In this document: piece by piece, positions 1 to 54,445 of the stretch
Layout: every line of letters begins with the position of its first letter
Numbering within the stretch: position 1 is the stretch's first letter
The notes under the pieces: model-generated
The model's input: only the letters and a program-made list of their open reading frames with translations
The model's database searches: none
What the model was told of the DNA's origin: nothing
Origin: Bacteroidia bacterium
Lineage (GTDB): Bacteria > Bacteroidota > Bacteroidia > Cytophagales > JAAEPT01
NCBI GenBank assembly: GCA_030431525.1
Contig: JAUIJC010000031.1
Location: 1 to 54,445, forward strand
Direction of reading: 5' to 3'
DNA: 54,445 nt
Position numbers and translations under genes: made by a program

Positions 1-95
1 GTTGATGAAATCGAAAAGGACTGTGGATTTGAACGGTAGTGAATGCATGGAATAACATCATTTGAGTTGATGCTATTATATACGTGAGGCTCTAA

Positions 96-977
96 AAGGT
101 TGTTATACCCATCTATGCAATTCGTAACACCTATTTGTTGAATACAGCTTACAAAAATGATTTATCAGGAGTAAATGTCAGGTTGGGTACTGGCATTGGA
201 GAGGGACCCATGAAAACAGCTTCTAAACACGGTAGTATTCAAATAATCAACCCTCCGCCACAATGTTGTTATAGTGCGTGCCGTAGGAATAAGGCTACTT
301 ACTTGATTGGTGGTAAGTTTCAACAAAACTCAACAAATATTGTCCGAAAGGAACACTATCAAGCTTCCTTTGGCTTTGACGTTAAAATTCACAGTAAGCC
401 CCCTGTATATGGTTTTTCCTTTTCAGAACTCCGACTTGCTTCCTCTATTTCAATGGGATTGGGAAAAGCTTTACTCTCTACGACAACTGCTAACCAGCTC
501 TTCCCATCAGGAGAGATAGGTCTCCGACTGTATAAAAATGGTTATATAAATAAATGGTCATTTGGACTATCTGCCAATAACCTAGTCTTCAAAAACATCC
601 AGTATTCTGACATTGAGCAAGAAACGTCGAATCCCTTCAAACCATTCTACTCCGTCCATGGCGAATATACCTTAAGACCAGACTTTAATTGGCAACTCAA
701 GCCAAAAGCCTTTTTCTTTCTAAACAACGGACAAGACATCGGCATGTTTGCCCTTGAAAGCATTCACGAAATTTCTAGAACGCTACACACATCTCTCGGC
801 TCAGCCTATTCCACCAATGATACATGGACATTCTTCGGAAGGATGAAATTTGGCGTGCAAAAAGTGGCTGTCTTTGACCTTTTTTATGCCTATCAAACAA
901 ATACTACTTTCAATACCCCTCATCAAATTGGAATTGGCTTGGGGCAGTTTGGAAAAAGTTATCAATACATTTTCTAA
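96..977 (+). pseudogene. 5'-truncated PorP/SprF-family outer-membrane protein
   Basis: This is the first of three tandem PorP/SprF-like genes (type IX secretion-associated outer-membrane protein family). From about position 126 it follows its neighbours residue by residue (NTYLLNTAY here, NPYLLNPTF in the next gene) to the C-terminus. The signal peptide and the SDLAGQYLFN segment that begin the other two copies are absent, and the frame runs into a stop at 93-95. The only nearby start is TTG at 135, which would give a cytoplasmic protein. The rest of the frame is open and barrel-like, ending in YQYIF. Positions 822-925 are identical to 1810-1913 in the next gene, which points to recent duplication or gene conversion. 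I read it as a decaying or recombination-truncated copy. An unusual upstream fusion or assembly edge effect is less likely. Confidence 0.7.
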
Positions 978-1008
978 GCACTAAATGCTCCCACACTCCA
1001 GAACTTCC

Positions 1009-1968
1009 ATGAAGAAAAACTTACTTCTATATATTTTCCTGTTTTTCACTTTATCCGCCTTCTGCCAGCAAAGCGATTTGGCGGGGCAATATCTTTTCAA
1101 TCCCTATTTGTTGAATCCGACTTTTGGAAATGATTTGCATGGAAACAACATCACGTTGGGAATAGGACTTGGTGAAGGACCAATGAAAATGGCACCGAAA
1201 CACGCAAGTGTTCAAGTAATCATCCGTCCAACAAAATATCCAGTATGCTTTAGGGGGTACTATGGGGGTTTTAAGCAGTCCCATTACCTATTCTTTCTCG
1301 GCGGAAAATTTCAACAAACTTCTACAGAAATCACCCGAAAGGAACACTACCAAGCTTCCTTTGGCTTTGACTTTATAATTGATAAAAAAACCCTTAAATA
1401 TGGTTCTATTTCAGAACTCCGACTTGCTTCATCTATTTCAATGGGATTGGGAAAAGCTTTGCTTTCTATAACAAACGCCAACCAGCTCTTCCCGTCAGGA
1501 GAGATAGGTCTCAGACTGTATAAACATAGATTTATAACTAAGTGGTCAATTGGACTATCTGCCAACAACCTAGTCTTCAAAAACATCCAGTATTCTGACA
1601 TTGAGCTAGAAACTCCGAACCCCTTCAAACCATTCTACTCCGTCCATGGCGAATATGCCTTCAGGCTGGACTACAATTGGCGACTCAAGCCAAAAGCCTT
1701 TTTCTTTCTAAACAATGGACAAGACATCGGCATGTTTGCCCTTGAAAGCATTCACGATATTTCTGACATGCTACAAACATCCCTTGGCTCAGCCTATTCC
1801 ACCAATGACACATGGACATTCTTCGGAAGGATGAAATTTGGCGTGCAAAAAGTGGCTGTCTTTGACCTTTTTTATGCCTATCAAACAAATACTACTTTCA
1901 ATACCCCTCATCAGATTGGGATTGGCTTGGGGCAAATCGCAAAGAGTTCTCAACGCACATACTATTAA
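1009..1968 (+). CDS. PorP/SprF family type IX secretion system membrane protein
   Basis: Predicted outer-membrane beta-barrel of about 319 residues in the PorP/SprF family; members help surface retention or secretion of type IX cargo, often gliding or adhesin proteins. The ATG at 1009 is chosen over 985 because it starts a clean signal peptide (MKKNLLLYIFLFF, cleavage near SAFCQ) and aligns exactly with the start of the third paralogue. The family opening SDLAGQYLFNPYLLNP follows the cleavage site. The C-terminal half is nearly identical at DNA level to the truncated upstream copy. No adjacent gliding adhesin or other T9SS gene is visible in the window, so the partner is unknown. Confidence 0.88.
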   Translation: MKKNLLLYIFLFFTLSAFCQQSDLAGQYLFNPYLLNPTFGNDLHGNNITLGIGLGEGPMKMAPKHASVQVIIRPTKYPVCFRGYYGGFKQSHYLFFLGGKFQQTSTEITRKEHYQASFGFDFIIDKKTLKYGSISELRLASSISMGLGKALLSITNANQLFPSGEIGLRLYKHRFITKWSIGLSANNLVFKNIQYSDIELETPNPFKPFYSVHGEYAFRLDYNWRLKPKAFFFLNNGQDIGMFALESIHDISDMLQTSLGSAYSTNDTWTFFGRMKFGVQKVAVFDLFYAYQTNTTFNTPHQIGIGLGQIAKSSQRTYY

Positions 1969-1983
1969 TAGCTTCCATACCCA

Positions 1984-2970
1984 ATGAAGAGAAACTTACT
2001 TCTATATATTTTCCTGTTTTTCACCTTATCCGCCTTCTCCCAGCACAGCGATTTGGCGGGGCAATATCTTTTCAATCCCTATTTGTTGAATCCTGCTTAT
2101 GGTGACAATTTTCTTCATAACCGTTTTCAGGGTAACAATATCTCCTTAGGCACTGGGGTTAGTAACACACCTTTAAAATTTGCGCCGAAACACCTTAGTG
2201 TCATATTAGCCTCTCGCTTAAGGAGGATAGAATGTTATATGGGCCCATGTCCCGTACCTCCTACTCCCTTCCTCGCTTTCAAATCGCAACAGACCTATAA
2301 CCAAGGAATATCTCAGGAACATCATCAGTTATCATTTGGAGTTGGTTTCTTAATTCGCAGAATCAATTCTAACTCCTCTGGCTACGGAAAAATTGCCTCG
2401 GGCAACATTCGATTTGCCCCATCATTCTCGATAGGAATTGGAAAAGCATCTTCCCAAACTATCTCCTTTAATGAAAAGTATTCAATCCTGTATCCGTTAG
2501 CCGATGCTGGCGTTCGACTTTACCAAGCAGGATATGGGATACGTGAATGGTCCATTGGACTATCTGCCAACAACCTTGTCCTCAGAAACATCTACTTTTC
2601 TGAAAGCGAAAATGAAACTTCAAACTTCTTCAAGCCATTTTACTCCATTCATGGAGAATATGCTTTAAAGATGTGGTACAACTGGCAACTCAAACCCAAA
2701 GCCTTTTTCTTCCTCAACTCCAGACAAGACATCGGCATGATTGCCCTTGAAAGCACCCATGAATTATCTAAAAATTGGAAAGTTTCCGTTGGGTCCTCCT
2801 ATGCTACAAATAATGCTTGGACATTTTTCGGGCGGATGAAATTCCAAGCCCTAAAAATGGCCTTTTTTGATGTGTTCTACGCCTATCAAACGAACACCTC
2901 TTTCAACACACCACATCAAATTGGGATTGGTTTAGGGCAGTTTGGAAAAGGATTTCATTATTTCAATTAA
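1984..2970 (+). CDS. PorP/SprF family type IX secretion system membrane protein
   Basis: Third tandem PorP/SprF-like barrel, 328 residues, starting 16 bp after the previous gene and probably co-transcribed with it. The signal peptide (MKRNLLLYIFLFF, cleavage near SAFSQ) and the SDLAGQYLFNPYLLNPAYG segment are shared with the second copy. The middle (residues about 40-110) has diverged most, including a short Cys-containing insertion (CYMGPCP) not found in the other copies. The C-terminal NTPHQIGIGLGQFGKGF is conserved in all three. Probably an outer-membrane protein serving a surface or secreted protein encoded elsewhere. Confidence 0.88.
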   Translation: MKRNLLLYIFLFFTLSAFSQHSDLAGQYLFNPYLLNPAYGDNFLHNRFQGNNISLGTGVSNTPLKFAPKHLSVILASRLRRIECYMGPCPVPPTPFLAFKSQQTYNQGISQEHHQLSFGVGFLIRRINSNSSGYGKIASGNIRFAPSFSIGIGKASSQTISFNEKYSILYPLADAGVRLYQAGYGIREWSIGLSANNLVLRNIYFSESENETSNFFKPFYSIHGEYALKMWYNWQLKPKAFFFLNSRQDIGMIALESTHELSKNWKVSVGSSYATNNAWTFFGRMKFQALKMAFFDVFYAYQTNTSFNTPHQIGIGLGQFGKGFHYFN

Positions 2971-3071
2971 AACACTCCAACTATTCAAAAAAGGGCAACA
3001 CTTATTCAAGTCCCCCACCACTCCCCACTTTATCCACCGAAGTTTGGAGCATCAACCAAAAAGTAAAAACG

Positions 3072-3464
3072 ATGAACCGCTCCATTCTCAAACAAAGCCT
3101 ACTTGTCTTCGGTACCATTGCCTTAGGAATGGCCACCCGAAAACTCGGCTTCCTCTTCCCCGACTTCATCGCTGTATACGGTGGAGACGCACTATGGGCG
3201 CTGATGGTTTACTGGGGCTTTGGACTGCTTTTTCCAAAGAAAAGCCCGTGGACCATTTTCATGATGGCCACGGGCTTCTCGTTTTTTATTGAATTCAGCC
3301 AGCTTTACCAAGCGGATTGGATCAATGCCTTGCGCAGAAATCCATTTGGTGCATTGGTACTGGGAAACACCTTTGTTTGGACGGATTTGCTGTGTTATTC
3401 TGCTGGAACAATTTTGGGTTTTGGCATTGAAAGCTTTACAAGGCGTTTATCTGAAGACCAATGA
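3072..3464 (+). CDS. DUF2809 family membrane protein
   Basis: A 130-residue protein with about four hydrophobic helices. It matches DUF2809 proteins of unknown function: GGDALWALMVYWG, FFIEFSQLYQADWINALR and FGALVLGNTFVWTDLLCY are the conserved blocks. The ATG at 3072 follows an A-rich stretch. It stands alone between the PorP genes and a convergent membrane-protein gene. The role is unknown; the family is often annotated as a ribosomal maturation or inner-membrane protein without experimental support. Confidence 0.85.
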   Translation: MNRSILKQSLLVFGTIALGMATRKLGFLFPDFIAVYGGDALWALMVYWGFGLLFPKKSPWTIFMMATGFSFFIEFSQLYQADWINALRRNPFGALVLGNTFVWTDLLCYSAGTILGFGIESFTRRLSEDQ

Positions 3465-3520
3465 TTTCTTCCAATTGCGCTTTTATCTCATTCATACCAA
3501 CAACCGATAATTTTATACCA

Positions 3521-4195
3521 TTAAACGGTCTTAGAGGCAGGTTTGGCTCCATCACCAGTATCCTTGACCACAAGCCTCATCCCAAATTTATTCAGCTCGT
3601 AGGAAATCCCACCAGACAAAAACAAAAAGGCCTCTTGGTGGTATGCCCCTTTCACCCAAACCCAGACAAACATGAGAAGCGAATGTATAATCCAAATCAA
3701 TCGGGTTTTCTCAGATAATCGCTCGGTGACGGCCAACAGAACAATAGCAATCACCAAGTAAGTCACTGTTACCTCAATCGCCTCCAGCATATCCCCATTT
3801 TGGTATTCATAAAACCCTACCAACAGGAGATAGACTATCGCCAAATATTTCCAAAACGGCTTATCAATTTTCTTCCCCAATAAATTCCCAATGAGCACCA
3901 CCAAACCGTGCACCCTGACATGGACATTATTGAACACCTCAAATTGAATGGTCACCAAAATGAATAAGCCGAAAAGGATGTAAAGAAGCCATTCACCTTT
4001 TTTTTGTTCAAAATCGTCAATAAAGAAGTCGGCTAATCCAATAAGCTGAAAATGAACAAACTGCCATAACAATATGCCCCAAGGTAAATTTTCTATAGCC
4101 CCGCCACTTCTTAGCAAAACACAAAAAACCAACAGGCTTTGTACCCCCACATTCACCAACCGAGACTGAGGTCCAGACAACAGCTTACCCAACAT
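3521..4195 (-). CDS. Hypothetical multi-pass membrane protein
   Basis: A 224-residue protein with about six predicted membrane helices (for example VGVQSLLVFCVLL, LLYILFGLFILVTIQF, YLVIAIVLLAVTERL, LIWIIHSLLMFVWVWV) and a polar C-terminal tail. I do not recognise the family. It is convergent with the DUF2809 gene, with 56 bp between them, and is read away from the beta-oxidation genes. The predicted hydrophobic pattern, normal codon use and ATG start support it as a real gene. The HVRVHGLVVLIGN segment may be functional, but no motif can be named. Confidence 0.7.
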   Translation of the reverse strand: MLGKLLSGPQSRLVNVGVQSLLVFCVLLRSGGAIENLPWGILLWQFVHFQLIGLADFFIDDFEQKKGEWLLYILFGLFILVTIQFEVFNNVHVRVHGLVVLIGNLLGKKIDKPFWKYLAIVYLLLVGFYEYQNGDMLEAIEVTVTYLVIAIVLLAVTERLSEKTRLIWIIHSLLMFVWVWVKGAYHQEAFLFLSGGISYELNKFGMRLVVKDTGDGAKPASKTV

Positions 4196-4532
4196 AACTC
4201 TTTAGTTTTCAAGAGGTAAAAAACATCCCCTCTTGCCAAGCACAGAAATCAACCACGATTTTACTTCTTAAAGAAGCACGTCAACAACAAAGCTATCCCT
4301 TTTTAGTCGCGAACGTAAAACCACTTCCTCCAACATCTACAAACAAGGAATCGGCAAAGACTTTGATACAAAATTTTCTATAAACAGCCGAAAAAAAGAG
4401 GGGTGAAAATTTCATTTACAAAAGAAACCTTGTCTACTTGTTACTCGTAGATAGAGGTGCTCGTAAGAGCCTTCTCCCTCATTTTTTTACTGTTTTTAAA
4501 ATCGTTTTTTCCGCTTAGCCCCTATAGTTTCT
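4196..4532. other. Divergent intergenic region upstream of fadN
   Basis: This 337-bp AT-rich spacer lies between two divergently read genes and should hold both promoters. An inverted repeat AAGAGG/CCTCTT lies at about 4211-4236, close to the start of the leftward membrane-protein gene. Near fadN a TCTAC/GTAGA pair and a GCTC/GAGC pair lie around 4433-4470. No convincing TAnnTTTG box or known fatty-acid operator was found. No coding potential was seen. Confidence 0.4.
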
Positions 4533-6932
4533 ATGAAGAGAGTCATTAAAAAGGTAGCCGTGCTCGGATCCGGTGTTATGGGTTCCCGCATTGCCTGCCA
4601 TTTCGCCAACATTGGCCTCGACGTGCTGTTGTTGGACATCGTACCACGCGAACCTAACGACAAGGAGAAGGCCAAGGGACTAGACACTTCCCACCCTGCC
4701 GTGCGCAACCGTATCGTCAACGACGCCCTCCAATTTGCGCTCAAATCCAACCCATCCCCCAACTATCACAAGTCCTTCGCAAGTCGCATCACCACGGGCA
4801 ACTTCGAGGACGACATGGCCAAAATCTCCGATTGCGACTGGACCATTGAGGTGGTTATCGAGGATTTGAAAATCAAGAAAATCATCTACGACCAGGTAGA
4901 AGAACACCGTAAACCTGGTACGCTCATCACCTCCAACACTTCTGGCATTCCTATCCATTTGATGTCTGACGGCCGAAGCGAGGATTTCCAAAAACATTTC
5001 TGTGGCACGCACTTCTTCAACCCGCCACGCTATCTAAAGCTCTTTGAGGTCATCCCAGGTCCAAAGACCGACCCAGCAGTGCTGGACTTCTTCATGGATT
5101 ACGGGGACAAGTTCCTCGGAAAAACCACCGTCCTCTGTAAGGACACGCCGGCGTTTATCGCCAACCGTGTGGGCATTTTCTCCATTATGAACGCCTTGGA
5201 AACCGTATTGGAGCTGGGCATGACCGTGGAGGAAGTGGACAAACTTACTGGACCTGTTATCGGCCGTCCAAAGTCCGCTACTTTCCGCACGATGGACGTC
5301 GTGGGTAACGACACCTTAATTAAGGTGGCCAACAACCTCTACGCAACCCTGCCGAACGACGAAGCACGCGACAGCTTCAAGCTTCCGGAACTCCTCCAAA
5401 AAATCGAGGAGAACCAATGGTTTGGAGACAAGTCGGGACAAGGGTTCTACAAAAAGACGAAGGAAAACGGCAAGAAGGTCATCCTTTCCTTGGACCTCAA
5501 AACCTTTGAATACAGCCCACAGGAGAAGGTCAAGTTCCCTGTTTTGGAACAGACCAAAGCCATCGACAAGGTAAAAGACCGCTTCAAAATTCTACTAAAG
5601 GATAAAGGCAAGGCGGGGGATTTCTACCGCAAGACCTTCTTCAACATCTTCAAATACGTTTCCAACCGCATCCCTGAGATCGCCGATGAACTTTACAAAA
5701 TCGACGATGCGCTCAAAGCAGGATTCGGCTGGGAAATGGGCCCATACGAAACTTGGGATGCCGTTGGCGTAGAACACGCTGTGGCCATGATGAAGGAAGC
5801 TGGATTGGCTCCCGCCCCTTGGGTGGACGAGATGCTTTCCAAAGGCATCACCAGTTTCTACAAGGTCGAGAACGGCACCAAGCATTACTACGACATCCCA
5901 AGCGGAGCCTACAAAAAGGTTCCAGGCTTGGACGAGTTCATCCTTTTGGACACCCTCCGCGATTCAAAAGTGGTGTGGCAAAACGCTGGCGTCACCTTGT
6001 TCGACATCGGCGATGGCATCCTCAACTTAGAGTTCCACACCAAGATGAACACCATGGGTAGCGAGGTGATCCAAGGGATTATGAAAAGCATCGATATCGC
6101 CGAGGAAAAATACCAAGGCCTTGTTATCGCCAACGAAGGAGCCAACTTCTCGGCAGGTGCTAACCTCGGCTTGGTGTTTATGTATGCCACCGAACAGGAA
6201 TACGACGAAATTGACATGATGATCAAGGCTTTCCAAACGGCCATGATGCGCGTGCGCTATTCAGCTATTCCAGTGGTTGTAGCTCCTCACGGTATGGCGC
6301 TTGGTGGTGGTTGTGAAATCACATTACATGCCGATCGGGTAGTTGCTTCTTCCGAGCTCTACACTGGACTCGTAGAATTTGGCGTAGGCTTGATTCCAGC
6401 CGGTGGTGGCACCAAGGAATTCACCCAGCGCGTCTCTAAAAACATTGAAGACGGCGACATCCTTGTCAATGCTTATAAGAACGCCTTCCTAAATATTGGT
6501 ATGGCCAAGGTATCCACCTCAGCCCATGAAGCCTTCGACTTGGGTATCCTCCAAAAGGGCGACAAGGTGGTAATGAACAAAGCCCGCCAAATCGCAGAGG
6601 CCAAGAAAATCGCACTGGAAATGGCCGAAGCTGGATACACGCAAAAACCTCAGAACAAGGATATCAAGGTACTCGGAAAACAAGTATTGGGCATGTTCCA
6701 TGTCGGCGCACATTCCATGTACTCGGGTGGTTACATCAGCGAGCATGACATGAAGATTTCCCAGAAACTGGGATACATTATGGCCGGTGGTGACCTTTCT
6801 GCTCCTACTCTTGTCTCCGAACAATATCTCTTGGATCTCGAACGCGAGGCATTCCTTTCATTAACAGGTGAGCGGAAAACCTTGGAGAGGATTCAGAGCA
6901 TCCTAACAACAGGAAGGCCGTTGCGGAACTAA
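4533..6932 (+). CDS. fadN: 3-hydroxyacyl-CoA dehydrogenase / enoyl-CoA hydratase
   Basis: A 799-residue bifunctional beta-oxidation enzyme. The NAD-binding Rossmann motif GSGVMG is at residues 12-17, and the dehydrogenase catalytic region HFFNPPRYLKLFEVIP is near residue 160. The C-terminal third is a crotonase fold, with GANFSAGANLG near residue 535 and the oxyanion motif MALGGGCEITLHADR near 590. The dehydrogenase-first order is that of Bacillus FadN and the reverse of E. coli FadB. It oxidises L-3-hydroxyacyl-CoA and should also hydrate enoyl-CoA. It is followed by the thiolase and acyl-CoA dehydrogenase genes, which supports this assignment. The ATG at 4533 starts directly at the Rossmann fold. 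Confidence 0.95.
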   Translation: MKRVIKKVAVLGSGVMGSRIACHFANIGLDVLLLDIVPREPNDKEKAKGLDTSHPAVRNRIVNDALQFALKSNPSPNYHKSFASRITTGNFEDDMAKISDCDWTIEVVIEDLKIKKIIYDQVEEHRKPGTLITSNTSGIPIHLMSDGRSEDFQKHFCGTHFFNPPRYLKLFEVIPGPKTDPAVLDFFMDYGDKFLGKTTVLCKDTPAFIANRVGIFSIMNALETVLELGMTVEEVDKLTGPVIGRPKSATFRTMDVVGNDTLIKVANNLYATLPNDEARDSFKLPELLQKIEENQWFGDKSGQGFYKKTKENGKKVILSLDLKTFEYSPQEKVKFPVLEQTKAIDKVKDRFKILLKDKGKAGDFYRKTFFNIFKYVSNRIPEIADELYKIDDALKAGFGWEMGPYETWDAVGVEHAVAMMKEAGLAPAPWVDEMLSKGITSFYKVENGTKHYYDIPSGAYKKVPGLDEFILLDTLRDSKVVWQNAGVTLFDIGDGILNLEFHTKMNTMGSEVIQGIMKSIDIAEEKYQGLVIANEGANFSAGANLGLVFMYATEQEYDEIDMMIKAFQTAMMRVRYSAIPVVVAPHGMALGGGCEITLHADRVVASSELYTGLVEFGVGLIPAGGGTKEFTQRVSKNIEDGDILVNAYKNAFLNIGMAKVSTSAHEAFDLGILQKGDKVVMNKARQIAEAKKIALEMAEAGYTQKPQNKDIKVLGKQVLGMFHVGAHSMYSGGYISEHDMKISQKLGYIMAGGDLSAPTLVSEQYLLDLEREAFLSLTGERKTLERIQSILTTGRPLRN

Positions 6933-7015
6933 GCTTGATTTTTTGATGGACGAGAGTGTCCATCAGGCATACTACTGAAAATTGCCATTGTTGGGACAAA
7001 GGACTTACGTCCTCT

Positions 7016-7082
7016 GCTAAGGAGAACCGCCCTTTCAGGGCTACACAAAGAACTTAGCCCTGAAAGGGCGGTTCTCCTTAGC
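7016..7082. repeat. Three-hairpin REP-like element, copy A
   Basis: A perfect 28-bp inverted repeat: left arm 7016-7043, 11-nt loop, right arm 7055-7082, with core CGCCCTTTCAGGGCT. It is flanked by a small hairpin on the left (GGACTTACGTCC, about 7001-7012) and another on the right (ATGGGTGAAACCCAT, about 7084-7098). The same three-hairpin plan with different stem sequences recurs at 27580-27684, and a half copy lies at 28562-28610. It sits in the 202-bp gap between fadN and fadA. There is no U-run after the stem, so it is not an ordinary terminator. Confidence 0.85.
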
Positions 7083-7134
7083 GATGGGTGAAACCCATTG
7101 ACATTGGATTACACACATTTAAAGCAATCATCCT

Positions 7135-8310
7135 ATGGAAGCATATATAGTTCAAGGATTCCGATCAGCAGTAGGAAAAGCCCCACGCGGTGCCTTCCGT
7201 TTCTACCGCCCCGATGATCTCGCAGCGGACGTCATCAAACACCTGATGTCCACCATGCCGCAGATTGACCATAATGAAATTGACGATGTAATTGTTGGCA
7301 ACGCAACTCCTGAGGCTGAACAAGGCCTCAACGTAGGCCGAATGATTTCATTGATGGGCTTGGATACCGAAAAAGTACCAGGCATGACTGTCAACCGATA
7401 CTGTTCATCAGGCTTGGAAACAATCGCCATTGCATCGGCAAAAATCAAAGCCGGTATGGCTGACTGCATCATCGCTGGTGGCGTGGAATGCATGAGCCCG
7501 ATTCCATTTGGCGGATGGCGCATCGTACCTAACCACGGCGTAGCCACCAAGCACGCAGATTGGTACTGGGGCATGGGACTTACAGCCGAAGCCGTAGCCA
7601 ACGAGTTCAAGGTCTCCCGAGAAGATCAAGACGCCTTCTCCTTGAAATCCCACGAAAAGGCGCTTAACGCCATCAAAGAGGGAAAATTCAGGGATGAAAT
7701 CGTACCAATCAACATCGAAGAAACCTACCTCGATGCCAACGAAAAGAAGAAAACACGAAGCTTTACTGTGGACACCGACGAAGGTCCACGCGCAGGTTCC
7801 ACCATGGAAGCCATGGCAAGGTTGCGTCCCGTGTTTTCAGCAAGAGGCTCGGTTACAGCAGGTAACTCTTCGCAGACATCAGATGGTGCGGCTTTTGTTA
7901 TGGTAGTTTCAGAGGATTTCCTCAAGCGACACAACCTGACCCCAATCGCCCGATTGGTCGGCTACTCGGTCGCTGGATTGGAACCACGGATCATGGGCGT
8001 CGGCCCGATTTACGCCGTTCCAAAAGTCCTCAAACAAACAGGTCTGTCACTTAACGACATCAACCTCTTCGAGCTTAACGAAGCCTTCGCATCACAGTCC
8101 GTCGCCGTCGTCAAAGAACTCGGCATCAACCCGGATATCGTCAACGTCAACGGAGGAGCCATCGCCCTCGGTCACCCGCTCGGCTGCACCGGCGCAAAGC
8201 TTTCCGTTCAAATCTTCAACGAACTCAAACGCAGGCAGCAGAAATACGGTATCGTCACCATGTGCGTGGGAACCGGTCAAGGTGCCGCAGGAGTTTTCGA
8301 AATGCTTTAA
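7135..8310 (+). CDS. fadA: Acetyl-CoA acyltransferase (3-ketoacyl-CoA thiolase)
   Basis: A 391-residue thiolase catalysing thiolytic cleavage of 3-ketoacyl-CoA, the last step of the beta-oxidation cycle. Nucleophile Cys90 lies in NRYCSSGLETI, His347 in GGAIALGHPLGCTGAK and Cys377 in MCVGTGQGAAG, the complete thiolase triad. Length is typical of the family. It follows the FadN gene after a 202-bp gap filled by a structured repeat and precedes the acyl-CoA dehydrogenase. The order equals Bacillus fadN-fadA-fadE. Whether the repeat uncouples expression cannot be told from sequence. Confidence 0.95.
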   Translation: MEAYIVQGFRSAVGKAPRGAFRFYRPDDLAADVIKHLMSTMPQIDHNEIDDVIVGNATPEAEQGLNVGRMISLMGLDTEKVPGMTVNRYCSSGLETIAIASAKIKAGMADCIIAGGVECMSPIPFGGWRIVPNHGVATKHADWYWGMGLTAEAVANEFKVSREDQDAFSLKSHEKALNAIKEGKFRDEIVPINIEETYLDANEKKKTRSFTVDTDEGPRAGSTMEAMARLRPVFSARGSVTAGNSSQTSDGAAFVMVVSEDFLKRHNLTPIARLVGYSVAGLEPRIMGVGPIYAVPKVLKQTGLSLNDINLFELNEAFASQSVAVVKELGINPDIVNVNGGAIALGHPLGCTGAKLSVQIFNELKRRQQKYGIVTMCVGTGQGAAGVFEML

Positions 8311-8318
8311 TACAGTGC

Positions 8319-8460
8319 ACAGTTATCAGTTATCAGTTAACAGCCGACCAAGGCGGAAGCGTGAGTATCAATATTCACACATAACTGAGGTTTCTATTGA
8401 AACCCACTCCCCATAACTGACAAGTGATAACTGTTAACTGATCCCTGTTAACTGATAAAC
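8319..8460. repeat. Inverted repeat of TTATCAG/TTAACAG words
   Basis: The left block at about 8319-8345 is built of quasi-tandem 7-bp words (TTATCAG, TTAACAG). The right block at 8425-8459 contains their reverse complements (CTGTTAACTGAT). The spacer holds a third partial word (ATAACTGAG). The same vocabulary recurs at 28446-28513 with 28624-28660, and in altered form at 39578-39624. It fills the fadA-fadE gap. Confidence 0.75.
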
Positions 8461-8469
8461 TTTCCGCTT

Positions 8470-10257
8470 ATGTCCAACTCCACCCAAAACCACGTAAAAG
8501 GCGGGCAATTTTTAATCACGCCCGGTCATGCTTCTTCCACCTTCATCCCTGAGGAATGGACTGAAGAACAAAAAATGATGGCCCAAACCTGTCAGGATTT
8601 TCTTGAAAAGGAAGTCTCTCCACATTTGGAGCGCATAGACTCCATGGAAGAAGGCCTGATGCCAAGCATCTTGGATAAAGCCGGAGAAATGGGATTGCTT
8701 TCCATTTCTATTCCGGAAAAATACCAAGGCTTTGGCGGTGATTTCAACACCAGCCTCCTCACTACTGAGGTATTGGGTGGCGGACATTCATTCTCTGTAG
8801 CCTTGGCTGCACACACAGGGATTGGTACACTTCCAATTCTCTACTTTGGCAATGATGCCCAAAAGGAGAAATACCTCCCAAAACTGGCTTCTGGAGAATG
8901 GAAAGCCAGCTATTGCTTGACCGAGCCTGATTCTGGTTCGGATGCTTTGGCTGCCAAAACCAAAGCGGTACTCAGCGCTGATGGCTCCCACTATGTCCTT
9001 AACGGGCAAAAAATGTGGATTACCAACGCAGGCTTTGCCGATGTATTTATCGTCTTCGCACAAATCGACGGTGATAAATTCACAGGCTTCATCATCGAAA
9101 AGGGCACTGAAGGTCTCACCCTCGGTAACGAGGAGAAGAAGATGGGCATCAAGGGTTCCTCTACCCGTCAGGTCTTCCTGTCGGACTGCAAGGTTCCAAA
9201 AGAAAACGTGCTTGGCAATATTGGTGAAGGACACAAAATTGCCTTCAATATTTTGAACATTGGCCGAATTAAGTTGGCCGCCGCAACCTTAGGTGCTGCA
9301 AAACAAGTGGCCAAGAATGCGGTGAAATATGCTAACGAGCGTTCACAGTTCAAAACCAAGATTTCCACCTTTGGCGCTATCCAACAAAAGTTGGCGCAGC
9401 AAGCCATCCGTATTTATGTGTTGGAATCGGCCCTCTATCGCGCATCTGACCAAATCCGCCAATTGGAAGAAAAGCTCCATTCGGAAGGCATGAGCTATGA
9501 AGCAGCCTTGTTGCAAGCCGCACAAGAGTTTGCCATCGAATGCGCGCTTCTGAAAGTAGCGGGATCTGAAATGTTGGATTTCGTGGTGGACGAAGGCGTT
9601 CAAATCTTCGGTGGTTATGGCTTCTCGGCAGACTTCCCGATGGATCGCTCCTACCGTGATTCGCGTATCAACCGCATCTTTGAGGGTACCAACGAGATCA
9701 ACCGCCTCTTGATGCTGGACATGTACTTCAAGAAAGCCATGAAAGGCGAGTTGGATTTGTTAGGCCCAGCCAAAGCGGTTCAACAGGAGCTCATGGGCAT
9801 TCCAGACTTTGGTGATGCACCTACCAGCCCGATTGAAATTGCCGAGAAGCAAATCGAAAGCCTGAAGAAAGCGGCCTTGATGGTAGCGGGCGCGGCCGCT
9901 CAGAAGTTTGGACCAAAACTTTCCCATGAGCAGGAAATCTTGATGAACTGCGCCGACATGATCACCGAGTTGTATCAAGCTGAATCGGCATTGCTCCGCA
10001 CCAAAAAACTCATGGAAAGCAAAGGCGAGGACGCGGTGAAAATCCAACTGGATATGACCATGACCTTCCTTTATGACGCCACCGAGAAGGTTGCAAAAGC
10101 TGGCAAGGACGCCATTGCCTCATTTGCTGAGGGTGATGAGAAGCGCATGATGCTTCTTGGCCTCAAGCGTTTCACCAAGATTGACCCAGTCAACGTGAAA
10201 GAAGCTCGACGCCGAATTGCCAAGGTGCTTATTGACGCTAACGATTTTGTTTTCTAA
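8470..10257 (+). CDS. fadE: Acyl-CoA dehydrogenase
   Basis: A 595-residue FAD-dependent acyl-CoA dehydrogenase, the first step of beta-oxidation. The flavin-contact motif YCLTEPDSGSDA is near residue 150, the substrate loop KMWITNAGFADVF near 180, GGYGFSADFPMDRSYRD near 380, and the catalytic base is probably Glu405 in RIFEGTNEINR. A C-terminal extension of about 160 residues, rich in helix, matches the long FadE-type dehydrogenases such as B. subtilis FadE rather than short-chain enzymes of about 380 residues. Electrons would pass to ETF, not encoded here. A terminator follows at 10281, closing the fad cluster. Confidence 0.94.
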   Translation: MSNSTQNHVKGGQFLITPGHASSTFIPEEWTEEQKMMAQTCQDFLEKEVSPHLERIDSMEEGLMPSILDKAGEMGLLSISIPEKYQGFGGDFNTSLLTTEVLGGGHSFSVALAAHTGIGTLPILYFGNDAQKEKYLPKLASGEWKASYCLTEPDSGSDALAAKTKAVLSADGSHYVLNGQKMWITNAGFADVFIVFAQIDGDKFTGFIIEKGTEGLTLGNEEKKMGIKGSSTRQVFLSDCKVPKENVLGNIGEGHKIAFNILNIGRIKLAAATLGAAKQVAKNAVKYANERSQFKTKISTFGAIQQKLAQQAIRIYVLESALYRASDQIRQLEEKLHSEGMSYEAALLQAAQEFAIECALLKVAGSEMLDFVVDEGVQIFGGYGFSADFPMDRSYRDSRINRIFEGTNEINRLLMLDMYFKKAMKGELDLLGPAKAVQQELMGIPDFGDAPTSPIEIAEKQIESLKKAALMVAGAAAQKFGPKLSHEQEILMNCADMITELYQAESALLRTKKLMESKGEDAVKIQLDMTMTFLYDATEKVAKAGKDAIASFAEGDEKRMMLLGLKRFTKIDPVNVKEARRRIAKVLIDANDFVF

Positions 10258-10280
10258 TAGATTACAAAAACCTACACCAA

Positions 10281-10311
10281 GCCACTGACTTAAGGGTCAG
10301 TGGCTTTTTTA
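10281..10311 (+). terminator. Rho-independent terminator after fadE
   Basis: Stem GCCACTGAC/GTCAGTGGC followed by six T residues, 24 bp after the fadE stop codon. Confidence 0.85.
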
Positions 10312-10360
10312 TGAAAAAAAACTTTTCAGGAGGCAACCAATCGCATTTTCAACCCTAATA

Positions 10361-10462
10361 GTTATAGGAAGCTGGGAAACAGTTCCCCCAGACTGCAGCT
10401 TCCATATCTTCCCCATTTTTTACAGCCGGTTAGTTCCCCCAGACTGACCGGCTTTTCTTTTT
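10361..10462 (+). ncRNA. Candidate small RNA with twin C-rich loops
   Basis: Two hairpins stand in a gene-free stretch. The first has stem GGAAGCTG (10367-10374) with CAGCTTCC (10396-10403). The second has stem AGCCGGT (10424-10430) with ACCGGCT (10447-10453) and is followed by TTTTCTTTTTTT, a good terminator. The stems differ completely, but both enclose the identical 15-mer AGTTCCCCCAGACTG (10381-10395 and 10432-10446). Conserved loops in unrelated stems suggest an RNA that presents the same C-rich loop twice. No clear promoter was found. It could instead be part of the leader or trailer of a flanking gene. Confidence 0.35.
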
Positions 10463-10489
10463 TTAGGAAGTCCCTCGCATAGAATCCAC

Positions 10490-10497
10490 CCTATCTT
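10490..10497 (+). promoter_or_regulatory. Candidate -7 box upstream of the PpiD-like gene
   Basis: TATCTTTG matches the Bacteroidota -7 consensus TAnnTTTG. It lies about 145 bp before the chosen ATG and just after the candidate small RNA's terminator. No good -33 TTTG was found at the usual distance, so support is moderate. Confidence 0.4.
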
Positions 10498-10642
10498 TGT
10501 AAGAAAGTCTAAAAACTTACGGCTTTCCCCTACAAACCTTGTTTGTTTTGGGGTTTGAAGTCCTTATTTTTGGAGCCAATCTGACAGCGTGTGCGATTTT
10601 TATCATAAGAGGTCGCATTCCAACTCTTTAGTATTACGCAAA

Positions 10643-12724
10643 ATGGTCTTAAAGAAAATCCGTCAAAACACGGGACTACTTTTAGGTTTTGTGGTAATTG
10701 CCATGATCCTTTTCTTGTCCTCTGACTTCCTATTCAAACTTTTACAGCCAAAACCACAAGGTGACCAAGTCATCGGTGAAATTGCTGGAAAAGACATTCC
10801 ACTCAATGAGTTTCAACAGGCTTTCAACGATGTGACTTTTGGACAGAATGTTCCAGAAGCACAAATGAAGCGATTCCGCGACCAAGCTTGGGATCAGTTG
10901 GTATTTGACAATGCTTACGCCCAAGAATTTGAGGCTTTGGGTATTGACTTGACCAAGGACGAAACCAAAGACATGGTGAACGGTATCACCAAACTCCCTG
11001 CTTTCGCCACGGCACCTGTTGATCAAATCAATCAGTTTATTGAGGCTGTAAACAATGGTGAGCCGGGAGCGGTTGCAAACTGGGAGGCTTTCAAGAACTT
11101 CCGTCTCCGGGAGAAGTACAACAACTTGTTCAGCCAGTCGGTATTTGTTTCTACTGAGCAAGCCAAACAAAAGTACGCTACAGAGAAATCTACAGCTTCT
11201 TTTGACTACCTCTACGTTCCTTTCTACATGATTCCTGACAGTTTGGTAGATGTTTCTGATGAGAAACTTAATGCCTACTTGAAGGATCATCAAGATGAAT
11301 TCGAAGGTAGCGAAGGACGTACCATCAAATTCGTTCGCTTTGATGTAGCTCCAACCACTAAGGACAGGGCTGAAATTCAAAAAGAAGTGAACGAAACTGC
11401 TGAGCAGTTCAAAGCAACGCCAAACACTGTTTCTTTTGCTGCTTCTAATTCAGACAATCCATCTTCTGCTTTCCCACAGCCTTACGGTTCATTGCCAGCA
11501 GATTTGCAGCAAAAGGCCAAGCCTGCTGAATTGACTGAAGGTGCATTCTTCGGCCCTTACCAACAAGGTAACGTGTACAAAATGTACAAGGTAGCCAAGG
11601 TTGAAACCATTGACTCCCTCGAATCAGTACAAGCCAGCCACATCCTTTTCAAAACAGACGGCAAGGATGCTGACGAAGTTCGTGAAACTGCTGAAGGTGT
11701 GTTGAAGCGCGTTAAAGATGGCGAGGACTTCGGAACGCTTGCTGCTGAATTCGGTGAGGATGGAACTCGTGCCAACGGCGGTAGCCTTGGTGAATTTGGT
11801 CGCGGCCAAATGGTGAAGCCTTTTGAAGAGGCTTGTTTCGATGCCAAAAAAGAAGGTCTTCTTCCTGAGTTGGTAGAAACTCAGTTTGGTTTCCACATCA
11901 TCAAAATCGACCGTGTAGCTGGTCCACAAACACAGTTCACTGTAGCTTCCATTGAAAAGCAAGTGGCACCAAGCTCCCAGACGTATAAAGAAATCCGTCG
12001 TAAGGCGCGCAACTTCGCCACCAAAGCGAAAAAGGCTAATGGCGTTGAAGGATTTGAGGCTGCTGCAAAAGAAGATAGCTTGGTTATCACTTCTGCCGAG
12101 AACATCGCTCCTGGCACTGAGTTCGTAAGCGGACTTGGCAAGGTTCGTTCCCTCGTTTCTTGGGCTTACAATGACGAGCGTGAGATTGGCGAAGTTTCCT
12201 CTGTTGAGGATCTTGACAACTACGGTGGTTATGTTGTAGCTGTCCTTTCAGGAAAGCAAAGCAAGGACGAAGTAAGCTTAGACGGTGTTCGTGGTAAGGT
12301 TGAACAAGCGGTTCGCAAGGAGCAGAAAGGTGCTTTGATTCAGGAAACTCTTGCTGCTGCTGAGGGTGACTTGGACGCTAAGGTTAACGCCTTCAATGAA
12401 AAGCACGGTGCTGGAAAAGCCAGCAAGCGTACTGCTTCTAACGTAGCACTTTCTTCTAACAATGTTAGTGGAGCAGGCAACGAGCCAGCTGTAATTGGTA
12501 CTGCCTTTGGATTGGACGCTGACGAGACCAGTGACATCATCATTGGTGACAACGGTGTATTCATCATCCAATTGAAAGCTAAAGAGGACGCTCAGGAAGT
12601 AGCTGACTACTCCAACACTAAGGAGAGCTTGGAAAGCCAGCAAATGGGTAGCCTCGCTACGAAAGCAAAACGCGCTATCGAAGAGGGTGCTGAAATCAAG
12701 GACTTCCGCTACAAGTTCTTCTAA
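10643..12724 (+). CDS. PpiD-like membrane-anchored peptidyl-prolyl isomerase
   Basis: About 693 residues. An N-terminal signal-anchor (NTGLLLGFVVIAMILFLSSD) is followed by a SurA/PpiD N-domain and one parvulin rotamase domain at about residues 328-430 (ASHILF, GGSLGEFGRGQMVKPFEEA, TQFGFHIIKID). A long alpha-rich C-terminal region follows, ending DFRYKFF. It probably assists folding of envelope proteins in the periplasm while tethered to the inner membrane. ATG 10643 is preferred to the upstream in-frame start at 10589 because MVLKKIRQ directly precedes the anchor. Codon use is strongly biased (GCT, GGT, AAC, GAC), suggesting high expression. A strong terminator follows. Confidence 0.9.
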   Translation: MVLKKIRQNTGLLLGFVVIAMILFLSSDFLFKLLQPKPQGDQVIGEIAGKDIPLNEFQQAFNDVTFGQNVPEAQMKRFRDQAWDQLVFDNAYAQEFEALGIDLTKDETKDMVNGITKLPAFATAPVDQINQFIEAVNNGEPGAVANWEAFKNFRLREKYNNLFSQSVFVSTEQAKQKYATEKSTASFDYLYVPFYMIPDSLVDVSDEKLNAYLKDHQDEFEGSEGRTIKFVRFDVAPTTKDRAEIQKEVNETAEQFKATPNTVSFAASNSDNPSSAFPQPYGSLPADLQQKAKPAELTEGAFFGPYQQGNVYKMYKVAKVETIDSLESVQASHILFKTDGKDADEVRETAEGVLKRVKDGEDFGTLAAEFGEDGTRANGGSLGEFGRGQMVKPFEEACFDAKKEGLLPELVETQFGFHIIKIDRVAGPQTQFTVASIEKQVAPSSQTYKEIRRKARNFATKAKKANGVEGFEAAAKEDSLVITSAENIAPGTEFVSGLGKVRSLVSWAYNDEREIGEVSSVEDLDNYGGYVVAVLSGKQSKDEVSLDGVRGKVEQAVRKEQKGALIQETLAAAEGDLDAKVNAFNEKHGAGKASKRTASNVALSSNNVSGAGNEPAVIGTAFGLDADETSDIIIGDNGVFIIQLKAKEDAQEVADYSNTKESLESQQMGSLATKAKRAIEEGAEIKDFRYKFF

Positions 12725-12746
12725 GCATCACTCCCCAATAAATTTG

Positions 12747-12782
12747 AATCCCCTCTCCCATTTCGGAGAGGGGATTTTTTTT
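12747..12782 (+). terminator. Rho-independent terminator after ppiD-like gene
   Basis: Perfect 12-bp stem AATCCCCTCTCC/GGAGAGGGGATT with loop CATTTC and an eight-T run. Confidence 0.92.
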
Positions 12783-12808
12783 GCTCCAAACTTTTCTAAC
12801 TCTGGGGC

Positions 12809-12937
12809 AACCCCACCTCTGTTCTCCCCTTCAAAAGGGAGGAGAAACCATCAGTCCATAGGCTAAAAACCATAATTGGTAAGTGTTGGCTATCACATTC
12901 TCCTCCCCTTGGATAAGGGGAGGACAGAGGTGGGGTT
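12809..12937. repeat. CCCCACCTCTG long inverted repeat
   Basis: Arms 12809-12831 and 12915-12937 (23 bp) differ at one position and share AACCCCACCTCTGT and CTCCCCTT. A second, inner pair follows (GGGAGGAGAA near 12837 with TTCTCCTCCC near 12898). It occupies most of the gap between the foldase terminator and the next promoter. Only one copy occurs in the window. From general knowledge, repeats with this wording are widespread in Bacteroidota intergenic DNA. Confidence 0.8.
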
Positions 12938-13045
12938 GAATCTTCCGCCTTATTACAACACCACAAAAACCCCATTTTTCAACATCACCTCAAATTATTT
13001 TTAGACAACCCTAAATTTTATTTTAAATACCATTAAATATTTATT

Positions 13046-13053
13046 TAGCTTTG
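13046..13053 (+). promoter_or_regulatory. -7 box of the TonB receptor gene
   Basis: TAGCTTTG fits TAnnTTTG and lies 30 bp before the ATG at 13084, giving a short leader. The upstream DNA is very AT-rich; no clear -33 TTTG was identified. Confidence 0.55.
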
Positions 13054-13083
13054 TTTCAAAATAAGACAAACCACAGGGTTTCA

Positions 13084-15489
13084 ATGAAGCACGCGCTTTA
13101 CCTCCTTCTCTTCCTCAGTACATTTTTTAGTGGATTTGCCCACGACAACACCATTGACGGACATATTTCTGACGGCACTGACCCCATTCCTTTTGCCTAT
13201 GTAAAGGCCACGATGGCCGACTCCAGTTTCAAGACAAGCGTGATGGCCGATGAAAACGGCTATTACATTCTTGGAGGCCTTCCTTCGGGAAACCTAAAAC
13301 TGGAATTCTCTGCAATGGGTTTTTTGGTGGAAAAAAAGGAGCTGAGCTTGGGTCATGAGCAAACCCTCCATCTTGAAATCACTCTGGTTGAGGACATTCT
13401 CACCTTGGAAACGACCGTCATCACTGCCACGCGAAGCGACGTCCGCAAACAAGATGCTCCAGCCTTGGTACAGGTGGTAGACAAAAAGACCATTGAGCAA
13501 ACCAACTCACAAAACTTGGCCGAAGCCATCACCTTCCAGCCAGGGGTTCGCTTGGAAAACAACTGCCAAAACTGTGGTTTCTCTCAAGTGCGCATGAACG
13601 GGCTGGATGGCCCCTACTCTCAAATCCTGATTGACGGCCGACCGATTTTCAGTGCTTTGAACGGGGTATATGGTTTGGACCAAATCCCAGCTTCTATGAT
13701 TGAGCGCATCGAGGTGGTGCGTGGCGGTGGATCAGCTCTTTATGGTGCTAATGCGATTGCGGGCACCATCAACATCATCACCAGAGATCCACTTTACAAT
13801 GAGTACTCCATCTCGACCAACTCCGCATTGATTGGAGGAAAAACACCAGACCATGCTCTCAACCTCAATGGCTCTGTGGTGGACAAAGACTTGAAATCGG
13901 GCATCAGCTTTTTCGGCAGTTTCCGTAACCGACAGCCTTTTGATGCCAATGATGATGGCTTCTCTGAAATCACCCTTTTGGAGAACAATACGTTTGGCAT
14001 CAAAGGATTTTACAAGCCTAAAAAGGGACATCGTTTTGGCATCGAATTACATAGCATGAACGAGTTCCGCCGTGGGGGCAACCTCTTTGAGCGTCCAGCT
14101 CACCTTACGGACGTAACCGAGCAATTGGACCACCAAGTTTTTGGCGGGCAACTCACCTATGACCTCGAATCAAAAAACGAACGTAATCATCTAAACACCT
14201 ACCTCTCCGCCCAACATACAAAGCGTGGGAGTTATTATGGTGGAGGTGGAAACGTGGATTGGTCACAGGCGCAAACACTACAGGACAGCTTGGACTTCTA
14301 TCAACAAACCAGCGAGGCTTCTAATTTCTACGGCAACACCACAGACCTCACCCTTGTTGGTGGCATCCAGTTCTCTCATGATTACCCAAAATTCCTGAAG
14401 GGAGACGCTAATCTGACCACAGGCATCGAAAGCAATTACAATGATGTGGTTGACGAAATGCCAGGCTATGGCCGTGCGATTGACCAATCGGTGTTCACCA
14501 CAGGCGTTTATGGTCAATTCTCATTTGTCCCTCTGAAAAAAACCACGGTGTTGGTTGGCCTACGTTCTGACAATGTTTTCATCAACGGCAACTACAGCTT
14601 TGTGGGAGATGAAACACAAACTACCGACCTCTTTCTTCCAGCGATTAACCCTCGTTTGAATCTCAAACATGATTTGAATGACCACTTGAGTCTTCGTGCG
14701 GGTTATGGCCGTGGGTTCCGCGCTCCACACGCATTCAATGAGGACCTACACATTGCTACTGTTGGCGGTGAAGCCCAATTTATTCGGCTCTCGAAGGATT
14801 TGAAACAAGAATCATCAGATAGCTACACGGCCTCCATCACCTACACGAATACGGAGAAGAAAACCCAGATGCTTTTGACCTTGGACGGCTTTTACACCGT
14901 TTTGCATAATCCATTCGTGAACGAATACCTTCCTGAAAGCCAGCAACAAGAAAACTTTGCCCTTTTGGAGAAACGCAATGGAGACGGCGCAAAGGTGGCT
15001 GGACTGAACTTGGAGGCGAGTATTGCCCCTTCCAAAAAATGGCAATTCCAGTTTGCGACCACCATTCAACAATCCACTTATAACGAAGAGGAAGTTGTGT
15101 TTGAGAATGAAAACGGTGAGCAAGTCACTACCAAGAATTTGCTTCGCTCCCCAAACGTCTATGGGTATGTGACCACAAACTGGAAACCCATCAAACCGCT
15201 TCAAGTGTCCTTGTCAGGAGTTTACACGGGGTCGATGTTGACACCGCACATTCTGCCAGAGGAAACTATTCTGGTGACCACACGTGATTTCATGGAGTTC
15301 AATTTGCGCTTGGCCTACACCATTAAAGTTGGAAAGGAACACAAAGTACAGTTATCCACAGGTGTGCAAAATATCTTCAACGCCTATCAAGATGACTTTG
15401 ATTCGGGAGCCGAGCGTGATGCCACTTATGTCTACGGCCCTACTCGACCTCGCACTTTCTTCGTGGGCCTCAAATTGGGAAATTTCTAA
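13084..15489 (+). CDS. TonB-dependent outer-membrane receptor
   Basis: About 801 residues. A signal peptide (MKHALYLLLFLSTFFSGFA) is followed by a carboxypeptidase-regulatory-like domain (about residues 22-105), a plug domain (TVITATRSD, then ILIDGRPIFSAL and IERIEVVRGGGSALYGANAIAGTINII), and a 22-strand-type barrel ending RPRTFFVGLKLGNF. It takes up a siderophore, vitamin or metal chelate across the outer membrane using TonB energy. A NCQNCGFSQVRMNG segment with two close cysteines in the plug is a recognisable mark of a Bacteroidota subfamily annotated as ferrienterochelin/colicin receptors. The substrate is unknown. ATG 13084 is chosen because it opens the signal peptide just after a -7 box. 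Confidence 0.93.
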   Translation: MKHALYLLLFLSTFFSGFAHDNTIDGHISDGTDPIPFAYVKATMADSSFKTSVMADENGYYILGGLPSGNLKLEFSAMGFLVEKKELSLGHEQTLHLEITLVEDILTLETTVITATRSDVRKQDAPALVQVVDKKTIEQTNSQNLAEAITFQPGVRLENNCQNCGFSQVRMNGLDGPYSQILIDGRPIFSALNGVYGLDQIPASMIERIEVVRGGGSALYGANAIAGTINIITRDPLYNEYSISTNSALIGGKTPDHALNLNGSVVDKDLKSGISFFGSFRNRQPFDANDDGFSEITLLENNTFGIKGFYKPKKGHRFGIELHSMNEFRRGGNLFERPAHLTDVTEQLDHQVFGGQLTYDLESKNERNHLNTYLSAQHTKRGSYYGGGGNVDWSQAQTLQDSLDFYQQTSEASNFYGNTTDLTLVGGIQFSHDYPKFLKGDANLTTGIESNYNDVVDEMPGYGRAIDQSVFTTGVYGQFSFVPLKKTTVLVGLRSDNVFINGNYSFVGDETQTTDLFLPAINPRLNLKHDLNDHLSLRAGYGRGFRAPHAFNEDLHIATVGGEAQFIRLSKDLKQESSDSYTASITYTNTEKKTQMLLTLDGFYTVLHNPFVNEYLPESQQQENFALLEKRNGDGAKVAGLNLEASIAPSKKWQFQFATTIQQSTYNEEEVVFENENGEQVTTKNLLRSPNVYGYVTTNWKPIKPLQVSLSGVYTGSMLTPHILPEETILVTTRDFMEFNLRLAYTIKVGKEHKVQLSTGVQNIFNAYQDDFDSGAERDATYVYGPTRPRTFFVGLKLGNF

Positions 15490-15570
15490 GTGCATTTTGA
15501 AACCTCTCGAATACCTGTACGTAAACAACAGAAGTATGCGCCACTCATTTTAAGATGATTGGGTTTGGTT

Positions 15571-15599
15571 AGGGCTCCCTGCGGGGAGCCTATTTTTTT
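15571..15599 (+). terminator. Rho-independent terminator after TonB receptor
   Basis: Stem GGCTCCC/GGGAGCC with a short GC-rich loop, then TATTTTTTT. Confidence 0.85.
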
Positions 15600-15649
15600 G
15601 CCTTGATTTTGATGCCAAGCCAAACAGCATCCCCTTCGGATTATCTCCG

Positions 15650-15657
15650 TAACTTGC
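15650..15657 (+). promoter_or_regulatory. Candidate -7 box of cvfB; near-leaderless start
   Basis: TAACTTGC is a near match to TAnnTTTG and ends only five bases before the ATG at 15662, so transcription would start on or next to the start codon. The same box word occurs at 35486 upstream of uppS. The -33 element is unclear. Confidence 0.4.
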
Positions 15658-15661
15658 GGTC

Positions 15662-16495
15662 ATGATTATTCCTGGAAGTTACCATACCCTTACGGCCTCT
15701 CGTCTCAGCGACTTTGGCATGTTCCTCAAGGACGAAAAAGGCGAAGAAGTGCTCTTGCCAAAACGCTATCTCTCAGATGAATTGGAAGTAGGCGACGAAA
15801 TTGAGGTGTTTATTTACACTGATTCGGAGGACCGTTTGGTAGCGACCACCATAAAACCATTGGTTTCCAATGGCACCTTTGCCATGTTGAAGGTGAAGGA
15901 TGTAACTCCGCACGGCGCCTTTTTGGAATGGGGACTGGAAGGCAAGGACCTATTCGTTCCTTACCGCAATCAGCGAGACAAAATGAAGGTGGGTGAATAC
16001 CATTTGGTGACCACGTATGCCGACAACCTTTCAGACCGTGTGGTGGGCACTTCCAAAATCGGAGCGTTCATCTCCAACCATGAATTGACGATTGAAGAAG
16101 GCCAACATGTCAACATCCTAATCTGTGAGCCACGCGAACGTGGATTCCGTGTGTTGATCGAAGACAAGCATTGGGGAATGATTTACTCCAGCGAGATTTT
16201 CAAGGATATCAACATGGGCGACCGCATGGAGGGCTTCATCGTCAAAATCCGCCCTGACAACAAAATTGATGTCAGCATCAGACAAAGCGCCAGCAAGGAG
16301 ATTTCTGGAACTGAAGGAAAAATCTTGCAAGCGCTAAACGATAATGACGGCTTCCTCCCGCTCCATGACAAAAGCTCACCAGACGAGATTTATTCAAGCT
16401 TAGGGATTAGCAAGAAGGTCTTCAAAAAGGCCATCGGCGGACTATACAAGGCGAAGAAAATCTCGATGGAGAAGAACGGAATTCGTATTCTTTAA
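15662..16495 (+). CDS. CvfB/YitL-type S1 RNA-binding protein
   Basis: A 277-residue protein of the CvfB family. Three S1-like OB folds (about 1-65, 70-140 and 145-215, the second with VTPHGAFLEWGLEGKDLFVP) are followed by a C-terminal winged helix (LQALNDNDGFLPLHDKSSPD and SLGISKKVFKKAIGGLYK). The family binds RNA; in Staphylococcus CvfB influences virulence gene expression, but its precise role is unclear. Length and domain order are standard. It stands alone, between a terminator and a structured repeat. Confidence 0.9.
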   Translation: MIIPGSYHTLTASRLSDFGMFLKDEKGEEVLLPKRYLSDELEVGDEIEVFIYTDSEDRLVATTIKPLVSNGTFAMLKVKDVTPHGAFLEWGLEGKDLFVPYRNQRDKMKVGEYHLVTTYADNLSDRVVGTSKIGAFISNHELTIEEGQHVNILICEPRERGFRVLIEDKHWGMIYSSEIFKDINMGDRMEGFIVKIRPDNKIDVSIRQSASKEISGTEGKILQALNDNDGFLPLHDKSSPDEIYSSLGISKKVFKKAIGGLYKAKKISMEKNGIRIL

Positions 16496-16509
16496 GACCT
16501 TAGATTTTA

Positions 16510-16643
16510 CATAAGTGTTTTTCAAATCACCTGCCAACAGCTGAAAGCTTTGGCAGTGTGGTTTGAAAAACACTTATGTTGGAGAAATCACACTGCCAAA
16601 GCCTACGGCTGTTGGCAGGTGACACCACATATCACTTCAGTTA
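16510..16643. repeat. CTGCCAA hairpin repeat, inverted doublet
   Basis: Outer arms ACATAAGTGTTTTTCAAA (16510-16527) pair with 16562-16579. Between and after them lie two copies of a folded unit in opposite orientation: 16528-16560 and 16589-16621. Each unit is itself a hairpin, CTGCCAA-AGCN-loop-NGCT-TTGGCAG, and the inner stem differs by paired changes (AGCT/AGCT against AGCC/GGCT). The right unit carries a tail (reverse complement TAACTGAAGTGATAT, 16627-16641) also present in the single copy at 40813. It resembles REP singlets and doublets mobilised by RAYT transposases, although no such gene is in the window. Confidence 0.85.
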
Positions 16644-16666
16644 CCTTGCCTCTAAACTCCCCAAAA

Positions 16667-17185
16667 ATGGCATTGATCAAAAAAGTACGCGGATTCACTC
16701 CCTCATTTGGCAAAGGTTGCTGGTTAGCAGAAAACGCCACGATTATTGGCGAGGTGGAAATGGGCGACGAATGTAGTGTTTGGTTCACAGCCGTTGTGCG
16801 TGGCGACGTAAACCACATTCGTTGCGGAAATCGCGTGAATATTCAAGACGGAGCTGTGATTCACGGAACTTTTGAGAAGGCAGGCACTACCATAGGAAAC
16901 AACGTCTCCATTGGTCACCGCGCCATGGTTCACGGCTGTACGATTGAGGATAATGTGTTGATTGGAATGGGATCAATTGTGATGGACCATTGCCATATCG
17001 GCACCAATTCCATCATCGCCGCTGGAGCGGTTGTCCTTGAGAACACAGTAGTGGAACCGAATAGTATTTATGCTGGAGTGCCAGCTAAAAAAGTAAAATC
17101 CATTGACCCTGAGCAGACTGAGGGAATTGTTCAGCGAATCGCTGGCAACTACGTCAAATATGCCAGCTGGTATGATGAGGATTAA
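16667..17185 (+). CDS. Gamma-carbonic anhydrase-like hexapeptide-repeat protein
   Basis: A 172-residue left-handed beta-helix of the gamma-carbonic anhydrase family (YrdA/PaaY-like). Candidate metal-binding histidines are in GAVIHGTF and SIGHRAMVHGCTIED; RGDVNHIRCG is the usual entry motif. It would bind Zn or Fe at trimer interfaces; many such homologues are inactive as anhydrases or act as thioesterase helpers. ATG 16667 is chosen because upstream codons in the same frame belong to the structured repeat and do not resemble the family. It is convergent with apt across a shared bidirectional terminator. Confidence 0.9.
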   Translation: MALIKKVRGFTPSFGKGCWLAENATIIGEVEMGDECSVWFTAVVRGDVNHIRCGNRVNIQDGAVIHGTFEKAGTTIGNNVSIGHRAMVHGCTIEDNVLIGMGSIVMDHCHIGTNSIIAAGAVVLENTVVEPNSIYAGVPAKKVKSIDPEQTEGIVQRIAGNYVKYASWYDED

Positions 17186-17186
17186 T

Positions 17187-17227
17187 CAAAAAGCCCCTAA
17201 GAACTTAATAGTCTTAGGGGCTTTTTG
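17187..17227. terminator. Bidirectional terminator
   Basis: Perfect 16-bp stem CAAAAAGCCCCTAAGA (17187-17202) with its complement at 17212-17227, loop of nine. A and T runs on both sides let it serve both the hexapeptide-repeat gene and apt. Confidence 0.93.
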
Positions 17228-17230
17228 ATA

Positions 17231-17761
17231 TTATTTTATCTTCAACAATGCCTCCACATTCGGCGTAAACTCCACCAATTTTTTCCTTCCCTCCAAAAAA
17301 GTGAGGTCCATCAAAAAAGAGAAACCCGCCAGCTCCGTCACGGAACCCACTAACTTAGCCGCCGCCACACCAGTTCCTCCTGTAGCCAACACATCATCGT
17401 GGATCACGACTTTAGCGCCAGCTTGAAATGCATCTTCATGCATTTCGATAATATCAGTACCATACTCAAGGGCGTATTCCTCTGAAACAGTCTTGTAAGG
17501 AAGTTTGCCTTTTTTGCGGATTGGGGCCCATGGAATACCCAGCTTTTGGGCGATGGCTGGCCCAAAGAAAAAGCCTCGTGATTCAATACACGCCAAGGCC
17601 TCAGCACCCATAGCCTCTACTTGTTTGGCCATTGCGCCAACAATTTGCTCGTACAGGGTTGGGTCAGAAAGTAATGGAGTAATGTCTTGAAAGACAATTC
17701 CTTTTTTGGGGAAGTCCTCAACTTGGCGTAATTTTCTCTCGATTTTTGAAATCAAATCCAT
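17231..17761 (-). CDS. apt: Adenine phosphoribosyltransferase
   Basis: A 176-residue type I phosphoribosyltransferase that converts adenine and PRPP to AMP and pyrophosphate (purine salvage, cytoplasm). The PRPP-binding motif VVIHDDVLATGGT is near residue 120, FPKKGIVFQDITPLL near 20 is the family N-motif, and CIESRGFFFGPAIA matches the Apt adenine pocket region. ATG at 17761 (MDLISKIERKLR) is preferred over the longer reading from 17812 because it matches the usual Apt start. Confidence 0.95.
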   Translation of the reverse strand: MDLISKIERKLRQVEDFPKKGIVFQDITPLLSDPTLYEQIVGAMAKQVEAMGAEALACIESRGFFFGPAIAQKLGIPWAPIRKKGKLPYKTVSEEYALEYGTDIIEMHEDAFQAGAKVVIHDDVLATGGTGVAAAKLVGSVTELAGFSFLMDLTFLEGRKKLVEFTPNVEALLKIK

Positions 17762-17832
17762 GGTTTTTAAAACCTTTTGAGCTGGATTCACGTTTCCAGC
17801 CATTCTAAACATCCCAAAACTACATCAAATTG

Positions 17833-18531
17833 ATGAAGAAGATTTTCCTTCTCGCCAGTTTCTTGACTGCCTTTGCATGGAATGCCTTGGCACAAGACAA
17901 TGTAATTAAATTGAACCTTCCTCGATTAGTATCTGGGAAAATCTCCCTAAACTATGAGCGTGTTCTAAGCCCAGGACTTTCAGCGAACGTAGAACTGAAC
18001 TATGCTATTCCACGTTCTCCTGGATATTTTGTAAATAGTGCCGTAGAGGGAACAAATGCTGACTTAGCGGCACAACTCAAACTTTCATCCTTTGCAATTA
18101 CTCCTGAATTACGCATCTATACCTCTTCTGTTCGCTCCACCCCCCGAGGTTTTTACTTTGCTCCTTACTTTCGATTTGCAAACGCAAAACTCGAAGGCTC
18201 TGTTGATGACGGAACCTACCAAACAGAGGCCTCAGGGTCAATCAATACATTCGTTGGTGGTGTAAGCATTGGTAACCAATGGTTAATTAATGACCGAATC
18301 TCCATTGATGTTACTTGGATTGGACTCGGTTTTGGCCGTTATGGACTAAATTTCACTGGGACTACAAATGACCCAGATATTGATTTTATCCAAGATGTTG
18401 CTAACATCGCAGAAGCCATTCCAATGATTGAGTTTGAAGCTACTGGAGAAGCAAACAATGCTAAAATCAAAGCAAATGTACTTGCACCACATTACCGCAT
18501 TTTAGAAGTCCGCCTTGGCTACGCCTTCTAA
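17833..18531 (+). CDS. Outer-membrane beta-barrel protein (DUF3575-like)
   Basis: A 232-residue protein with signal peptide MKKIFLLASFLTAFAWNALA and alternating polar and hydrophobic strands ending in the aromatic LEVRLGYAF, typical of a small outer-membrane barrel. Phrases such as KISLNYERVL, FAITPELRIY and GFYFAPYFRF resemble DUF3575 proteins. Function is unknown. It is divergent from apt with 71 bp between the starts, and ends at a strong terminator that also overlaps the ccmB promoter. Confidence 0.8.
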   Translation: MKKIFLLASFLTAFAWNALAQDNVIKLNLPRLVSGKISLNYERVLSPGLSANVELNYAIPRSPGYFVNSAVEGTNADLAAQLKLSSFAITPELRIYTSSVRSTPRGFYFAPYFRFANAKLEGSVDDGTYQTEASGSINTFVGGVSIGNQWLINDRISIDVTWIGLGFGRYGLNFTGTTNDPDIDFIQDVANIAEAIPMIEFEATGEANNAKIKANVLAPHYRILEVRLGYAF

Positions 18532-18551
18532 GCACTGAGATTTTTCATTGC

Positions 18552-18592
18552 AAAGCCCTCCACTTGATTGTCAGGTGGAGGGCTTTTCTTTT
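18552..18592 (+). terminator. Terminator overlapping the ccmB promoter
   Basis: 12-bp stem AAAGCCCTCCAC (18552-18563) with GTGGAGGGCTTT (18575-18586), then TTTTCTTTT. The T-run abuts the -7 box at 18594. Confidence 0.9.
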
Positions 18593-18593
18593 G

Positions 18594-18601
18594 TACCTTT
18601 G
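18594..18601 (+). promoter_or_regulatory. -7 box of the ccm cluster
   Basis: TACCTTTG is a perfect TAnnTTTG. It ends eight bases before the ccmB ATG at 18610, so the leader would be only a few nucleotides. Possible -33 TTG elements (18564 or 18568) lie in the loop of the preceding terminator, at a slightly long spacing. Confidence 0.6.
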
Positions 18602-18609
18602 CAGGCGCA

Positions 18610-19281
18610 ATGGAACTTCTCCGACACATCGGCCTCCTCCTCAAGAAGGAATTCACCCTCGAATGGCGCCAACGCAACAGCCTGTACAGCCTGTTGCTCT
18701 ACATTGGCGGAACGGTATTCATTTGCTACCTGAGCTTTGCCTTGAAAACCAACAAACTGGGTCCCATCACATGGAACGCCCTGTTTTGGATCATTTTTTT
18801 GTTCGTGGCCATCAGCGCCATGACCAAGAGCTTTGCTCTGGAAAAAAAGGAGCGAAACTTCTATTACTATTACATCACCAGCCCCGAGGCGATCATCCTT
18901 TCCAAAATCATCTACAACATCATCCTGATGGTGGTGTTGGCGGGACTTACGGTTGGAGGTTTCACCATGGTGATGCAAATCGAAATCCTTGACCCTGAAA
19001 TCTTTTTGCTGAATTTGCTGTTGGGGGCAATGGGCTTTGCCAGCACCCTGACCTTGGTTTCAGGAATTGCGGCCAAGGCCGAGCATCAGGGAACGCTGAT
19101 GGCCGTATTGAGCCTTCCCATTGTCATTCCGATGTTGCTGGTGCTCATCAAGGTATCAAATCATGCCATTGACGGCCTAAGCCGTGGGCTTATCGAAGGG
19201 GAACTCATCACCTTGGGCGCCCTAAACGTGATAGTTGTCGCCGTTTCTTACATCCTCTTTCCGTATCTTTGGAAGAGTTAA
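18610..19281 (+). CDS. ccmB: Heme exporter CcmB, ABC permease subunit
   Basis: About 223 residues with six predicted membrane helices, beginning MELLRHIGLLLKKEFTLEWRQ as CcmB proteins do. It is the permease of the CcmAB transporter, which powers release of holo-CcmE during cytochrome c maturation. The ATG at 18610 follows a perfect -7 box; the upstream in-frame TTG lies inside the terminator and is rejected. The ATPase CcmA is not encoded in the window, so it must lie elsewhere. ccmC follows after 16 bp. Confidence 0.92.
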   Translation: MELLRHIGLLLKKEFTLEWRQRNSLYSLLLYIGGTVFICYLSFALKTNKLGPITWNALFWIIFLFVAISAMTKSFALEKKERNFYYYYITSPEAIILSKIIYNIILMVVLAGLTVGGFTMVMQIEILDPEIFLLNLLLGAMGFASTLTLVSGIAAKAEHQGTLMAVLSLPIVIPMLLVLIKVSNHAIDGLSRGLIEGELITLGALNVIVVAVSYILFPYLWKS

Positions 19282-19297
19282 TCTGAGTAGCACACTC

Positions 19298-20167
19298 ATG
19301 AAATCAGCTTTGAATATCTCACAGTCTGAAACCGCCACTGCCACCAAAAAGGAAACGTCCTTTTTGCCCATCCTCTTGGGCTTGTTGTTCGCCGCAGGAT
19401 TCGCCGCAAGCACTTGGTACACCTTCCTCAGCCCTGAGTTAGAAAAAAGGACTAGCTACATGCTGTTCTTGGCCGAGCTGATTGGCTTCGCCTTCGCCGT
19501 GGTCAAAACCAAAAGCTGGAAAAGCTTTGGTGTTGGATTGGCGCTATACACCGTCATCGCTGGCTTTATGGGCCATGTGCCTCGTCAGGACATCCTGAAC
19601 GAGACAATTCGCAACCTGTATTTCCACGTGCCGATGTGGTTTGGGATGATCATCATGATGTTCGTGTCGGTCATCTATTCCATCAAATACCTTCGCAAAG
19701 GGGAACTTCAGCACGACAACGTTGCCAATTCCTTTGTGGAAACCGCCACGATTTTCGGGCTGTTGGGCTTGAGCACAGGCATGATTTGGGCGAACTACAC
19801 ATGGGGACATTTCTTCCCTGCCAAAGAGGTAAAACTGAAGTTTGCGGCCATCGCATTGTTGGTCTATTTCGCTTACCTCATTTTGCGTGGCGCCCTACCA
19901 GACGACATCAAAAAGGCACGCATCAGTGCCATCTACAACATCTTCGCCTTTCCGGCCATGATTACCCTCCTGTACATTCTTCCACGAATGTTCAAGGATT
20001 CCCTACACCCCGGCGCGGAAGGTAACCCTGCATTTTCAGACATGGATTTGGACAATACCATGCGTGTGGTATTCTACCCTGCCATCATCGCTTGGACGCT
20101 GATGGGCGTTTGGGTGGCAAGCCTGAAAATCCGTATTAGAAACGTACAGATTCGCCTCTGGGACTGA
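19298..20167 (+). CDS. ccmC: Cytochrome c biogenesis protein CcmC (CcsA-type heme handling)
   Basis: About 289 residues with six to eight membrane helices. It transfers heme to CcmE. One ligand histidine is visible in NLYFHVPMWFGM, the second probably in KDSLHPGAEGNP. The region that normally carries the tryptophan-rich WWD-type motif reads ANYTWGHFFPAKEVKLKFAAI; only one Trp and no WD remain, an apparent departure from the family. No frameshift was detected around it. ATG 19298 is chosen just before the polar N-terminus; the longer frame overlaps ccmB. It belongs to the ccmBCDEF run. Confidence 0.88.
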   Translation: MKSALNISQSETATATKKETSFLPILLGLLFAAGFAASTWYTFLSPELEKRTSYMLFLAELIGFAFAVVKTKSWKSFGVGLALYTVIAGFMGHVPRQDILNETIRNLYFHVPMWFGMIIMMFVSVIYSIKYLRKGELQHDNVANSFVETATIFGLLGLSTGMIWANYTWGHFFPAKEVKLKFAAIALLVYFAYLILRGALPDDIKKARISAIYNIFAFPAMITLLYILPRMFKDSLHPGAEGNPAFSDMDLDNTMRVVFYPAIIAWTLMGVWVASLKIRIRNVQIRLWD

Positions 20168-20182
20168 ATGTAATTGTGAGAA

Positions 20183-20201
20183 ACAAGCGGACGATTGCGC
20201 C
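20183..20201. repeat. CAAGCG hairpin repeat, copy 1
   Basis: CAAGCGGACGATTGCGCCAG, an imperfect copy of the perfect hairpin CAAGCG-GA-CGCTTG at about 20923-20936, in the same orientation. It lies in the short ccmC-ccmD gap. Confidence 0.7.
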
Positions 20202-20224
20202 AGCATATTTCCGTCAATAACCAT

Positions 20225-20458
20225 ATGAAAAAGCTACTCTCCCTTCTTCTAAGCCTTGTGGCAATTACTGTTTCTGCTGTGGCGGAGACTGCGAACAAGG
20301 AAATTCCAGCCATGGCCGACGGCATGCGCTCCGACGGAAAAATCTGGGTAGTGATTGCCGTAGTGGTCACCATCCTTGGTGGACTGGTTGCCTACTTGGT
20401 ATCTGTGGACAAAAAGGTGTCCCGTTTGGAAGATGAAGTTGAATCCTTAAAAGGCTGA
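20225..20458 (+). CDS. CcmD family protein
   Basis: A 77-residue protein with a signal peptide (MKKLLSLLLSLVAITVSAVA), a transmembrane helix (WVVIAVVVTILGGLVAYLV) and a charged tail (DKKVSRLEDEVESLKG). The helix plus short charged tail and position between ccmC and ccmE match CcmD family proteins of Bacteroidota, which stabilise the CcmC-heme-CcmE complex. A start at 20225 gives the signal peptide. It is followed one base later by ccmE. Confidence 0.8.
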   Translation: MKKLLSLLLSLVAITVSAVAETANKEIPAMADGMRSDGKIWVVIAVVVTILGGLVAYLVSVDKKVSRLEDEVESLKG

Positions 20459-20459
20459 G

Positions 20460-20867
20460 ATGAAAAAATCACACATTATCGCCTTGGTCATGATTGTCGT
20501 ATCTGGATTCCTAATTTTCAATTTAGGAGAAGAGTCCAGTTCCTACGATAGTTTTGCAACTGCCCGCGAACGCGCCAAAGTTGGCGATTCTAAGAGCACA
20601 CACGTTGTTGGCAAACTCAAGAAGGATGCAATGGGTGAAATTGTCGGTTTGGAATACAACCCACAGGTAAACCCAAACCTCTCCAAGTTTATCTTGGTAG
20701 ACACCCTTCAACAGGAAGAAATGGTGACCCTTTACCAACCATTGCCACCTGACTTGGCTAAATCTGACCGTGTGGTTGTCATTGGAAAATTTCAGAATGA
20801 TAAATTCATCGCTGATGAGGTCTTGCTAAAATGCCCTTCCAAGTACGAAGAAACTGAAGTGAAGTAA
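20460..20867 (+). CDS. ccmE: Cytochrome c maturation protein CcmE (CxxxY type)
   Basis: A 135-residue periplasmic heme chaperone with an N-terminal anchor (IIALVMIVVSGFLIFNL) and an OB-fold. The heme-attachment site of E. coli CcmE is a histidine in HxxxY. Here the corresponding segment reads LLKCPSKYEE, a CxxxY motif, like the variant CcmE of Desulfovibrio and archaea. The variant usually goes with a reduced Ccm set, and no CcmG/H gene is seen here. It starts one base after ccmD. Confidence 0.92.
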   Translation: MKKSHIIALVMIVVSGFLIFNLGEESSSYDSFATARERAKVGDSKSTHVVGKLKKDAMGEIVGLEYNPQVNPNLSKFILVDTLQQEEMVTLYQPLPPDLAKSDRVVVIGKFQNDKFIADEVLLKCPSKYEETEVK

Positions 20868-20869
20868 GG

Positions 20870-20990
20870 GTAGAGACAAAGGCATCGCCTTGTCTCCACT
20901 GACCGCACATTTTGTCTGAACACAAGCGGACGCTTGCGCCAGATTATACCCAAAATACTGTGAAGACAAGGCAGTGCCTTGTCTCTACGT
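20870..20990. repeat. GACAAGGC and CAAGCG hairpin repeats
   Basis: Three hairpins fill the ccmE-ccmF gap: GAGACAAAGGC with GCCTTGTCTC (20873-20896); CAAGCG-GA-CGCTTG (about 20923-20936); and the perfect GACAAGGC-AGT-GCCTTGTC (20965-20983). The first and third are the same element in opposite orientations. The second has a relative at 20183. Together they look like a REP-type cluster inserted inside the operon. Confidence 0.8.
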
Positions 20991-21013
20991 ACGCACGCAC
21001 CAACCCATCTCCT

Positions 21014-23623
21014 ATGCGCTCCCACATTGGCGATATCGGCCACCTCTTTACCATCATCAGCTTTATAAGCGCCCTATTGGGCGTTTTTGCGTATTGGAAC
21101 GCCTCCAACAAAAAAGCCTTGGAGGAACAGACCAATTGGAAAACCTTTGCCCGCGGGCTCTTCGGCTTGCACGCCATTTCCGTTTTGGGCATCGTGGTGA
21201 GCCTGTTCATGATTATCAAAAATCATTGGTACGAGTACCATTACGCATGGAACCACTCGTCGAACAGCCTGCCGGTTTATTACATGGTTTCTGCCTTTTG
21301 GGAGGGGCAGGAAGGTAGTTTCCTATTGTGGGTGTTCTGGCATGCGATTATTGGATTGCTGTTGCTGAAATGGGCGAAATCTTGGGAGGCGCCTGTGATG
21401 ACGATATTCCTCGGCATTCAAGCCATCTTGGTTTCCATGATTTTGGGTGTGGTAATCGGCGACGCAAAAATTGGTTCCTCACCTTTCTTGACCATGGCGC
21501 AAGCCATGCCTGAGGCGCCTATCTTCCAGAACAATCCTGATTTCGTTCCTGAGGACGGCACTGGCCTCAACCCTTTGTTGCAGAACTATTGGATGGTGAT
21601 TCACCCTCCTACCCTCTTTTTGGGCTTCGCCCTAACGCTTGTTCCATTTGCCTATTTGGTAGCAGGATTGTGGAAAGAGAAATACACAGAGTGGGTAAAA
21701 CCTGCCATGAATTGGGGTTTGCCAACGGCATTGATTCTTGGTACAGGCATCATGATGGGCGCCTATTGGGCCTATGAAACCTTGAACTTTGGTGGTTATT
21801 GGAACTGGGACCCTGTGGAGAATGCCGTGTATGTGCCATGGTTGATTCTTGTGGCGGGCATTCACGCCATGATGATTGCCCAACGCCGAGGCACTGCCAT
21901 GAAGCTTTCAACCTTGTTGATTGCTGGCACTTTCTTCCTCATCATCTACTCCACGTATTTGACGCGAAGCGGAGATTTGGAGGATGCCTCCGTTCACTCC
22001 TTCACGGATGCGGGCATGGGCTTGCAGTTGCGTATTTTCCTGTTGGCCCTTATGGTCGGCATCACGGCATTGATTGCTTGGCGCTGGAAAAAACTGCCTT
22101 CCGACGAAAAAGAAACAGAAACCTACAGTCCTGATTTTTGGGTGTTTATCGGCATCGCCGTTATCTTCATTTCCAGCATCCAGATTTTGGCAGGAACCTC
22201 CATTCCTGTTTTCAACAAGCTGTTCAACACGCATGTGGCTCCGCCAGCTAACCAAGTCCAGTTCTACAGCCGAATCCAAATCTGGTTTGGCGTAGGCTTC
22301 AGCTTCTTGGCGGGCTTTGGTCAATACCTTTGGTGGAGAGGCGCAAACAAGGCAAACTTCTCTTTGCTCCTACGCAAAGCTTCCTATTACGGCATCGCCA
22401 CCCTATTCGTAGGGTTTATTGCTGTGATGCTCACCAATACGTTCATTCCAGAAATTGGACAACGCGTTTTGGAGGCTGGCGTCGAAAATGACGAAGCCAA
22501 GAGCAAAATCGTGGTGGACATGTTGGCTTACGTGCTCCTTTTTGCAGGAGGATTGTTTGCCATCATTTCAGGGGGATTGGCATTGAGCAAATTGCTCAAG
22601 AAAAATCAGTTCAAACTGGCAGGTGGCGCTGTGGCGCACTTGGGCTTGGGCATTATGCTTATCGGTATCCTTTTCTCAGCGGGATTCTCCAATACGCTTT
22701 CCAAAAACTTGACGGCAGAAGTGATTTCAGAGCGCCAGTCCGAGCAGTTCAATGCTGAGCACTTGATGCTCCGTCGCCATGTTCCAAAACGGATGGGCGA
22801 GTTTGTGCTTCGCTATAAAGGCATGCGCTTCGAGGCCGACGGTTTCCCAAGCTTTATTCCTGAAAGCAAACTTCTGCCATTAGTGGATGACACCGTATTG
22901 GCAGTTCGTGATATTGAATACGAGGGAAAAACCTACTTCAAACGTGGTGACAGCCTTCGCATCTTTGCGCAAGACACGTATTACGAAATTGAATTCACGG
23001 ACAAAAACGGAAAGTCTTTCAGCCTGTTCCCTCGTGCTCAGGTCAATGACAACATGGGCTTGATTGCCTCTCCGGATACTCGCCACGAGTTTAACCGTGA
23101 TCTTTACACCCACGTTTCCAGCATTCCAAACCTGAAAAACTTCCAGTGGCGAGGCGCGGACACCTTGAGGCTACGTGTTGGTGACACCACCTTTTTCAAT
23201 GATTTCATCGCCATTTTGGACAGCGTTGGTCCTGCCAAAAAAATCCCCGGATTCAACGCCGAAAAAACGGACATCATGATGAGCGCTCATTTGAGCATTC
23301 TTGGTCGTGACACCGTTTTCACCGCCATTCCATCCTTGCTCATCCGCCATGCTTCCACGCCTTCGCAAGCGCAGATGTTCACCAGCACTGAGGATGTTCC
23401 AGACATCGGCCTTCAGGTGAAAATGGCGAACATCGACCCAAAAACAGGGATTTTCACCTTTGCGACTCGTAGCCGTCAAATGGACTATGTCGTCTTGAAA
23501 GTCTCTGAAAAGCCAATGATTAACCTGCTTTGGACAGGAACCATTCTTATCATCATTGGATTTGGCATTGCTTGGCGAAGGAGGTTGAAAGAAAATAAAG
23601 AGACATTAGACGTTAGAGTTTAG
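21014..23623 (+). CDS. ccmF: Heme lyase CcmF
   Basis: About 869 residues, a polytopic inner-membrane protein of the CcmF/NrfE family that attaches heme to apocytochrome c. The tryptophan-rich motif is FGGYWNWDPVENAVYVPW near residue 260, and histidines in WNHSSNSLP and MVIHPPTLFLGFA fit the heme-ligand positions. Fifteen or so helices are followed by a large periplasmic segment (about residues 575-840) and a last helix (MINLLWTGTILIIIGFGIAW). ATG 21014 is chosen because the upstream in-frame codons lie in the hairpin repeats. kdsC follows after a repeat. Confidence 0.94.
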   Translation: MRSHIGDIGHLFTIISFISALLGVFAYWNASNKKALEEQTNWKTFARGLFGLHAISVLGIVVSLFMIIKNHWYEYHYAWNHSSNSLPVYYMVSAFWEGQEGSFLLWVFWHAIIGLLLLKWAKSWEAPVMTIFLGIQAILVSMILGVVIGDAKIGSSPFLTMAQAMPEAPIFQNNPDFVPEDGTGLNPLLQNYWMVIHPPTLFLGFALTLVPFAYLVAGLWKEKYTEWVKPAMNWGLPTALILGTGIMMGAYWAYETLNFGGYWNWDPVENAVYVPWLILVAGIHAMMIAQRRGTAMKLSTLLIAGTFFLIIYSTYLTRSGDLEDASVHSFTDAGMGLQLRIFLLALMVGITALIAWRWKKLPSDEKETETYSPDFWVFIGIAVIFISSIQILAGTSIPVFNKLFNTHVAPPANQVQFYSRIQIWFGVGFSFLAGFGQYLWWRGANKANFSLLLRKASYYGIATLFVGFIAVMLTNTFIPEIGQRVLEAGVENDEAKSKIVVDMLAYVLLFAGGLFAIISGGLALSKLLKKNQFKLAGGAVAHLGLGIMLIGILFSAGFSNTLSKNLTAEVISERQSEQFNAEHLMLRRHVPKRMGEFVLRYKGMRFEADGFPSFIPESKLLPLVDDTVLAVRDIEYEGKTYFKRGDSLRIFAQDTYYEIEFTDKNGKSFSLFPRAQVNDNMGLIASPDTRHEFNRDLYTHVSSIPNLKNFQWRGADTLRLRVGDTTFFNDFIAILDSVGPAKKIPGFNAEKTDIMMSAHLSILGRDTVFTAIPSLLIRHASTPSQAQMFTSTEDVPDIGLQVKMANIDPKTGIFTFATRSRQMDYVVLKVSEKPMINLLWTGTILIIIGFGIAWRRRLKENKETLDVRV

Positions 23624-23690
23624 ACATTAGCTTCAAGTTGTCGGAAGCTAACTTCTAATGTCCAAAAGCGAAGCGGTCTAACGTCTCATC
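23605..23690. repeat. Inverted repeat of TTAGACATTAG words
   Basis: Quasi-tandem words (GACATTAGACGTTAGA, GACATTAGCTTC) face their reverse complements (GAAGCTAACTTCTAATGTC, GTCTAACGTCTC). The repeat begins in the last codons of ccmF and ends beside the kdsC ATG. A related element is at 50037-50111. Confidence 0.7.
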
Positions 23691-23692
23691 CA

Positions 23693-24196
23693 ATGGAAAA
23701 CCTCTACGAAAAATTCGAATCCATCACCACCTTCATTTTTGATGTGGACGGCGTGTTATCAGACGGCACGGTGTTGGTTACGGACGAGGGACACCAATTG
23801 AGGCGCTTTTGGATTAAGGACGGTTTTGCTGTGACCCATGCCCTAAAAATGGGTTTCCGCGTAGCCTTCATTTCAGCAGGCAATGAAGAGAGCGTTCGCA
23901 AGCGCCTTGAATACCTTGGCGTCAAGGACATATTTTTGGGAACAAAAGACAAGGAAACTGTGTTCTCACACTATGTTCAGGAGCATGGGCTAAATGCTGA
24001 TAAAATCCTGTACATGGGCGACGATATTGCTGATTTGGCTCCGCTAAGAATGGCGGGAATTTCAGCCTGTCCAGCCAACGCATCCAATGATATCTTGAAC
24101 AGATGCGCCTATGTTTCCCCAAAAAATGGTGGCGAAGGCGCTGTTCGTGATATTTTGGAGAAAGTCCTGAAGGCTCAAGACAAGTGGCCTGTTTAA
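23693..24196 (+). CDS. kdsC: KDO 8-phosphate phosphatase (HAD family)
   Basis: A 167-residue HAD-superfamily phosphatase lacking a cap, as in KdsC, which hydrolyses KDO 8-phosphate in lipopolysaccharide inner-core synthesis. Nucleophile Asp17 and acid Asp19 are in FDVDGVLSDG, the Ser/Thr of motif II in FISAGNEESV, and the Mg-binding aspartates in YMGDDIADLAPL. KDGFAV is a KdsC-typical signature. Sialic-acid-type nucleotidyltransferase phosphatases are related, but the short length favours KdsC. It follows the ccm genes with no other LPS gene nearby. Confidence 0.9.
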   Translation: MENLYEKFESITTFIFDVDGVLSDGTVLVTDEGHQLRRFWIKDGFAVTHALKMGFRVAFISAGNEESVRKRLEYLGVKDIFLGTKDKETVFSHYVQEHGLNADKILYMGDDIADLAPLRMAGISACPANASNDILNRCAYVSPKNGGEGAVRDILEKVLKAQDKWPV

Positions 24197-24265
24197 AATT
24201 GAGTAGATTTAAAAATGCTTTGTTCCATCTAGAACAAAGCCCTAAAACACCTTTTCTCATCTCAG

Positions 24266-26788
24266 ATGCGCCGTTTCTTAAAACGTCTCTTCTATATCCT
24301 AATCCTCCCCATCGCTCTCCTTTTGGCTGTAGCAACGGGAGTATTGTATTTTTTCCAAAAGGACATCATCAAGCTGGTCGCCAAGGAACTGGAGAAGAAC
24401 TTGGCCACGGACGTGTATGTCAAGAAGATGGAACTGTCCCTTTGGTCGCAATTCCCACGGGTCTCATTGGACTTGCTGGAACCAACCATTTGGGAGGCTG
24501 TTCCTGAAAGCAAAGACACCTTGTTAAGCGCCGAGCGTCTGTCACTGACCTTGGACATCATTCCTTTGATAAAAGGCGAAACGGTAATCAACCAATGCAT
24601 TGCTGAAAACGGCTTTGCACGTGTCCGCATCGACAAAAAAGGCCAAGGCAACTACAACATCCTGAAGGCCGACACCACTCAAACCAAAGAGGAATCTCCT
24701 GTCCATTTTGACCTTCAAAAAGTCATCTTGAAGGACATTGACGTGTCCTACAGAGACGACCAAAATGACCAGCTGTATTCCTTGTATTCGAAATACAGCG
24801 AGGCGAGGCTGAAGAAGATTTATGAGGTGTTGGACATTGGTCTGCAAGGAACCTTGAGAACCAAACAGATCAAGGTGGCGGGCTATCGCTTCCTCAGGAA
24901 CAAACCCTTGGAGATTTCCTGCGACCTACAATACAATGGTGCCACGGGCGTACTTCATTTTTCGCCTTCCATTCTTCAGTTTGGCCCCTCGGAATTCAAG
25001 CTTGAGGGAATTGTCCACACTGGCGATCGGGTGCGCATTGACTTGTCTTTGGATAGCCAAAAGGGAAACATTCAAACCCTGCTTTCCCTACTTCCGAATC
25101 AGTTCAGTCGCCATTTGAAGGATTACAAAAGCAAGGGCGATGTCTATTTCCAAGCGCGGATGAAAGGCAATGCCTCTGGGCATTCCTCTCCAGATATTCA
25201 GGTGGATTTTGGGTTTAAAAACACTTCAATTACCCATCCAGAATCTGGACTGACCATCAAAAAAGCCTCCTTGGATGGCCATTATGACAATGGCTCACAG
25301 CGCAATGCGCATTCATCCAGCGTCAGCCTGAAAGGCATTGAAGCCACCATCGGGAACAAGCCGTTCAAAGGTGATTTTAAATTGAGTAACCTCAATGCGC
25401 CATACATTGAAGCCTCTTGTTTTGGCACCTTTGAGTTGAATGAATTGGCGCGTCTGATTCCCAAGGAATACCTCAGTTCGGCGATTGGAACGGTGGATGT
25501 CCAACTTGATTTTGAAGGCAAACTCAAAGACTTGAAAAGCGCCTCAAGGGTGGACAAAGTCCGCACCACTGGCGAGTTGATATTCTCTGGTGTTGCTATG
25601 CGTTTAGCGAATCCTGATTTGACGGTTTCGGAAATGAACGGCAACCTGTTGTTCAACCGACGCAACTTGGGCATCTCGGAAATTACTGGAAAAATTGGCC
25701 AAAGCGATTTCCGCCTTCAGGGCTACTTCCTCAACTTCTTCCCTTACCTCTTGGCCGAGGAACCACACATGGACATTCGGGCGAGCATCGCCTCCCAAAA
25801 CCTTCATGTGGATGAATTGATCAATGCGCTCAACCCACCAAAGGATTCCACCCAGATGGTTGAGCTTGTTGAAAACCCAGAGCCATTTACCCTTCCTTCC
25901 TATTTGAGCCTTGCGTTGGAATGTCAGGCAGACACGTTCTCCTTCAGGAAATTGACGGGAGAGGATGAAGGGCATCAACTAAAAGGCACCCTTAAACTCA
26001 AGGAAGAACGCTTAAGTTTTGAACAGGTTTCTTGTGAGGTGGCCAAGGGAAAAATCAGCGTGGACGGCTTTTTGAACGCCTCGGCTGACAACTACCTTCA
26101 GGTGAAAACCAAGCTGGATAACATTGCCATTGAGAAGGCTTTGTTCCTCTTGGAGAACTTCGACCAAGATTTCATCACGGACGAAAACATAAAGGGTATT
26201 CTTCATGCGGATGCTGATGTGCGTCTGCCTTTTGACCAATTCCTGAACCCGAATGTGAACGGCTTGCATGCCCGAATGGACATCGCTATCGACGAGGGCG
26301 CATTGGTTGATTTTGAGCCAATGATGGAAGTGGAGAACTTCTTGAAGCAAAAGAAATACAACAAGTTTTTGAAGGATGACCGTCTATCTGAAATCACCTT
26401 CAAGCGCTTGGAAAACACCTTCCAAATTGCAAACCGCACCATTTTCATCCCGAAAATGGACATCATTTCCTCGGCGCAGGACATTACCATTCAGGGAACG
26501 CAAACCTTTGACAACAAGATTGATTACGACATTTCTTTCCCAATAAAGAATCATGCGCGTCGTAATCGTCTGACCGAAGAAGGTCATCAACTCCAAGACT
26601 CCAAAGGTCTGCGACTGGACCTCAAAGTATTTGGCACTGTGGATAACTTCGATTTCGAAGTGGATAAAAAAGCCCTGTTGAAATCCACTGGAGAGATGTT
26701 GGCAAATAGCCTTACCAACACCGTCAAGTCTGATGATCAGCCCGAGGAACAAGCAATTGACTTGGACACCTTGGAGACTATCCATTAA
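24266..26788 (+). CDS. AsmA-family protein
   Basis: An 840-residue protein with one N-terminal anchor (LFYILILPIALLLAVATGVLYFF) followed by long beta-rich repeats typical of AsmA/TamB-like proteins, thought to span the periplasm and move phospholipids to the outer membrane. Segments such as LSLTLDIIPLIKGETVINQC near 85 and the conserved C-terminal block NKIDYDISFPI fit the AsmA N and C domains. A hairpin GCTTTGTTC/GAACAAAGC (24217-24240) without a T-run lies in the gap upstream. The DUF547 gene follows after 12 bp, so both are probably one operon. Confidence 0.88.
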   Translation: MRRFLKRLFYILILPIALLLAVATGVLYFFQKDIIKLVAKELEKNLATDVYVKKMELSLWSQFPRVSLDLLEPTIWEAVPESKDTLLSAERLSLTLDIIPLIKGETVINQCIAENGFARVRIDKKGQGNYNILKADTTQTKEESPVHFDLQKVILKDIDVSYRDDQNDQLYSLYSKYSEARLKKIYEVLDIGLQGTLRTKQIKVAGYRFLRNKPLEISCDLQYNGATGVLHFSPSILQFGPSEFKLEGIVHTGDRVRIDLSLDSQKGNIQTLLSLLPNQFSRHLKDYKSKGDVYFQARMKGNASGHSSPDIQVDFGFKNTSITHPESGLTIKKASLDGHYDNGSQRNAHSSSVSLKGIEATIGNKPFKGDFKLSNLNAPYIEASCFGTFELNELARLIPKEYLSSAIGTVDVQLDFEGKLKDLKSASRVDKVRTTGELIFSGVAMRLANPDLTVSEMNGNLLFNRRNLGISEITGKIGQSDFRLQGYFLNFFPYLLAEEPHMDIRASIASQNLHVDELINALNPPKDSTQMVELVENPEPFTLPSYLSLALECQADTFSFRKLTGEDEGHQLKGTLKLKEERLSFEQVSCEVAKGKISVDGFLNASADNYLQVKTKLDNIAIEKALFLLENFDQDFITDENIKGILHADADVRLPFDQFLNPNVNGLHARMDIAIDEGALVDFEPMMEVENFLKQKKYNKFLKDDRLSEITFKRLENTFQIANRTIFIPKMDIISSAQDITIQGTQTFDNKIDYDISFPIKNHARRNRLTEEGHQLQDSKGLRLDLKVFGTVDNFDFEVDKKALLKSTGEMLANSLTNTVKSDDQPEEQAIDLDTLETIH

Positions 26789-26800
26789 AGAAAGGACAAT

Positions 26801-27580
26801 ATGGCCCGACTGCTTGGAGGCATCATAAGCATTTTTTCACTGCTCCTTTTTAACGCCTGCCATTCACCCCAAAACCTTTATGAACGGAAAGGGAGCATTG
26901 CTCCCAGCCATTCCCTTTGGGACTCCTTGCTTCACCAACACGTCCACAACGACCGAGTAGATTATCAAGGATTCCAAAAGGACAGCCTTGCACTGAATCA
27001 ATATTTAGCCATCCTTAATGAGCATGCGCCATCACCGAATTGGACTAAGGAGGAACAACTGGCTTTTTGGATCAATGCCTACAATGCGTTCACGGTGAAA
27101 CTGATTGTGGATAACTATCCTGTGAATAGCATCCGTGACCTCCACCCCACTCCATACATCCCGATGACCAACACGGTTTGGCACAAGAAACTATTCCAAA
27201 TCAATGGTGAGGAAATCAACTTGGACCATATTGAGCACGGCATCTTGAGGAAAAAATTTGAGGAGCCACGTATCCATTTTGCCATCAACTGCGCATCGAT
27301 TTCCTGTCCTGATCTTCGGGCGGAAGCCTATACCTCCAAAAAACTGGAAAAACAATTGGATGATCAGGCACGGGATTTTATCAACAATCCCCTGAAAAAT
27401 AAAATAGGCCACCAAGAGGTGGCCCTATCTAAAATCTTTTCGTGGTTCAAAGGTGATTTCACTGAGGATGGAACCTTGATTGAATTCTTAAATCAGTATT
27501 CTGATAAGGAAATTCAGCCTTCGGCCAAGGTAAACCACCTTGATTACAATTGGGGACTGAACGATATCGCTACGCGATAA
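26801..27580 (+). CDS. DUF547 domain lipoprotein
   Basis: A 259-residue DUF547 protein. The signal peptide ends in a lipobox (LLLFNAC, Cys20), so it is likely a lipoprotein. DUF547 motifs are QLAFWINAYNAFTVKLIV, LDHIEHGILRK and HFAINCASISCPDLRAEAY. The function of the domain is unknown. The stop codon abuts the left hairpin of a REP-like element, and the convergent hydrolase gene follows. Confidence 0.9.
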   Translation: MARLLGGIISIFSLLLFNACHSPQNLYERKGSIAPSHSLWDSLLHQHVHNDRVDYQGFQKDSLALNQYLAILNEHAPSPNWTKEEQLAFWINAYNAFTVKLIVDNYPVNSIRDLHPTPYIPMTNTVWHKKLFQINGEEINLDHIEHGILRKKFEEPRIHFAINCASISCPDLRAEAYTSKKLEKQLDDQARDFINNPLKNKIGHQEVALSKIFSWFKGDFTEDGTLIEFLNQYSDKEIQPSAKVNHLDYNWGLNDIATR

Positions 27581-27684
27581 CAAAGGACGTTGTCCTTTGC
27601 TGACAGATTTCGCCCTTACAGGGCTACCACTGTTCAGCCCTGTAAGGGCGAAATCCGTCAACGATGGATTAACATCCATCGATC
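27580..27684. repeat. Three-hairpin REP-like element, copy B
   Basis: Left hairpin AAAGGACGTTGTCCTTT (about 27582-27598); central 25-bp stem 27601-27625 with 27636-27660, one mismatch, core CGCCCTTACAGGGCT; right hairpin GATGGATTAACATCCATC (about 27663-27680). The order and lengths match copy A at 7000-7098, while the stem sequences differ in paired fashion. It separates two convergent genes. Confidence 0.85.
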
Positions 27685-27687
27685 CGA

Positions 27688-28458
27688 TCAAACCAGAATA
27701 AAACCTTTTACAGCTTCCATAAACTCCACTGGCTTTTCAGCGTGTAACCAATGACCCGCCCCATTGACAGTGGCGAGCGTAGCTTTTGGGAATTGACGTT
27801 CGATGGCCAACCAGTCAGCATCCAGAATGTAATCGGAACGCTCACCTCGAACAAACAAGGTAGGCCCTTCATAGCCATAAGCCTCAGGCAAAGCCTCACC
27901 CACAATTTCAATGTTCTCGGTAATCACGGGAAGGTTCATGCGCCAAGCGAACTCCTTGTCCTCATTTCGATAGAGGTTTTTCAACAAGAACTGGCGAACG
28001 CCCATTTCGGAAATATAGCTGGCCAACTCCTTGTCAGCCTCTCCTCTTGATTTTAGCAAAGAAGGATCAATGGCGTTCAAGCCTTCCAAAATCCGCTGGT
28101 GATGAGGTGCGTAATATTTTGGAGCGATATCCGCCACGATCAATTTGGAGAGCTTATCGGCATGCTCCGAAGCAAAACGCATTACCGTTTTCCCACCCAT
28201 GGAATGCCCCAATACAATTGGATTTTCCAGTTGGTGAGTCTCAATAAATTCAGCCAAATCACTGGCCATCACTTCATAGTTCCATTCATCACTGTGTGGT
28301 GAACGGCCATGGTTCCGCTGATCAACCAAATAGACGCTAAGCCCCCATTCGGCAAACTGCCCCGCCAAGGTCACCCAGTTATCAAGGGTGCCCATCAAAC
28401 CATGAAGTATCACCAAGGACTGCTGTCCTTCTCCTACCTTTTTATAATGAAGCGTCAT
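27688..28458 (-). CDS. Alpha/beta hydrolase (YbfF-like esterase)
   Basis: A 256-residue alpha/beta hydrolase. Oxyanion motif HGLMGTLDNW near residue 19, nucleophile Ser86 in GHSMGGK, and His in GAGHWLHAEKP near the C-terminus; an acid residue is likely in RGERSDYI. It resembles YbfF and related acyl esterases, but the substrate is unknown. ATG 28458 (MTLHYKKVG) is preferred over the in-frame TTG at 28470, which lies in a TTATCAG repeat. The gene is read toward the DUF547 gene. Confidence 0.9.
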   Translation of the reverse strand: MTLHYKKVGEGQQSLVILHGLMGTLDNWVTLAGQFAEWGLSVYLVDQRNHGRSPHSDEWNYEVMASDLAEFIETHQLENPIVLGHSMGGKTVMRFASEHADKLSKLIVADIAPKYYAPHHQRILEGLNAIDPSLLKSRGEADKELASYISEMGVRQFLLKNLYRNEDKEFAWRMNLPVITENIEIVGEALPEAYGYEGPTLFVRGERSDYILDADWLAIERQFPKATLATVNGAGHWLHAEKPVEFMEAVKGFILV

Positions 28459-28660
28459 TACAGTTATCAATTAAAATGATTCAGTGAACAGTTATCGGTT
28501 AGCAGTTATCAACAGTTTGTAGTTGATGATGGAAGCGATTAAAAAAACTTACAGGACTCACACTTAAAGCCCTGTAAGGGCGAAATCCGCCAACGATGGA
28601 TAAAATCCATCGACCCAAAACCAACATGATAACTGTTAACCGTTAACTGATAACTGCCTC
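28446..28660. repeat. TTATCAG inverted repeat plus half REP element
   Basis: The left block of TTATCAG-type words (about 28460-28513) faces a right block (28624-28660, AACTGTTAACCGTTAACTG). Between them lies a half copy of the three-hairpin REP: AGCCCTGTAAGGGCGAAAT (28567-28585) and the GATGGATAAAATCCATC hairpin (28596-28612), lacking the left arm. The right block runs into pdxJ, so the last codons of PdxJ (QLSVNG) are encoded by repeat sequence. Confidence 0.8.
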
Positions 28661-29358
28661 AAGTACATTTGAATGGTGTTTTCCAAGCCGTAATAAAGAG
28701 CGTCACAAATCAAGGCATGGCCGATGGAAACCTCCAATAAGTTTGGAATGTGCTTTTGGAAATAAGCCAAGTTTTCCAAGCTCAAATCATGGCCAGCATT
28801 TAGCCCCAAGCCACATTCTTTTGCCTTCAAAGCCGACTGATAAAAAGCCTCAATAGCCTTTTCAGGAGAGGTCGGGTAATCATCAGCATAAGGCTCGGTA
28901 TAAAGCTCTACCCTGTCGGCACCTACCTTCATGGCGCCTTCGACCATCTTCGGGTCTGCATCCACAAAAATGGAAACTCGGGAACCTATCGCCTTAAATT
29001 GTTGTACCAAATCCTTCAAGTGAGCTTCCTGCCTAATGGTGTCCCATCCTGCATTGGAAGTGATGGCATCAGGCGCGTCAGGAACCAAGGTTACTTGGTC
29101 GGGAACTACCTCGGAAACCAAGCGGATAAAGCGCTCATCGGGATTGCCCTCAATATTGAATTCGGTAGTCACTACCTTTTTGAGGTCCAAGCAATCTTGG
29201 TAGGTGATATGACGCTCATCAGGCCTTGGATGCACGGTGATACCTTGCGCACCAAAACGCTCACAGTCTTGGGCTACTTGAACAACATTAGGCACATTCC
29301 CACCGCGAGCATTTCGCAGGGTAGCCACCTTATTGATATTGACGCTAAGCTTTGTCAT
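28636..29358 (-). CDS. pdxJ: Pyridoxine 5'-phosphate synthase
   Basis: A 240-residue PdxJ. It condenses 1-deoxyxylulose 5-phosphate with 1-amino-acetone 3-phosphate in DXP-dependent vitamin B6 synthesis. Family motifs are [56 protein letters not shown] and [19 protein letters not shown] 29358 begins the conserved N-terminus. The C-terminal tail appears overwritten by an intergenic repeat and may differ from relatives there. Confidence 0.95.
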
Positions 29359-29395
29359 TTGCTCGGAAGAAGTTGGGGTTATGGTTGGGGTGTAT

Positions 29396-29474
29396 TGTAC
29401 AATGTATCATGTATTATGTACAATGATTTCCCGAATGTGATGCTCATTGTACTTAATACATGATACATTGTACA
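29396..29474. repeat. 31-bp inverted repeat of TGTATCATG words
   Basis: Arms 29396-29426 and 29444-29474 match at 30 of 31 positions, with words TGTACAATG and TATCATGTATTA repeated within each arm. It lies just upstream of pdxJ. A relative made of GTATCATGTAT words is at 50587-50648. Confidence 0.85.
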
Positions 29475-29555
29475 TCTTCCCTATACGCACACCATCCCCG
29501 TTTATTTAAGTAAATTGCAAGGAATTTCCAGCTGGAAAATGCGGTGACGAAGTTA
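29475..29555. other. Gene-free stretch with a 14-bp palindrome
   Basis: Between the 31-bp inverted repeat and the MITE lies a perfect palindrome TTTCCAGCTGGAAA (29525-29538), which could be an operator. The whole 29359-29750 gap has no coding potential. Confidence 0.3.
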
Positions 29556-29718
29556 AACGAAAGTAAAACAATAACCTGAACAAGTCGACTTGCTCTTTTG
29601 TCCACTGTTCATATCAACTTGATTTGTGATAGAGACAACTATCCCTGCATCAAGTTGATATAAACACTGAACAAAATACCTGCGCCTTTGTAGTCCAGTT
29701 TATTATTTCACTTTCGTT
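29556..29718 (-). mobile_element. MITE-like element, copy 1
   Basis: A roughly 163-bp element with terminal inverted repeats: AACGAAAGTAAAACAATAA on the left and, read inward from the right, AACGAAAGTGAAATAATAA. The interior holds ATCAACTTGAT/ATCAAGTTGAT and GATAG/CTATC pairs, so the whole can fold on itself. It aligns over its full length, in opposite orientation, with 32428-32588. TTAA lies at both ends and might be target duplication. It has no coding capacity, so transposition would need a transposase in trans. Confidence 0.8.
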
Positions 29719-29750
29719 AATTAATCCACTTCCAATACCGAAAATCATAT

Positions 29751-30314
29751 ATGAAAACACTCGACCTGATTATCATAATCCCCTTAGCTTGGGGCGCTTA
29801 TAAGGGCTATAAAAAAGGCCTGCTGATGGAGATTTTCGGAGCCGTCGCCCTGTTTTTGGGCATTATGGGCGGATTCAGCCTTTTGGACGAGGGAATGAAC
29901 ATCCTACGGGAAATCAAACTGCTTGAAAATTCCAGATTACTGCCCCTCATAGCCTTCTTGGGCATCTTTGCGGGTATCATTTACGGTGTTCACCTCTTGG
30001 GGAAATTGCTCGAAAAAGCGATTGACACTACTCCCGCAGGAGCGTTGAACAACCTCGGCGGAGCATTATTGGGCATTTTGAAATGGGCCTTTACCTTCAG
30101 CCTCATTTTGTGGATGCTGGAAAAAGCCAACTACGACCCGCCAAGAGAATACACCCAAGGCACGGTGGCTTACCCTTATTTGGTGGAATACAGCCCTGTC
30201 ATTATGGAAGAAGCCTCCAAGCTCCTTCCATTTGCAGAGGATTTGGTGGACCGTATCCAGTCTCAACTCGACCCGACATTGTTGAATAAGCTCAAGGCCA
30301 AAACGCCCCTATGA
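29751..30314 (+). CDS. CvpA family membrane protein
   Basis: A 187-residue inner-membrane protein with four predicted helices, starting MKTLDLIIIIPLAWGAYKGYKKG, characteristic of CvpA (colicin V production protein family). The molecular role is unsettled. Its stop overlaps the start of the amidotransferase gene (ATGA), so they are translationally coupled. Confidence 0.9.
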   Translation: MKTLDLIIIIPLAWGAYKGYKKGLLMEIFGAVALFLGIMGGFSLLDEGMNILREIKLLENSRLLPLIAFLGIFAGIIYGVHLLGKLLEKAIDTTPAGALNNLGGALLGILKWAFTFSLILWMLEKANYDPPREYTQGTVAYPYLVEYSPVIMEEASKLLPFAEDLVDRIQSQLDPTLLNKLKAKTPL

Positions 30315-30892
30315 CCCAAGGCCCTTCCATCCTTTTGTTGGATAACTTCGATTCCTTCACCCACAACTTGGCCGACTACCTCCGCCAATTGGGAGTGAAT
30401 CCATTGGTCTATAGGAACAATACCCCACTCTCTGAGCTCACAAAACTTGACATCAAAGGAGTTATTCTTTCCCCTGGCCCTGGAAAACCTAAAGATGCAG
30501 GATGTTTGATGGAAGCCATCCAGCACTTTCACGACAAACTCCCAATACTTGGAATTTGCCTTGGCCACCAAGCCATCGGAGAGTTTTTTGGCGCGAAACT
30601 GGTCAAAGCCTCCAAACCTATGCATGGAATGACCTCGGTCATTACGCATAATCAAAAAGAACTTTTCAAAAATATTCCTCCCAGCTTCACCGTGGTGCGC
30701 TACCATTCCTTGGTGCTCACGGATTTGCCCAAAACATTGGAGGAAACAGCCTGGAGCGAGGAAAAAGCCTTGATGGGCTTTCGCCACAAATCACTTCCGC
30801 TTGAGGGTTTGCAGTTCCATCCCGAGTCAATTTTATCCGAGTTTGGCATGGAGATTCTCTCAAACTGGCTGTCAAAATTCATCAATAATTGA
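30311..30892 (+). CDS. pabA: Anthranilate/aminodeoxychorismate synthase glutamine amidotransferase
   Basis: A 193-residue class I glutamine amidotransferase. Triad Cys83 (LGICLGHQAIGEFFG), His170 and Glu172 (GLQFHPESILSE). It supplies ammonia to PabB (folate) or TrpE (tryptophan). No pabB, trpE or other pathway gene lies nearby, so PabA and TrpG cannot be separated by context, and the protein may serve both. It overlaps the CvpA gene by four bases. Confidence 0.9.
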   Translation: MTQGPSILLLDNFDSFTHNLADYLRQLGVNPLVYRNNTPLSELTKLDIKGVILSPGPGKPKDAGCLMEAIQHFHDKLPILGICLGHQAIGEFFGAKLVKASKPMHGMTSVITHNQKELFKNIPPSFTVVRYHSLVLTDLPKTLEETAWSEEKALMGFRHKSLPLEGLQFHPESILSEFGMEILSNWLSKFINN

Positions 30893-30990
30893 AAACCTTT
30901 TGGGCTTTGCCTAAATTTATGGGCTTAATTCCTGCGTTATTCTTTTGAAGCAAACGCTTCTTGGCTTGCGCAGGGCTTCACCAAGCGATT

Positions 30991-31749
30991 ATGCTGACGA
31001 TTCAAGACGACGGAAAACATCAATATATTGATGAGGGACAAGGCGAGGTACTGTTGCTGTTGCACGGTCTCTTCGGCACCTTGAGTAACTGGGATGCGGT
31101 GGTTGACCAATTCAAGGACCGCTACAGGGTGGTCATCCCCATGATGCCCCTCTACACCATCTCCGTCCCAAAAGCAGGCATCAAAGGACTTACAAAGTAT
31201 ATCGAAAGCTTTGTGGAGGACAAAGGCCTTAAGGACTTGACCTTGATTGGTAACTCCTTGGGTGGGCATATTGGCTTGTTCTACATCACCCGAAACGCTG
31301 AAAAAGTACGCCGACTCGTGCTTACAGGTAGTTCAGGGCTGTATGAAAACACCATGGGCGGAAGCTTCCCAAAACGTGGTAGCTATGATTTCGTACAAGA
31401 AAAAGTAGGCTATACCTTCTACGACCCAAATATTGCCACCAAGGAATTGGTGGATGAGGTGTACGATGTGACCACAAGTCGCTCAAAAGTATTGCGTGTG
31501 ATTTCCATTGCGCGCTCCGCCCAAAAACACAACATGGGCAAGGACATTAAAAACATGCATGTCCCGACTTTGTTGGTATGGGGTTTGAACGATACGATTA
31601 CACCACCGTTTGTGGCGCACGAGTTTCATAGCTTGATGCCTAACTCGGAACTGAAATTCATTGATGAATGCTGTCACGCTCCAATGATGGAGCATCCAGA
31701 ACAATTCAATGCCTATTTAGAAGATTTCCTCGAAAGACACCCTTTATGA
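30991..31749 (+). CDS. Alpha/beta hydrolase
   Basis: A 252-residue alpha/beta hydrolase. Oxyanion segment LLHGLFGTLSNW near residue 25, nucleophile Ser89 in LIGNSLGGHIG, and His in DECCHAPMMEHPEQF near 232. The nucleophile elbow is NSLGGH, as in many C-C hydrolases and esterases. Substrate unknown. ATG 30991 (MLTIQDDGKHQ) begins the first strand. Its stop overlaps the CBS gene start. Confidence 0.9.
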   Translation: MLTIQDDGKHQYIDEGQGEVLLLLHGLFGTLSNWDAVVDQFKDRYRVVIPMMPLYTISVPKAGIKGLTKYIESFVEDKGLKDLTLIGNSLGGHIGLFYITRNAEKVRRLVLTGSSGLYENTMGGSFPKRGSYDFVQEKVGYTFYDPNIATKELVDEVYDVTTSRSKVLRVISIARSAQKHNMGKDIKNMHVPTLLVWGLNDTITPPFVAHEFHSLMPNSELKFIDECCHAPMMEHPEQFNAYLEDFLERHPL

Positions 31750-32411
31750 TTGCAAAGGAGCAAATCAACCAAATGATTCCATTTCTTCGTCCCGAAGACT
31801 CGCCACAAAAGGCGTTGCAGTGGATGGAGGAACACAAAGTCTCCCACCTCCCAGTGGTTGACAACGGGGAATATTTGGGCATGGTTTCCGAAAACACCGT
31901 TTTCGAAGCCGAAGATTTCTCCGTTAATATTGGGCAATTACTCTTGGAACATCAGGATGTCTTCATCCGACAGAACAAGCATATTTTTGACGCCATCAAG
32001 CTGGCACATGAAAACCAACTAAGCATTGTCCCAGTACTTGCTGAGGACGATGCTTATGTGGGCCTTATTTCCCTCCCTGACCTTGTTAATGCATTCACTC
32101 AGTTAAGCGCATTACAAAACCCAGGTGGCATCATCGTTCTTGCCATCAAGGAGCGGGATTATTCAATGACTCAAGTAGCGCACATCATTGAGAACAATGG
32201 CGCAAAAATCTTGAGTAGCTACGTCCAAACTGACCCTGAGGACCACACCCAGCTCAAGCTTACACTTAAGCTGAACAAGACCAACTTATCCTCCGTCATT
32301 GCTTCTTTCGAGCGCTATGAGTACATCATTAGCGCACATTTTCAGGAAGAATCCGTTCCAGACGAGAATCTTCATCGCCTTAATGAATTTTTGAGGTACT
32401 TGGATATTTGA
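31746..32411 (+). CDS. CBS-pair regulatory protein
   Basis: A 221-residue protein with two CBS domains (about 1-60, with SHLPVVDNGEYLGMVSE, and 65-125, with LSIVPVLAEDDAYVGLIS) and a C-terminal ACT-like region (AIKERDYSMTQVAHIIENNGAKILSSYV). CBS pairs bind adenosine nucleotides; the partner is unknown. It overlaps the hydrolase gene (ATGA). In many Bacteroidota such a gene directly precedes NAD kinase, as here, but a MITE separates the two. Confidence 0.9.
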   Translation: MIAKEQINQMIPFLRPEDSPQKALQWMEEHKVSHLPVVDNGEYLGMVSENTVFEAEDFSVNIGQLLLEHQDVFIRQNKHIFDAIKLAHENQLSIVPVLAEDDAYVGLISLPDLVNAFTQLSALQNPGGIIVLAIKERDYSMTQVAHIIENNGAKILSSYVQTDPEDHTQLKLTLKLNKTNLSSVIASFERYEYIISAHFQEESVPDENLHRLNEFLRYLDI

Positions 32412-32427
32412 TTCCCTTGTCTCAAAA

Positions 32428-32588
32428 GTAAAAGTGAAACAATAAAGTGGACAGCTAAGGCGACGCCATTTTGTTCACTGTTCGTAGCAAGTTGATGCAA
32501 GGATAGCCTTAGCTATCGTAAATCAAGTTGATACGGACAGCGAACAAAAGAGCAAGCCGACCTGTTCTGTTTATTGTTTTTCTTTTAC
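32428..32588 (+). mobile_element. MITE-like element, copy 2
   Basis: A 161-bp element homologous to 29556-29718 in inverted orientation. Terminal repeats GTAAAAGTGAAACAATAAA and (inward from right) GTAAAAGAAAAACAATAAA. It shares the central CAAGTTGAT inverted pair and the AAAGAGCAAG segment. It lies between the CBS gene and NAD kinase, ending 38 bp before the latter's start, and may affect its promoter. Confidence 0.8.
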
Positions 32589-32626
32589 AAAGGCTAAATT
32601 GGGGGCTCAAAGCATAAAGTACTTTT

Positions 32627-33535
32627 ATGAAGATTGCCCTCTTTGGCCGTGCCTTTCGCCCTGAGCGAGAGCCATACATCCAACGACTATTAGATGAACT
32701 CAGCCAGCGTGATGTAAAAGTCATCATGTTCGCTCCCCTATTCCAGTTTCTCAAGGCTTCGGGAATCGTATTTGGCGATTACCCAATTTTTCAGCGCCCT
32801 GAAGATGTTAAGGATGTGGATTATGCCATAAGCATTGGTGGAGACGGCACTTTGTTGGAAACCGCAACATTTATTGGCGACAGCCAGATTCCAATCATGG
32901 GCATCAATGCCGGCCGATTGGGCTTTTTGGCAAATATCCCAATCGACAAAATTGAGCCTGCCATTCAAGCACTGTTTGAAGGCGGATACAAATTGGACTC
33001 CAGGAACCTGATTGAGCTCAATTCCAACAAACAGCTCTTCGGCAATCTCAACTTTGGGTTAAATGAATTCTCTGTGTTGAGGCGTGACACCTCCTCCATG
33101 ATTACCATCCACACCTATATCGATGGGCAGTTTTTGAACTCCTATTGGGCGGATGGCCTAATCATTTCCACCCCTACAGGCTCAACAGGATACTCCTTGA
33201 GCTGTGGAGGACCGTTGGTGATGCCCAAGACAAACAACTTCATCATTTCCCCTGTCAATCCTCATAACCTGAACGTCAGACCGATGGTAGTTCCGGACAG
33301 TTGTGAGATCTCTTTGACGGTAGAAGGACGAAGCCATAGTTTTTTAGCATCATTAGATTCAAGATCTGTTGCAGTTGATGCCAATACTCAAATGACTATC
33401 AAACGGGCGGATTTTTCCGTGAAACTCATTGAGTTTGAGGATAATGGATACTTCCAAACCTTGCGAGAAAAGCTGAATTGGGGAATGGATTTACGTGGAG
33501 GATACAATCAAGGCGAAAAATCCATTTCAAATTGA
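32627..33535 (+). CDS. nadK: NAD kinase
   Basis: A 302-residue ATP-dependent NAD kinase that makes NADP. The signature GGDGT is at residues 71-75, followed by IMGINAGRLGFLANI; TPTGSTGYSLSCGGPLV is the second conserved block. Length is typical. It is located just after the CBS gene and a MITE, and before the DUF6089 genes. Confidence 0.95.
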   Translation: MKIALFGRAFRPEREPYIQRLLDELSQRDVKVIMFAPLFQFLKASGIVFGDYPIFQRPEDVKDVDYAISIGGDGTLLETATFIGDSQIPIMGINAGRLGFLANIPIDKIEPAIQALFEGGYKLDSRNLIELNSNKQLFGNLNFGLNEFSVLRRDTSSMITIHTYIDGQFLNSYWADGLIISTPTGSTGYSLSCGGPLVMPKTNNFIISPVNPHNLNVRPMVVPDSCEISLTVEGRSHSFLASLDSRSVAVDANTQMTIKRADFSVKLIEFEDNGYFQTLREKLNWGMDLRGGYNQGEKSISN

Positions 33536-33647
33536 TGACTGATTTAAATATATTTACCCTTCATAATGGTTTTTAACCAGGAGTTCGGAAAGGGCAAGCC
33601 TTTTGTTTTGCCTCTGTCTTGAACTTTTTCACCAAAGGATTTTGAAG

Positions 33648-34637
33648 ATGAGAAAAGCTTCACTTTTAATATTATTCGCTATCGGCCTGAGTTTAAGCAC
33701 CCAAGCGCAACATTTCAAAAAGAAATATCGCTATTGGAGTGCTGGTGGAAACGTGGGCATTAGTAACTACGTTGGCGACATCGACCCCGATGCCTCCTTC
33801 CTTGCTACCAGTGTCAAGTTTACCCGTGCAAACTTTGGCGCATTCCTCATTCATCGCTTTAACCCAAGGCTCTCTTGGCGTGCCTCTTTCAACTGGGCGC
33901 GTATCCAAGGATCCGACAGGGAAAATAACGACCCAGGAGCAAGTCAAAGTGAATACGGTCGCTACATGCGGAACCTTAGTTTCCGAAACGACATCAAAGA
34001 GCTAAAGGCTGATTTGATCATTGACCTGTTCAGTAACCGCAGGAACTTCCAACGTAGGGTTGATTTCACCCCTTACTTCTTCGTCGGCATTGCTGGCTTC
34101 CTCCACAACCCTCGAGCTCTTTATGACGGAGAATGGTATAAGCTCCAACCATTGGGTACGGAAGGGCAAAACGTAGACGGTGTTGGACGAGATGGTAGAT
34201 ACAGCCTTGTTCAGGTTGCCGTTCCATTTGGTGTTGGTTTCCGCTACAAACTTGGAACCCTTTGGGACCTTGCTTTTGAGATTGGCTGGCGCTGGACTTA
34301 CACCGACTATTTGGATGATGTAAGTGATGTCTATGTAGACAAATACCTTATCTACGATGCTGCTGAAAGTGGCGATGCTGATATAGCAGCAGCCCTCTCA
34401 GACCGCTCCGTAGAAGGCGGAAACGGGGCACTCCCACCAGAATCGGTATTCTATGGTCATTCAGTGATTCAAGAAGAAGCGCCTAACGGTGTGGTATTCG
34501 ACTATATGACCACTGATTATGGTCGTACCGGAAACAAACGAGGTACCCCAAGTAGGAAAGACTGGTATATCCTCACAGGTTTCCACCTCAGCTATATCTT
34601 CCACCCAAAAGTGGTTTGTCCGAAGTTCCGAGGATAA
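33648..34637 (+). CDS. DUF6089 family outer-membrane protein
   Basis: A 329-residue protein with signal peptide MRKASLLILFAIGLSLSTQA and barrel-like strands. YRYWSAGGNVGISNYVGDI at the N-terminus and KDWYILTGFHLSYIF near the C-terminus mark the DUF6089 family, regularly found next to uppS and bamA in Bacteroidota. It ends with a VVCPKFRG tail. Function unknown, perhaps an envelope-assembly accessory. ATG 33648 is chosen over the upstream frame because it starts the signal peptide. Confidence 0.88.
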   Translation: MRKASLLILFAIGLSLSTQAQHFKKKYRYWSAGGNVGISNYVGDIDPDASFLATSVKFTRANFGAFLIHRFNPRLSWRASFNWARIQGSDRENNDPGASQSEYGRYMRNLSFRNDIKELKADLIIDLFSNRRNFQRRVDFTPYFFVGIAGFLHNPRALYDGEWYKLQPLGTEGQNVDGVGRDGRYSLVQVAVPFGVGFRYKLGTLWDLAFEIGWRWTYTDYLDDVSDVYVDKYLIYDAAESGDADIAAALSDRSVEGGNGALPPESVFYGHSVIQEEAPNGVVFDYMTTDYGRTGNKRGTPSRKDWYILTGFHLSYIFHPKVVCPKFRG

Positions 34638-34646
34638 AAAAAATTG

Positions 34647-34674
34647 TGAAGGCGGGCAATAATACCCGCCTTCA
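34647..34674. terminator. Strong hairpin after first DUF6089 gene
   Basis: Perfect 10-bp stem TGAAGGCGGG/CCCGCCTTCA with an eight-base loop, ten bases after the stop codon. There is no T-run on the plus side, so it may attenuate or protect the mRNA rather than terminate. Confidence 0.55.
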
Positions 34675-34718
34675 CCCGTTCACGGGGTTGCCTTCGACAA
34701 CCATTATCCGAGAATATT

Positions 34719-35435
34719 TTGAACACACATTCCTATAAATCGTCACAGTACAGCCAATGGAGCATTTTGGCTGTACTTTTATTTTTGACACCACTATTGT
34801 CTTTTGGTCAAAAGAGACAACTCGATCACCACATGGAATTTGGTGGAGGCTTAGGGGGAATGCTCTACGTTGGGGACCTATCCCAAAAAATTCGCCCAAA
34901 ATTCCTTCAGCCAGCAGGCACCTTCTTCTATCGTCACAACTCACGTAACGGATACACTGCTTTCCGATTCGGAGTGTTGGCAGGAAACCTCTATGCCGAC
35001 CAAAACGAAATTGACGAACCACTCGCTCAAGTACAGGGATTGTCATTTAAAAATCTAACCACAGAGTTTCACGCCCTGTTCGAATACAACTTTTTGGACT
35101 TCCGAGATGAACGCCTCAAATATTACTTGAGCCCCTACTTGTTTGGAGGAGTTGGTGTAACGGTAGTTTGGCAAGCGGATAATCCCACCGTTCCAAGCAT
35201 TCCATTTGGAATAGGCCTCAAATATGTGCTTTCCAAACATTGGAATTTGGGTGCTGAATTTGGCGCGAGAAAAACCTTTTCCGACAAACTCGACGGCTAT
35301 GCCGAGGACGAAACCCTGATGAGCTCCACCAACAAGGACTGGTATTACTTCACTGGGATTACAGTCAGCTATACCGTGTACAGGCAGTTGTGCTCAAAAT
35401 GCTCACCCCAAAAAGGACAGCGTCCAGTACGCTAA
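34719..35435 (+). CDS. DUF6089 family outer-membrane protein (TTG start)
   Basis: A 238-residue paralogue of the preceding protein, sharing EFGGGLGGMLYVGDL, YLSPYLFGGVGV and NKDWYYFTGITVSYTV, and ending with cysteines (LCSKCSP). No ATG exists upstream of the mature region; the TTG at 34719 gives a plausible signal peptide (SILAVLLFLTPLLSFGQ), so I use it. It is shorter than the first copy, lacking an acidic loop region. Confidence 0.82.
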   Translation: MNTHSYKSSQYSQWSILAVLLFLTPLLSFGQKRQLDHHMEFGGGLGGMLYVGDLSQKIRPKFLQPAGTFFYRHNSRNGYTAFRFGVLAGNLYADQNEIDEPLAQVQGLSFKNLTTEFHALFEYNFLDFRDERLKYYLSPYLFGGVGVTVVWQADNPTVPSIPFGIGLKYVLSKHWNLGAEFGARKTFSDKLDGYAEDETLMSSTNKDWYYFTGITVSYTVYRQLCSKCSPQKGQRPVR

Positions 35436-35485
35436 AAGCCACTTCAGTCAACAAGGAATTTCTAAGGTCTTTCGCCTATTTGTCG

Positions 35486-35536
35486 TAACTTGCCGCACGA
35501 ATGGCTAAAAGGGGAAAATCCCCCTTTTACTATTGA
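35486..35536 (+). promoter_or_regulatory. Candidate promoter, mini-ORF and hairpin upstream of uppS
   Basis: TAACTTGC (35486-35493) resembles a -7 box. Eight bases later ATG 35501 opens an 11-codon frame (MAKRGKSPFYY) ending at 35536. A hairpin AAAAGGGG/CCCCTTTT (35507-35528) lies inside it and is followed by the uppS start at 35561. This could be an attenuator, or simply the previous gene's terminator. Confidence 0.35.
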
Positions 35537-35560
35537 TTACCGTTAATTACTGCTTGCCTT

Positions 35561-36301
35561 GTGAGTGCCCTTGAGAAGATAAATAGAGAGAACATTCCTT
35601 CCCACATTGCCATCATCATGGATGGAAACGGACGTTGGGCGAAGAAAGCTGGAGCTCTACGCGTTTTTGGTCATCAACAAGGCGTGGAATCAGTACGTGC
35701 TGCTGTAGAAGGTTCTGTGGAATTAGGAGTCAAACACTTGACGCTCTATGCCTTTTCCACGGAAAATTGGAACCGTCCAAAACTGGAAGTAATGGCCTTG
35801 ATGAAGCTGTTAGTCAACAGCATTACCAAGGAAGCACCAAAACTCCACAAGCAAAACATCCGCATCACTGCCATTGGACATTTAGACCAATTGCCAGATG
35901 ATGCACGCAAAGGACTTGAAAAAGGCATCGAGCTCACCAAGGACAACACAGGATTAAACCTCCAATTGGCCTTGAGCTATAGCGGTAAATGGGACATTGC
36001 TCAAGCTGCCAAAAGATTGGCAGAAAGAGTAGCCAAAGGCGAACTCAGCCCAGAAGACATCAACGAAGATACCTTTGCCAATCATTTATCCACTGCTGGT
36101 CAACCTGACCCAGAGTTGATGATTCGCACCAGTGGTGAATTGCGCATCAGCAACTTCCTTCTTTGGCAACTTGCCTACTCTGAATTGTACATCACAGATA
36201 AGTTGTGGCCTGAGTTTGGCAAAGAGGATTTCTTCGAAGCCATTTACTCTTACCAAAACCGCGAGAGGCGCTTTGGCAAGACAAGCGAACAGGTAAAATA
36301 A
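35561..36301 (+). CDS. uppS: Isoprenyl transferase (undecaprenyl diphosphate synthase)
   Basis: A 246-residue cis-prenyltransferase making undecaprenyl diphosphate, the lipid carrier for peptidoglycan and surface glycans. Catalytic Asp21 in IIMDGNGRWAK; FSTENWNRP near 70, and the C-terminal RTSGELRISNFLLWQLAYSE binding motif. The GTG at 35561 is the start (SALEKINREN follows). It is upstream of bamA with an 89-bp gap holding a GTCAACAAGCAA inverted repeat. Confidence 0.95.
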   Translation: MSALEKINRENIPSHIAIIMDGNGRWAKKAGALRVFGHQQGVESVRAAVEGSVELGVKHLTLYAFSTENWNRPKLEVMALMKLLVNSITKEAPKLHKQNIRITAIGHLDQLPDDARKGLEKGIELTKDNTGLNLQLALSYSGKWDIAQAAKRLAERVAKGELSPEDINEDTFANHLSTAGQPDPELMIRTSGELRISNFLLWQLAYSELYITDKLWPEFGKEDFFEAIYSYQNRERRFGKTSEQVK

Positions 36302-36322
36302 TTTTAGTCAACAAGTAAACGA

Positions 36323-36379
36323 GTCAACAAGCAAATAGCGCAGTTTTCACTGCTTTTCAGAGATTTCTTGCCTGTTGAC
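36323..36379. repeat. GTCAACAAGCAA inverted repeat
   Basis: GTCAACAAGCAA (36323-36334) faces TTGCCTGTTGAC (36368-36379), with one further GTCAACAAGTAA word upstream at about 36307. It belongs with the other short-word inverted repeats of the window and lies in the uppS-bamA gap. Confidence 0.6.
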
Positions 36380-36390
36380 AATTCACTCCC

Positions 36391-38961
36391 ATGAAACAGC
36401 TAACTTTTTGGCTAACCACAGTTTTTATATTCACCTCTACCCTAATGGGTCTGGCTCAAGGAGTTGGTAATTCCAACCAATCTCTCCCCCTTGATTACTC
36501 CCAGCCCAAATACTACACCATTGATGACCTGACAGTCACAGGGACTCAACACCTCGACCCAAAAACACTTTTAGCGATTTCAGGTCTTAAAGTGGGTGAT
36601 GAAATCTTGATTCCTGGTGAGGACATCAGCAAGGCCATCAAACAAATCTGGAAACAGAAATTGGTTGCTGATGTACAGGTTTTTGCCACAAAAGTTACTG
36701 GCAATCACATTAGCCTCAACATCCAGATTAAAGAGCGACCACGTCTTTCTGCCTTTGAAATCACTGGAGTGAAGAAAGGCGAAGTGGATGAACTTCGTAC
36801 CAAAACAGGCTTCTTCCGAGGACAGGTGGTTTCTGATGCCGCCATCAAGAATGCTAAGCGCCATATCCAACGCCATTACGAAGAAAAAGGCCTTTACGGA
36901 ACACAGGTGGACATCTCCCAAATTGCCGACCCTTCTACAAAAGACTACACCAAGCTGGTGGTCAATGTGAAGAAGGGAAAAAAGGTGAAAATTCAGTCCA
37001 TCAACATCTCAGGCAACCAAAAGGTATCTGAAAAGCAAATCAAGAAAACCTTTAAGAATACTAAGGAGGAAAGTGCATTCAGGGTTTGGAAACGCTCCAA
37101 ATACATTAAAAACGACTACCGTGATGACAAGGAGGCTCTTTTAGCTTACTACCAGTCATTGGGTATGCGCGATGTAGAAATTGTCCGTGATTCCGTTTAC
37201 CAGATTGATGCAAAACATGTTGCCATTGACATGGTCATCAGCGAAGGACCTAAATATTACTTCCGAGATATCACTTGGAGTGGAAACAACATTTACACCG
37301 ACTCCACCCTCAAGAAAGTACTCCAAATCCAGAAAGGTGATGTCTACGACAAAGCCTTGATGGACAGCAAACTGAATTTCAACCCAACAGGCTTGGATGT
37401 CAGCTCCCTCTACCTTGATAACGGCTACCTTTTCTTCAGCGTTAATCCCGTAGAACTTCGAGTTGATGGAGATTCCATTGACGTTGAGATGCGTATCCAC
37501 GAAGGCGACCAAGCTACTATTGGCAGCGTGGAAATTTATGGTAACACCAAAACCAGCGACCATGTAATCCTTCGGGAAATAAGAACGCTTCCAGGTCAAA
37601 AATTCAGCCGTTCCAACCTCATTAGGACCCAAAGAGAGATTGCTCAGCTTGGCTACTTCGACCCTGAGCAAATTCAGATCCTGCCGATTCCAAACCCACA
37701 AAACGGTACCGTTGATATTCAATACCATGTGGTGGAAAAACCGAGTGACCAACTCCAACTCTCTGGTGGTTGGGGTGGCGGCTTCGGCTTTGTCGGAACC
37801 CTTGGTTTGGTCTTCAATAACTTCTCTCTGCGTAACATTGGCAAGCCTAAGACATGGACACCACTACCAAGCGGTGATGGCCAGCGCCTAAGCTTGCGTA
37901 TGCAGGCCAATGGTCGTCGTTACCAATCCTACTCCATCACTTTCACTGAACCTTGGTTGGGTGGCCGCAAGCCAAATGCGCTTTCCGTTTCCCTTAGCCA
38001 CTCTGTCAACAATGACTTGACATCTGATGGTGATGACATTGAAGGCTTCCTACAAATCACCAACATTGGTGTTAACCTTGCTCGTCGCCTTCGTTGGCCT
38101 GATGACTGGTTCACCCTTAGCAATGGTCTTTCCTACATGCGCTACAATGTGAATAACTTCACCGCATTTGGTGAATCATTGTGTGAGACATGTACGGCAA
38201 ACAACATCAACTTCAACACCACTCTTGCAAGGAACAGCATTGGCTTGAACCCACAATTCCCTACTCAAGGCTCCAATATTTCCTTAAGCGTTAGCCTTAC
38301 CCCACCGTACTCACTTCTTGGTCAGGACACTCAGACCGATGAAGACGGAGGCTATGAGTACAAATGGGTGGAATACAATAAATGGATGTTCGACTTCTCT
38401 CAGTTCCTCAAATTGACTGGAAATCGCAGGAAATCTGGAGAAGATCTTTGGAACCCAGAAAAGAAGGAACACCCATTGGTATTAAACCTTCGAGCACACT
38501 TTGGAGTCATAGCTCCATACAGAAGCGATTTGGAAGTAAGTCCATTTGAACGTTTCCGTCTTGGTGGTTCGGGCTTGACTGGAGCCACAGCTTCCTACCT
38601 TTTGGCCTCTGATGTGATCGGTCTGAGAGGATATGATGACGGAACAGTTGTACCAACTGGCGCTGTTGGCGGAGGTGTCATCTACAATAAGTTTGTCGCA
38701 GAATTGCGCTTCCCTGTGGTAATGGAGCAAATCGCCACAGTATATGTACTCGGCTTCTTGGAAGCTGGCAATAACTGGGGAACCTATTCTGAATTCAACC
38801 CTTACGACCTTAAGCGCTCCTACGGAGCAGGCCTAAGGGTGTTCATGCCAGCCTTTGGTTTGTTAGGATTTGATTACGGAGTAGGCATTGATGATATCCC
38901 AGGCAGTCCAAACGCTAACGGTGGTCAATTCCACTTCACCATCGGCCAACAACTTCGATAA
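36391..38961 (+). CDS. bamA: Outer-membrane protein assembly factor BamA
   Basis: An 856-residue Omp85 protein that inserts barrels into the outer membrane. A signal peptide (TVFIFTSTLMGLAQ) is followed by five POTRA domains (for example YTIDDLTVTGTQHLDPKTLL, FEITGVKKGEVDEL, QSINISGNQKVSEKQI, FRDITWSGNNIYTD, IGSVEIYGNTKTSDHVI), then a 16-stranded barrel. The lid-lock motif (L/I)RGY appears as VIGLRGYDDG near residue 745. The last residues are QFHFTIGQQLR; the terminal aromatic residue is missing, as in some Bacteroidota BamAs. Three ompH genes follow. Confidence 0.95.
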   Translation: MKQLTFWLTTVFIFTSTLMGLAQGVGNSNQSLPLDYSQPKYYTIDDLTVTGTQHLDPKTLLAISGLKVGDEILIPGEDISKAIKQIWKQKLVADVQVFATKVTGNHISLNIQIKERPRLSAFEITGVKKGEVDELRTKTGFFRGQVVSDAAIKNAKRHIQRHYEEKGLYGTQVDISQIADPSTKDYTKLVVNVKKGKKVKIQSINISGNQKVSEKQIKKTFKNTKEESAFRVWKRSKYIKNDYRDDKEALLAYYQSLGMRDVEIVRDSVYQIDAKHVAIDMVISEGPKYYFRDITWSGNNIYTDSTLKKVLQIQKGDVYDKALMDSKLNFNPTGLDVSSLYLDNGYLFFSVNPVELRVDGDSIDVEMRIHEGDQATIGSVEIYGNTKTSDHVILREIRTLPGQKFSRSNLIRTQREIAQLGYFDPEQIQILPIPNPQNGTVDIQYHVVEKPSDQLQLSGGWGGGFGFVGTLGLVFNNFSLRNIGKPKTWTPLPSGDGQRLSLRMQANGRRYQSYSITFTEPWLGGRKPNALSVSLSHSVNNDLTSDGDDIEGFLQITNIGVNLARRLRWPDDWFTLSNGLSYMRYNVNNFTAFGESLCETCTANNINFNTTLARNSIGLNPQFPTQGSNISLSVSLTPPYSLLGQDTQTDEDGGYEYKWVEYNKWMFDFSQFLKLTGNRRKSGEDLWNPEKKEHPLVLNLRAHFGVIAPYRSDLEVSPFERFRLGGSGLTGATASYLLASDVIGLRGYDDGTVVPTGAVGGGVIYNKFVAELRFPVVMEQIATVYVLGFLEAGNNWGTYSEFNPYDLKRSYGAGLRVFMPAFGLLGFDYGVGIDDIPGSPNANGGQFHFTIGQQLR

Positions 38962-39029
38962 ACAAGGATGTGCGAATAAGCACACGACATTGTGGGTTTG
39001 TTCGAACATTAAACCCCAACCTGATCTTT

Positions 39030-39581
39030 ATGAAACGCTTTTTTGTCTATTTCTTGGCATTGTTTTTAACCATTGGCGTAAGCAGCGTCTGCCAAGCTCA
39101 AAAATTTGGGTACATAGATTCGGAGAAAATCCTGACCCAAATGACCGAGTACAAGGAGGCTCAGCAGGAAATTGATCGCTTAGCCATCAAGTACCAACAG
39201 GAGATTGAGGTAAAATACAACTCCTTGGACTCCATGAAGCAGGCCTATCAGCGCGAAGAATTACTTTTAACAAAACAGATGCGTGATAAACGCATTGCTG
39301 AAATCAGCGAGAAAGAAGCTGAAATCAAGACTTTCCAGAAAAAAATCTTCGGCTTTGAGGGACTCATTTTCCTCAAGCGCCAAGAGCTGATCAAACCAAT
39401 CCAACAAAAAATCTACGACGCCGTCAAGAAAGTAGCCCAACGTGAGCGACTCCAAATTGTCTTTGACAAATCCAGTTCACTCACCATGATTTACTCCAAC
39501 CCCGTACATGACTATACAGATTATGTGTTGGAGGAATTGGGATTGGGCGACCCTGACGACAAAATAGATAACCCACGTTAA
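39030..39581 (+). CDS. OmpH/Skp family periplasmic chaperone
   Basis: A 183-residue Skp-like chaperone for unfolded outer-membrane proteins. A signal peptide (FFVYFLALFLTIGVSSVCQA) is followed by the family N-motif KFGYIDSEKILTQM and a long coiled coil. ATG 39030 opens the signal peptide. First of three ompH genes behind bamA; a TTAGCAG repeat separates it from the next. Confidence 0.92.
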   Translation: MKRFFVYFLALFLTIGVSSVCQAQKFGYIDSEKILTQMTEYKEAQQEIDRLAIKYQQEIEVKYNSLDSMKQAYQREELLLTKQMRDKRIAEISEKEAEIKTFQKKIFGFEGLIFLKRQELIKPIQQKIYDAVKKVAQRERLQIVFDKSSSLTMIYSNPVHDYTDYVLEELGLGDPDDKIDNPR

Positions 39582-39624
39582 CAGTTAGCAGTTAGCAGTT
39601 AGCAGTTAGCAGTTAAAAGCTAAC
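39578..39624. repeat. TTAGCAG heptamer tandem repeat
   Basis: Five quasi-identical heptamers (GTTAACA, then GTTAGCA four times) followed by GTTAAAAGCTAAC, which can fold back on the array. It lies directly behind the first ompH stop. Confidence 0.85.
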
Positions 39625-39663
39625 ACTTCAACACCTGAGCACTTCAACACTTCGAAAACCACA

Positions 39664-40188
39664 ATGAAAAAGACACTCTTTTCTCTTTTTGCGATTTTAC
39701 TCACCTCTTTGGCCATGGGTCAGACCAAGCCTGTAAAAATCGCTTATTGTGATGTAGATTATATCCTTTCACAGCATCCGCAATTCAAAGCCGCGAACAA
39801 AGAACTGGCAACCCTGGAAAACAAATACCAGCAGCAAGCCGTGGCCATCGAACAGCAAATCATGCAACTTCAGCAAGAGGTGCAGCAAGGTGGCGGCATG
39901 ATGACCGAGCAGGCTAAAATGCAAAAGCAGCAGCGATACGAGCAGCTTCTCAAGCAATACCAACAATTAGAAATCACAGCCTCTCAAGCCATCCAAACGC
40001 GTCAAATGGAATTGATGAAACCAATCCTTGATGACATTGAGAAGAAAATCAAGGCGGTGGCTGATGAAAAAGGTTACACACACGTATTGAACGAACGTGC
40101 CAATGGTACCTCAATCGTCCTTTACGCCGACGAATCCAATAACATCACTGACGAAGTCCTTCGCAAATTGGGCATCATGCCTAAATAA
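39664..40188 (+). CDS. OmpH/Skp family periplasmic chaperone
   Basis: A 174-residue Skp-like protein. A signal peptide (MKKTLFSLFAILLTSLAMG) is followed by VKIAYCDVDYILSQHPQFK and a glutamine-rich coiled coil. Second of three; it is shorter than the first, and the coil composition (QQ-rich) differs. It is likely co-transcribed with the third copy 12 bp downstream. Confidence 0.92.
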   Translation: MKKTLFSLFAILLTSLAMGQTKPVKIAYCDVDYILSQHPQFKAANKELATLENKYQQQAVAIEQQIMQLQQEVQQGGGMMTEQAKMQKQQRYEQLLKQYQQLEITASQAIQTRQMELMKPILDDIEKKIKAVADEKGYTHVLNERANGTSIVLYADESNNITDEVLRKLGIMPK

Positions 40189-40199
40189 GCTCCACAAAC

Positions 40200-40748
40200 A
40201 TGAAAAAGCATTTCTCAGCATTATTGCTCTTCCTGCTTGTTGGCAGCCTTACCTTTGCACAAGGACACAAGGTTGGTTTCTGTAATGTAGAATACATTTT
40301 CTACAAGCTTCCAGAAATGAAGCAAATCCAACAGGAGCTGCAGACCTACCAACAAATGCAGGAAAAGAAACTGGTGGACATGCAACGCCAGTTTGAGCAG
40401 AAGTACCAAGAATTTCTGCAACTACAACAACAGCAGACCACCAGCCCATACACCCTCCAAGAAAAGCAAAACGACTTGGAGTACCTCCAGAAGCAAATCC
40501 AAACCCTTCAGATGAAGGCACAGGATGAAATCATTCGGAAAACGGAGGAGAAGATGCGTCCTATCGACCAAAAAGTGAAGAACGCCATCGCTCAAGTGGC
40601 AAAGGAAAGAGGCTTTGACTATGTCCTGAACTCAGGAACTGCGGACGGCCAATCATTTCTTATCCACGTTTCTGACGAGGAAATGATGAACATCACTTTT
40701 GATGTGCTGAAAAAGCTTGGAGTTACTATTCCAGAGAGCGAGCGTTAA
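40200..40748 (+). CDS. OmpH/Skp family periplasmic chaperone
   Basis: A 182-residue Skp-like protein. A signal peptide (FSALLLFLLVGSLTFA) is followed by KVGFCNVEYIFYKLPEMKQ and a coiled coil rich in Q and E. Third of the tandem set. A terminator closes the bamA-ompH cluster. Confidence 0.92.
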   Translation: MKKHFSALLLFLLVGSLTFAQGHKVGFCNVEYIFYKLPEMKQIQQELQTYQQMQEKKLVDMQRQFEQKYQEFLQLQQQQTTSPYTLQEKQNDLEYLQKQIQTLQMKAQDEIIRKTEEKMRPIDQKVKNAIAQVAKERGFDYVLNSGTADGQSFLIHVSDEEMMNITFDVLKKLGVTIPESER

Positions 40749-40771
40749 AAAGCAATCACAGCATTATATTC

Positions 40772-40810
40772 AAGGCACAGAGGGCGATTCCCTTTGTGCC
40801 TTCTTTATTT
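40772..40810 (+). terminator. Terminator after third ompH
   Basis: 13-bp stem AAGGCACAGAGGG/CCCTTTGTGCCTT with loop CGATT, followed by CTTTATTTT. Confidence 0.85.
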
Positions 40811-40812
40811 TA

Positions 40813-40872
40813 TAACTGAAGTGATATAGGCTGTCACCTGCCAACAGCCAGAGGCTTTGGCAGTGTGGTTTG
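40813..40872. repeat. CTGCCAA hairpin repeat, single copy
   Basis: TAACTGAAGTGATAT tail plus hairpin CTGCCAA-C-AGCC-AGA-GGCT-TTGGCAG (40838-40863). It is the same unit as in the doublet at 16510-16643. It lies just before the LD-carboxypeptidase start. Confidence 0.8.
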
Positions 40873-40900
40873 CTCCGCAAAACCAAAACCCTTCGTGAAA

Positions 40901-41800
40901 ATGCTTCCCCCATTTCTTCAACAAGGCGACAAGATTGCCATCATTTCCACTGCACGAAAAGTCAGCCCAGAGGAAGTAAGCTATGCCTTAAAGGTTTTGG
41001 AAAGCTGGGGGCTTGATCCAATCTGCGCACCCAACCTTTTCGCAGAATACCACCAATTTGCCGGCACGGACGAGCAACGCACCGCTGACCTCCAATGGGC
41101 ATTGAACGATCCACAAATCAAAGCCATCATTTGTGCACGCGGAGGCTATGGCACTTCCCGTATTGTGGATAACATCAACTTTTCAACATTAGCCCAAAAC
41201 CCAAAGTGGCTGGTGGGATTCAGTGATGTAACCATTCTCCATAATCACCTCAATAAATTGGGCATCCCCAGCATTCACGCCACCATGCCCCTACTCTTTC
41301 ACCAAGAAGGCGGAGAACTGGCCCTTGACACCCTAAAAGCAAGCTTATTTGGACACTTACAGCATTATGAGTTCTCAGCACATGCTTTTAACAGAAATGG
41401 CGAGGCTGAAGGCCAACTCATCGGAGGCAACCTCTCACTCCTATGTCATGGTATCGGAAGCCCTTCCGAAATTGACACCAAGGGAAAAATCCTTTTCATC
41501 GAAGATCTGGACGAATACCTTTACCATGTGGATCGCATGATGGTGCAGTTAAAGCGTGCAGGTAAGCTGGAATCATTGGCTGGAATGGTGGTCGGTGGAT
41601 TGACGGACATGAATGACAATGCCACTCCCTTCGGAAAAACCGCCTACGAGATTGTACAAGAACATACGAAAGAATATGTTTACCCACTGGCATTCAATCT
41701 CCCAGCTGGTCACATCCCAGACAATAGAGCTCTTATCTGCGGTGCAGAAACAAGGCTAAACGTTACATGTGAAAAAACTTTTTTGGGAACGTTATACTAA
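40901..41800 (+). CDS. ldcA: LD-carboxypeptidase (peptidase S66)
   Basis: A 299-residue S66 serine peptidase (LdcA/MccF type), which trims tetrapeptide stems to tripeptides in peptidoglycan recycling. Nucleophile Ser is in WLVGFSDVTILHNHL near residue 111, Glu in FIEDLDEYLYHVDRMM near 204, and His in GHIPDNRALICGA near 270. CARGGYGTSRI is a family motif. MccF-like self-immunity enzymes are an alternative. ATG 40901 is used because the upstream frame lies in repeat DNA. Confidence 0.9.
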   Translation: MLPPFLQQGDKIAIISTARKVSPEEVSYALKVLESWGLDPICAPNLFAEYHQFAGTDEQRTADLQWALNDPQIKAIICARGGYGTSRIVDNINFSTLAQNPKWLVGFSDVTILHNHLNKLGIPSIHATMPLLFHQEGGELALDTLKASLFGHLQHYEFSAHAFNRNGEAEGQLIGGNLSLLCHGIGSPSEIDTKGKILFIEDLDEYLYHVDRMMVQLKRAGKLESLAGMVVGGLTDMNDNATPFGKTAYEIVQEHTKEYVYPLAFNLPAGHIPDNRALICGAETRLNVTCEKTFLGTLY

Positions 41801-41811
41801 CATTGTGACGT

Positions 41812-41867
41812 TTAACCATTTGTTAATGTTAACATAATTAATAGGATAACTTGTGATGATAATTTCA
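41812..41867 (+). promoter_or_regulatory. Weak TTAACA-like direct repeats upstream of the regulator gene
   Basis: TTAACC (41812), TTAATG (41823), ATAATT (41834) and GATAAC (41845) follow an 11-bp spacing. TAATTTCA at 41860, 15 bp after the last unit, could be a poor -7 box. Additional TTAACA words lie at 41829, 41873 and 41900. The DNA is AT-rich, so chance is a real possibility. If real it suggests autoregulation of the response regulator. Confidence 0.35.
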
Positions 41868-41959
41868 CATTGTTAACAGTACACCATGGGTTTAGCGCAT
41901 TAACATTTCACTGAAACGCGCACAAAGCCCTGTCGTTTTTGGTAAAATCTCCTTGAAAT

Positions 41960-42655
41960 ATGACACAGATTCTCATTGCCGACGACGATCCGGATATTCT
42001 TGATCTGTTGGAATACAACCTCTCTAAGGAAGGCTGGGAAGTGCATACGGCCAGCAACGGTCAGGAGGCATTAGATAAAGCACAAGACCTAAACCCCGAC
42101 TTAGTCATCTTGGACATCATGATGCCTGAGTACGACGGTGTAGAAGTCTGCGAAAAACTGCGAAATAAGGACAAGTTCAAGGACACCTTGATCATTTTCC
42201 TGACAGCACGTACCGAGGACTTCACTCAAATCGCCTGTTATGAATCAGGTGGTGACGACTACATCGTCAAGCCCATCAAGCCAAAGGTTTTGGTCAGCCG
42301 TCTGAAAGCTATCCTTCGTCGCAAAGTTGGCCGTCAGTACCAAGATGAAAATAACGTCATCACCTTCGGCGACCTCAGCATCGACATCGAACAGCACGAG
42401 GTTAAGAAAGAAGGCGAAACCGTCACCTTGGCCAAAAAAGAGTTTGATCTACTCGTCCTCCTTGTTTCCAAACCAGGAAAGCTCTTTTCCCGCGAGGAAA
42501 TTTTCAACAAGGTCTGGGGCATCGATAACGCCATCGGCGACCGCACCATCGATGTGCATATCAGAAAGCTTCGCTCGAAGCTCGGTATGAGCTACATCAA
42601 AACTGTCAAAGGCGTAGGCTACAAGCTCGACCCTTTGGAAACTGCAGAATTCTAA
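41960..42655 (+). CDS. PhoB/OmpR-family response regulator
   Basis: A 231-residue two-component regulator. The receiver domain has the acidic pocket Asp8-Asp10, phosphoacceptor Asp52 (LVILDIMMPEYDG), Thr82 and Lys104 (VKPIKP). The C-terminal winged helix ends IRKLRSKLGMSYIKTVKGVGYKL, the OmpR/PhoB effector domain. No histidine kinase gene is adjacent, so the partner is elsewhere. OmpR/PhoB-family proteins bind direct repeats with 11-bp spacing, and such repeats precede two downstream genes and perhaps this one. Calling it PhoB is an inference. Confidence 0.92.
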   Translation: MTQILIADDDPDILDLLEYNLSKEGWEVHTASNGQEALDKAQDLNPDLVILDIMMPEYDGVEVCEKLRNKDKFKDTLIIFLTARTEDFTQIACYESGGDDYIVKPIKPKVLVSRLKAILRRKVGRQYQDENNVITFGDLSIDIEQHEVKKEGETVTLAKKEFDLLVLLVSKPGKLFSREEIFNKVWGIDNAIGDRTIDVHIRKLRSKLGMSYIKTVKGVGYKLDPLETAEF

Positions 42656-42657
42656 AC

Positions 42658-42693
42658 GGAAGTGGTAATTGGCATTTCCCCATTACCACTTCC
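42658..42693. repeat. 12-bp hairpin after the regulator gene
   Basis: GGAAGTGGTAAT (42658-42669) with ATTACCACTTCC (42682-42693), perfect, directly after the stop codon. No T-run. Confidence 0.6.
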
Positions 42694-42724
42694 AACCTCC
42701 CCTCCCATCGCTAAAAGAAATACT

Positions 42725-44023
42725 ATGAAACGCATTGTTACGGCGTTGATTGGCTTCCTATTGTTCAGCCTCAACGTTCAAGCCGACAACTGGAACTGGG
42801 GTCCAAACGCCGGAAAGGCACAAATCCAGTGGAAATACTTTTCGAACATGAGCAAGGCCAAGCGTTATGACGAGGCCCTAATCCCATGCCGTTGGCTATT
42901 GGCCAATGCTCCACAACTCCACGACGCACTCTACAGCAAAGCCATCACCGCTTACCACAAAGTGGAGAAAGGCACAAAAGACGCTACACGCAAAGCAGAG
43001 CTTCAAGACACCATCCTCCTACTTTATGATTTGAGGATTCAGCACTTTGGCAAAGAAGCTTCCAACCTCGACAGTAAAGGCAATTACGCCTACTATTACT
43101 TGGCTGACCGCCAAGGCACCAACACTGAACTCTACCAGCTTTACAGCAAAATCTATGAGCTCAATGGTGACAAAATGAACACCACCAGCACCTACTACCT
43201 CATGAAAACCGCATGTGAGGAAAAGAAAGCTGGAAAGTTACAAGATGACGACATCTTGGATTGGGCTGGAAAACTTAATGAGGTGTTGGAACATCAGGCT
43301 GAGAAAGTAGATGCCGAGGACACCAAAGAAGCCGAGCGCATTGAAAAAATGCATAAGCTCATTGAAAAGGAACTTTCTGCAAATGTGGAAATCACTTGCG
43401 AAATCATCGATTCGAAATATGGCGCTGACTTTAAGGCTTCGCCAAATGAGGAGTCTGCCAAGAAGATTTTCCGCTACTCATTGTCCCAGCGTTGCTATAG
43501 CAATGAGCTGTTCATCGAGGCGACAACATTCTTGAATAATGCTGAGCCTTCTTCTAAGTATCATAAATACTTGGCGAAAGCCCACAAGAAACTCGGTCAG
43601 CTAGAGGAGGCACATGCCAACTACCTAAAGGCCGCTGAATTGGAAGAGGAAACTTCTAAGAAAGCTGGTTTCTATTTGGACATGGCCAACATCAGTTCCA
43701 GTCGTGGTCAATACGCACAAGCCCGCACGGAAGCCAAACAAGCTTTGGCGGCTGATCCATCCAACGCCAAACAAGTATACACTTTCATCGGTGACCTCTA
43801 TTACAGCAGCACTTCCTGTGAGGGCAATGACCCAATCAAAAAGTCATTGCACTACTTGGCTGCCTATGAGATGTACCAAAAGGCTGGAAACCAAAAAGGG
43901 ATGACCAAAGCAAAAAGTCACTTCCCTACAACAGTGGAAATCTTTGAGCGCAACAAGAAAGAAGGTGAAAAACTTTCGACTGGATGCTGGATTAACGAAA
44001 CGGTAACATTGCGCAAAAAGTGA
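42725..44023 (+). CDS. Secreted TPR-repeat protein
   Basis: About 432 residues. A signal peptide (MKRIVTALIGFLLFSLNVQA) is followed by TPR-like helical repeats; the clearest is KYLAKAHKKLGQLEEAHANYLKAAELEEETSKKAGFYLDMANISSSRGQYAQARTEA split over residues 290-345. Periplasmic TPR proteins accompany some TonB/ExbBD systems, and this one lies at the head of the cluster. The exact role is unknown. A long palindromic terminator follows. Confidence 0.85.
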   Translation: MKRIVTALIGFLLFSLNVQADNWNWGPNAGKAQIQWKYFSNMSKAKRYDEALIPCRWLLANAPQLHDALYSKAITAYHKVEKGTKDATRKAELQDTILLLYDLRIQHFGKEASNLDSKGNYAYYYLADRQGTNTELYQLYSKIYELNGDKMNTTSTYYLMKTACEEKKAGKLQDDDILDWAGKLNEVLEHQAEKVDAEDTKEAERIEKMHKLIEKELSANVEITCEIIDSKYGADFKASPNEESAKKIFRYSLSQRCYSNELFIEATTFLNNAEPSSKYHKYLAKAHKKLGQLEEAHANYLKAAELEEETSKKAGFYLDMANISSSRGQYAQARTEAKQALAADPSNAKQVYTFIGDLYYSSTSCEGNDPIKKSLHYLAAYEMYQKAGNQKGMTKAKSHFPTTVEIFERNKKEGEKLSTGCWINETVTLRKK

Positions 44024-44073
44024 TTTTCCCACATCGCTTTACCTAAGTAATTAAAGCGTTAAAATAACACCAT

Positions 44074-44117
44074 AAAAAAGCGGGGCTTATGCAACATTGC
44101 ATAAGCCCCGCTTTTTT
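44074..44117. terminator. Long symmetrical terminator
   Basis: A 21-bp palindromic stem (arms 44074-44094 and 44097-44117) with core GCGGGGCTTATGCAA, A-run on one side and T-run on the other. It isolates the TPR gene from the lipoprotein promoter. Confidence 0.92.
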
Positions 44118-44154
44118 GTGAATAAGCCACCAGAAGCAGCATTCAAAAACATCC

Positions 44155-44242
44155 TTAACAAACCGTCAATCTCACCCATCCAAACCTTATAGAAAACATA
44201 AACAACACTTAACAAACCAATAACACTACCCCCCTACTTTTG
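44155..44242 (+). promoter_or_regulatory. PHO-box-like promoter of the surface lipoprotein
   Basis: TTAACA (44209-44214) and ATAACA (44220-44225) are direct repeats with 11-bp spacing, with a weaker ATAAAC at 44198. A further TTAACAAACC word lies at 44155. The -7 box TACTTTTG (44235-44242) begins 15 bp after the start of the last repeat, so the repeats occupy the -33 region. This is the layout of PhoB/PhoP-type activation. The same geometry is found at 45910-45965. Confidence 0.65.
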
Positions 44243-44286
44243 TAGTGTAAGATTTAAGCAACTCAACAACCAAACTTATTTTAGTA

Positions 44287-45699
44287 ATGAAAAATCTTAT
44301 CAAAATGTCTCTCTACGCTGGCTTCATGGCCTCCGTAGCTTTTGGTACAGTTTCTTGTAGTGAAGATGACTCAACAACTACCAACCCTGGGTCCAAAGGA
44401 ACCATTTATACAGAAACGGTTTCATACTTGGGGGAGGACAGCACTAAGAAACTTGTTCAGGTCGAAGTAAAAGACTTGGGCGAAGGAACAGGAACTGTCA
44501 CTTGGACAAAAGACAAGGTTTACATCCTTAGTGGACGTGTGTTTGTTAACGAGGGTCAGACATTGACGATCGAGCCAGGTACTATCATCAAAGGACAAGG
44601 TGGCCAGGGTGACAACGCTTCTGCTTTGATCGTTGCTCGTGGTGCAAAAATCATGGCTGAGGGCACGAAAGCTGAGCCAATCATCTTCACTTCTGTTAAC
44701 GACAACACTGTCCGTTATGCTGATGATGTAAACACTCTTCAGAGTGAGCTTTTGAGTCAAGACCTTCGCGGTCTTTGGGGTGGTTTGATCGTTCTTGGTA
44801 AAGCCCAATTGAACTCTGCTCCAGGTGAAACTGCAATCGAAGGTATCCCAACTTCTGAGTCTCGTGGCCTTTACGGTGGTACTGACGACGCTGACAACTC
44901 AGGTTCTTTGAAGTACATCTCTATCCGTCACGGTGGTACTAACATCGGTGCTGATAACGAAATCAACGGCTTGACTTTGGGTGGTGTCGGTTCTGGAACT
45001 ACTATCGAAAACATCGAAGTTGTAGCTAACGCTGATGACGGTGTTGAATTCTTCGGTGGTACTGCACAAATCAAGCACTTGGTAGTTGCTTACTGTGGTG
45101 ATGACGCTATCGACTACGACGAAGGTTACCGTGGTAACGGTCAGTTCTGGTTGGCCGTTTTGGATAGTGATGGTGACCACGGTGGTGAGCACGACGGTGG
45201 TACTACTCCTGAAGATGGTTCTCCTTATGCACACCCAATCATCTCTAACGTTACTTACATCGGTAACGGATCAAGCCGTACAATGATCCTCCGCGACAAC
45301 GCTGGTGGTGAATACCATAACTCTGTATTCTACAACTTCGGTAAAGGTATCGACGTAGAGGACCTTGATTCTGGCGAAGACAGCAAGGCTCGTTACGATG
45401 CTGGCGACTTGAAATTCGAGAACAACTTGTTCTTCGAAGTTGAGGGCGGCACTAACTTGATCAGCGTTGTTGACAAAGACAAAGCTGTACAGAGCGAATT
45501 GGACCTTGGTTCTAACGCTGTAGCTTCTGCAATGCCATTCACTTCTGCTGAAAGCCCAATGGCTTCTGGCGACGCTGCTTCTGGCGCAGTAATGCCATCT
45601 GGTTCTTTCTTCACTTCCGTTGACTACAAAGGTGCTTTCGGATCTGACAACTGGGCTGCTGATTGGACTTACATGAGCCAAAAAGGTTTGTTGAAATAA
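44287..45699 (+). CDS. Surface-exposed beta-helix lipoprotein
   Basis: A 470-residue protein. The signal peptide ends with a lipobox at Cys24, followed by SEDDS, a match to the Bacteroidota lipoprotein export signal (S then acidic residues) that sends lipoproteins to the cell surface. The body looks like a right-handed parallel beta-helix (GQTLTIEPGTIIKG, LWGGLIVLGKAQL, TIENIEVVANADDGVEFFGG) with acidic, His-rich loops (LDSDGDHGGEHDGG) suited to metal or anion binding. Codon use is extreme (GCT, GGT, AAC, GAC), implying very high expression. Its promoter matches that of the TonB receptor downstream, so they probably act as a pair. The substrate is unknown; phosphate compounds are inferred from the promoters only. 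Confidence 0.87.
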   Translation: MKNLIKMSLYAGFMASVAFGTVSCSEDDSTTTNPGSKGTIYTETVSYLGEDSTKKLVQVEVKDLGEGTGTVTWTKDKVYILSGRVFVNEGQTLTIEPGTIIKGQGGQGDNASALIVARGAKIMAEGTKAEPIIFTSVNDNTVRYADDVNTLQSELLSQDLRGLWGGLIVLGKAQLNSAPGETAIEGIPTSESRGLYGGTDDADNSGSLKYISIRHGGTNIGADNEINGLTLGGVGSGTTIENIEVVANADDGVEFFGGTAQIKHLVVAYCGDDAIDYDEGYRGNGQFWLAVLDSDGDHGGEHDGGTTPEDGSPYAHPIISNVTYIGNGSSRTMILRDNAGGEYHNSVFYNFGKGIDVEDLDSGEDSKARYDAGDLKFENNLFFEVEGGTNLISVVDKDKAVQSELDLGSNAVASAMPFTSAESPMASGDAASGAVMPSGSFFTSVDYKGAFGSDNWAADWTYMSQKGLLK

Positions 45700-45720
45700 T
45701 CTCTGTTTTCCCAGAGTTTC

Positions 45721-45757
45721 AGCACCCCTATCTCTTCGGAGTAGGGGTGCTTTTTTT
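45721..45757 (+). terminator. Terminator after surface lipoprotein
   Basis: 10-bp stem AGCACCCCTA/TAGGGGTGCT followed by seven T residues. Confidence 0.92.
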
Positions 45758-45909
45758 GTTTTCTATTTTTTCTCCTACAACAACATTTTTTCACGCCTAC
45801 TAATACATCACAAAAACTCCAATTCTTTAGATTTAAATACCTTCCAAAATCCTGTCATTTTCCCTCCAAAAATCACCTTAACTAAAAAACATTACCCCCT
45901 ATCACACAA

Positions 45910-45965
45910 TTAACATAAGGATAACATTAAGCTGATTACCGATTAACAGTGCATTAAGACTTTTG
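45910..45965 (+). promoter_or_regulatory. PHO-box-like promoter of the TonB receptor
   Basis: Half-sites TTAACA (45910), ATAACA (45921), degenerate CTGATT (45932), TTAACA (45943) and TTAAGA (45954), all on an 11-bp grid. The -7-like GACTTTTG (45958-45965) starts 15 bp after the 45943 site, the same spacing as at the lipoprotein promoter, and both boxes continue with TA. The leader to the ATG at 45988 is about 20 bp. Confidence 0.7.
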
Positions 45966-45987
45966 TAATGGGAAAACAAAAACAGTC

Positions 45988-48984
45988 ATGAACCTGAGAC
46001 ACTTACTCAGTCTTACTCTCCTCCTGGTTTGGGGAACTTCTTTTGCACAAACGGGCAAAATCGAAGGAAAAGTTACAGGCAGCGCCGATGAGCCACTCGC
46101 CTGGTTGGAAGTTGGAATCGAGGGGACCTACTACGGAGCTTATACCGATGACAACGGACAATACTTTATTGAAGGCATTGAGCCTGGAACCTACACTGTA
46201 AAGGTGGCTGACATGGTTTCTGGGACAACTACTTCACAAGAAAATGTGGTGGTTACTGCTGGGCAAACCACTACAGTGGATTTGAAGTTGGTCGAAACAG
46301 TAGAAACCGACCAAGTAGATTTTGCCATTGAATGGGAACCAGATCCTGTTACAGAGGAAGCTGCACTTGAGGAAAAAATGAACAACGACAATGTTGTTGA
46401 AGAACAATCAAGTGAGGAAATGAAATCCAAAGGAGCATCGAAAGCTTCAGATGCCGTAAAATCCATCTCTGGTGTTTCCATTGTTAACGGAAAGTATGCC
46501 TACATCCGCGGCCTTAGCGATCGTTACAGCAAGACCCTGCTTAACGGTTCTGAAGTCCCAGGCATGGACCCTAACCGAAATGCTGTTGCCTTGGACATCT
46601 TCCCGAGCAGCTATATCAGCAACATTACTGTTGTTAAGACCTACACGCCTGACTTGCCTGCCGACTACTCTGGTGGATTGATTGACATCCACACCCAAGA
46701 GTACCCAGACTCGCTGACCATTAAGCTCAGCTTGGGAGCCACCTATAACTCCCAAAGTAGCTTCAATAATAACTTCAGGACTTTTAACACAAACCCTGGA
46801 CAAGGAGGTGGTGAGAGCAGCGTGGGGAACGGAATGGACTGGACAGTTTTGGGCTTCAACAACAGCTCCCAAAACCTGCCAACAGAAGCAGTAAACAAGG
46901 TACAAGATGGAACCTACCCAGGCTTTGGTTTTGGAAGCACACAAGAGGAGATGGTTTCTCTTAGCAAATCCTTCAACAAGGTGATGGTGCCGACAACTGG
47001 CCTGTCCGGAATGGACCACAAGCTGAACTTCACGATTGGTAACAAAATCGCCTTAACTCCTGACTCTGTAGCAGAACAAAAAGTTTACGGTTACTTCTTC
47101 GGGGTTAACTACCGCCGGAGCTTCTCCCACTTCGAGGATGGAGAGCGCAACATTTACACCCTTAACGGTAACATTGACGATAAGTCAGAGCTCAACCTTG
47201 CCCAATACAACAACCTGTCAACAAGTAAGGATAACGTCCTTTTGGGCGCCTATTGGAACAATGTTCTTCAGCTTAACACTCGCAACCGCATTGGTTTGAA
47301 CTTGATTCATAACCAAACGGGATCGACTACTGCAAGCTATGCCGAAGGCCAAAAGGACACTGAGTTGGATTGGCAGATGCGTACTACCCTTATCGACTAC
47401 ACACAACGTTCATTGAGCTCTGCACAGCTCTACGGTAAACACGAGCACTATATCGGTCAGGACTCTGCCAACATTGGTAAGAAACTCGAAATCGACTGGA
47501 TTCAGTCAGCCACCTTGGCAAGTCAGTACCAGCCTGACACTCGTGTTTGGAGGGACGCCTTCCAAGAGACTGATTCAACGCGCTACTACGAGGTTCGTCC
47601 ATCAGCATTTGGTACACCAACCCGTTTCTCCCGTGAGATGAACGAATGGAATGCGGACAGCAAAATCAACTTCTCTTTGCCATTCACCTTCGGTCCTGAC
47701 AGCGCCCAAAAAACCTTGACAATGAAAGCTGGTCTTTCCAACACTATGAAGTCAAGGGAGTATTCTGAGTTGCGTTTCGATTACAGCATCGCATCAGGCA
47801 GCTATAACGGAAATGATATTGAAGGTAGCATCTCGGATGAAAACATGAATCCTACGAGTTCATCAGAAAACCCAAATGTATTCATCCAAAACAACACGGC
47901 TCCAGGTAACACCTACTCTGCCACGCAACGCGTAACTGCTGGTTACTTGATGGGTTCTTACAACCTCACACCTCGCTTGGACTTTGTAGGTGGTGCACGT
48001 GTGGAAAACACGGACATCTTCGTGGAGAGTGCTGACCCAACCAAAGACAAGGGAGATTTGGCACAGACAGATGTAATGCCTTCTGCCAACTTCATCTACT
48101 CCATCTGGAAAGACAAAGCTGTTCGCTCCAAGTTGGACACTAACGATTTTGATTACCGCAACATGAAGTTGCGCATGTCTTACAACATGACTTTGGCTCG
48201 TCCAACCTTCCGTGAGTTGGCGCCATTCGCAGCGGACGACTTCTTCTTGAAAGCGACCATCGTTGGTAACCCGAACCTTGAGATCACAAAAATCCACAAC
48301 CTTGACCTCCGCTGGGAGCTTTACCCACGTGCTGGTGAAATCATCTCGGTTTCTGCCTTCTACAAGCACTTCTTCAACCCGATTGAAGTACGCTACGCAG
48401 CTAAAGCACAAAACAGGGAGTTCACTTGGGAGAACAGCGACGAGGCTCAGCTCTACGGTGTGGAGTTCGAATACCGCAAGAAATTGGACTTCATCACTCC
48501 TGCGTTGAAAAACTTCAAGATCGGAACAAACATCACCCTGTCTCAATCCCTCATCGAGCTTAGCCCTGAAGAACTGGAGAAGATTCAGTCGATTGACCCA
48601 TACCGCGAAGACACGCGCTCCATGTTCGGTCAGTCACCATACTTGATCAACGCCATTGCTGAATACAAGAACGATTCACTGGGCCTCAACATGAACTTCA
48701 CTTACAACATCTTCGGAGAGCGCCTTGCCATCGTGAACATCGACGGTACACCAAACATCTACGAGCAGCCATACGGCGACTTGAACTTCAACTTGATGAA
48801 GAAGTTTGGCGAGCGCATCTCGGTCAGCTTCCGTGCCAAGAACATCTTGAACCCAACCATCAAAAGCGTGTACAAATTCCAAGGGGATGCAGCCGCTTAT
48901 GAAAAATTTGAGGACACAGAATACATCTTCTCCTCGAACAAGCGTGGACGCCGATTCTCATTGTCATTCGGCTACACCTTCTAA
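45988..48984 (+). CDS. TonB-dependent receptor with carboxypeptidase-like N-domain
   Basis: A 998-residue outer-membrane receptor. A signal peptide (LLSLTLLLVWGTSFA) is followed by a carboxypeptidase-regulatory-like domain (about 23-105), an acidic linker (about 108-145), a plug (ASDAVKSISGVSIVNGKYAY, then IRGLSDRYSKTLLNGSEVPG, and VVKTYTPDLPADYSGGLIDI) and a large barrel ending RRFSLSFGYTF. It belongs to the receptor class with a DRYSKTxLNG plug, not SusC, and no SusD follows. The nearby beta-helix lipoprotein may play the SusD-like role. TonB complex genes follow directly, beginning 75 bp downstream. The shared promoter layout suggests co-induction. Confidence 0.93.
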   Translation: MNLRHLLSLTLLLVWGTSFAQTGKIEGKVTGSADEPLAWLEVGIEGTYYGAYTDDNGQYFIEGIEPGTYTVKVADMVSGTTTSQENVVVTAGQTTTVDLKLVETVETDQVDFAIEWEPDPVTEEAALEEKMNNDNVVEEQSSEEMKSKGASKASDAVKSISGVSIVNGKYAYIRGLSDRYSKTLLNGSEVPGMDPNRNAVALDIFPSSYISNITVVKTYTPDLPADYSGGLIDIHTQEYPDSLTIKLSLGATYNSQSSFNNNFRTFNTNPGQGGGESSVGNGMDWTVLGFNNSSQNLPTEAVNKVQDGTYPGFGFGSTQEEMVSLSKSFNKVMVPTTGLSGMDHKLNFTIGNKIALTPDSVAEQKVYGYFFGVNYRRSFSHFEDGERNIYTLNGNIDDKSELNLAQYNNLSTSKDNVLLGAYWNNVLQLNTRNRIGLNLIHNQTGSTTASYAEGQKDTELDWQMRTTLIDYTQRSLSSAQLYGKHEHYIGQDSANIGKKLEIDWIQSATLASQYQPDTRVWRDAFQETDSTRYYEVRPSAFGTPTRFSREMNEWNADSKINFSLPFTFGPDSAQKTLTMKAGLSNTMKSREYSELRFDYSIASGSYNGNDIEGSISDENMNPTSSSENPNVFIQNNTAPGNTYSATQRVTAGYLMGSYNLTPRLDFVGGARVENTDIFVESADPTKDKGDLAQTDVMPSANFIYSIWKDKAVRSKLDTNDFDYRNMKLRMSYNMTLARPTFRELAPFAADDFFLKATIVGNPNLEITKIHNLDLRWELYPRAGEIISVSAFYKHFFNPIEVRYAAKAQNREFTWENSDEAQLYGVEFEYRKKLDFITPALKNFKIGTNITLSQSLIELSPEELEKIQSIDPYREDTRSMFGQSPYLINAIAEYKNDSLGLNMNFTYNIFGERLAIVNIDGTPNIYEQPYGDLNFNLMKKFGERISVSFRAKNILNPTIKSVYKFQGDAAAYEKFEDTEYIFSSNKRGRRFSLSFGYTF

Positions 48985-49058
48985 ACCAGACCAAACAAGA
49001 CGGGCCTCGGCCCACCTTCATTAATCATTTGAAACAAAACCATTTCAACCTTACTACA

Positions 49059-50030
49059 ATGCGCAAATTCATCCTAACCCTCTCTGCTGTTGCCGGCCTT
49101 GCTTTCGGCAACATCGCCATGGCTAACCAAGAAGCTCCTGCCAAGGCTGACTCTGCAAAAGTGGAAACCGTAGCCAAAGCTGATTCAGCTGCCGCTACTA
49201 CCGACTCTGCTGCAACCGTTGCTGCTGCCGCTGGCGATTCTGCCACCACAGCCGGAGGGAATACTGAAACTGCTGCTACTGAAGAAGAAGCTGCTGTTGC
49301 TCCAGCTGCCACTGAGCCAACCGCTCATGAGTTGATCAAGAAGTATATCATCGACGGTGGTGTCGAGTTCATGAGCATCGTATTGGTGTGTTTGATCATC
49401 GGTTTGACTGTAGCCGTTGAGCGTGTTATCACCTTGAACATGGCTTCTACCAACGTTCGCAAATTGTTGGACAGCATCAAGGATTCTGTTCGCAAAGGTG
49501 AGTACACGGCTGCCAAAGAAGTTTGTGTAAACACTCGTGGCCCAGTTGCAGGCGTTTTGGCCCAAGGCCTTATCCGCGCTGAGGAAGGAACTACCGAGGA
49601 CGTAAAAGACGCTGTTGAGTCTTACGGTTCTGCCGAGATGCTCCGTTTGGAGAAAGGCATGAGCTGGATTGGCTTGTTCATCCAGTTGGCTCCAATGTTC
49701 GGATTCATGGGTACAGTAATCGGTATGATCATGGCCTTCGACGGCATCGCGAAAACTGGTGAGTCCAAAATGAGCCAGATCGGTGGTGACATTAAAGTTG
49801 CCCTTTTGACCACTGTTGCTGGTCTTGTGGTAGCCATCATCCTTCAGTTCTTCCAGAACTACTTGAACTCCAAAATCGACTCCTTGAACGAGCAGATGGA
49901 AACTGCTAACAACCAGTTCATGGACATGTTCGTGGTGGGAAAGCGCCTTCGCAAAGAGGAAAAAAAAGTGATCAAGAAGGCTGAGAAAATCATGGCCTCT
50001 ACTGAGGAAAATCCTTCTGAGACTGTCTGA
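49059..50030 (+). CDS. ExbB/TolQ-family proton channel with periplasmic extension
   Basis: About 323 residues. It opens with a cleavable-looking signal peptide (FILTLSAVAGLAFGNIAMA), then an Ala/Thr/Glu-rich segment of about 70 residues, and three transmembrane helices (EFMSIVLVCLIIGLTVAVE, GLFIQLAPMFGFMGTVIGMIMAF, VALLTTVAGLVVAIILQFF). The ExbB/TolQ/MotA core converts proton flow into TonB motion. The N-terminal extension recalls long ExbBs of some Gram-negatives. ATG 49059 starts the signal peptide. Codon use is highly biased, like the surface lipoprotein. Confidence 0.93.
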   Translation: MRKFILTLSAVAGLAFGNIAMANQEAPAKADSAKVETVAKADSAAATTDSAATVAAAAGDSATTAGGNTETAATEEEAAVAPAATEPTAHELIKKYIIDGGVEFMSIVLVCLIIGLTVAVERVITLNMASTNVRKLLDSIKDSVRKGEYTAAKEVCVNTRGPVAGVLAQGLIRAEEGTTEDVKDAVESYGSAEMLRLEKGMSWIGLFIQLAPMFGFMGTVIGMIMAFDGIAKTGESKMSQIGGDIKVALLTTVAGLVVAIILQFFQNYLNSKIDSLNEQMETANNQFMDMFVVGKRLRKEEKKVIKKAEKIMASTEENPSETV

Positions 50031-50036
50031 ACAAGA

Positions 50037-50111
50037 CCTTAGACAAGAGACTTTAGACCTTAGCCCAGCCTGTACGGAAAGCTAACGTCTAAAGTCTATC
50101 CTCTAACCTCT
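50037..50111. repeat. Inverted repeat of CTTTAGAC words
   Basis: GAGACTTTAGACCTTAGC faces GCTAACGTCTAAAGTCTAT; it is related to 23605-23690. It lies between exbB and the next gene. Confidence 0.7.
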
Positions 50112-50124
50112 TTAAAACAACGCC

Positions 50125-50583
50125 ATGAAAAAGCATTCATACATCGTTTTCGGAATCGTTGCCATCATCTTCCTCTACGCCCTCTCCGGCATCTTCTTCG
50201 GAGACATGAGCACGGCAGAGGCTGCTGATGCCGTAATGGACGGCTTCGTTTCCAAAAGCGCCTATTTGACCTACGGGCTTATCACCTTCATGATTGTCGC
50301 CATCCTTGGCTTCGGTATCATGGAGCTTATCAAAGACCCGAAATCATTCATCCGTTTGGGCATCACTGGCGGTGCCTTGGTAGCACTATTGGTGATTACC
50401 TACTATTCTGCTTCCACCAGCATCTCCTTCTTGGAAATCCCAAAGGAGGCCACTGCTGAAACCTTGGAAAGCATGAAAGCAGGCGTACAATTCGTGGGCG
50501 GTCTGACGGCCACCACAGGCGTACTGCTCTTCACTGGCCTTGCCGCATTGGTAGGCTTTGAGGTAAAGAATAGCATCGCTTAA
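50125..50583 (+). CDS. Unknown four-helix membrane protein in the exb cluster
   Basis: A 152-residue protein with four predicted helices (SYIVFGIVAIIFLYALSGIFF, AYLTYGLITFMIVAILGFGI, LGITGGALVALLVITYYS, TTGVLLFTGLAALVGFE). I do not recognise a named family. Its place between exbB and exbD suggests an accessory of the energy-coupling complex. Spacing on both sides is filled by repeats rather than regulatory sites. Confidence 0.8.
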   Translation: MKKHSYIVFGIVAIIFLYALSGIFFGDMSTAEAADAVMDGFVSKSAYLTYGLITFMIVAILGFGIMELIKDPKSFIRLGITGGALVALLVITYYSASTSISFLEIPKEATAETLESMKAGVQFVGGLTATTGVLLFTGLAALVGFEVKNSIA

Positions 50584-50586
50584 CAG

Positions 50587-50648
50587 TATCATGTATAAAG
50601 TATCATGTATCAAGACCCAGCCTGTCTTGGTACTTGGTACTTGATACC
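50587..50648. repeat. Inverted repeat of GTATCATGTAT words
   Basis: GTATCATGTAT occurs twice, then GTATCAAGAC; it faces GTCTTGGTACTTGGTACTTGATAC-like words. It is related to 29396-29474. Confidence 0.7.
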
Positions 50649-50665
50649 CCAAAACCAGCACAACG

Positions 50666-51235
50666 ATGAAACCACGTAAAAAACGCGTTCAGGAGGAGGT
50701 TAACTCCAGCTCCATGGCCGACATCGCCTTTTTGCTGCTGATCTTCTTCTTGGTTTCCACCGAGATGCCCAACGAAAAGGGCTTGAACTTCACCCTGCCG
50801 AAAAAGCAGGACAAGAATGAGGTGGAAGTTGTAGAGACCAAAATCAACAAAAGGAACGTCTTCGGAGTGATTGTGAACTCCAACAATGACGTACTCGCCA
50901 AGGAAGAGCCTGTGAAAATAGAGGACTTGCGGGCCAAAGCCATTGCCTTCATCACGAATGAAGGTAAGGACGAGAACCTGTCGGATGACCCAAGCAAGGC
51001 CATCATCACCCTGAGGATTGACCGCGGTACCAAGTACCAAACCTATATCGAAGTCCAAGACGCATTGTTAGGGGCTTACAACAAGATTTGGGCGGACTAC
51101 CTCGGCATGAGCGAGCAGCGCTTCTTGGCCTTGGACGACAAGAACCACGAGCATGTGGCCATGAAGAGCCGCGCACGCAAAGCCTTCCCGTTCCTATTGT
51201 CTAAAATGGAGCCTAACGACTTCGGCAACTACTAA
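50666..51235 (+). CDS. ExbD/TolR-family protein
   Basis: A 189-residue protein with one transmembrane helix (SMADIAFLLLIFFLVSTEMP) carrying the essential Asp19, and a periplasmic domain (LNFTLPKKQDKNEVEV onward). ExbD works with ExbB in proton-driven TonB energisation. First of two ExbDs. The second starts 4 bp downstream. Confidence 0.93.
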   Translation: MKPRKKRVQEEVNSSSMADIAFLLLIFFLVSTEMPNEKGLNFTLPKKQDKNEVEVVETKINKRNVFGVIVNSNNDVLAKEEPVKIEDLRAKAIAFITNEGKDENLSDDPSKAIITLRIDRGTKYQTYIEVQDALLGAYNKIWADYLGMSEQRFLALDDKNHEHVAMKSRARKAFPFLLSKMEPNDFGNY

Positions 51236-51239
51236 GCAA

Positions 51240-51713
51240 ATGGGAAAATTCAGAACTAAAAAGAAAGGCGGCGAAGGCATTCCAACCTCTGCCCTACCTG
51301 ATATCATCTTCATCCTTCTCTTCTTCTTTATGGTAGTAACCAAAATGAAGAAGCAGGAGAAAATGGTGGACACCCACATTCCTGAGGCCACTCAAGTGGT
51401 GAAAAAGAATGAGGCCCTCCAGACCATCGAGCTTTACATCGGTGTGCCAAAGGACAAAGGAGCTTTCGGTGACCAGCCTGTTATTCAGGCCAACGATCGC
51501 TTCATCACCCCGAACGGCATTCGCCAGTTCATGGCCGAAGAGCGCGGAAAGTTGCCGATCGATAAGCAGAGCCCATCAAACATCCAAGTGGCGATCATCG
51601 CCGACGATGAGGTGGACATGGGTAAGATCAACGATATCGAGAAAATCCTAAAGGACATCGGCTTCCGCAAGATTTTCTACAAGGCTGCTAAGAATCACCA
51701 AGCATCACTTTAA
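51240..51713 (+). CDS. ExbD/TolR-family protein
   Basis: A 157-residue second ExbD. TM helix ALPDIIFILLFFFMVVTKMK with Asp21. The periplasmic part is shorter than in the first. Two different ExbDs beside one ExbB suggest a heteromeric ExbD pair. Confidence 0.93.
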   Translation: MGKFRTKKKGGEGIPTSALPDIIFILLFFFMVVTKMKKQEKMVDTHIPEATQVVKKNEALQTIELYIGVPKDKGAFGDQPVIQANDRFITPNGIRQFMAEERGKLPIDKQSPSNIQVAIIADDEVDMGKINDIEKILKDIGFRKIFYKAAKNHQASL

Positions 51714-51730
51714 ACCAAGACAATCGCCTT

Positions 51731-52291
51731 ATGCAAACCAAAATTCTTCGTCTTTTGGTCGCCCTCGTCTTTTTGGGTGGCGCAGGCTTCTTCGGTTTCA
51801 AGTTGTTTGACACCTTGCGCACCGCTGAAATCGAACGTGAGCAACTCGCCCACATCGACGAGCAGGTCATCGAAAAGCTGATAAAAATCCGCGAGAGCCA
51901 AAAGAAATACTTCGAGGCCAATAACCATTACGCCTCGGATTGGGACAGCCTTATCACCTTCGTTCGCGAGGGCGAGCTTCCAGTAATCCAACGTAAGGAG
52001 GAAATCTTTGTGGTCAATGGAAAGGACAGCATCAAAGTCACAGTGGACACCCTCCGCGTGGATAAGGTGTATGACCTTCTTAAAGAGGACTTGGGCTACT
52101 CCAAGGAAAATTTGGGTGAACTGGCCTACACACCAGTGAGCCACCTCAAGTTTGAGCTTTGGTCCGAGGACATGGGCGGTCAGCACCTCATGGAGGTCAA
52201 AGACCCTAAACCATTGAACACGGACCGCGCTGAAGATCCTTTGCGCATCGGTTCACGTGAAATCGCGACCACTAAAGGAAACTGGGAATAA
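51731..52291 (+). CDS. Hypothetical pseudopilin-like protein
   Basis: A 186-residue protein: one N-terminal helix (RLLVALVFLGGAGFFGFKLFD) followed by an amphipathic segment with IEREQLAHIDEQVIEKLIKI and a block KYFEANNHYASDWDSLITFV that looks like the globular start of type II pseudopilins. It sits between exbD and tonB. The family is not known to me by name; the function is probably tied to the exb/tonB complex. Confidence 0.78.
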   Translation: MQTKILRLLVALVFLGGAGFFGFKLFDTLRTAEIEREQLAHIDEQVIEKLIKIRESQKKYFEANNHYASDWDSLITFVREGELPVIQRKEEIFVVNGKDSIKVTVDTLRVDKVYDLLKEDLGYSKENLGELAYTPVSHLKFELWSEDMGGQHLMEVKDPKPLNTDRAEDPLRIGSREIATTKGNWE

Positions 52292-52306
52292 AACGCAGAT
52301 AGCACT

Positions 52307-53122
52307 ATGGAACTTGTTTATTCATCCCTAATTCTGGGTGGCCTGACCATTGTTGCGGTCTTGCTCTTTAAGCACGGACTGGTGGCCAAAAAGGCTATGG
52401 GGGTAGCCTCGGCCACCGCATCCGACTTTGACGGTATCCTGCTTAAGAAAAACCCAGAGGTTGACATCCACAGAACAAGGCTTATCACCTTGGCCGTAGG
52501 CGCAGGCATCTCCATGTTCTTCGCCTTCAAACTGGTGACTTGGGCCACTCCGGAAGAAGTATTGCCACCACCACCGCCACCAGAGGCGAGTGAAATGGTG
52601 ACCATGGATATCCCTGAGATTGATTTTGAGGAGCCGGAACCAGAGCCGGAGCCAGAACCACCAAAACCAAAGGTTCAGAAACTAACACCTACAGAAGACG
52701 AGGTGGAGGAAGAAGACCTTATGGAGGAGGAAATTGAAGACGAAATCGACTTCGGAGAGCCGGAACCAGAGCCGGAACCAGAGCCTGAAACAGAGCCGGA
52801 ACCACCAATGACCGTGGACTTTGCTGACGTTCAAGCAGAATTCAACGGCGGTGTCCCTGCCCTTCGCCAGTTCTTGGCCTCCCACATCAACGTGGACTTG
52901 GTAAAAGCCACTGGCGCTCGCGGAATGGTTGTTATCCAATACGAAGTGAACGTGGACGGACGCATTCAAAACGTGAAAGTCCTCAAGTCACTTCACCCTA
53001 AGGTTGACCAAGAAGTCATGCGCGTGTTTAAGACCATGCCACGATGGAAACCAGCAAGCCTGCAAGGCAAACCTGTAATTCAGCGTCGTAAGATGCCGAT
53101 TCCGGTAGGACCGAGGAAATAA
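52307..53122 (+). CDS. Energy transducer TonB with two membrane helices
   Basis: A 271-residue TonB. There are two hydrophobic segments, residues about 5-21 and 60-78, where most TonBs have one. Then follow a PPPPPP run, EPEPEPEP linkers and a C-terminal TonB domain (RGMVVIQYEVNVDGRIQNVKV, then PRWKPASLQGKPV). It transmits energy to TonB-dependent receptors. A 53136 terminator follows, separating the second TonB. Confidence 0.92.
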   Translation: MELVYSSLILGGLTIVAVLLFKHGLVAKKAMGVASATASDFDGILLKKNPEVDIHRTRLITLAVGAGISMFFAFKLVTWATPEEVLPPPPPPEASEMVTMDIPEIDFEEPEPEPEPEPPKPKVQKLTPTEDEVEEEDLMEEEIEDEIDFGEPEPEPEPEPETEPEPPMTVDFADVQAEFNGGVPALRQFLASHINVDLVKATGARGMVVIQYEVNVDGRIQNVKVLKSLHPKVDQEVMRVFKTMPRWKPASLQGKPVIQRRKMPIPVGPRK

Positions 53123-53135
53123 GTAAACTTTTGAC

Positions 53136-53170
53136 AACAGCCATTTGGACATCCAAATGGCTGTTTTTGT
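53136..53170 (+). terminator. Terminator between the two tonB genes
   Basis: Perfect 14-bp arms AACAGCCATTTGGA and TCCAAATGGCTGTT, then TTTTTGTTT. The second tonB therefore needs its own promoter. Confidence 0.9.
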
Positions 53171-53255
53171 TTAAACCACTTTTAGGAAATCATCACCAAA
53201 TCGCTACCCCAAGCTTACCATAGAATTTCTTAACCCTCCATAATTTTTCAACACA

Positions 53256-54005
53256 ATGAAAAACCAATTGAACAAAGAACAAGAGCTACAGGCCTTTGAA
53301 GAACAGCTTCAAAAACAAAGTCCAGCCGCTAACATCCACAAGTCCCGTTTTTCCAAACTCAGCATCGGACTTGGGCTGTCTGTCCTATTGGCCTACCAAG
53401 CGGTCACTTGGAAAACCGAGGCTGCCACATTCTCGCCAAACCATGAGACCGTCGAAAATGGGTTAGAATGGGTTGATATGAACATTCCTGAAATCATCGA
53501 AGAACAGCCCGAACCTGAAAAACGCGAGGAGCAAAAGCCTCCAAAAGTCCAAATCCTCACTCCCGATGACTGTGAGGATTGTGATGACCCTATCCTAGAT
53601 TTAAATCCAGATGATACCATCTCATTTACTTTCACACCAGATATACCGCCAGTTGATGACCCAATTGACTCCCCTGACCCACTCATCCCTGTAGACTTCG
53701 CGGAAATACCAGCTTCCTTTATTGGCGGAAACAACGCTTTTCGTCAGTACTTAGCCTCTCATATCAACACAAATTTGGTAAAAGCGACAGGAGCCCGCGG
53801 AATGGTGGTCATCTACTACGAGGTGAACATCGACGGCAGCATCCAAAATGTGAAAACCATCAAGTCCCTTCATCCTCGCGTTGACCAAGAAATCATGCGG
53901 GTCTTTAAAAGCATGCCCCGCTGGAAGCCCGCTAGCACACAAGGAAAGCTGGTGGTTCAACGTCGTCAATTGCCGATTCCGGTAGGACCGAGAATAAGAA
54001 ATTAA
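53256..54005 (+). CDS. Energy transducer TonB paralogue
   Basis: A 249-residue TonB with a single helix (LSIGLGLSVLLAYQAVTW). The C-terminal domain is nearly the same as in the preceding gene (NLVKATGARGMVVIYYEVN, MRVFKSMPRWKPAS, LPIPVGPR). The linker differs entirely: not EP repeats but Asp/Pro-rich with DDCEDCDDP. The first TM of the preceding TonB is missing. It is a tandem duplication in which linker and membrane parts have diverged, perhaps to serve a different ExbB or receptor. Confidence 0.92.
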   Translation: MKNQLNKEQELQAFEEQLQKQSPAANIHKSRFSKLSIGLGLSVLLAYQAVTWKTEAATFSPNHETVENGLEWVDMNIPEIIEEQPEPEKREEQKPPKVQILTPDDCEDCDDPILDLNPDDTISFTFTPDIPPVDDPIDSPDPLIPVDFAEIPASFIGGNNAFRQYLASHINTNLVKATGARGMVVIYYEVNIDGSIQNVKTIKSLHPRVDQEIMRVFKSMPRWKPASTQGKLVVQRRQLPIPVGPRIRN

Positions 54006-54012
54006 CCCACAA

Positions 54013-54050
54013 AAAAATCCCCATGCCTCTTACGAAGCATGGGGATTTTT
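54013..54050. terminator. Terminator after second tonB
   Basis: Perfect 14-bp stem AAAAATCCCCATGC/GCATGGGGATTTTT, symmetrical A and T runs. Confidence 0.92.
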
Positions 54051-54084
54051 AATATCCATTGGTTTGGCAGTCACAATCCTGCCC

Positions 54085-54445
54085 ATCCAATAATCCTCCA
54101 AAATAAAAGACCGTGATTAAACGAGGTTCACATGATAGGCAGGATATAGCCGAACTGCGGGCTGAATCACGGAAATCCAATAATCCTCCAAAATAAAAGA
54201 CCGTGATTAAACGAGGTTCACATGATAGGCAGGATATAGCCGAACTGCGGGCTGAATCACGGAAATCCAATAATCCCCCAAAATCAAAGACCGTGATTAA
54301 ACGAGATTCACATAATGGGCAGGATATAGCCGAACTGCGGGCTGAATCACGGAAATCCAATAATCCTCCAAAATCAAAGACCGTGATTAAACGAGATTCA
54401 CATGATGGGCAGGATATAACCGAACTGCGGGCTGAATCACAGAAA
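54085..54445. repeat. 90-bp tandem repeat array (at least four units)
   Basis: Units begin at 54085, 54175, 54265 and 54355, each exactly 90 bp, and the array reaches the window edge. Each unit holds CCGTGATT and AATCACGG 46 bp apart (54111-54118 with 54165-54172 in unit 1). The first two units are almost identical; units 3 and 4 differ at several shared positions (such as GAGATTC for GAGGTTC), so the array has grown by steps. There are no spacers, so it is not a CRISPR. Confidence 0.93.

Follow-up and report, generated by a model that had tools for sequence, protein, structure and literature searches.

A lipoprotein gene and the TonB-dependent receptor gene that follows it are each preceded by TTAACA-type words repeated every 11 bp in a 54,445-nucleotide stretch of a Bacteroidia genome (the window), and a gene for a response regulator lies a short way upstream. 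The locus raises the question of whether these repeats are operators of that regulator and whether the signal passed on is scarcity of phosphate. Both points were addressed computationally. The repeats are probably PHO boxes of a Bacteroidota PhoB-type regulator, which would activate the receptor and lipoprotein pair during phosphate starvation from the place of a -33 element.

Arrays of this kind have well-known counterparts. In the PHO box of Bacillus subtilis PhoP, TTAACA-type half-sites recur at 11-bp intervals ahead of a sigma-A promoter, with several at each, and in Escherichia coli the Pho box replaces the -35 element. The arrays described here differ from the B. subtilis PHO box in their tie to a Bacteroidota TAnnTTTG-like box, at a distance of 15 bp plus any number of whole 11-bp turns (15+11k), and in a regulator and targets that belong to another phylum. 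E. coli PhoB recognizes 11-nucleotide direct repeats, bound head to tail by its OmpR-type domain; its core word is CTGTCAT rather than TTAACA, and its Pho box has two units, whereas the arrays here have up to four or more (PMC4415409). The TAnnTTTG motif is the sigma-A -7 box of Flavobacterium psychrophilum, where it occupies -12 to -5 (PMC9723704).

Phased half-sites upstream of the lipoprotein and receptor genes

An earlier note on this DNA had described TTAACA-type direct repeats with an 11-bp period at both promoters, with one half-site exactly 15 bp before each -7-type box. Direct reading of the window sequence confirmed the words and positions of all half-sites and boxes (Table 1), and the distance of 15 bp holds before the lipoprotein gene (44220 to 44235) and before the receptor gene (45943 to 45958). 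The upstream pair of the receptor promoter, 45910/45921, is also in phase with its box, at 48 = 15+33 and 37 = 15+22 bp, and the -26 position (45932) is degenerate. The five half-sites of both promoters follow one rule, lying 15+11k bp before the box. A further word counted as a half-site in the note, TTAAGA at 45954, is probably none, because it overlaps the receptor-promoter box and because the columns 4 bp before the box have no TTAACA-like preference in 41 promoters selected for in-phase arrays.

Table 1. Features of the window around the two promoters
Feature	Position	Strand	Basis or remark
PhoB-like response regulator, proposed activator	41960..42655	+	Response_reg and Trans_reg_C (Pfam)
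TPR-repeat protein between regulator and lipoprotein gene	42725..44023	+	TPR matches only
Hairpin followed by T-run, probable terminator before lipoprotein promoter	44080..44117	+	Read by eye
Half-site TTAACA	44209..44214	+	26 bp before lipoprotein -7-type box; PHO-box-like
Half-site ATAACA	44220..44225	+	15 bp before lipoprotein -7-type box
Lipoprotein-promoter -7-type box TACTTTTG (TAnnTTTG)	44235..44242	+	Sequence; cf. F. psychrophilum box (PMC9723704)
Lipoprotein, 470 aa, ElpS/FII-like by context	44287..45699	+	Homologues, receptor neighbourhood
Half-site TTAACA	45910..45915	+	48 bp before receptor-promoter box
Half-site ATAACA	45921..45926	+	37 bp before receptor-promoter box
Half-site TTAACA	45943..45948	+	15 bp before receptor-promoter box
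TTAAGA, overlaps receptor-promoter box	45954..45959	+	Probably no functional half-site
Receptor-promoter -7-type box GACTTTTG	45958..45965	+	Sequence and 41 selected promoters
TonB-dependent receptor, CarboxypepD-like N-terminal domain	45988..48984	+	PF00593, PF07715, PF13620
ExbB/TolQ-type proton channel, likely energiser	49059..50030	+	PF01618
Two ExbD genes	50666..51713 (50666-51235, 51240-51713)	+	PF02472
Two TonB-like genes	52307..54005 (52307-53122, 53256-54005)	+	TIGR01352

Pairs of such half-sites are rare in this genome. The pattern TTAACA-N5-WTAACA has four matches in 4,236,503 bases, two of them at these promoters, and the reversed pattern has none. Another exact match, at C25:23593, was rejected as chance: it lies about 500 bp before an aconitase gene, with no in-phase box and matrix scores there of -8.5 or less. 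Three pairs in the window score at least 11/12, every one at these two promoters. In sixty windows simulated with a first-order Markov model, strong pairs averaged 0.32 and never exceeded 2, and no pair was accompanied by an in-phase box. A position matrix derived from other genomes scores 26.5 and 22.9 at the two promoters; no other place in the window exceeds 8.1.

Spacing and phase recur upstream of homologous genes. The sample comprised 157 upstream regions (93 of lipoprotein homologues, 62 of receptor homologues and the two window regions), which are not fully independent, as 43 pairs are alignable over at least 120 bp. With a pair defined as at least 10 of 12 letters, TTAACA-type pairs at 11 bp number 120, in 66 of the 157 regions; there are 73 at 22 bp and 54 at 33 bp, and 10-33 at each of the remaining spacings from 6 to 35 bp. 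The definition of the box was loose: NNNNTTTG, with T, A or both correctly placed ahead of TTTG. Half-sites lie 15, 26, 37, 48 and 59 bp before such a box in 11, 26, 34, 32 and 7 cases, and 116 of 149 distances between 4 and 70 bp equal 4 mod 11, a count in which one box may serve several half-sites. When only the first box per region is considered, 38 of the 51 regions with array and box fall in the 15+11k class, where about 5 are expected, and the figure is 36 of 49 without the two window regions. Eight control words gave no comparable peak. Their top residue class, with 14 of 47 cases, belonged to CTTT, a word that overlaps the box; for TGTT, 6 of 23 cases were in the 15+11k class. Requiring both the T and the A of TAnnTTTG leaves 10 regions with array and box, 5 of them in phase, so that the box is better described as TTTG with a loose upstream half.

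Strict arrays were also sought on both strands of L042-L108, a total of 1.73 Mb. Before lipoprotein, receptor or regulator genes, 24 of 28 are in phase; nine occur elsewhere, six in phase, and one of these six precedes the lipoprotein gene of L074. The 41 selected promoters have TTAAC-like columns at -26, where the TTG of a -33 element is expected. Two traits of a PHO box are accordingly present: direct repeats with an 11-bp period, and placement ahead of the -10/-7 box, instead of a -35/-33 element and with constant helical phase, here with a loose box.

Comparison with orthologous promoters, a check proposed in the earlier note, gave a divided answer. Phased repeats are present in many of them and absent in others, including L013 and L014, the nearest orthologues of the lipoprotein, which have no array upstream. 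By the criterion used, arrays are missing from 91 of the 157 regions, and in another 15 an array occurs with no box. Part of the array-less regions need no promoter, since the gene is second in an operon.

Candidate regulator and predicted targets

The regulator encoded at 41960-42655 has both a receiver domain and an OmpR-type winged helix (Pfam). It is closest to PhoB models, yet it falls short of the curated equivalog cut-offs (218 bits against 296.2 for TIGR02154 PhoB, and 209.6 against 270 for NF053854) and is therefore named PhoB-like rather than PhoB; six homologues (L042, L043, L046, L072, L098 and L107) are likewise below both. No second full-length regulator of the OmpR/PhoB type was found in the genome, where all 22 further matches end by residue 161 of the 231-residue query. 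Within the winged helix, RT-x-DVHIRK is the same in the window's regulator and in seven homologues, with no variation among the eight. Regulator homologues that are 49-56% identical lie divergently just upstream of the lipoprotein gene at six loci (L042, L043, L046, L050, L072 and L107), and L043 and L107 have in-phase arrays before the regulator gene. A model search of the genome found no good array upstream of the window's own regulator gene (matrix score 6.3 at 41809).

No kinase gene adjoins the regulator in the window. A PhoR-like kinase gene adjoins the homologous regulator gene at L042, although that kinase is below the curated PhoR cut-offs. The best PhoR-like candidate in the present genome is an orphan at C17:114575-115558 with HisKA and HATPase_c domains, 38% identical to the L042 kinase (213 bits versus 114.8 for the runner-up).

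The 470-aa lipoprotein matched no family in a Pfam and NCBIfam scan. It can be called ElpS/FII-like by context, on the strength of its gene neighbourhood and of the low-phosphate induction published for ElpS and Fjoh_0546. Homologues occur in 35 of 38 relatives (36 of 39 genomes with its own) and at 67 further loci of a genome collection, mostly in Bacteroidota, going by their titles. Apart from its own locus, a receptor match is present at 81 of 96 lipoprotein-homologue loci, within 1 kb at 70. The receptor of the window scores 184 bits against TIGR01782, under the cut-off of 310, and of the TonB-like genes the first is above the TIGR01352 cut-off and the second below it. A second lipoprotein copy in the genome (C47:19560) has no array nearby, the best matrix score being 0.5.

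Related pairs are known to respond to phosphate. In the PUSIV/phoBR cluster of Flavobacterium johnsoniae, phoB, a TonB-dependent transporter (TBDT) and the FII lipoprotein lie side by side and are induced by low phosphate, with values of 3.06, 8.02 and 9.91, respectively, in the transcriptome column for phosphate depletion (PMC8115612). The window pair resembles this TBDT/FII pair. No cis element is given for the cluster, the terms "Pho box" and "promoter" being absent from the main text of that study. In Caulobacter crescentus, phosphate starvation leads to production of the surface lipoprotein ElpS, which co-occurs with a TonB-dependent receptor; that receptor, Cc0171, is expressed in rich and poor media alike, whereas here both promoters carry arrays (PMC2996285).

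A promoter model for genome-wide search was trained on 37 promoters of other genomes, picked for in-phase arrays and aligned nearly without gaps, with the window excluded. The L049 training window and the second L071 box were dropped before model building; the L078 window, one turn off, was retained. A composite pattern that allowed half-sites at -26 and -15 alone had been dropped (11 matches versus 5 for the reversed control); it is weak because most arrays lie at -48, -37 and -26, and the full-length model was used instead. Model E-values are rough owing to a short calibration. The search covered the best 150 of 1062 first-look candidates in this genome and the best 137 per genome in relatives, and match counts are lower bounds.

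The genome-wide search suggested in the earlier note gave matches that are not random. Among the best 150 of 1062 candidates, the highest rank belongs to C9:16038 (30.2 bits, E 2.2e-6), where TTAACA, TTAACA and TTAACT stand at -48, -37 and -26 before TACATTTG; the gene that follows, for a phosphate-selective porin (Porin_O_P, a family with three matches in the genome), starts 289 bp away. The lipoprotein promoter (21.7 bits, E 0.0011) and the receptor promoter (18.6 bits, E 0.011) rank second and third, followed by a lectin-like gene on C61 (18.4 bits, E 0.012), an unknown on C46 (15.7 bits, E 0.08) and ten weaker matches. The array on C36, before a second TonB receptor gene, is weak (13.1 bits, E 0.57), and so is that of a Na+/Pi-cotransporter gene on C32, which is also shifted out of phase by one base (12.2 bits, E 1.1). 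The porin is a weaker sign of phosphate control than it appears, because low phosphate did not induce OprP of F. johnsoniae (log fold change -1.3, FDR 0.25), which lies inside the phoBR cluster there (PMC8115612). In this genome, porin and kinase are encoded elsewhere.

At E of 0.01 or less, the model has matches in at least 22 of 39 genomes (at least 21 of 38 without this one), at no fewer than 56 places, two of them in this genome. Of the 54 matches listed in relatives, seven belong to the training set and were excluded; among the rest, none matches any training window for more than 40 bases. The 47 others were sorted by Pfam names, with no formal control. Nine lie at lipoprotein genes or the paired receptor, three at other receptor-like genes, four at choice-of-anchor I proteins and ten at phosphate or known phosphate-starvation gene kinds; the remaining 21 are unassigned, unrelated, lack an evident phosphate role or have no gene. 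The ten comprise PstS (one), positions beside the pst genes of one genome, G016 (two), PHO4 (one), a PhoX-like gene (one), metallophosphoesterases (two), a MauG-like gene (one) and glycosyltransferases (two), both of the latter more than 350 bp from the model match. The low-phosphate genes in Table 1 of the F. johnsoniae study include a MauG-like protein, the phosphoesterase PlcP and a glycosyltransferase of another Pfam family (PMC8115612).

The third trait of a PHO box, a location before phosphate-acquisition genes, is seen for Porin_O_P in this genome and for PstS, PHO4 and PhoX-like genes in relatives, yet PstS-type upstream regions have an array in only 6 of 30 cases. Four of these six arrays have an in-phase box, which in one case lies beyond the start codon; two of the remaining three come from the same genus. 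These regions have a slight 11-bp enrichment (7 pairs versus 0-6).

In the genome itself (estimated completeness 99.97%), the search for PstS gave no match, PstC was not detected (a single 19.6-bit match) and PhoU had one match, below the cut-off. The sensing through PstSCAB-PhoU that marks a Pst-dependent Pho regulon was accordingly not found in the searches for PstS, PstC and PhoU, and for the same reason matches before pstS and phoU, named in the earlier note, could not be expected here. Among Flavobacterium strains, 26 of 102 have pstS (PMC8115612).

A possible mechanism and its alternatives

The following sequence of events may be proposed. When phosphate is scarce, a PhoR-type kinase, whose best candidate is encoded elsewhere in the genome, would phosphorylate the PhoB-like regulator. 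The regulator would then bind head to tail to two to four TTAACA-like half-sites, each 11 bp, or one helical turn, from the next, and would hold RNA polymerase on a TAnnTTTG-like box that has no good -33 element. With the nearest half-site 15 bp, or 15 bp plus whole 11-bp turns, before the box, the activator would always lie on the same side of the helix relative to the polymerase, and tolerance of whole turns argues for contact with the polymerase from one face. On the F. psychrophilum scale, the half-sites would begin near -27, -38, -49 and -60, which may correspond to the place of the -33 element and to upstream contacts. The result would be expression of an outer-membrane phosphate-acquisition pair, the ElpS/FII-like lipoprotein and the TonB-dependent receptor, and probably also of the phosphate-selective porin. 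The claim of the earlier note that the regulator activates both promoters and replaces the -33 element gains support from its being the sole full-length member of its class found in the genome and from the TTAAC-like columns at -26; activation itself stays a prediction from sequence.

The arrays could also be operators of an OmpR/PhoB-type regulator whose signal is not, or not solely, phosphate, a general envelope or redox regulator for which phosphate genes are merely some of the targets. PhoP of Riemerella anatipestifer provides the precedent: DAP-seq gave a TTTAACA core and 583 peaks, and the regulator was connected with virulence and with the Bat operon (PMC9603813). It belongs to the same phylum, is of the OmpR type and shares the TTAACA core, and it differs in a link to virulence and redox rather than phosphate, so that TTAACA repeats alone are no proof of a phosphate signal. 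Such a regulator would be consistent with scores short of the curated PhoB cut-offs, with the missing adjoining kinase gene, with the lack of low-phosphate induction of F. johnsoniae OprP, and with the 21 of 47 non-training matches listed in relatives that precede no gene or genes of no evident role in phosphate use. Against it stand the PstS, PHO4 and PhoX-like genes under model matches in relatives and the F. johnsoniae TBDT and lipoprotein, which are induced by phosphate depletion, in an organism whose P-responsive loci are repressed under N and Fe limitation (PMC8115612). A signal that is not, or not solely, phosphate is considered unlikely.

Half-sites that span the polymerase-binding region would suit a repressor too, or a protein that just modulates transcription from a weak but otherwise normal -33 element. 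The exact 15+11k phasing, kept while the number of turns varies, is what an activator in contact with the polymerase would require; the 41 selected promoters have TTAAC-like columns and not TTG at -26, and the related F. johnsoniae genes are induced (PMC8115612). Repression or modulation is very improbable. Chance resemblance, which short words in AT-rich intergenic DNA can produce, is harder still to sustain and hardly deserves credence, given that none of the 60 simulated windows combined an array with an in-phase box, that the matrix scores in the window leave a gap between 22.9 and 8.1, and that only the 11-, 22- and 33-bp spacings have an excess of pairs. Phosphate-starvation activation through PHO boxes remains the favoured reading.

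Significance for phosphate control in Bacteroidota

PHO boxes are already known; what is seen here is the PHO box adapted to the Bacteroidota promoter. No cis element of this geometry was found for Bacteroidota in the open-access literature searched, and other papers may hold one. PhoB of Bacteroides fragilis, a Bacteroidota PhoB as here, is needed in low phosphate and binds the pst promoter, as judged by gel shift with a 512-bp fragment, and no binding motif is given in the available text (PMC3547664). As far as their available text goes, neither this study nor those of F. johnsoniae (PMC8115612) and R. anatipestifer (PMC9603813) describes an 11-bp array phased to a -7 box, Riemerella having the TTTAACA core only.

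A broader proposal is offered tentatively. The two promoters may exemplify a class, widespread in Bacteroidota, in which a PhoB-type activator sits any number of whole turns (15+11k bp) before a TAnnTTTG-like box. In the present organism, where PstS and PstC were not detected, this class might drive an outer-membrane phosphate-starvation regulon of receptor, ElpS-like lipoprotein and phosphate porin. If so, the centring of the regulon on the outer membrane in such a genome would imply that phosphate is sensed without PstSCAB-PhoU.

Phosphate control would then be indicated where no Pst system was found, in keeping with the lack of pstS already published for many Flavobacterium (PMC8115612). 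The widespread and unnamed lipoprotein-receptor pair gains a testable function. Being simple, the 15+11k rule could serve to predict phosphate-starvation regulons from the genomes of Bacteroidota, uncultured members among them, in a phylum that is important for phosphorus and carbon turnover in soil, gut and sea.

Regulator and candidate targets in the genome of the contig

Only one full-length OmpR/PhoB-type regulator has been found in the 4.2-Mb genome to which the contig belongs (G000), and it is encoded in the window. Whole-genome searches of G000 found no PstS and no convincing match to PstC. The search with the promoter model, built from promoters of other genomes with in-phase TTAACA arrays, together with the position matrix, yielded four weaker candidate targets in G000. 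A weak match (matrix score 8.1) also lies in the window at the 3' end of the TPR gene, where TTAACG and GTAACA are spaced by 11 bp; it is probably due to chance.

Positions of the regulator, sites and neighboring genes
Feature	Sequence	Position
OmpR/PhoB-type regulator	window	41960-42655
Weak match, TPR gene	window	43989-44051
Candidate site, lectin-domain protein	G000:C61	1406-1461
Candidate site, unknown 471-codon frame	G000:C46	24823-24879
Candidate site, dCache-HAMP protein	G000:C3	59548-59606
Candidate site, second TonB receptor	G000:C36	88871-88928
Small protein	L070	4851-5207
Small protein	L072	12369-12728
ExeM-like protein	L042	7952-11458

Proteins associated with arrays and receptors in other genomes

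The lipoprotein is also present in records named Verrucomicrobia, Marinimicrobia, Kofleriaceae, Colwellia, Thalassotalea, and Halieaceae (loci L079, L080, L084, L085, L087, L090, L094-L097, L104, and L105), with a receptor match within the same locus, their adjacency not being constant. Proteins with PF22494, the choice-of-anchor I domain, were repeatedly found under model hits in four genomes (L181, L183, L174, and L210), and DUF2490 proteins in two (L173 and L209, the latter beside pst genes in the relative G016). In-phase arrays also precede two small proteins, in L070 and L072, that have a GKVxDxxTGEALAGVKV-like stretch in common. Immediately after the receptor gene of L042 lies a protein with a T9SS tail and an ExeM-like nuclease match below the cut-off, which would fit phosphorus scavenging from DNA.
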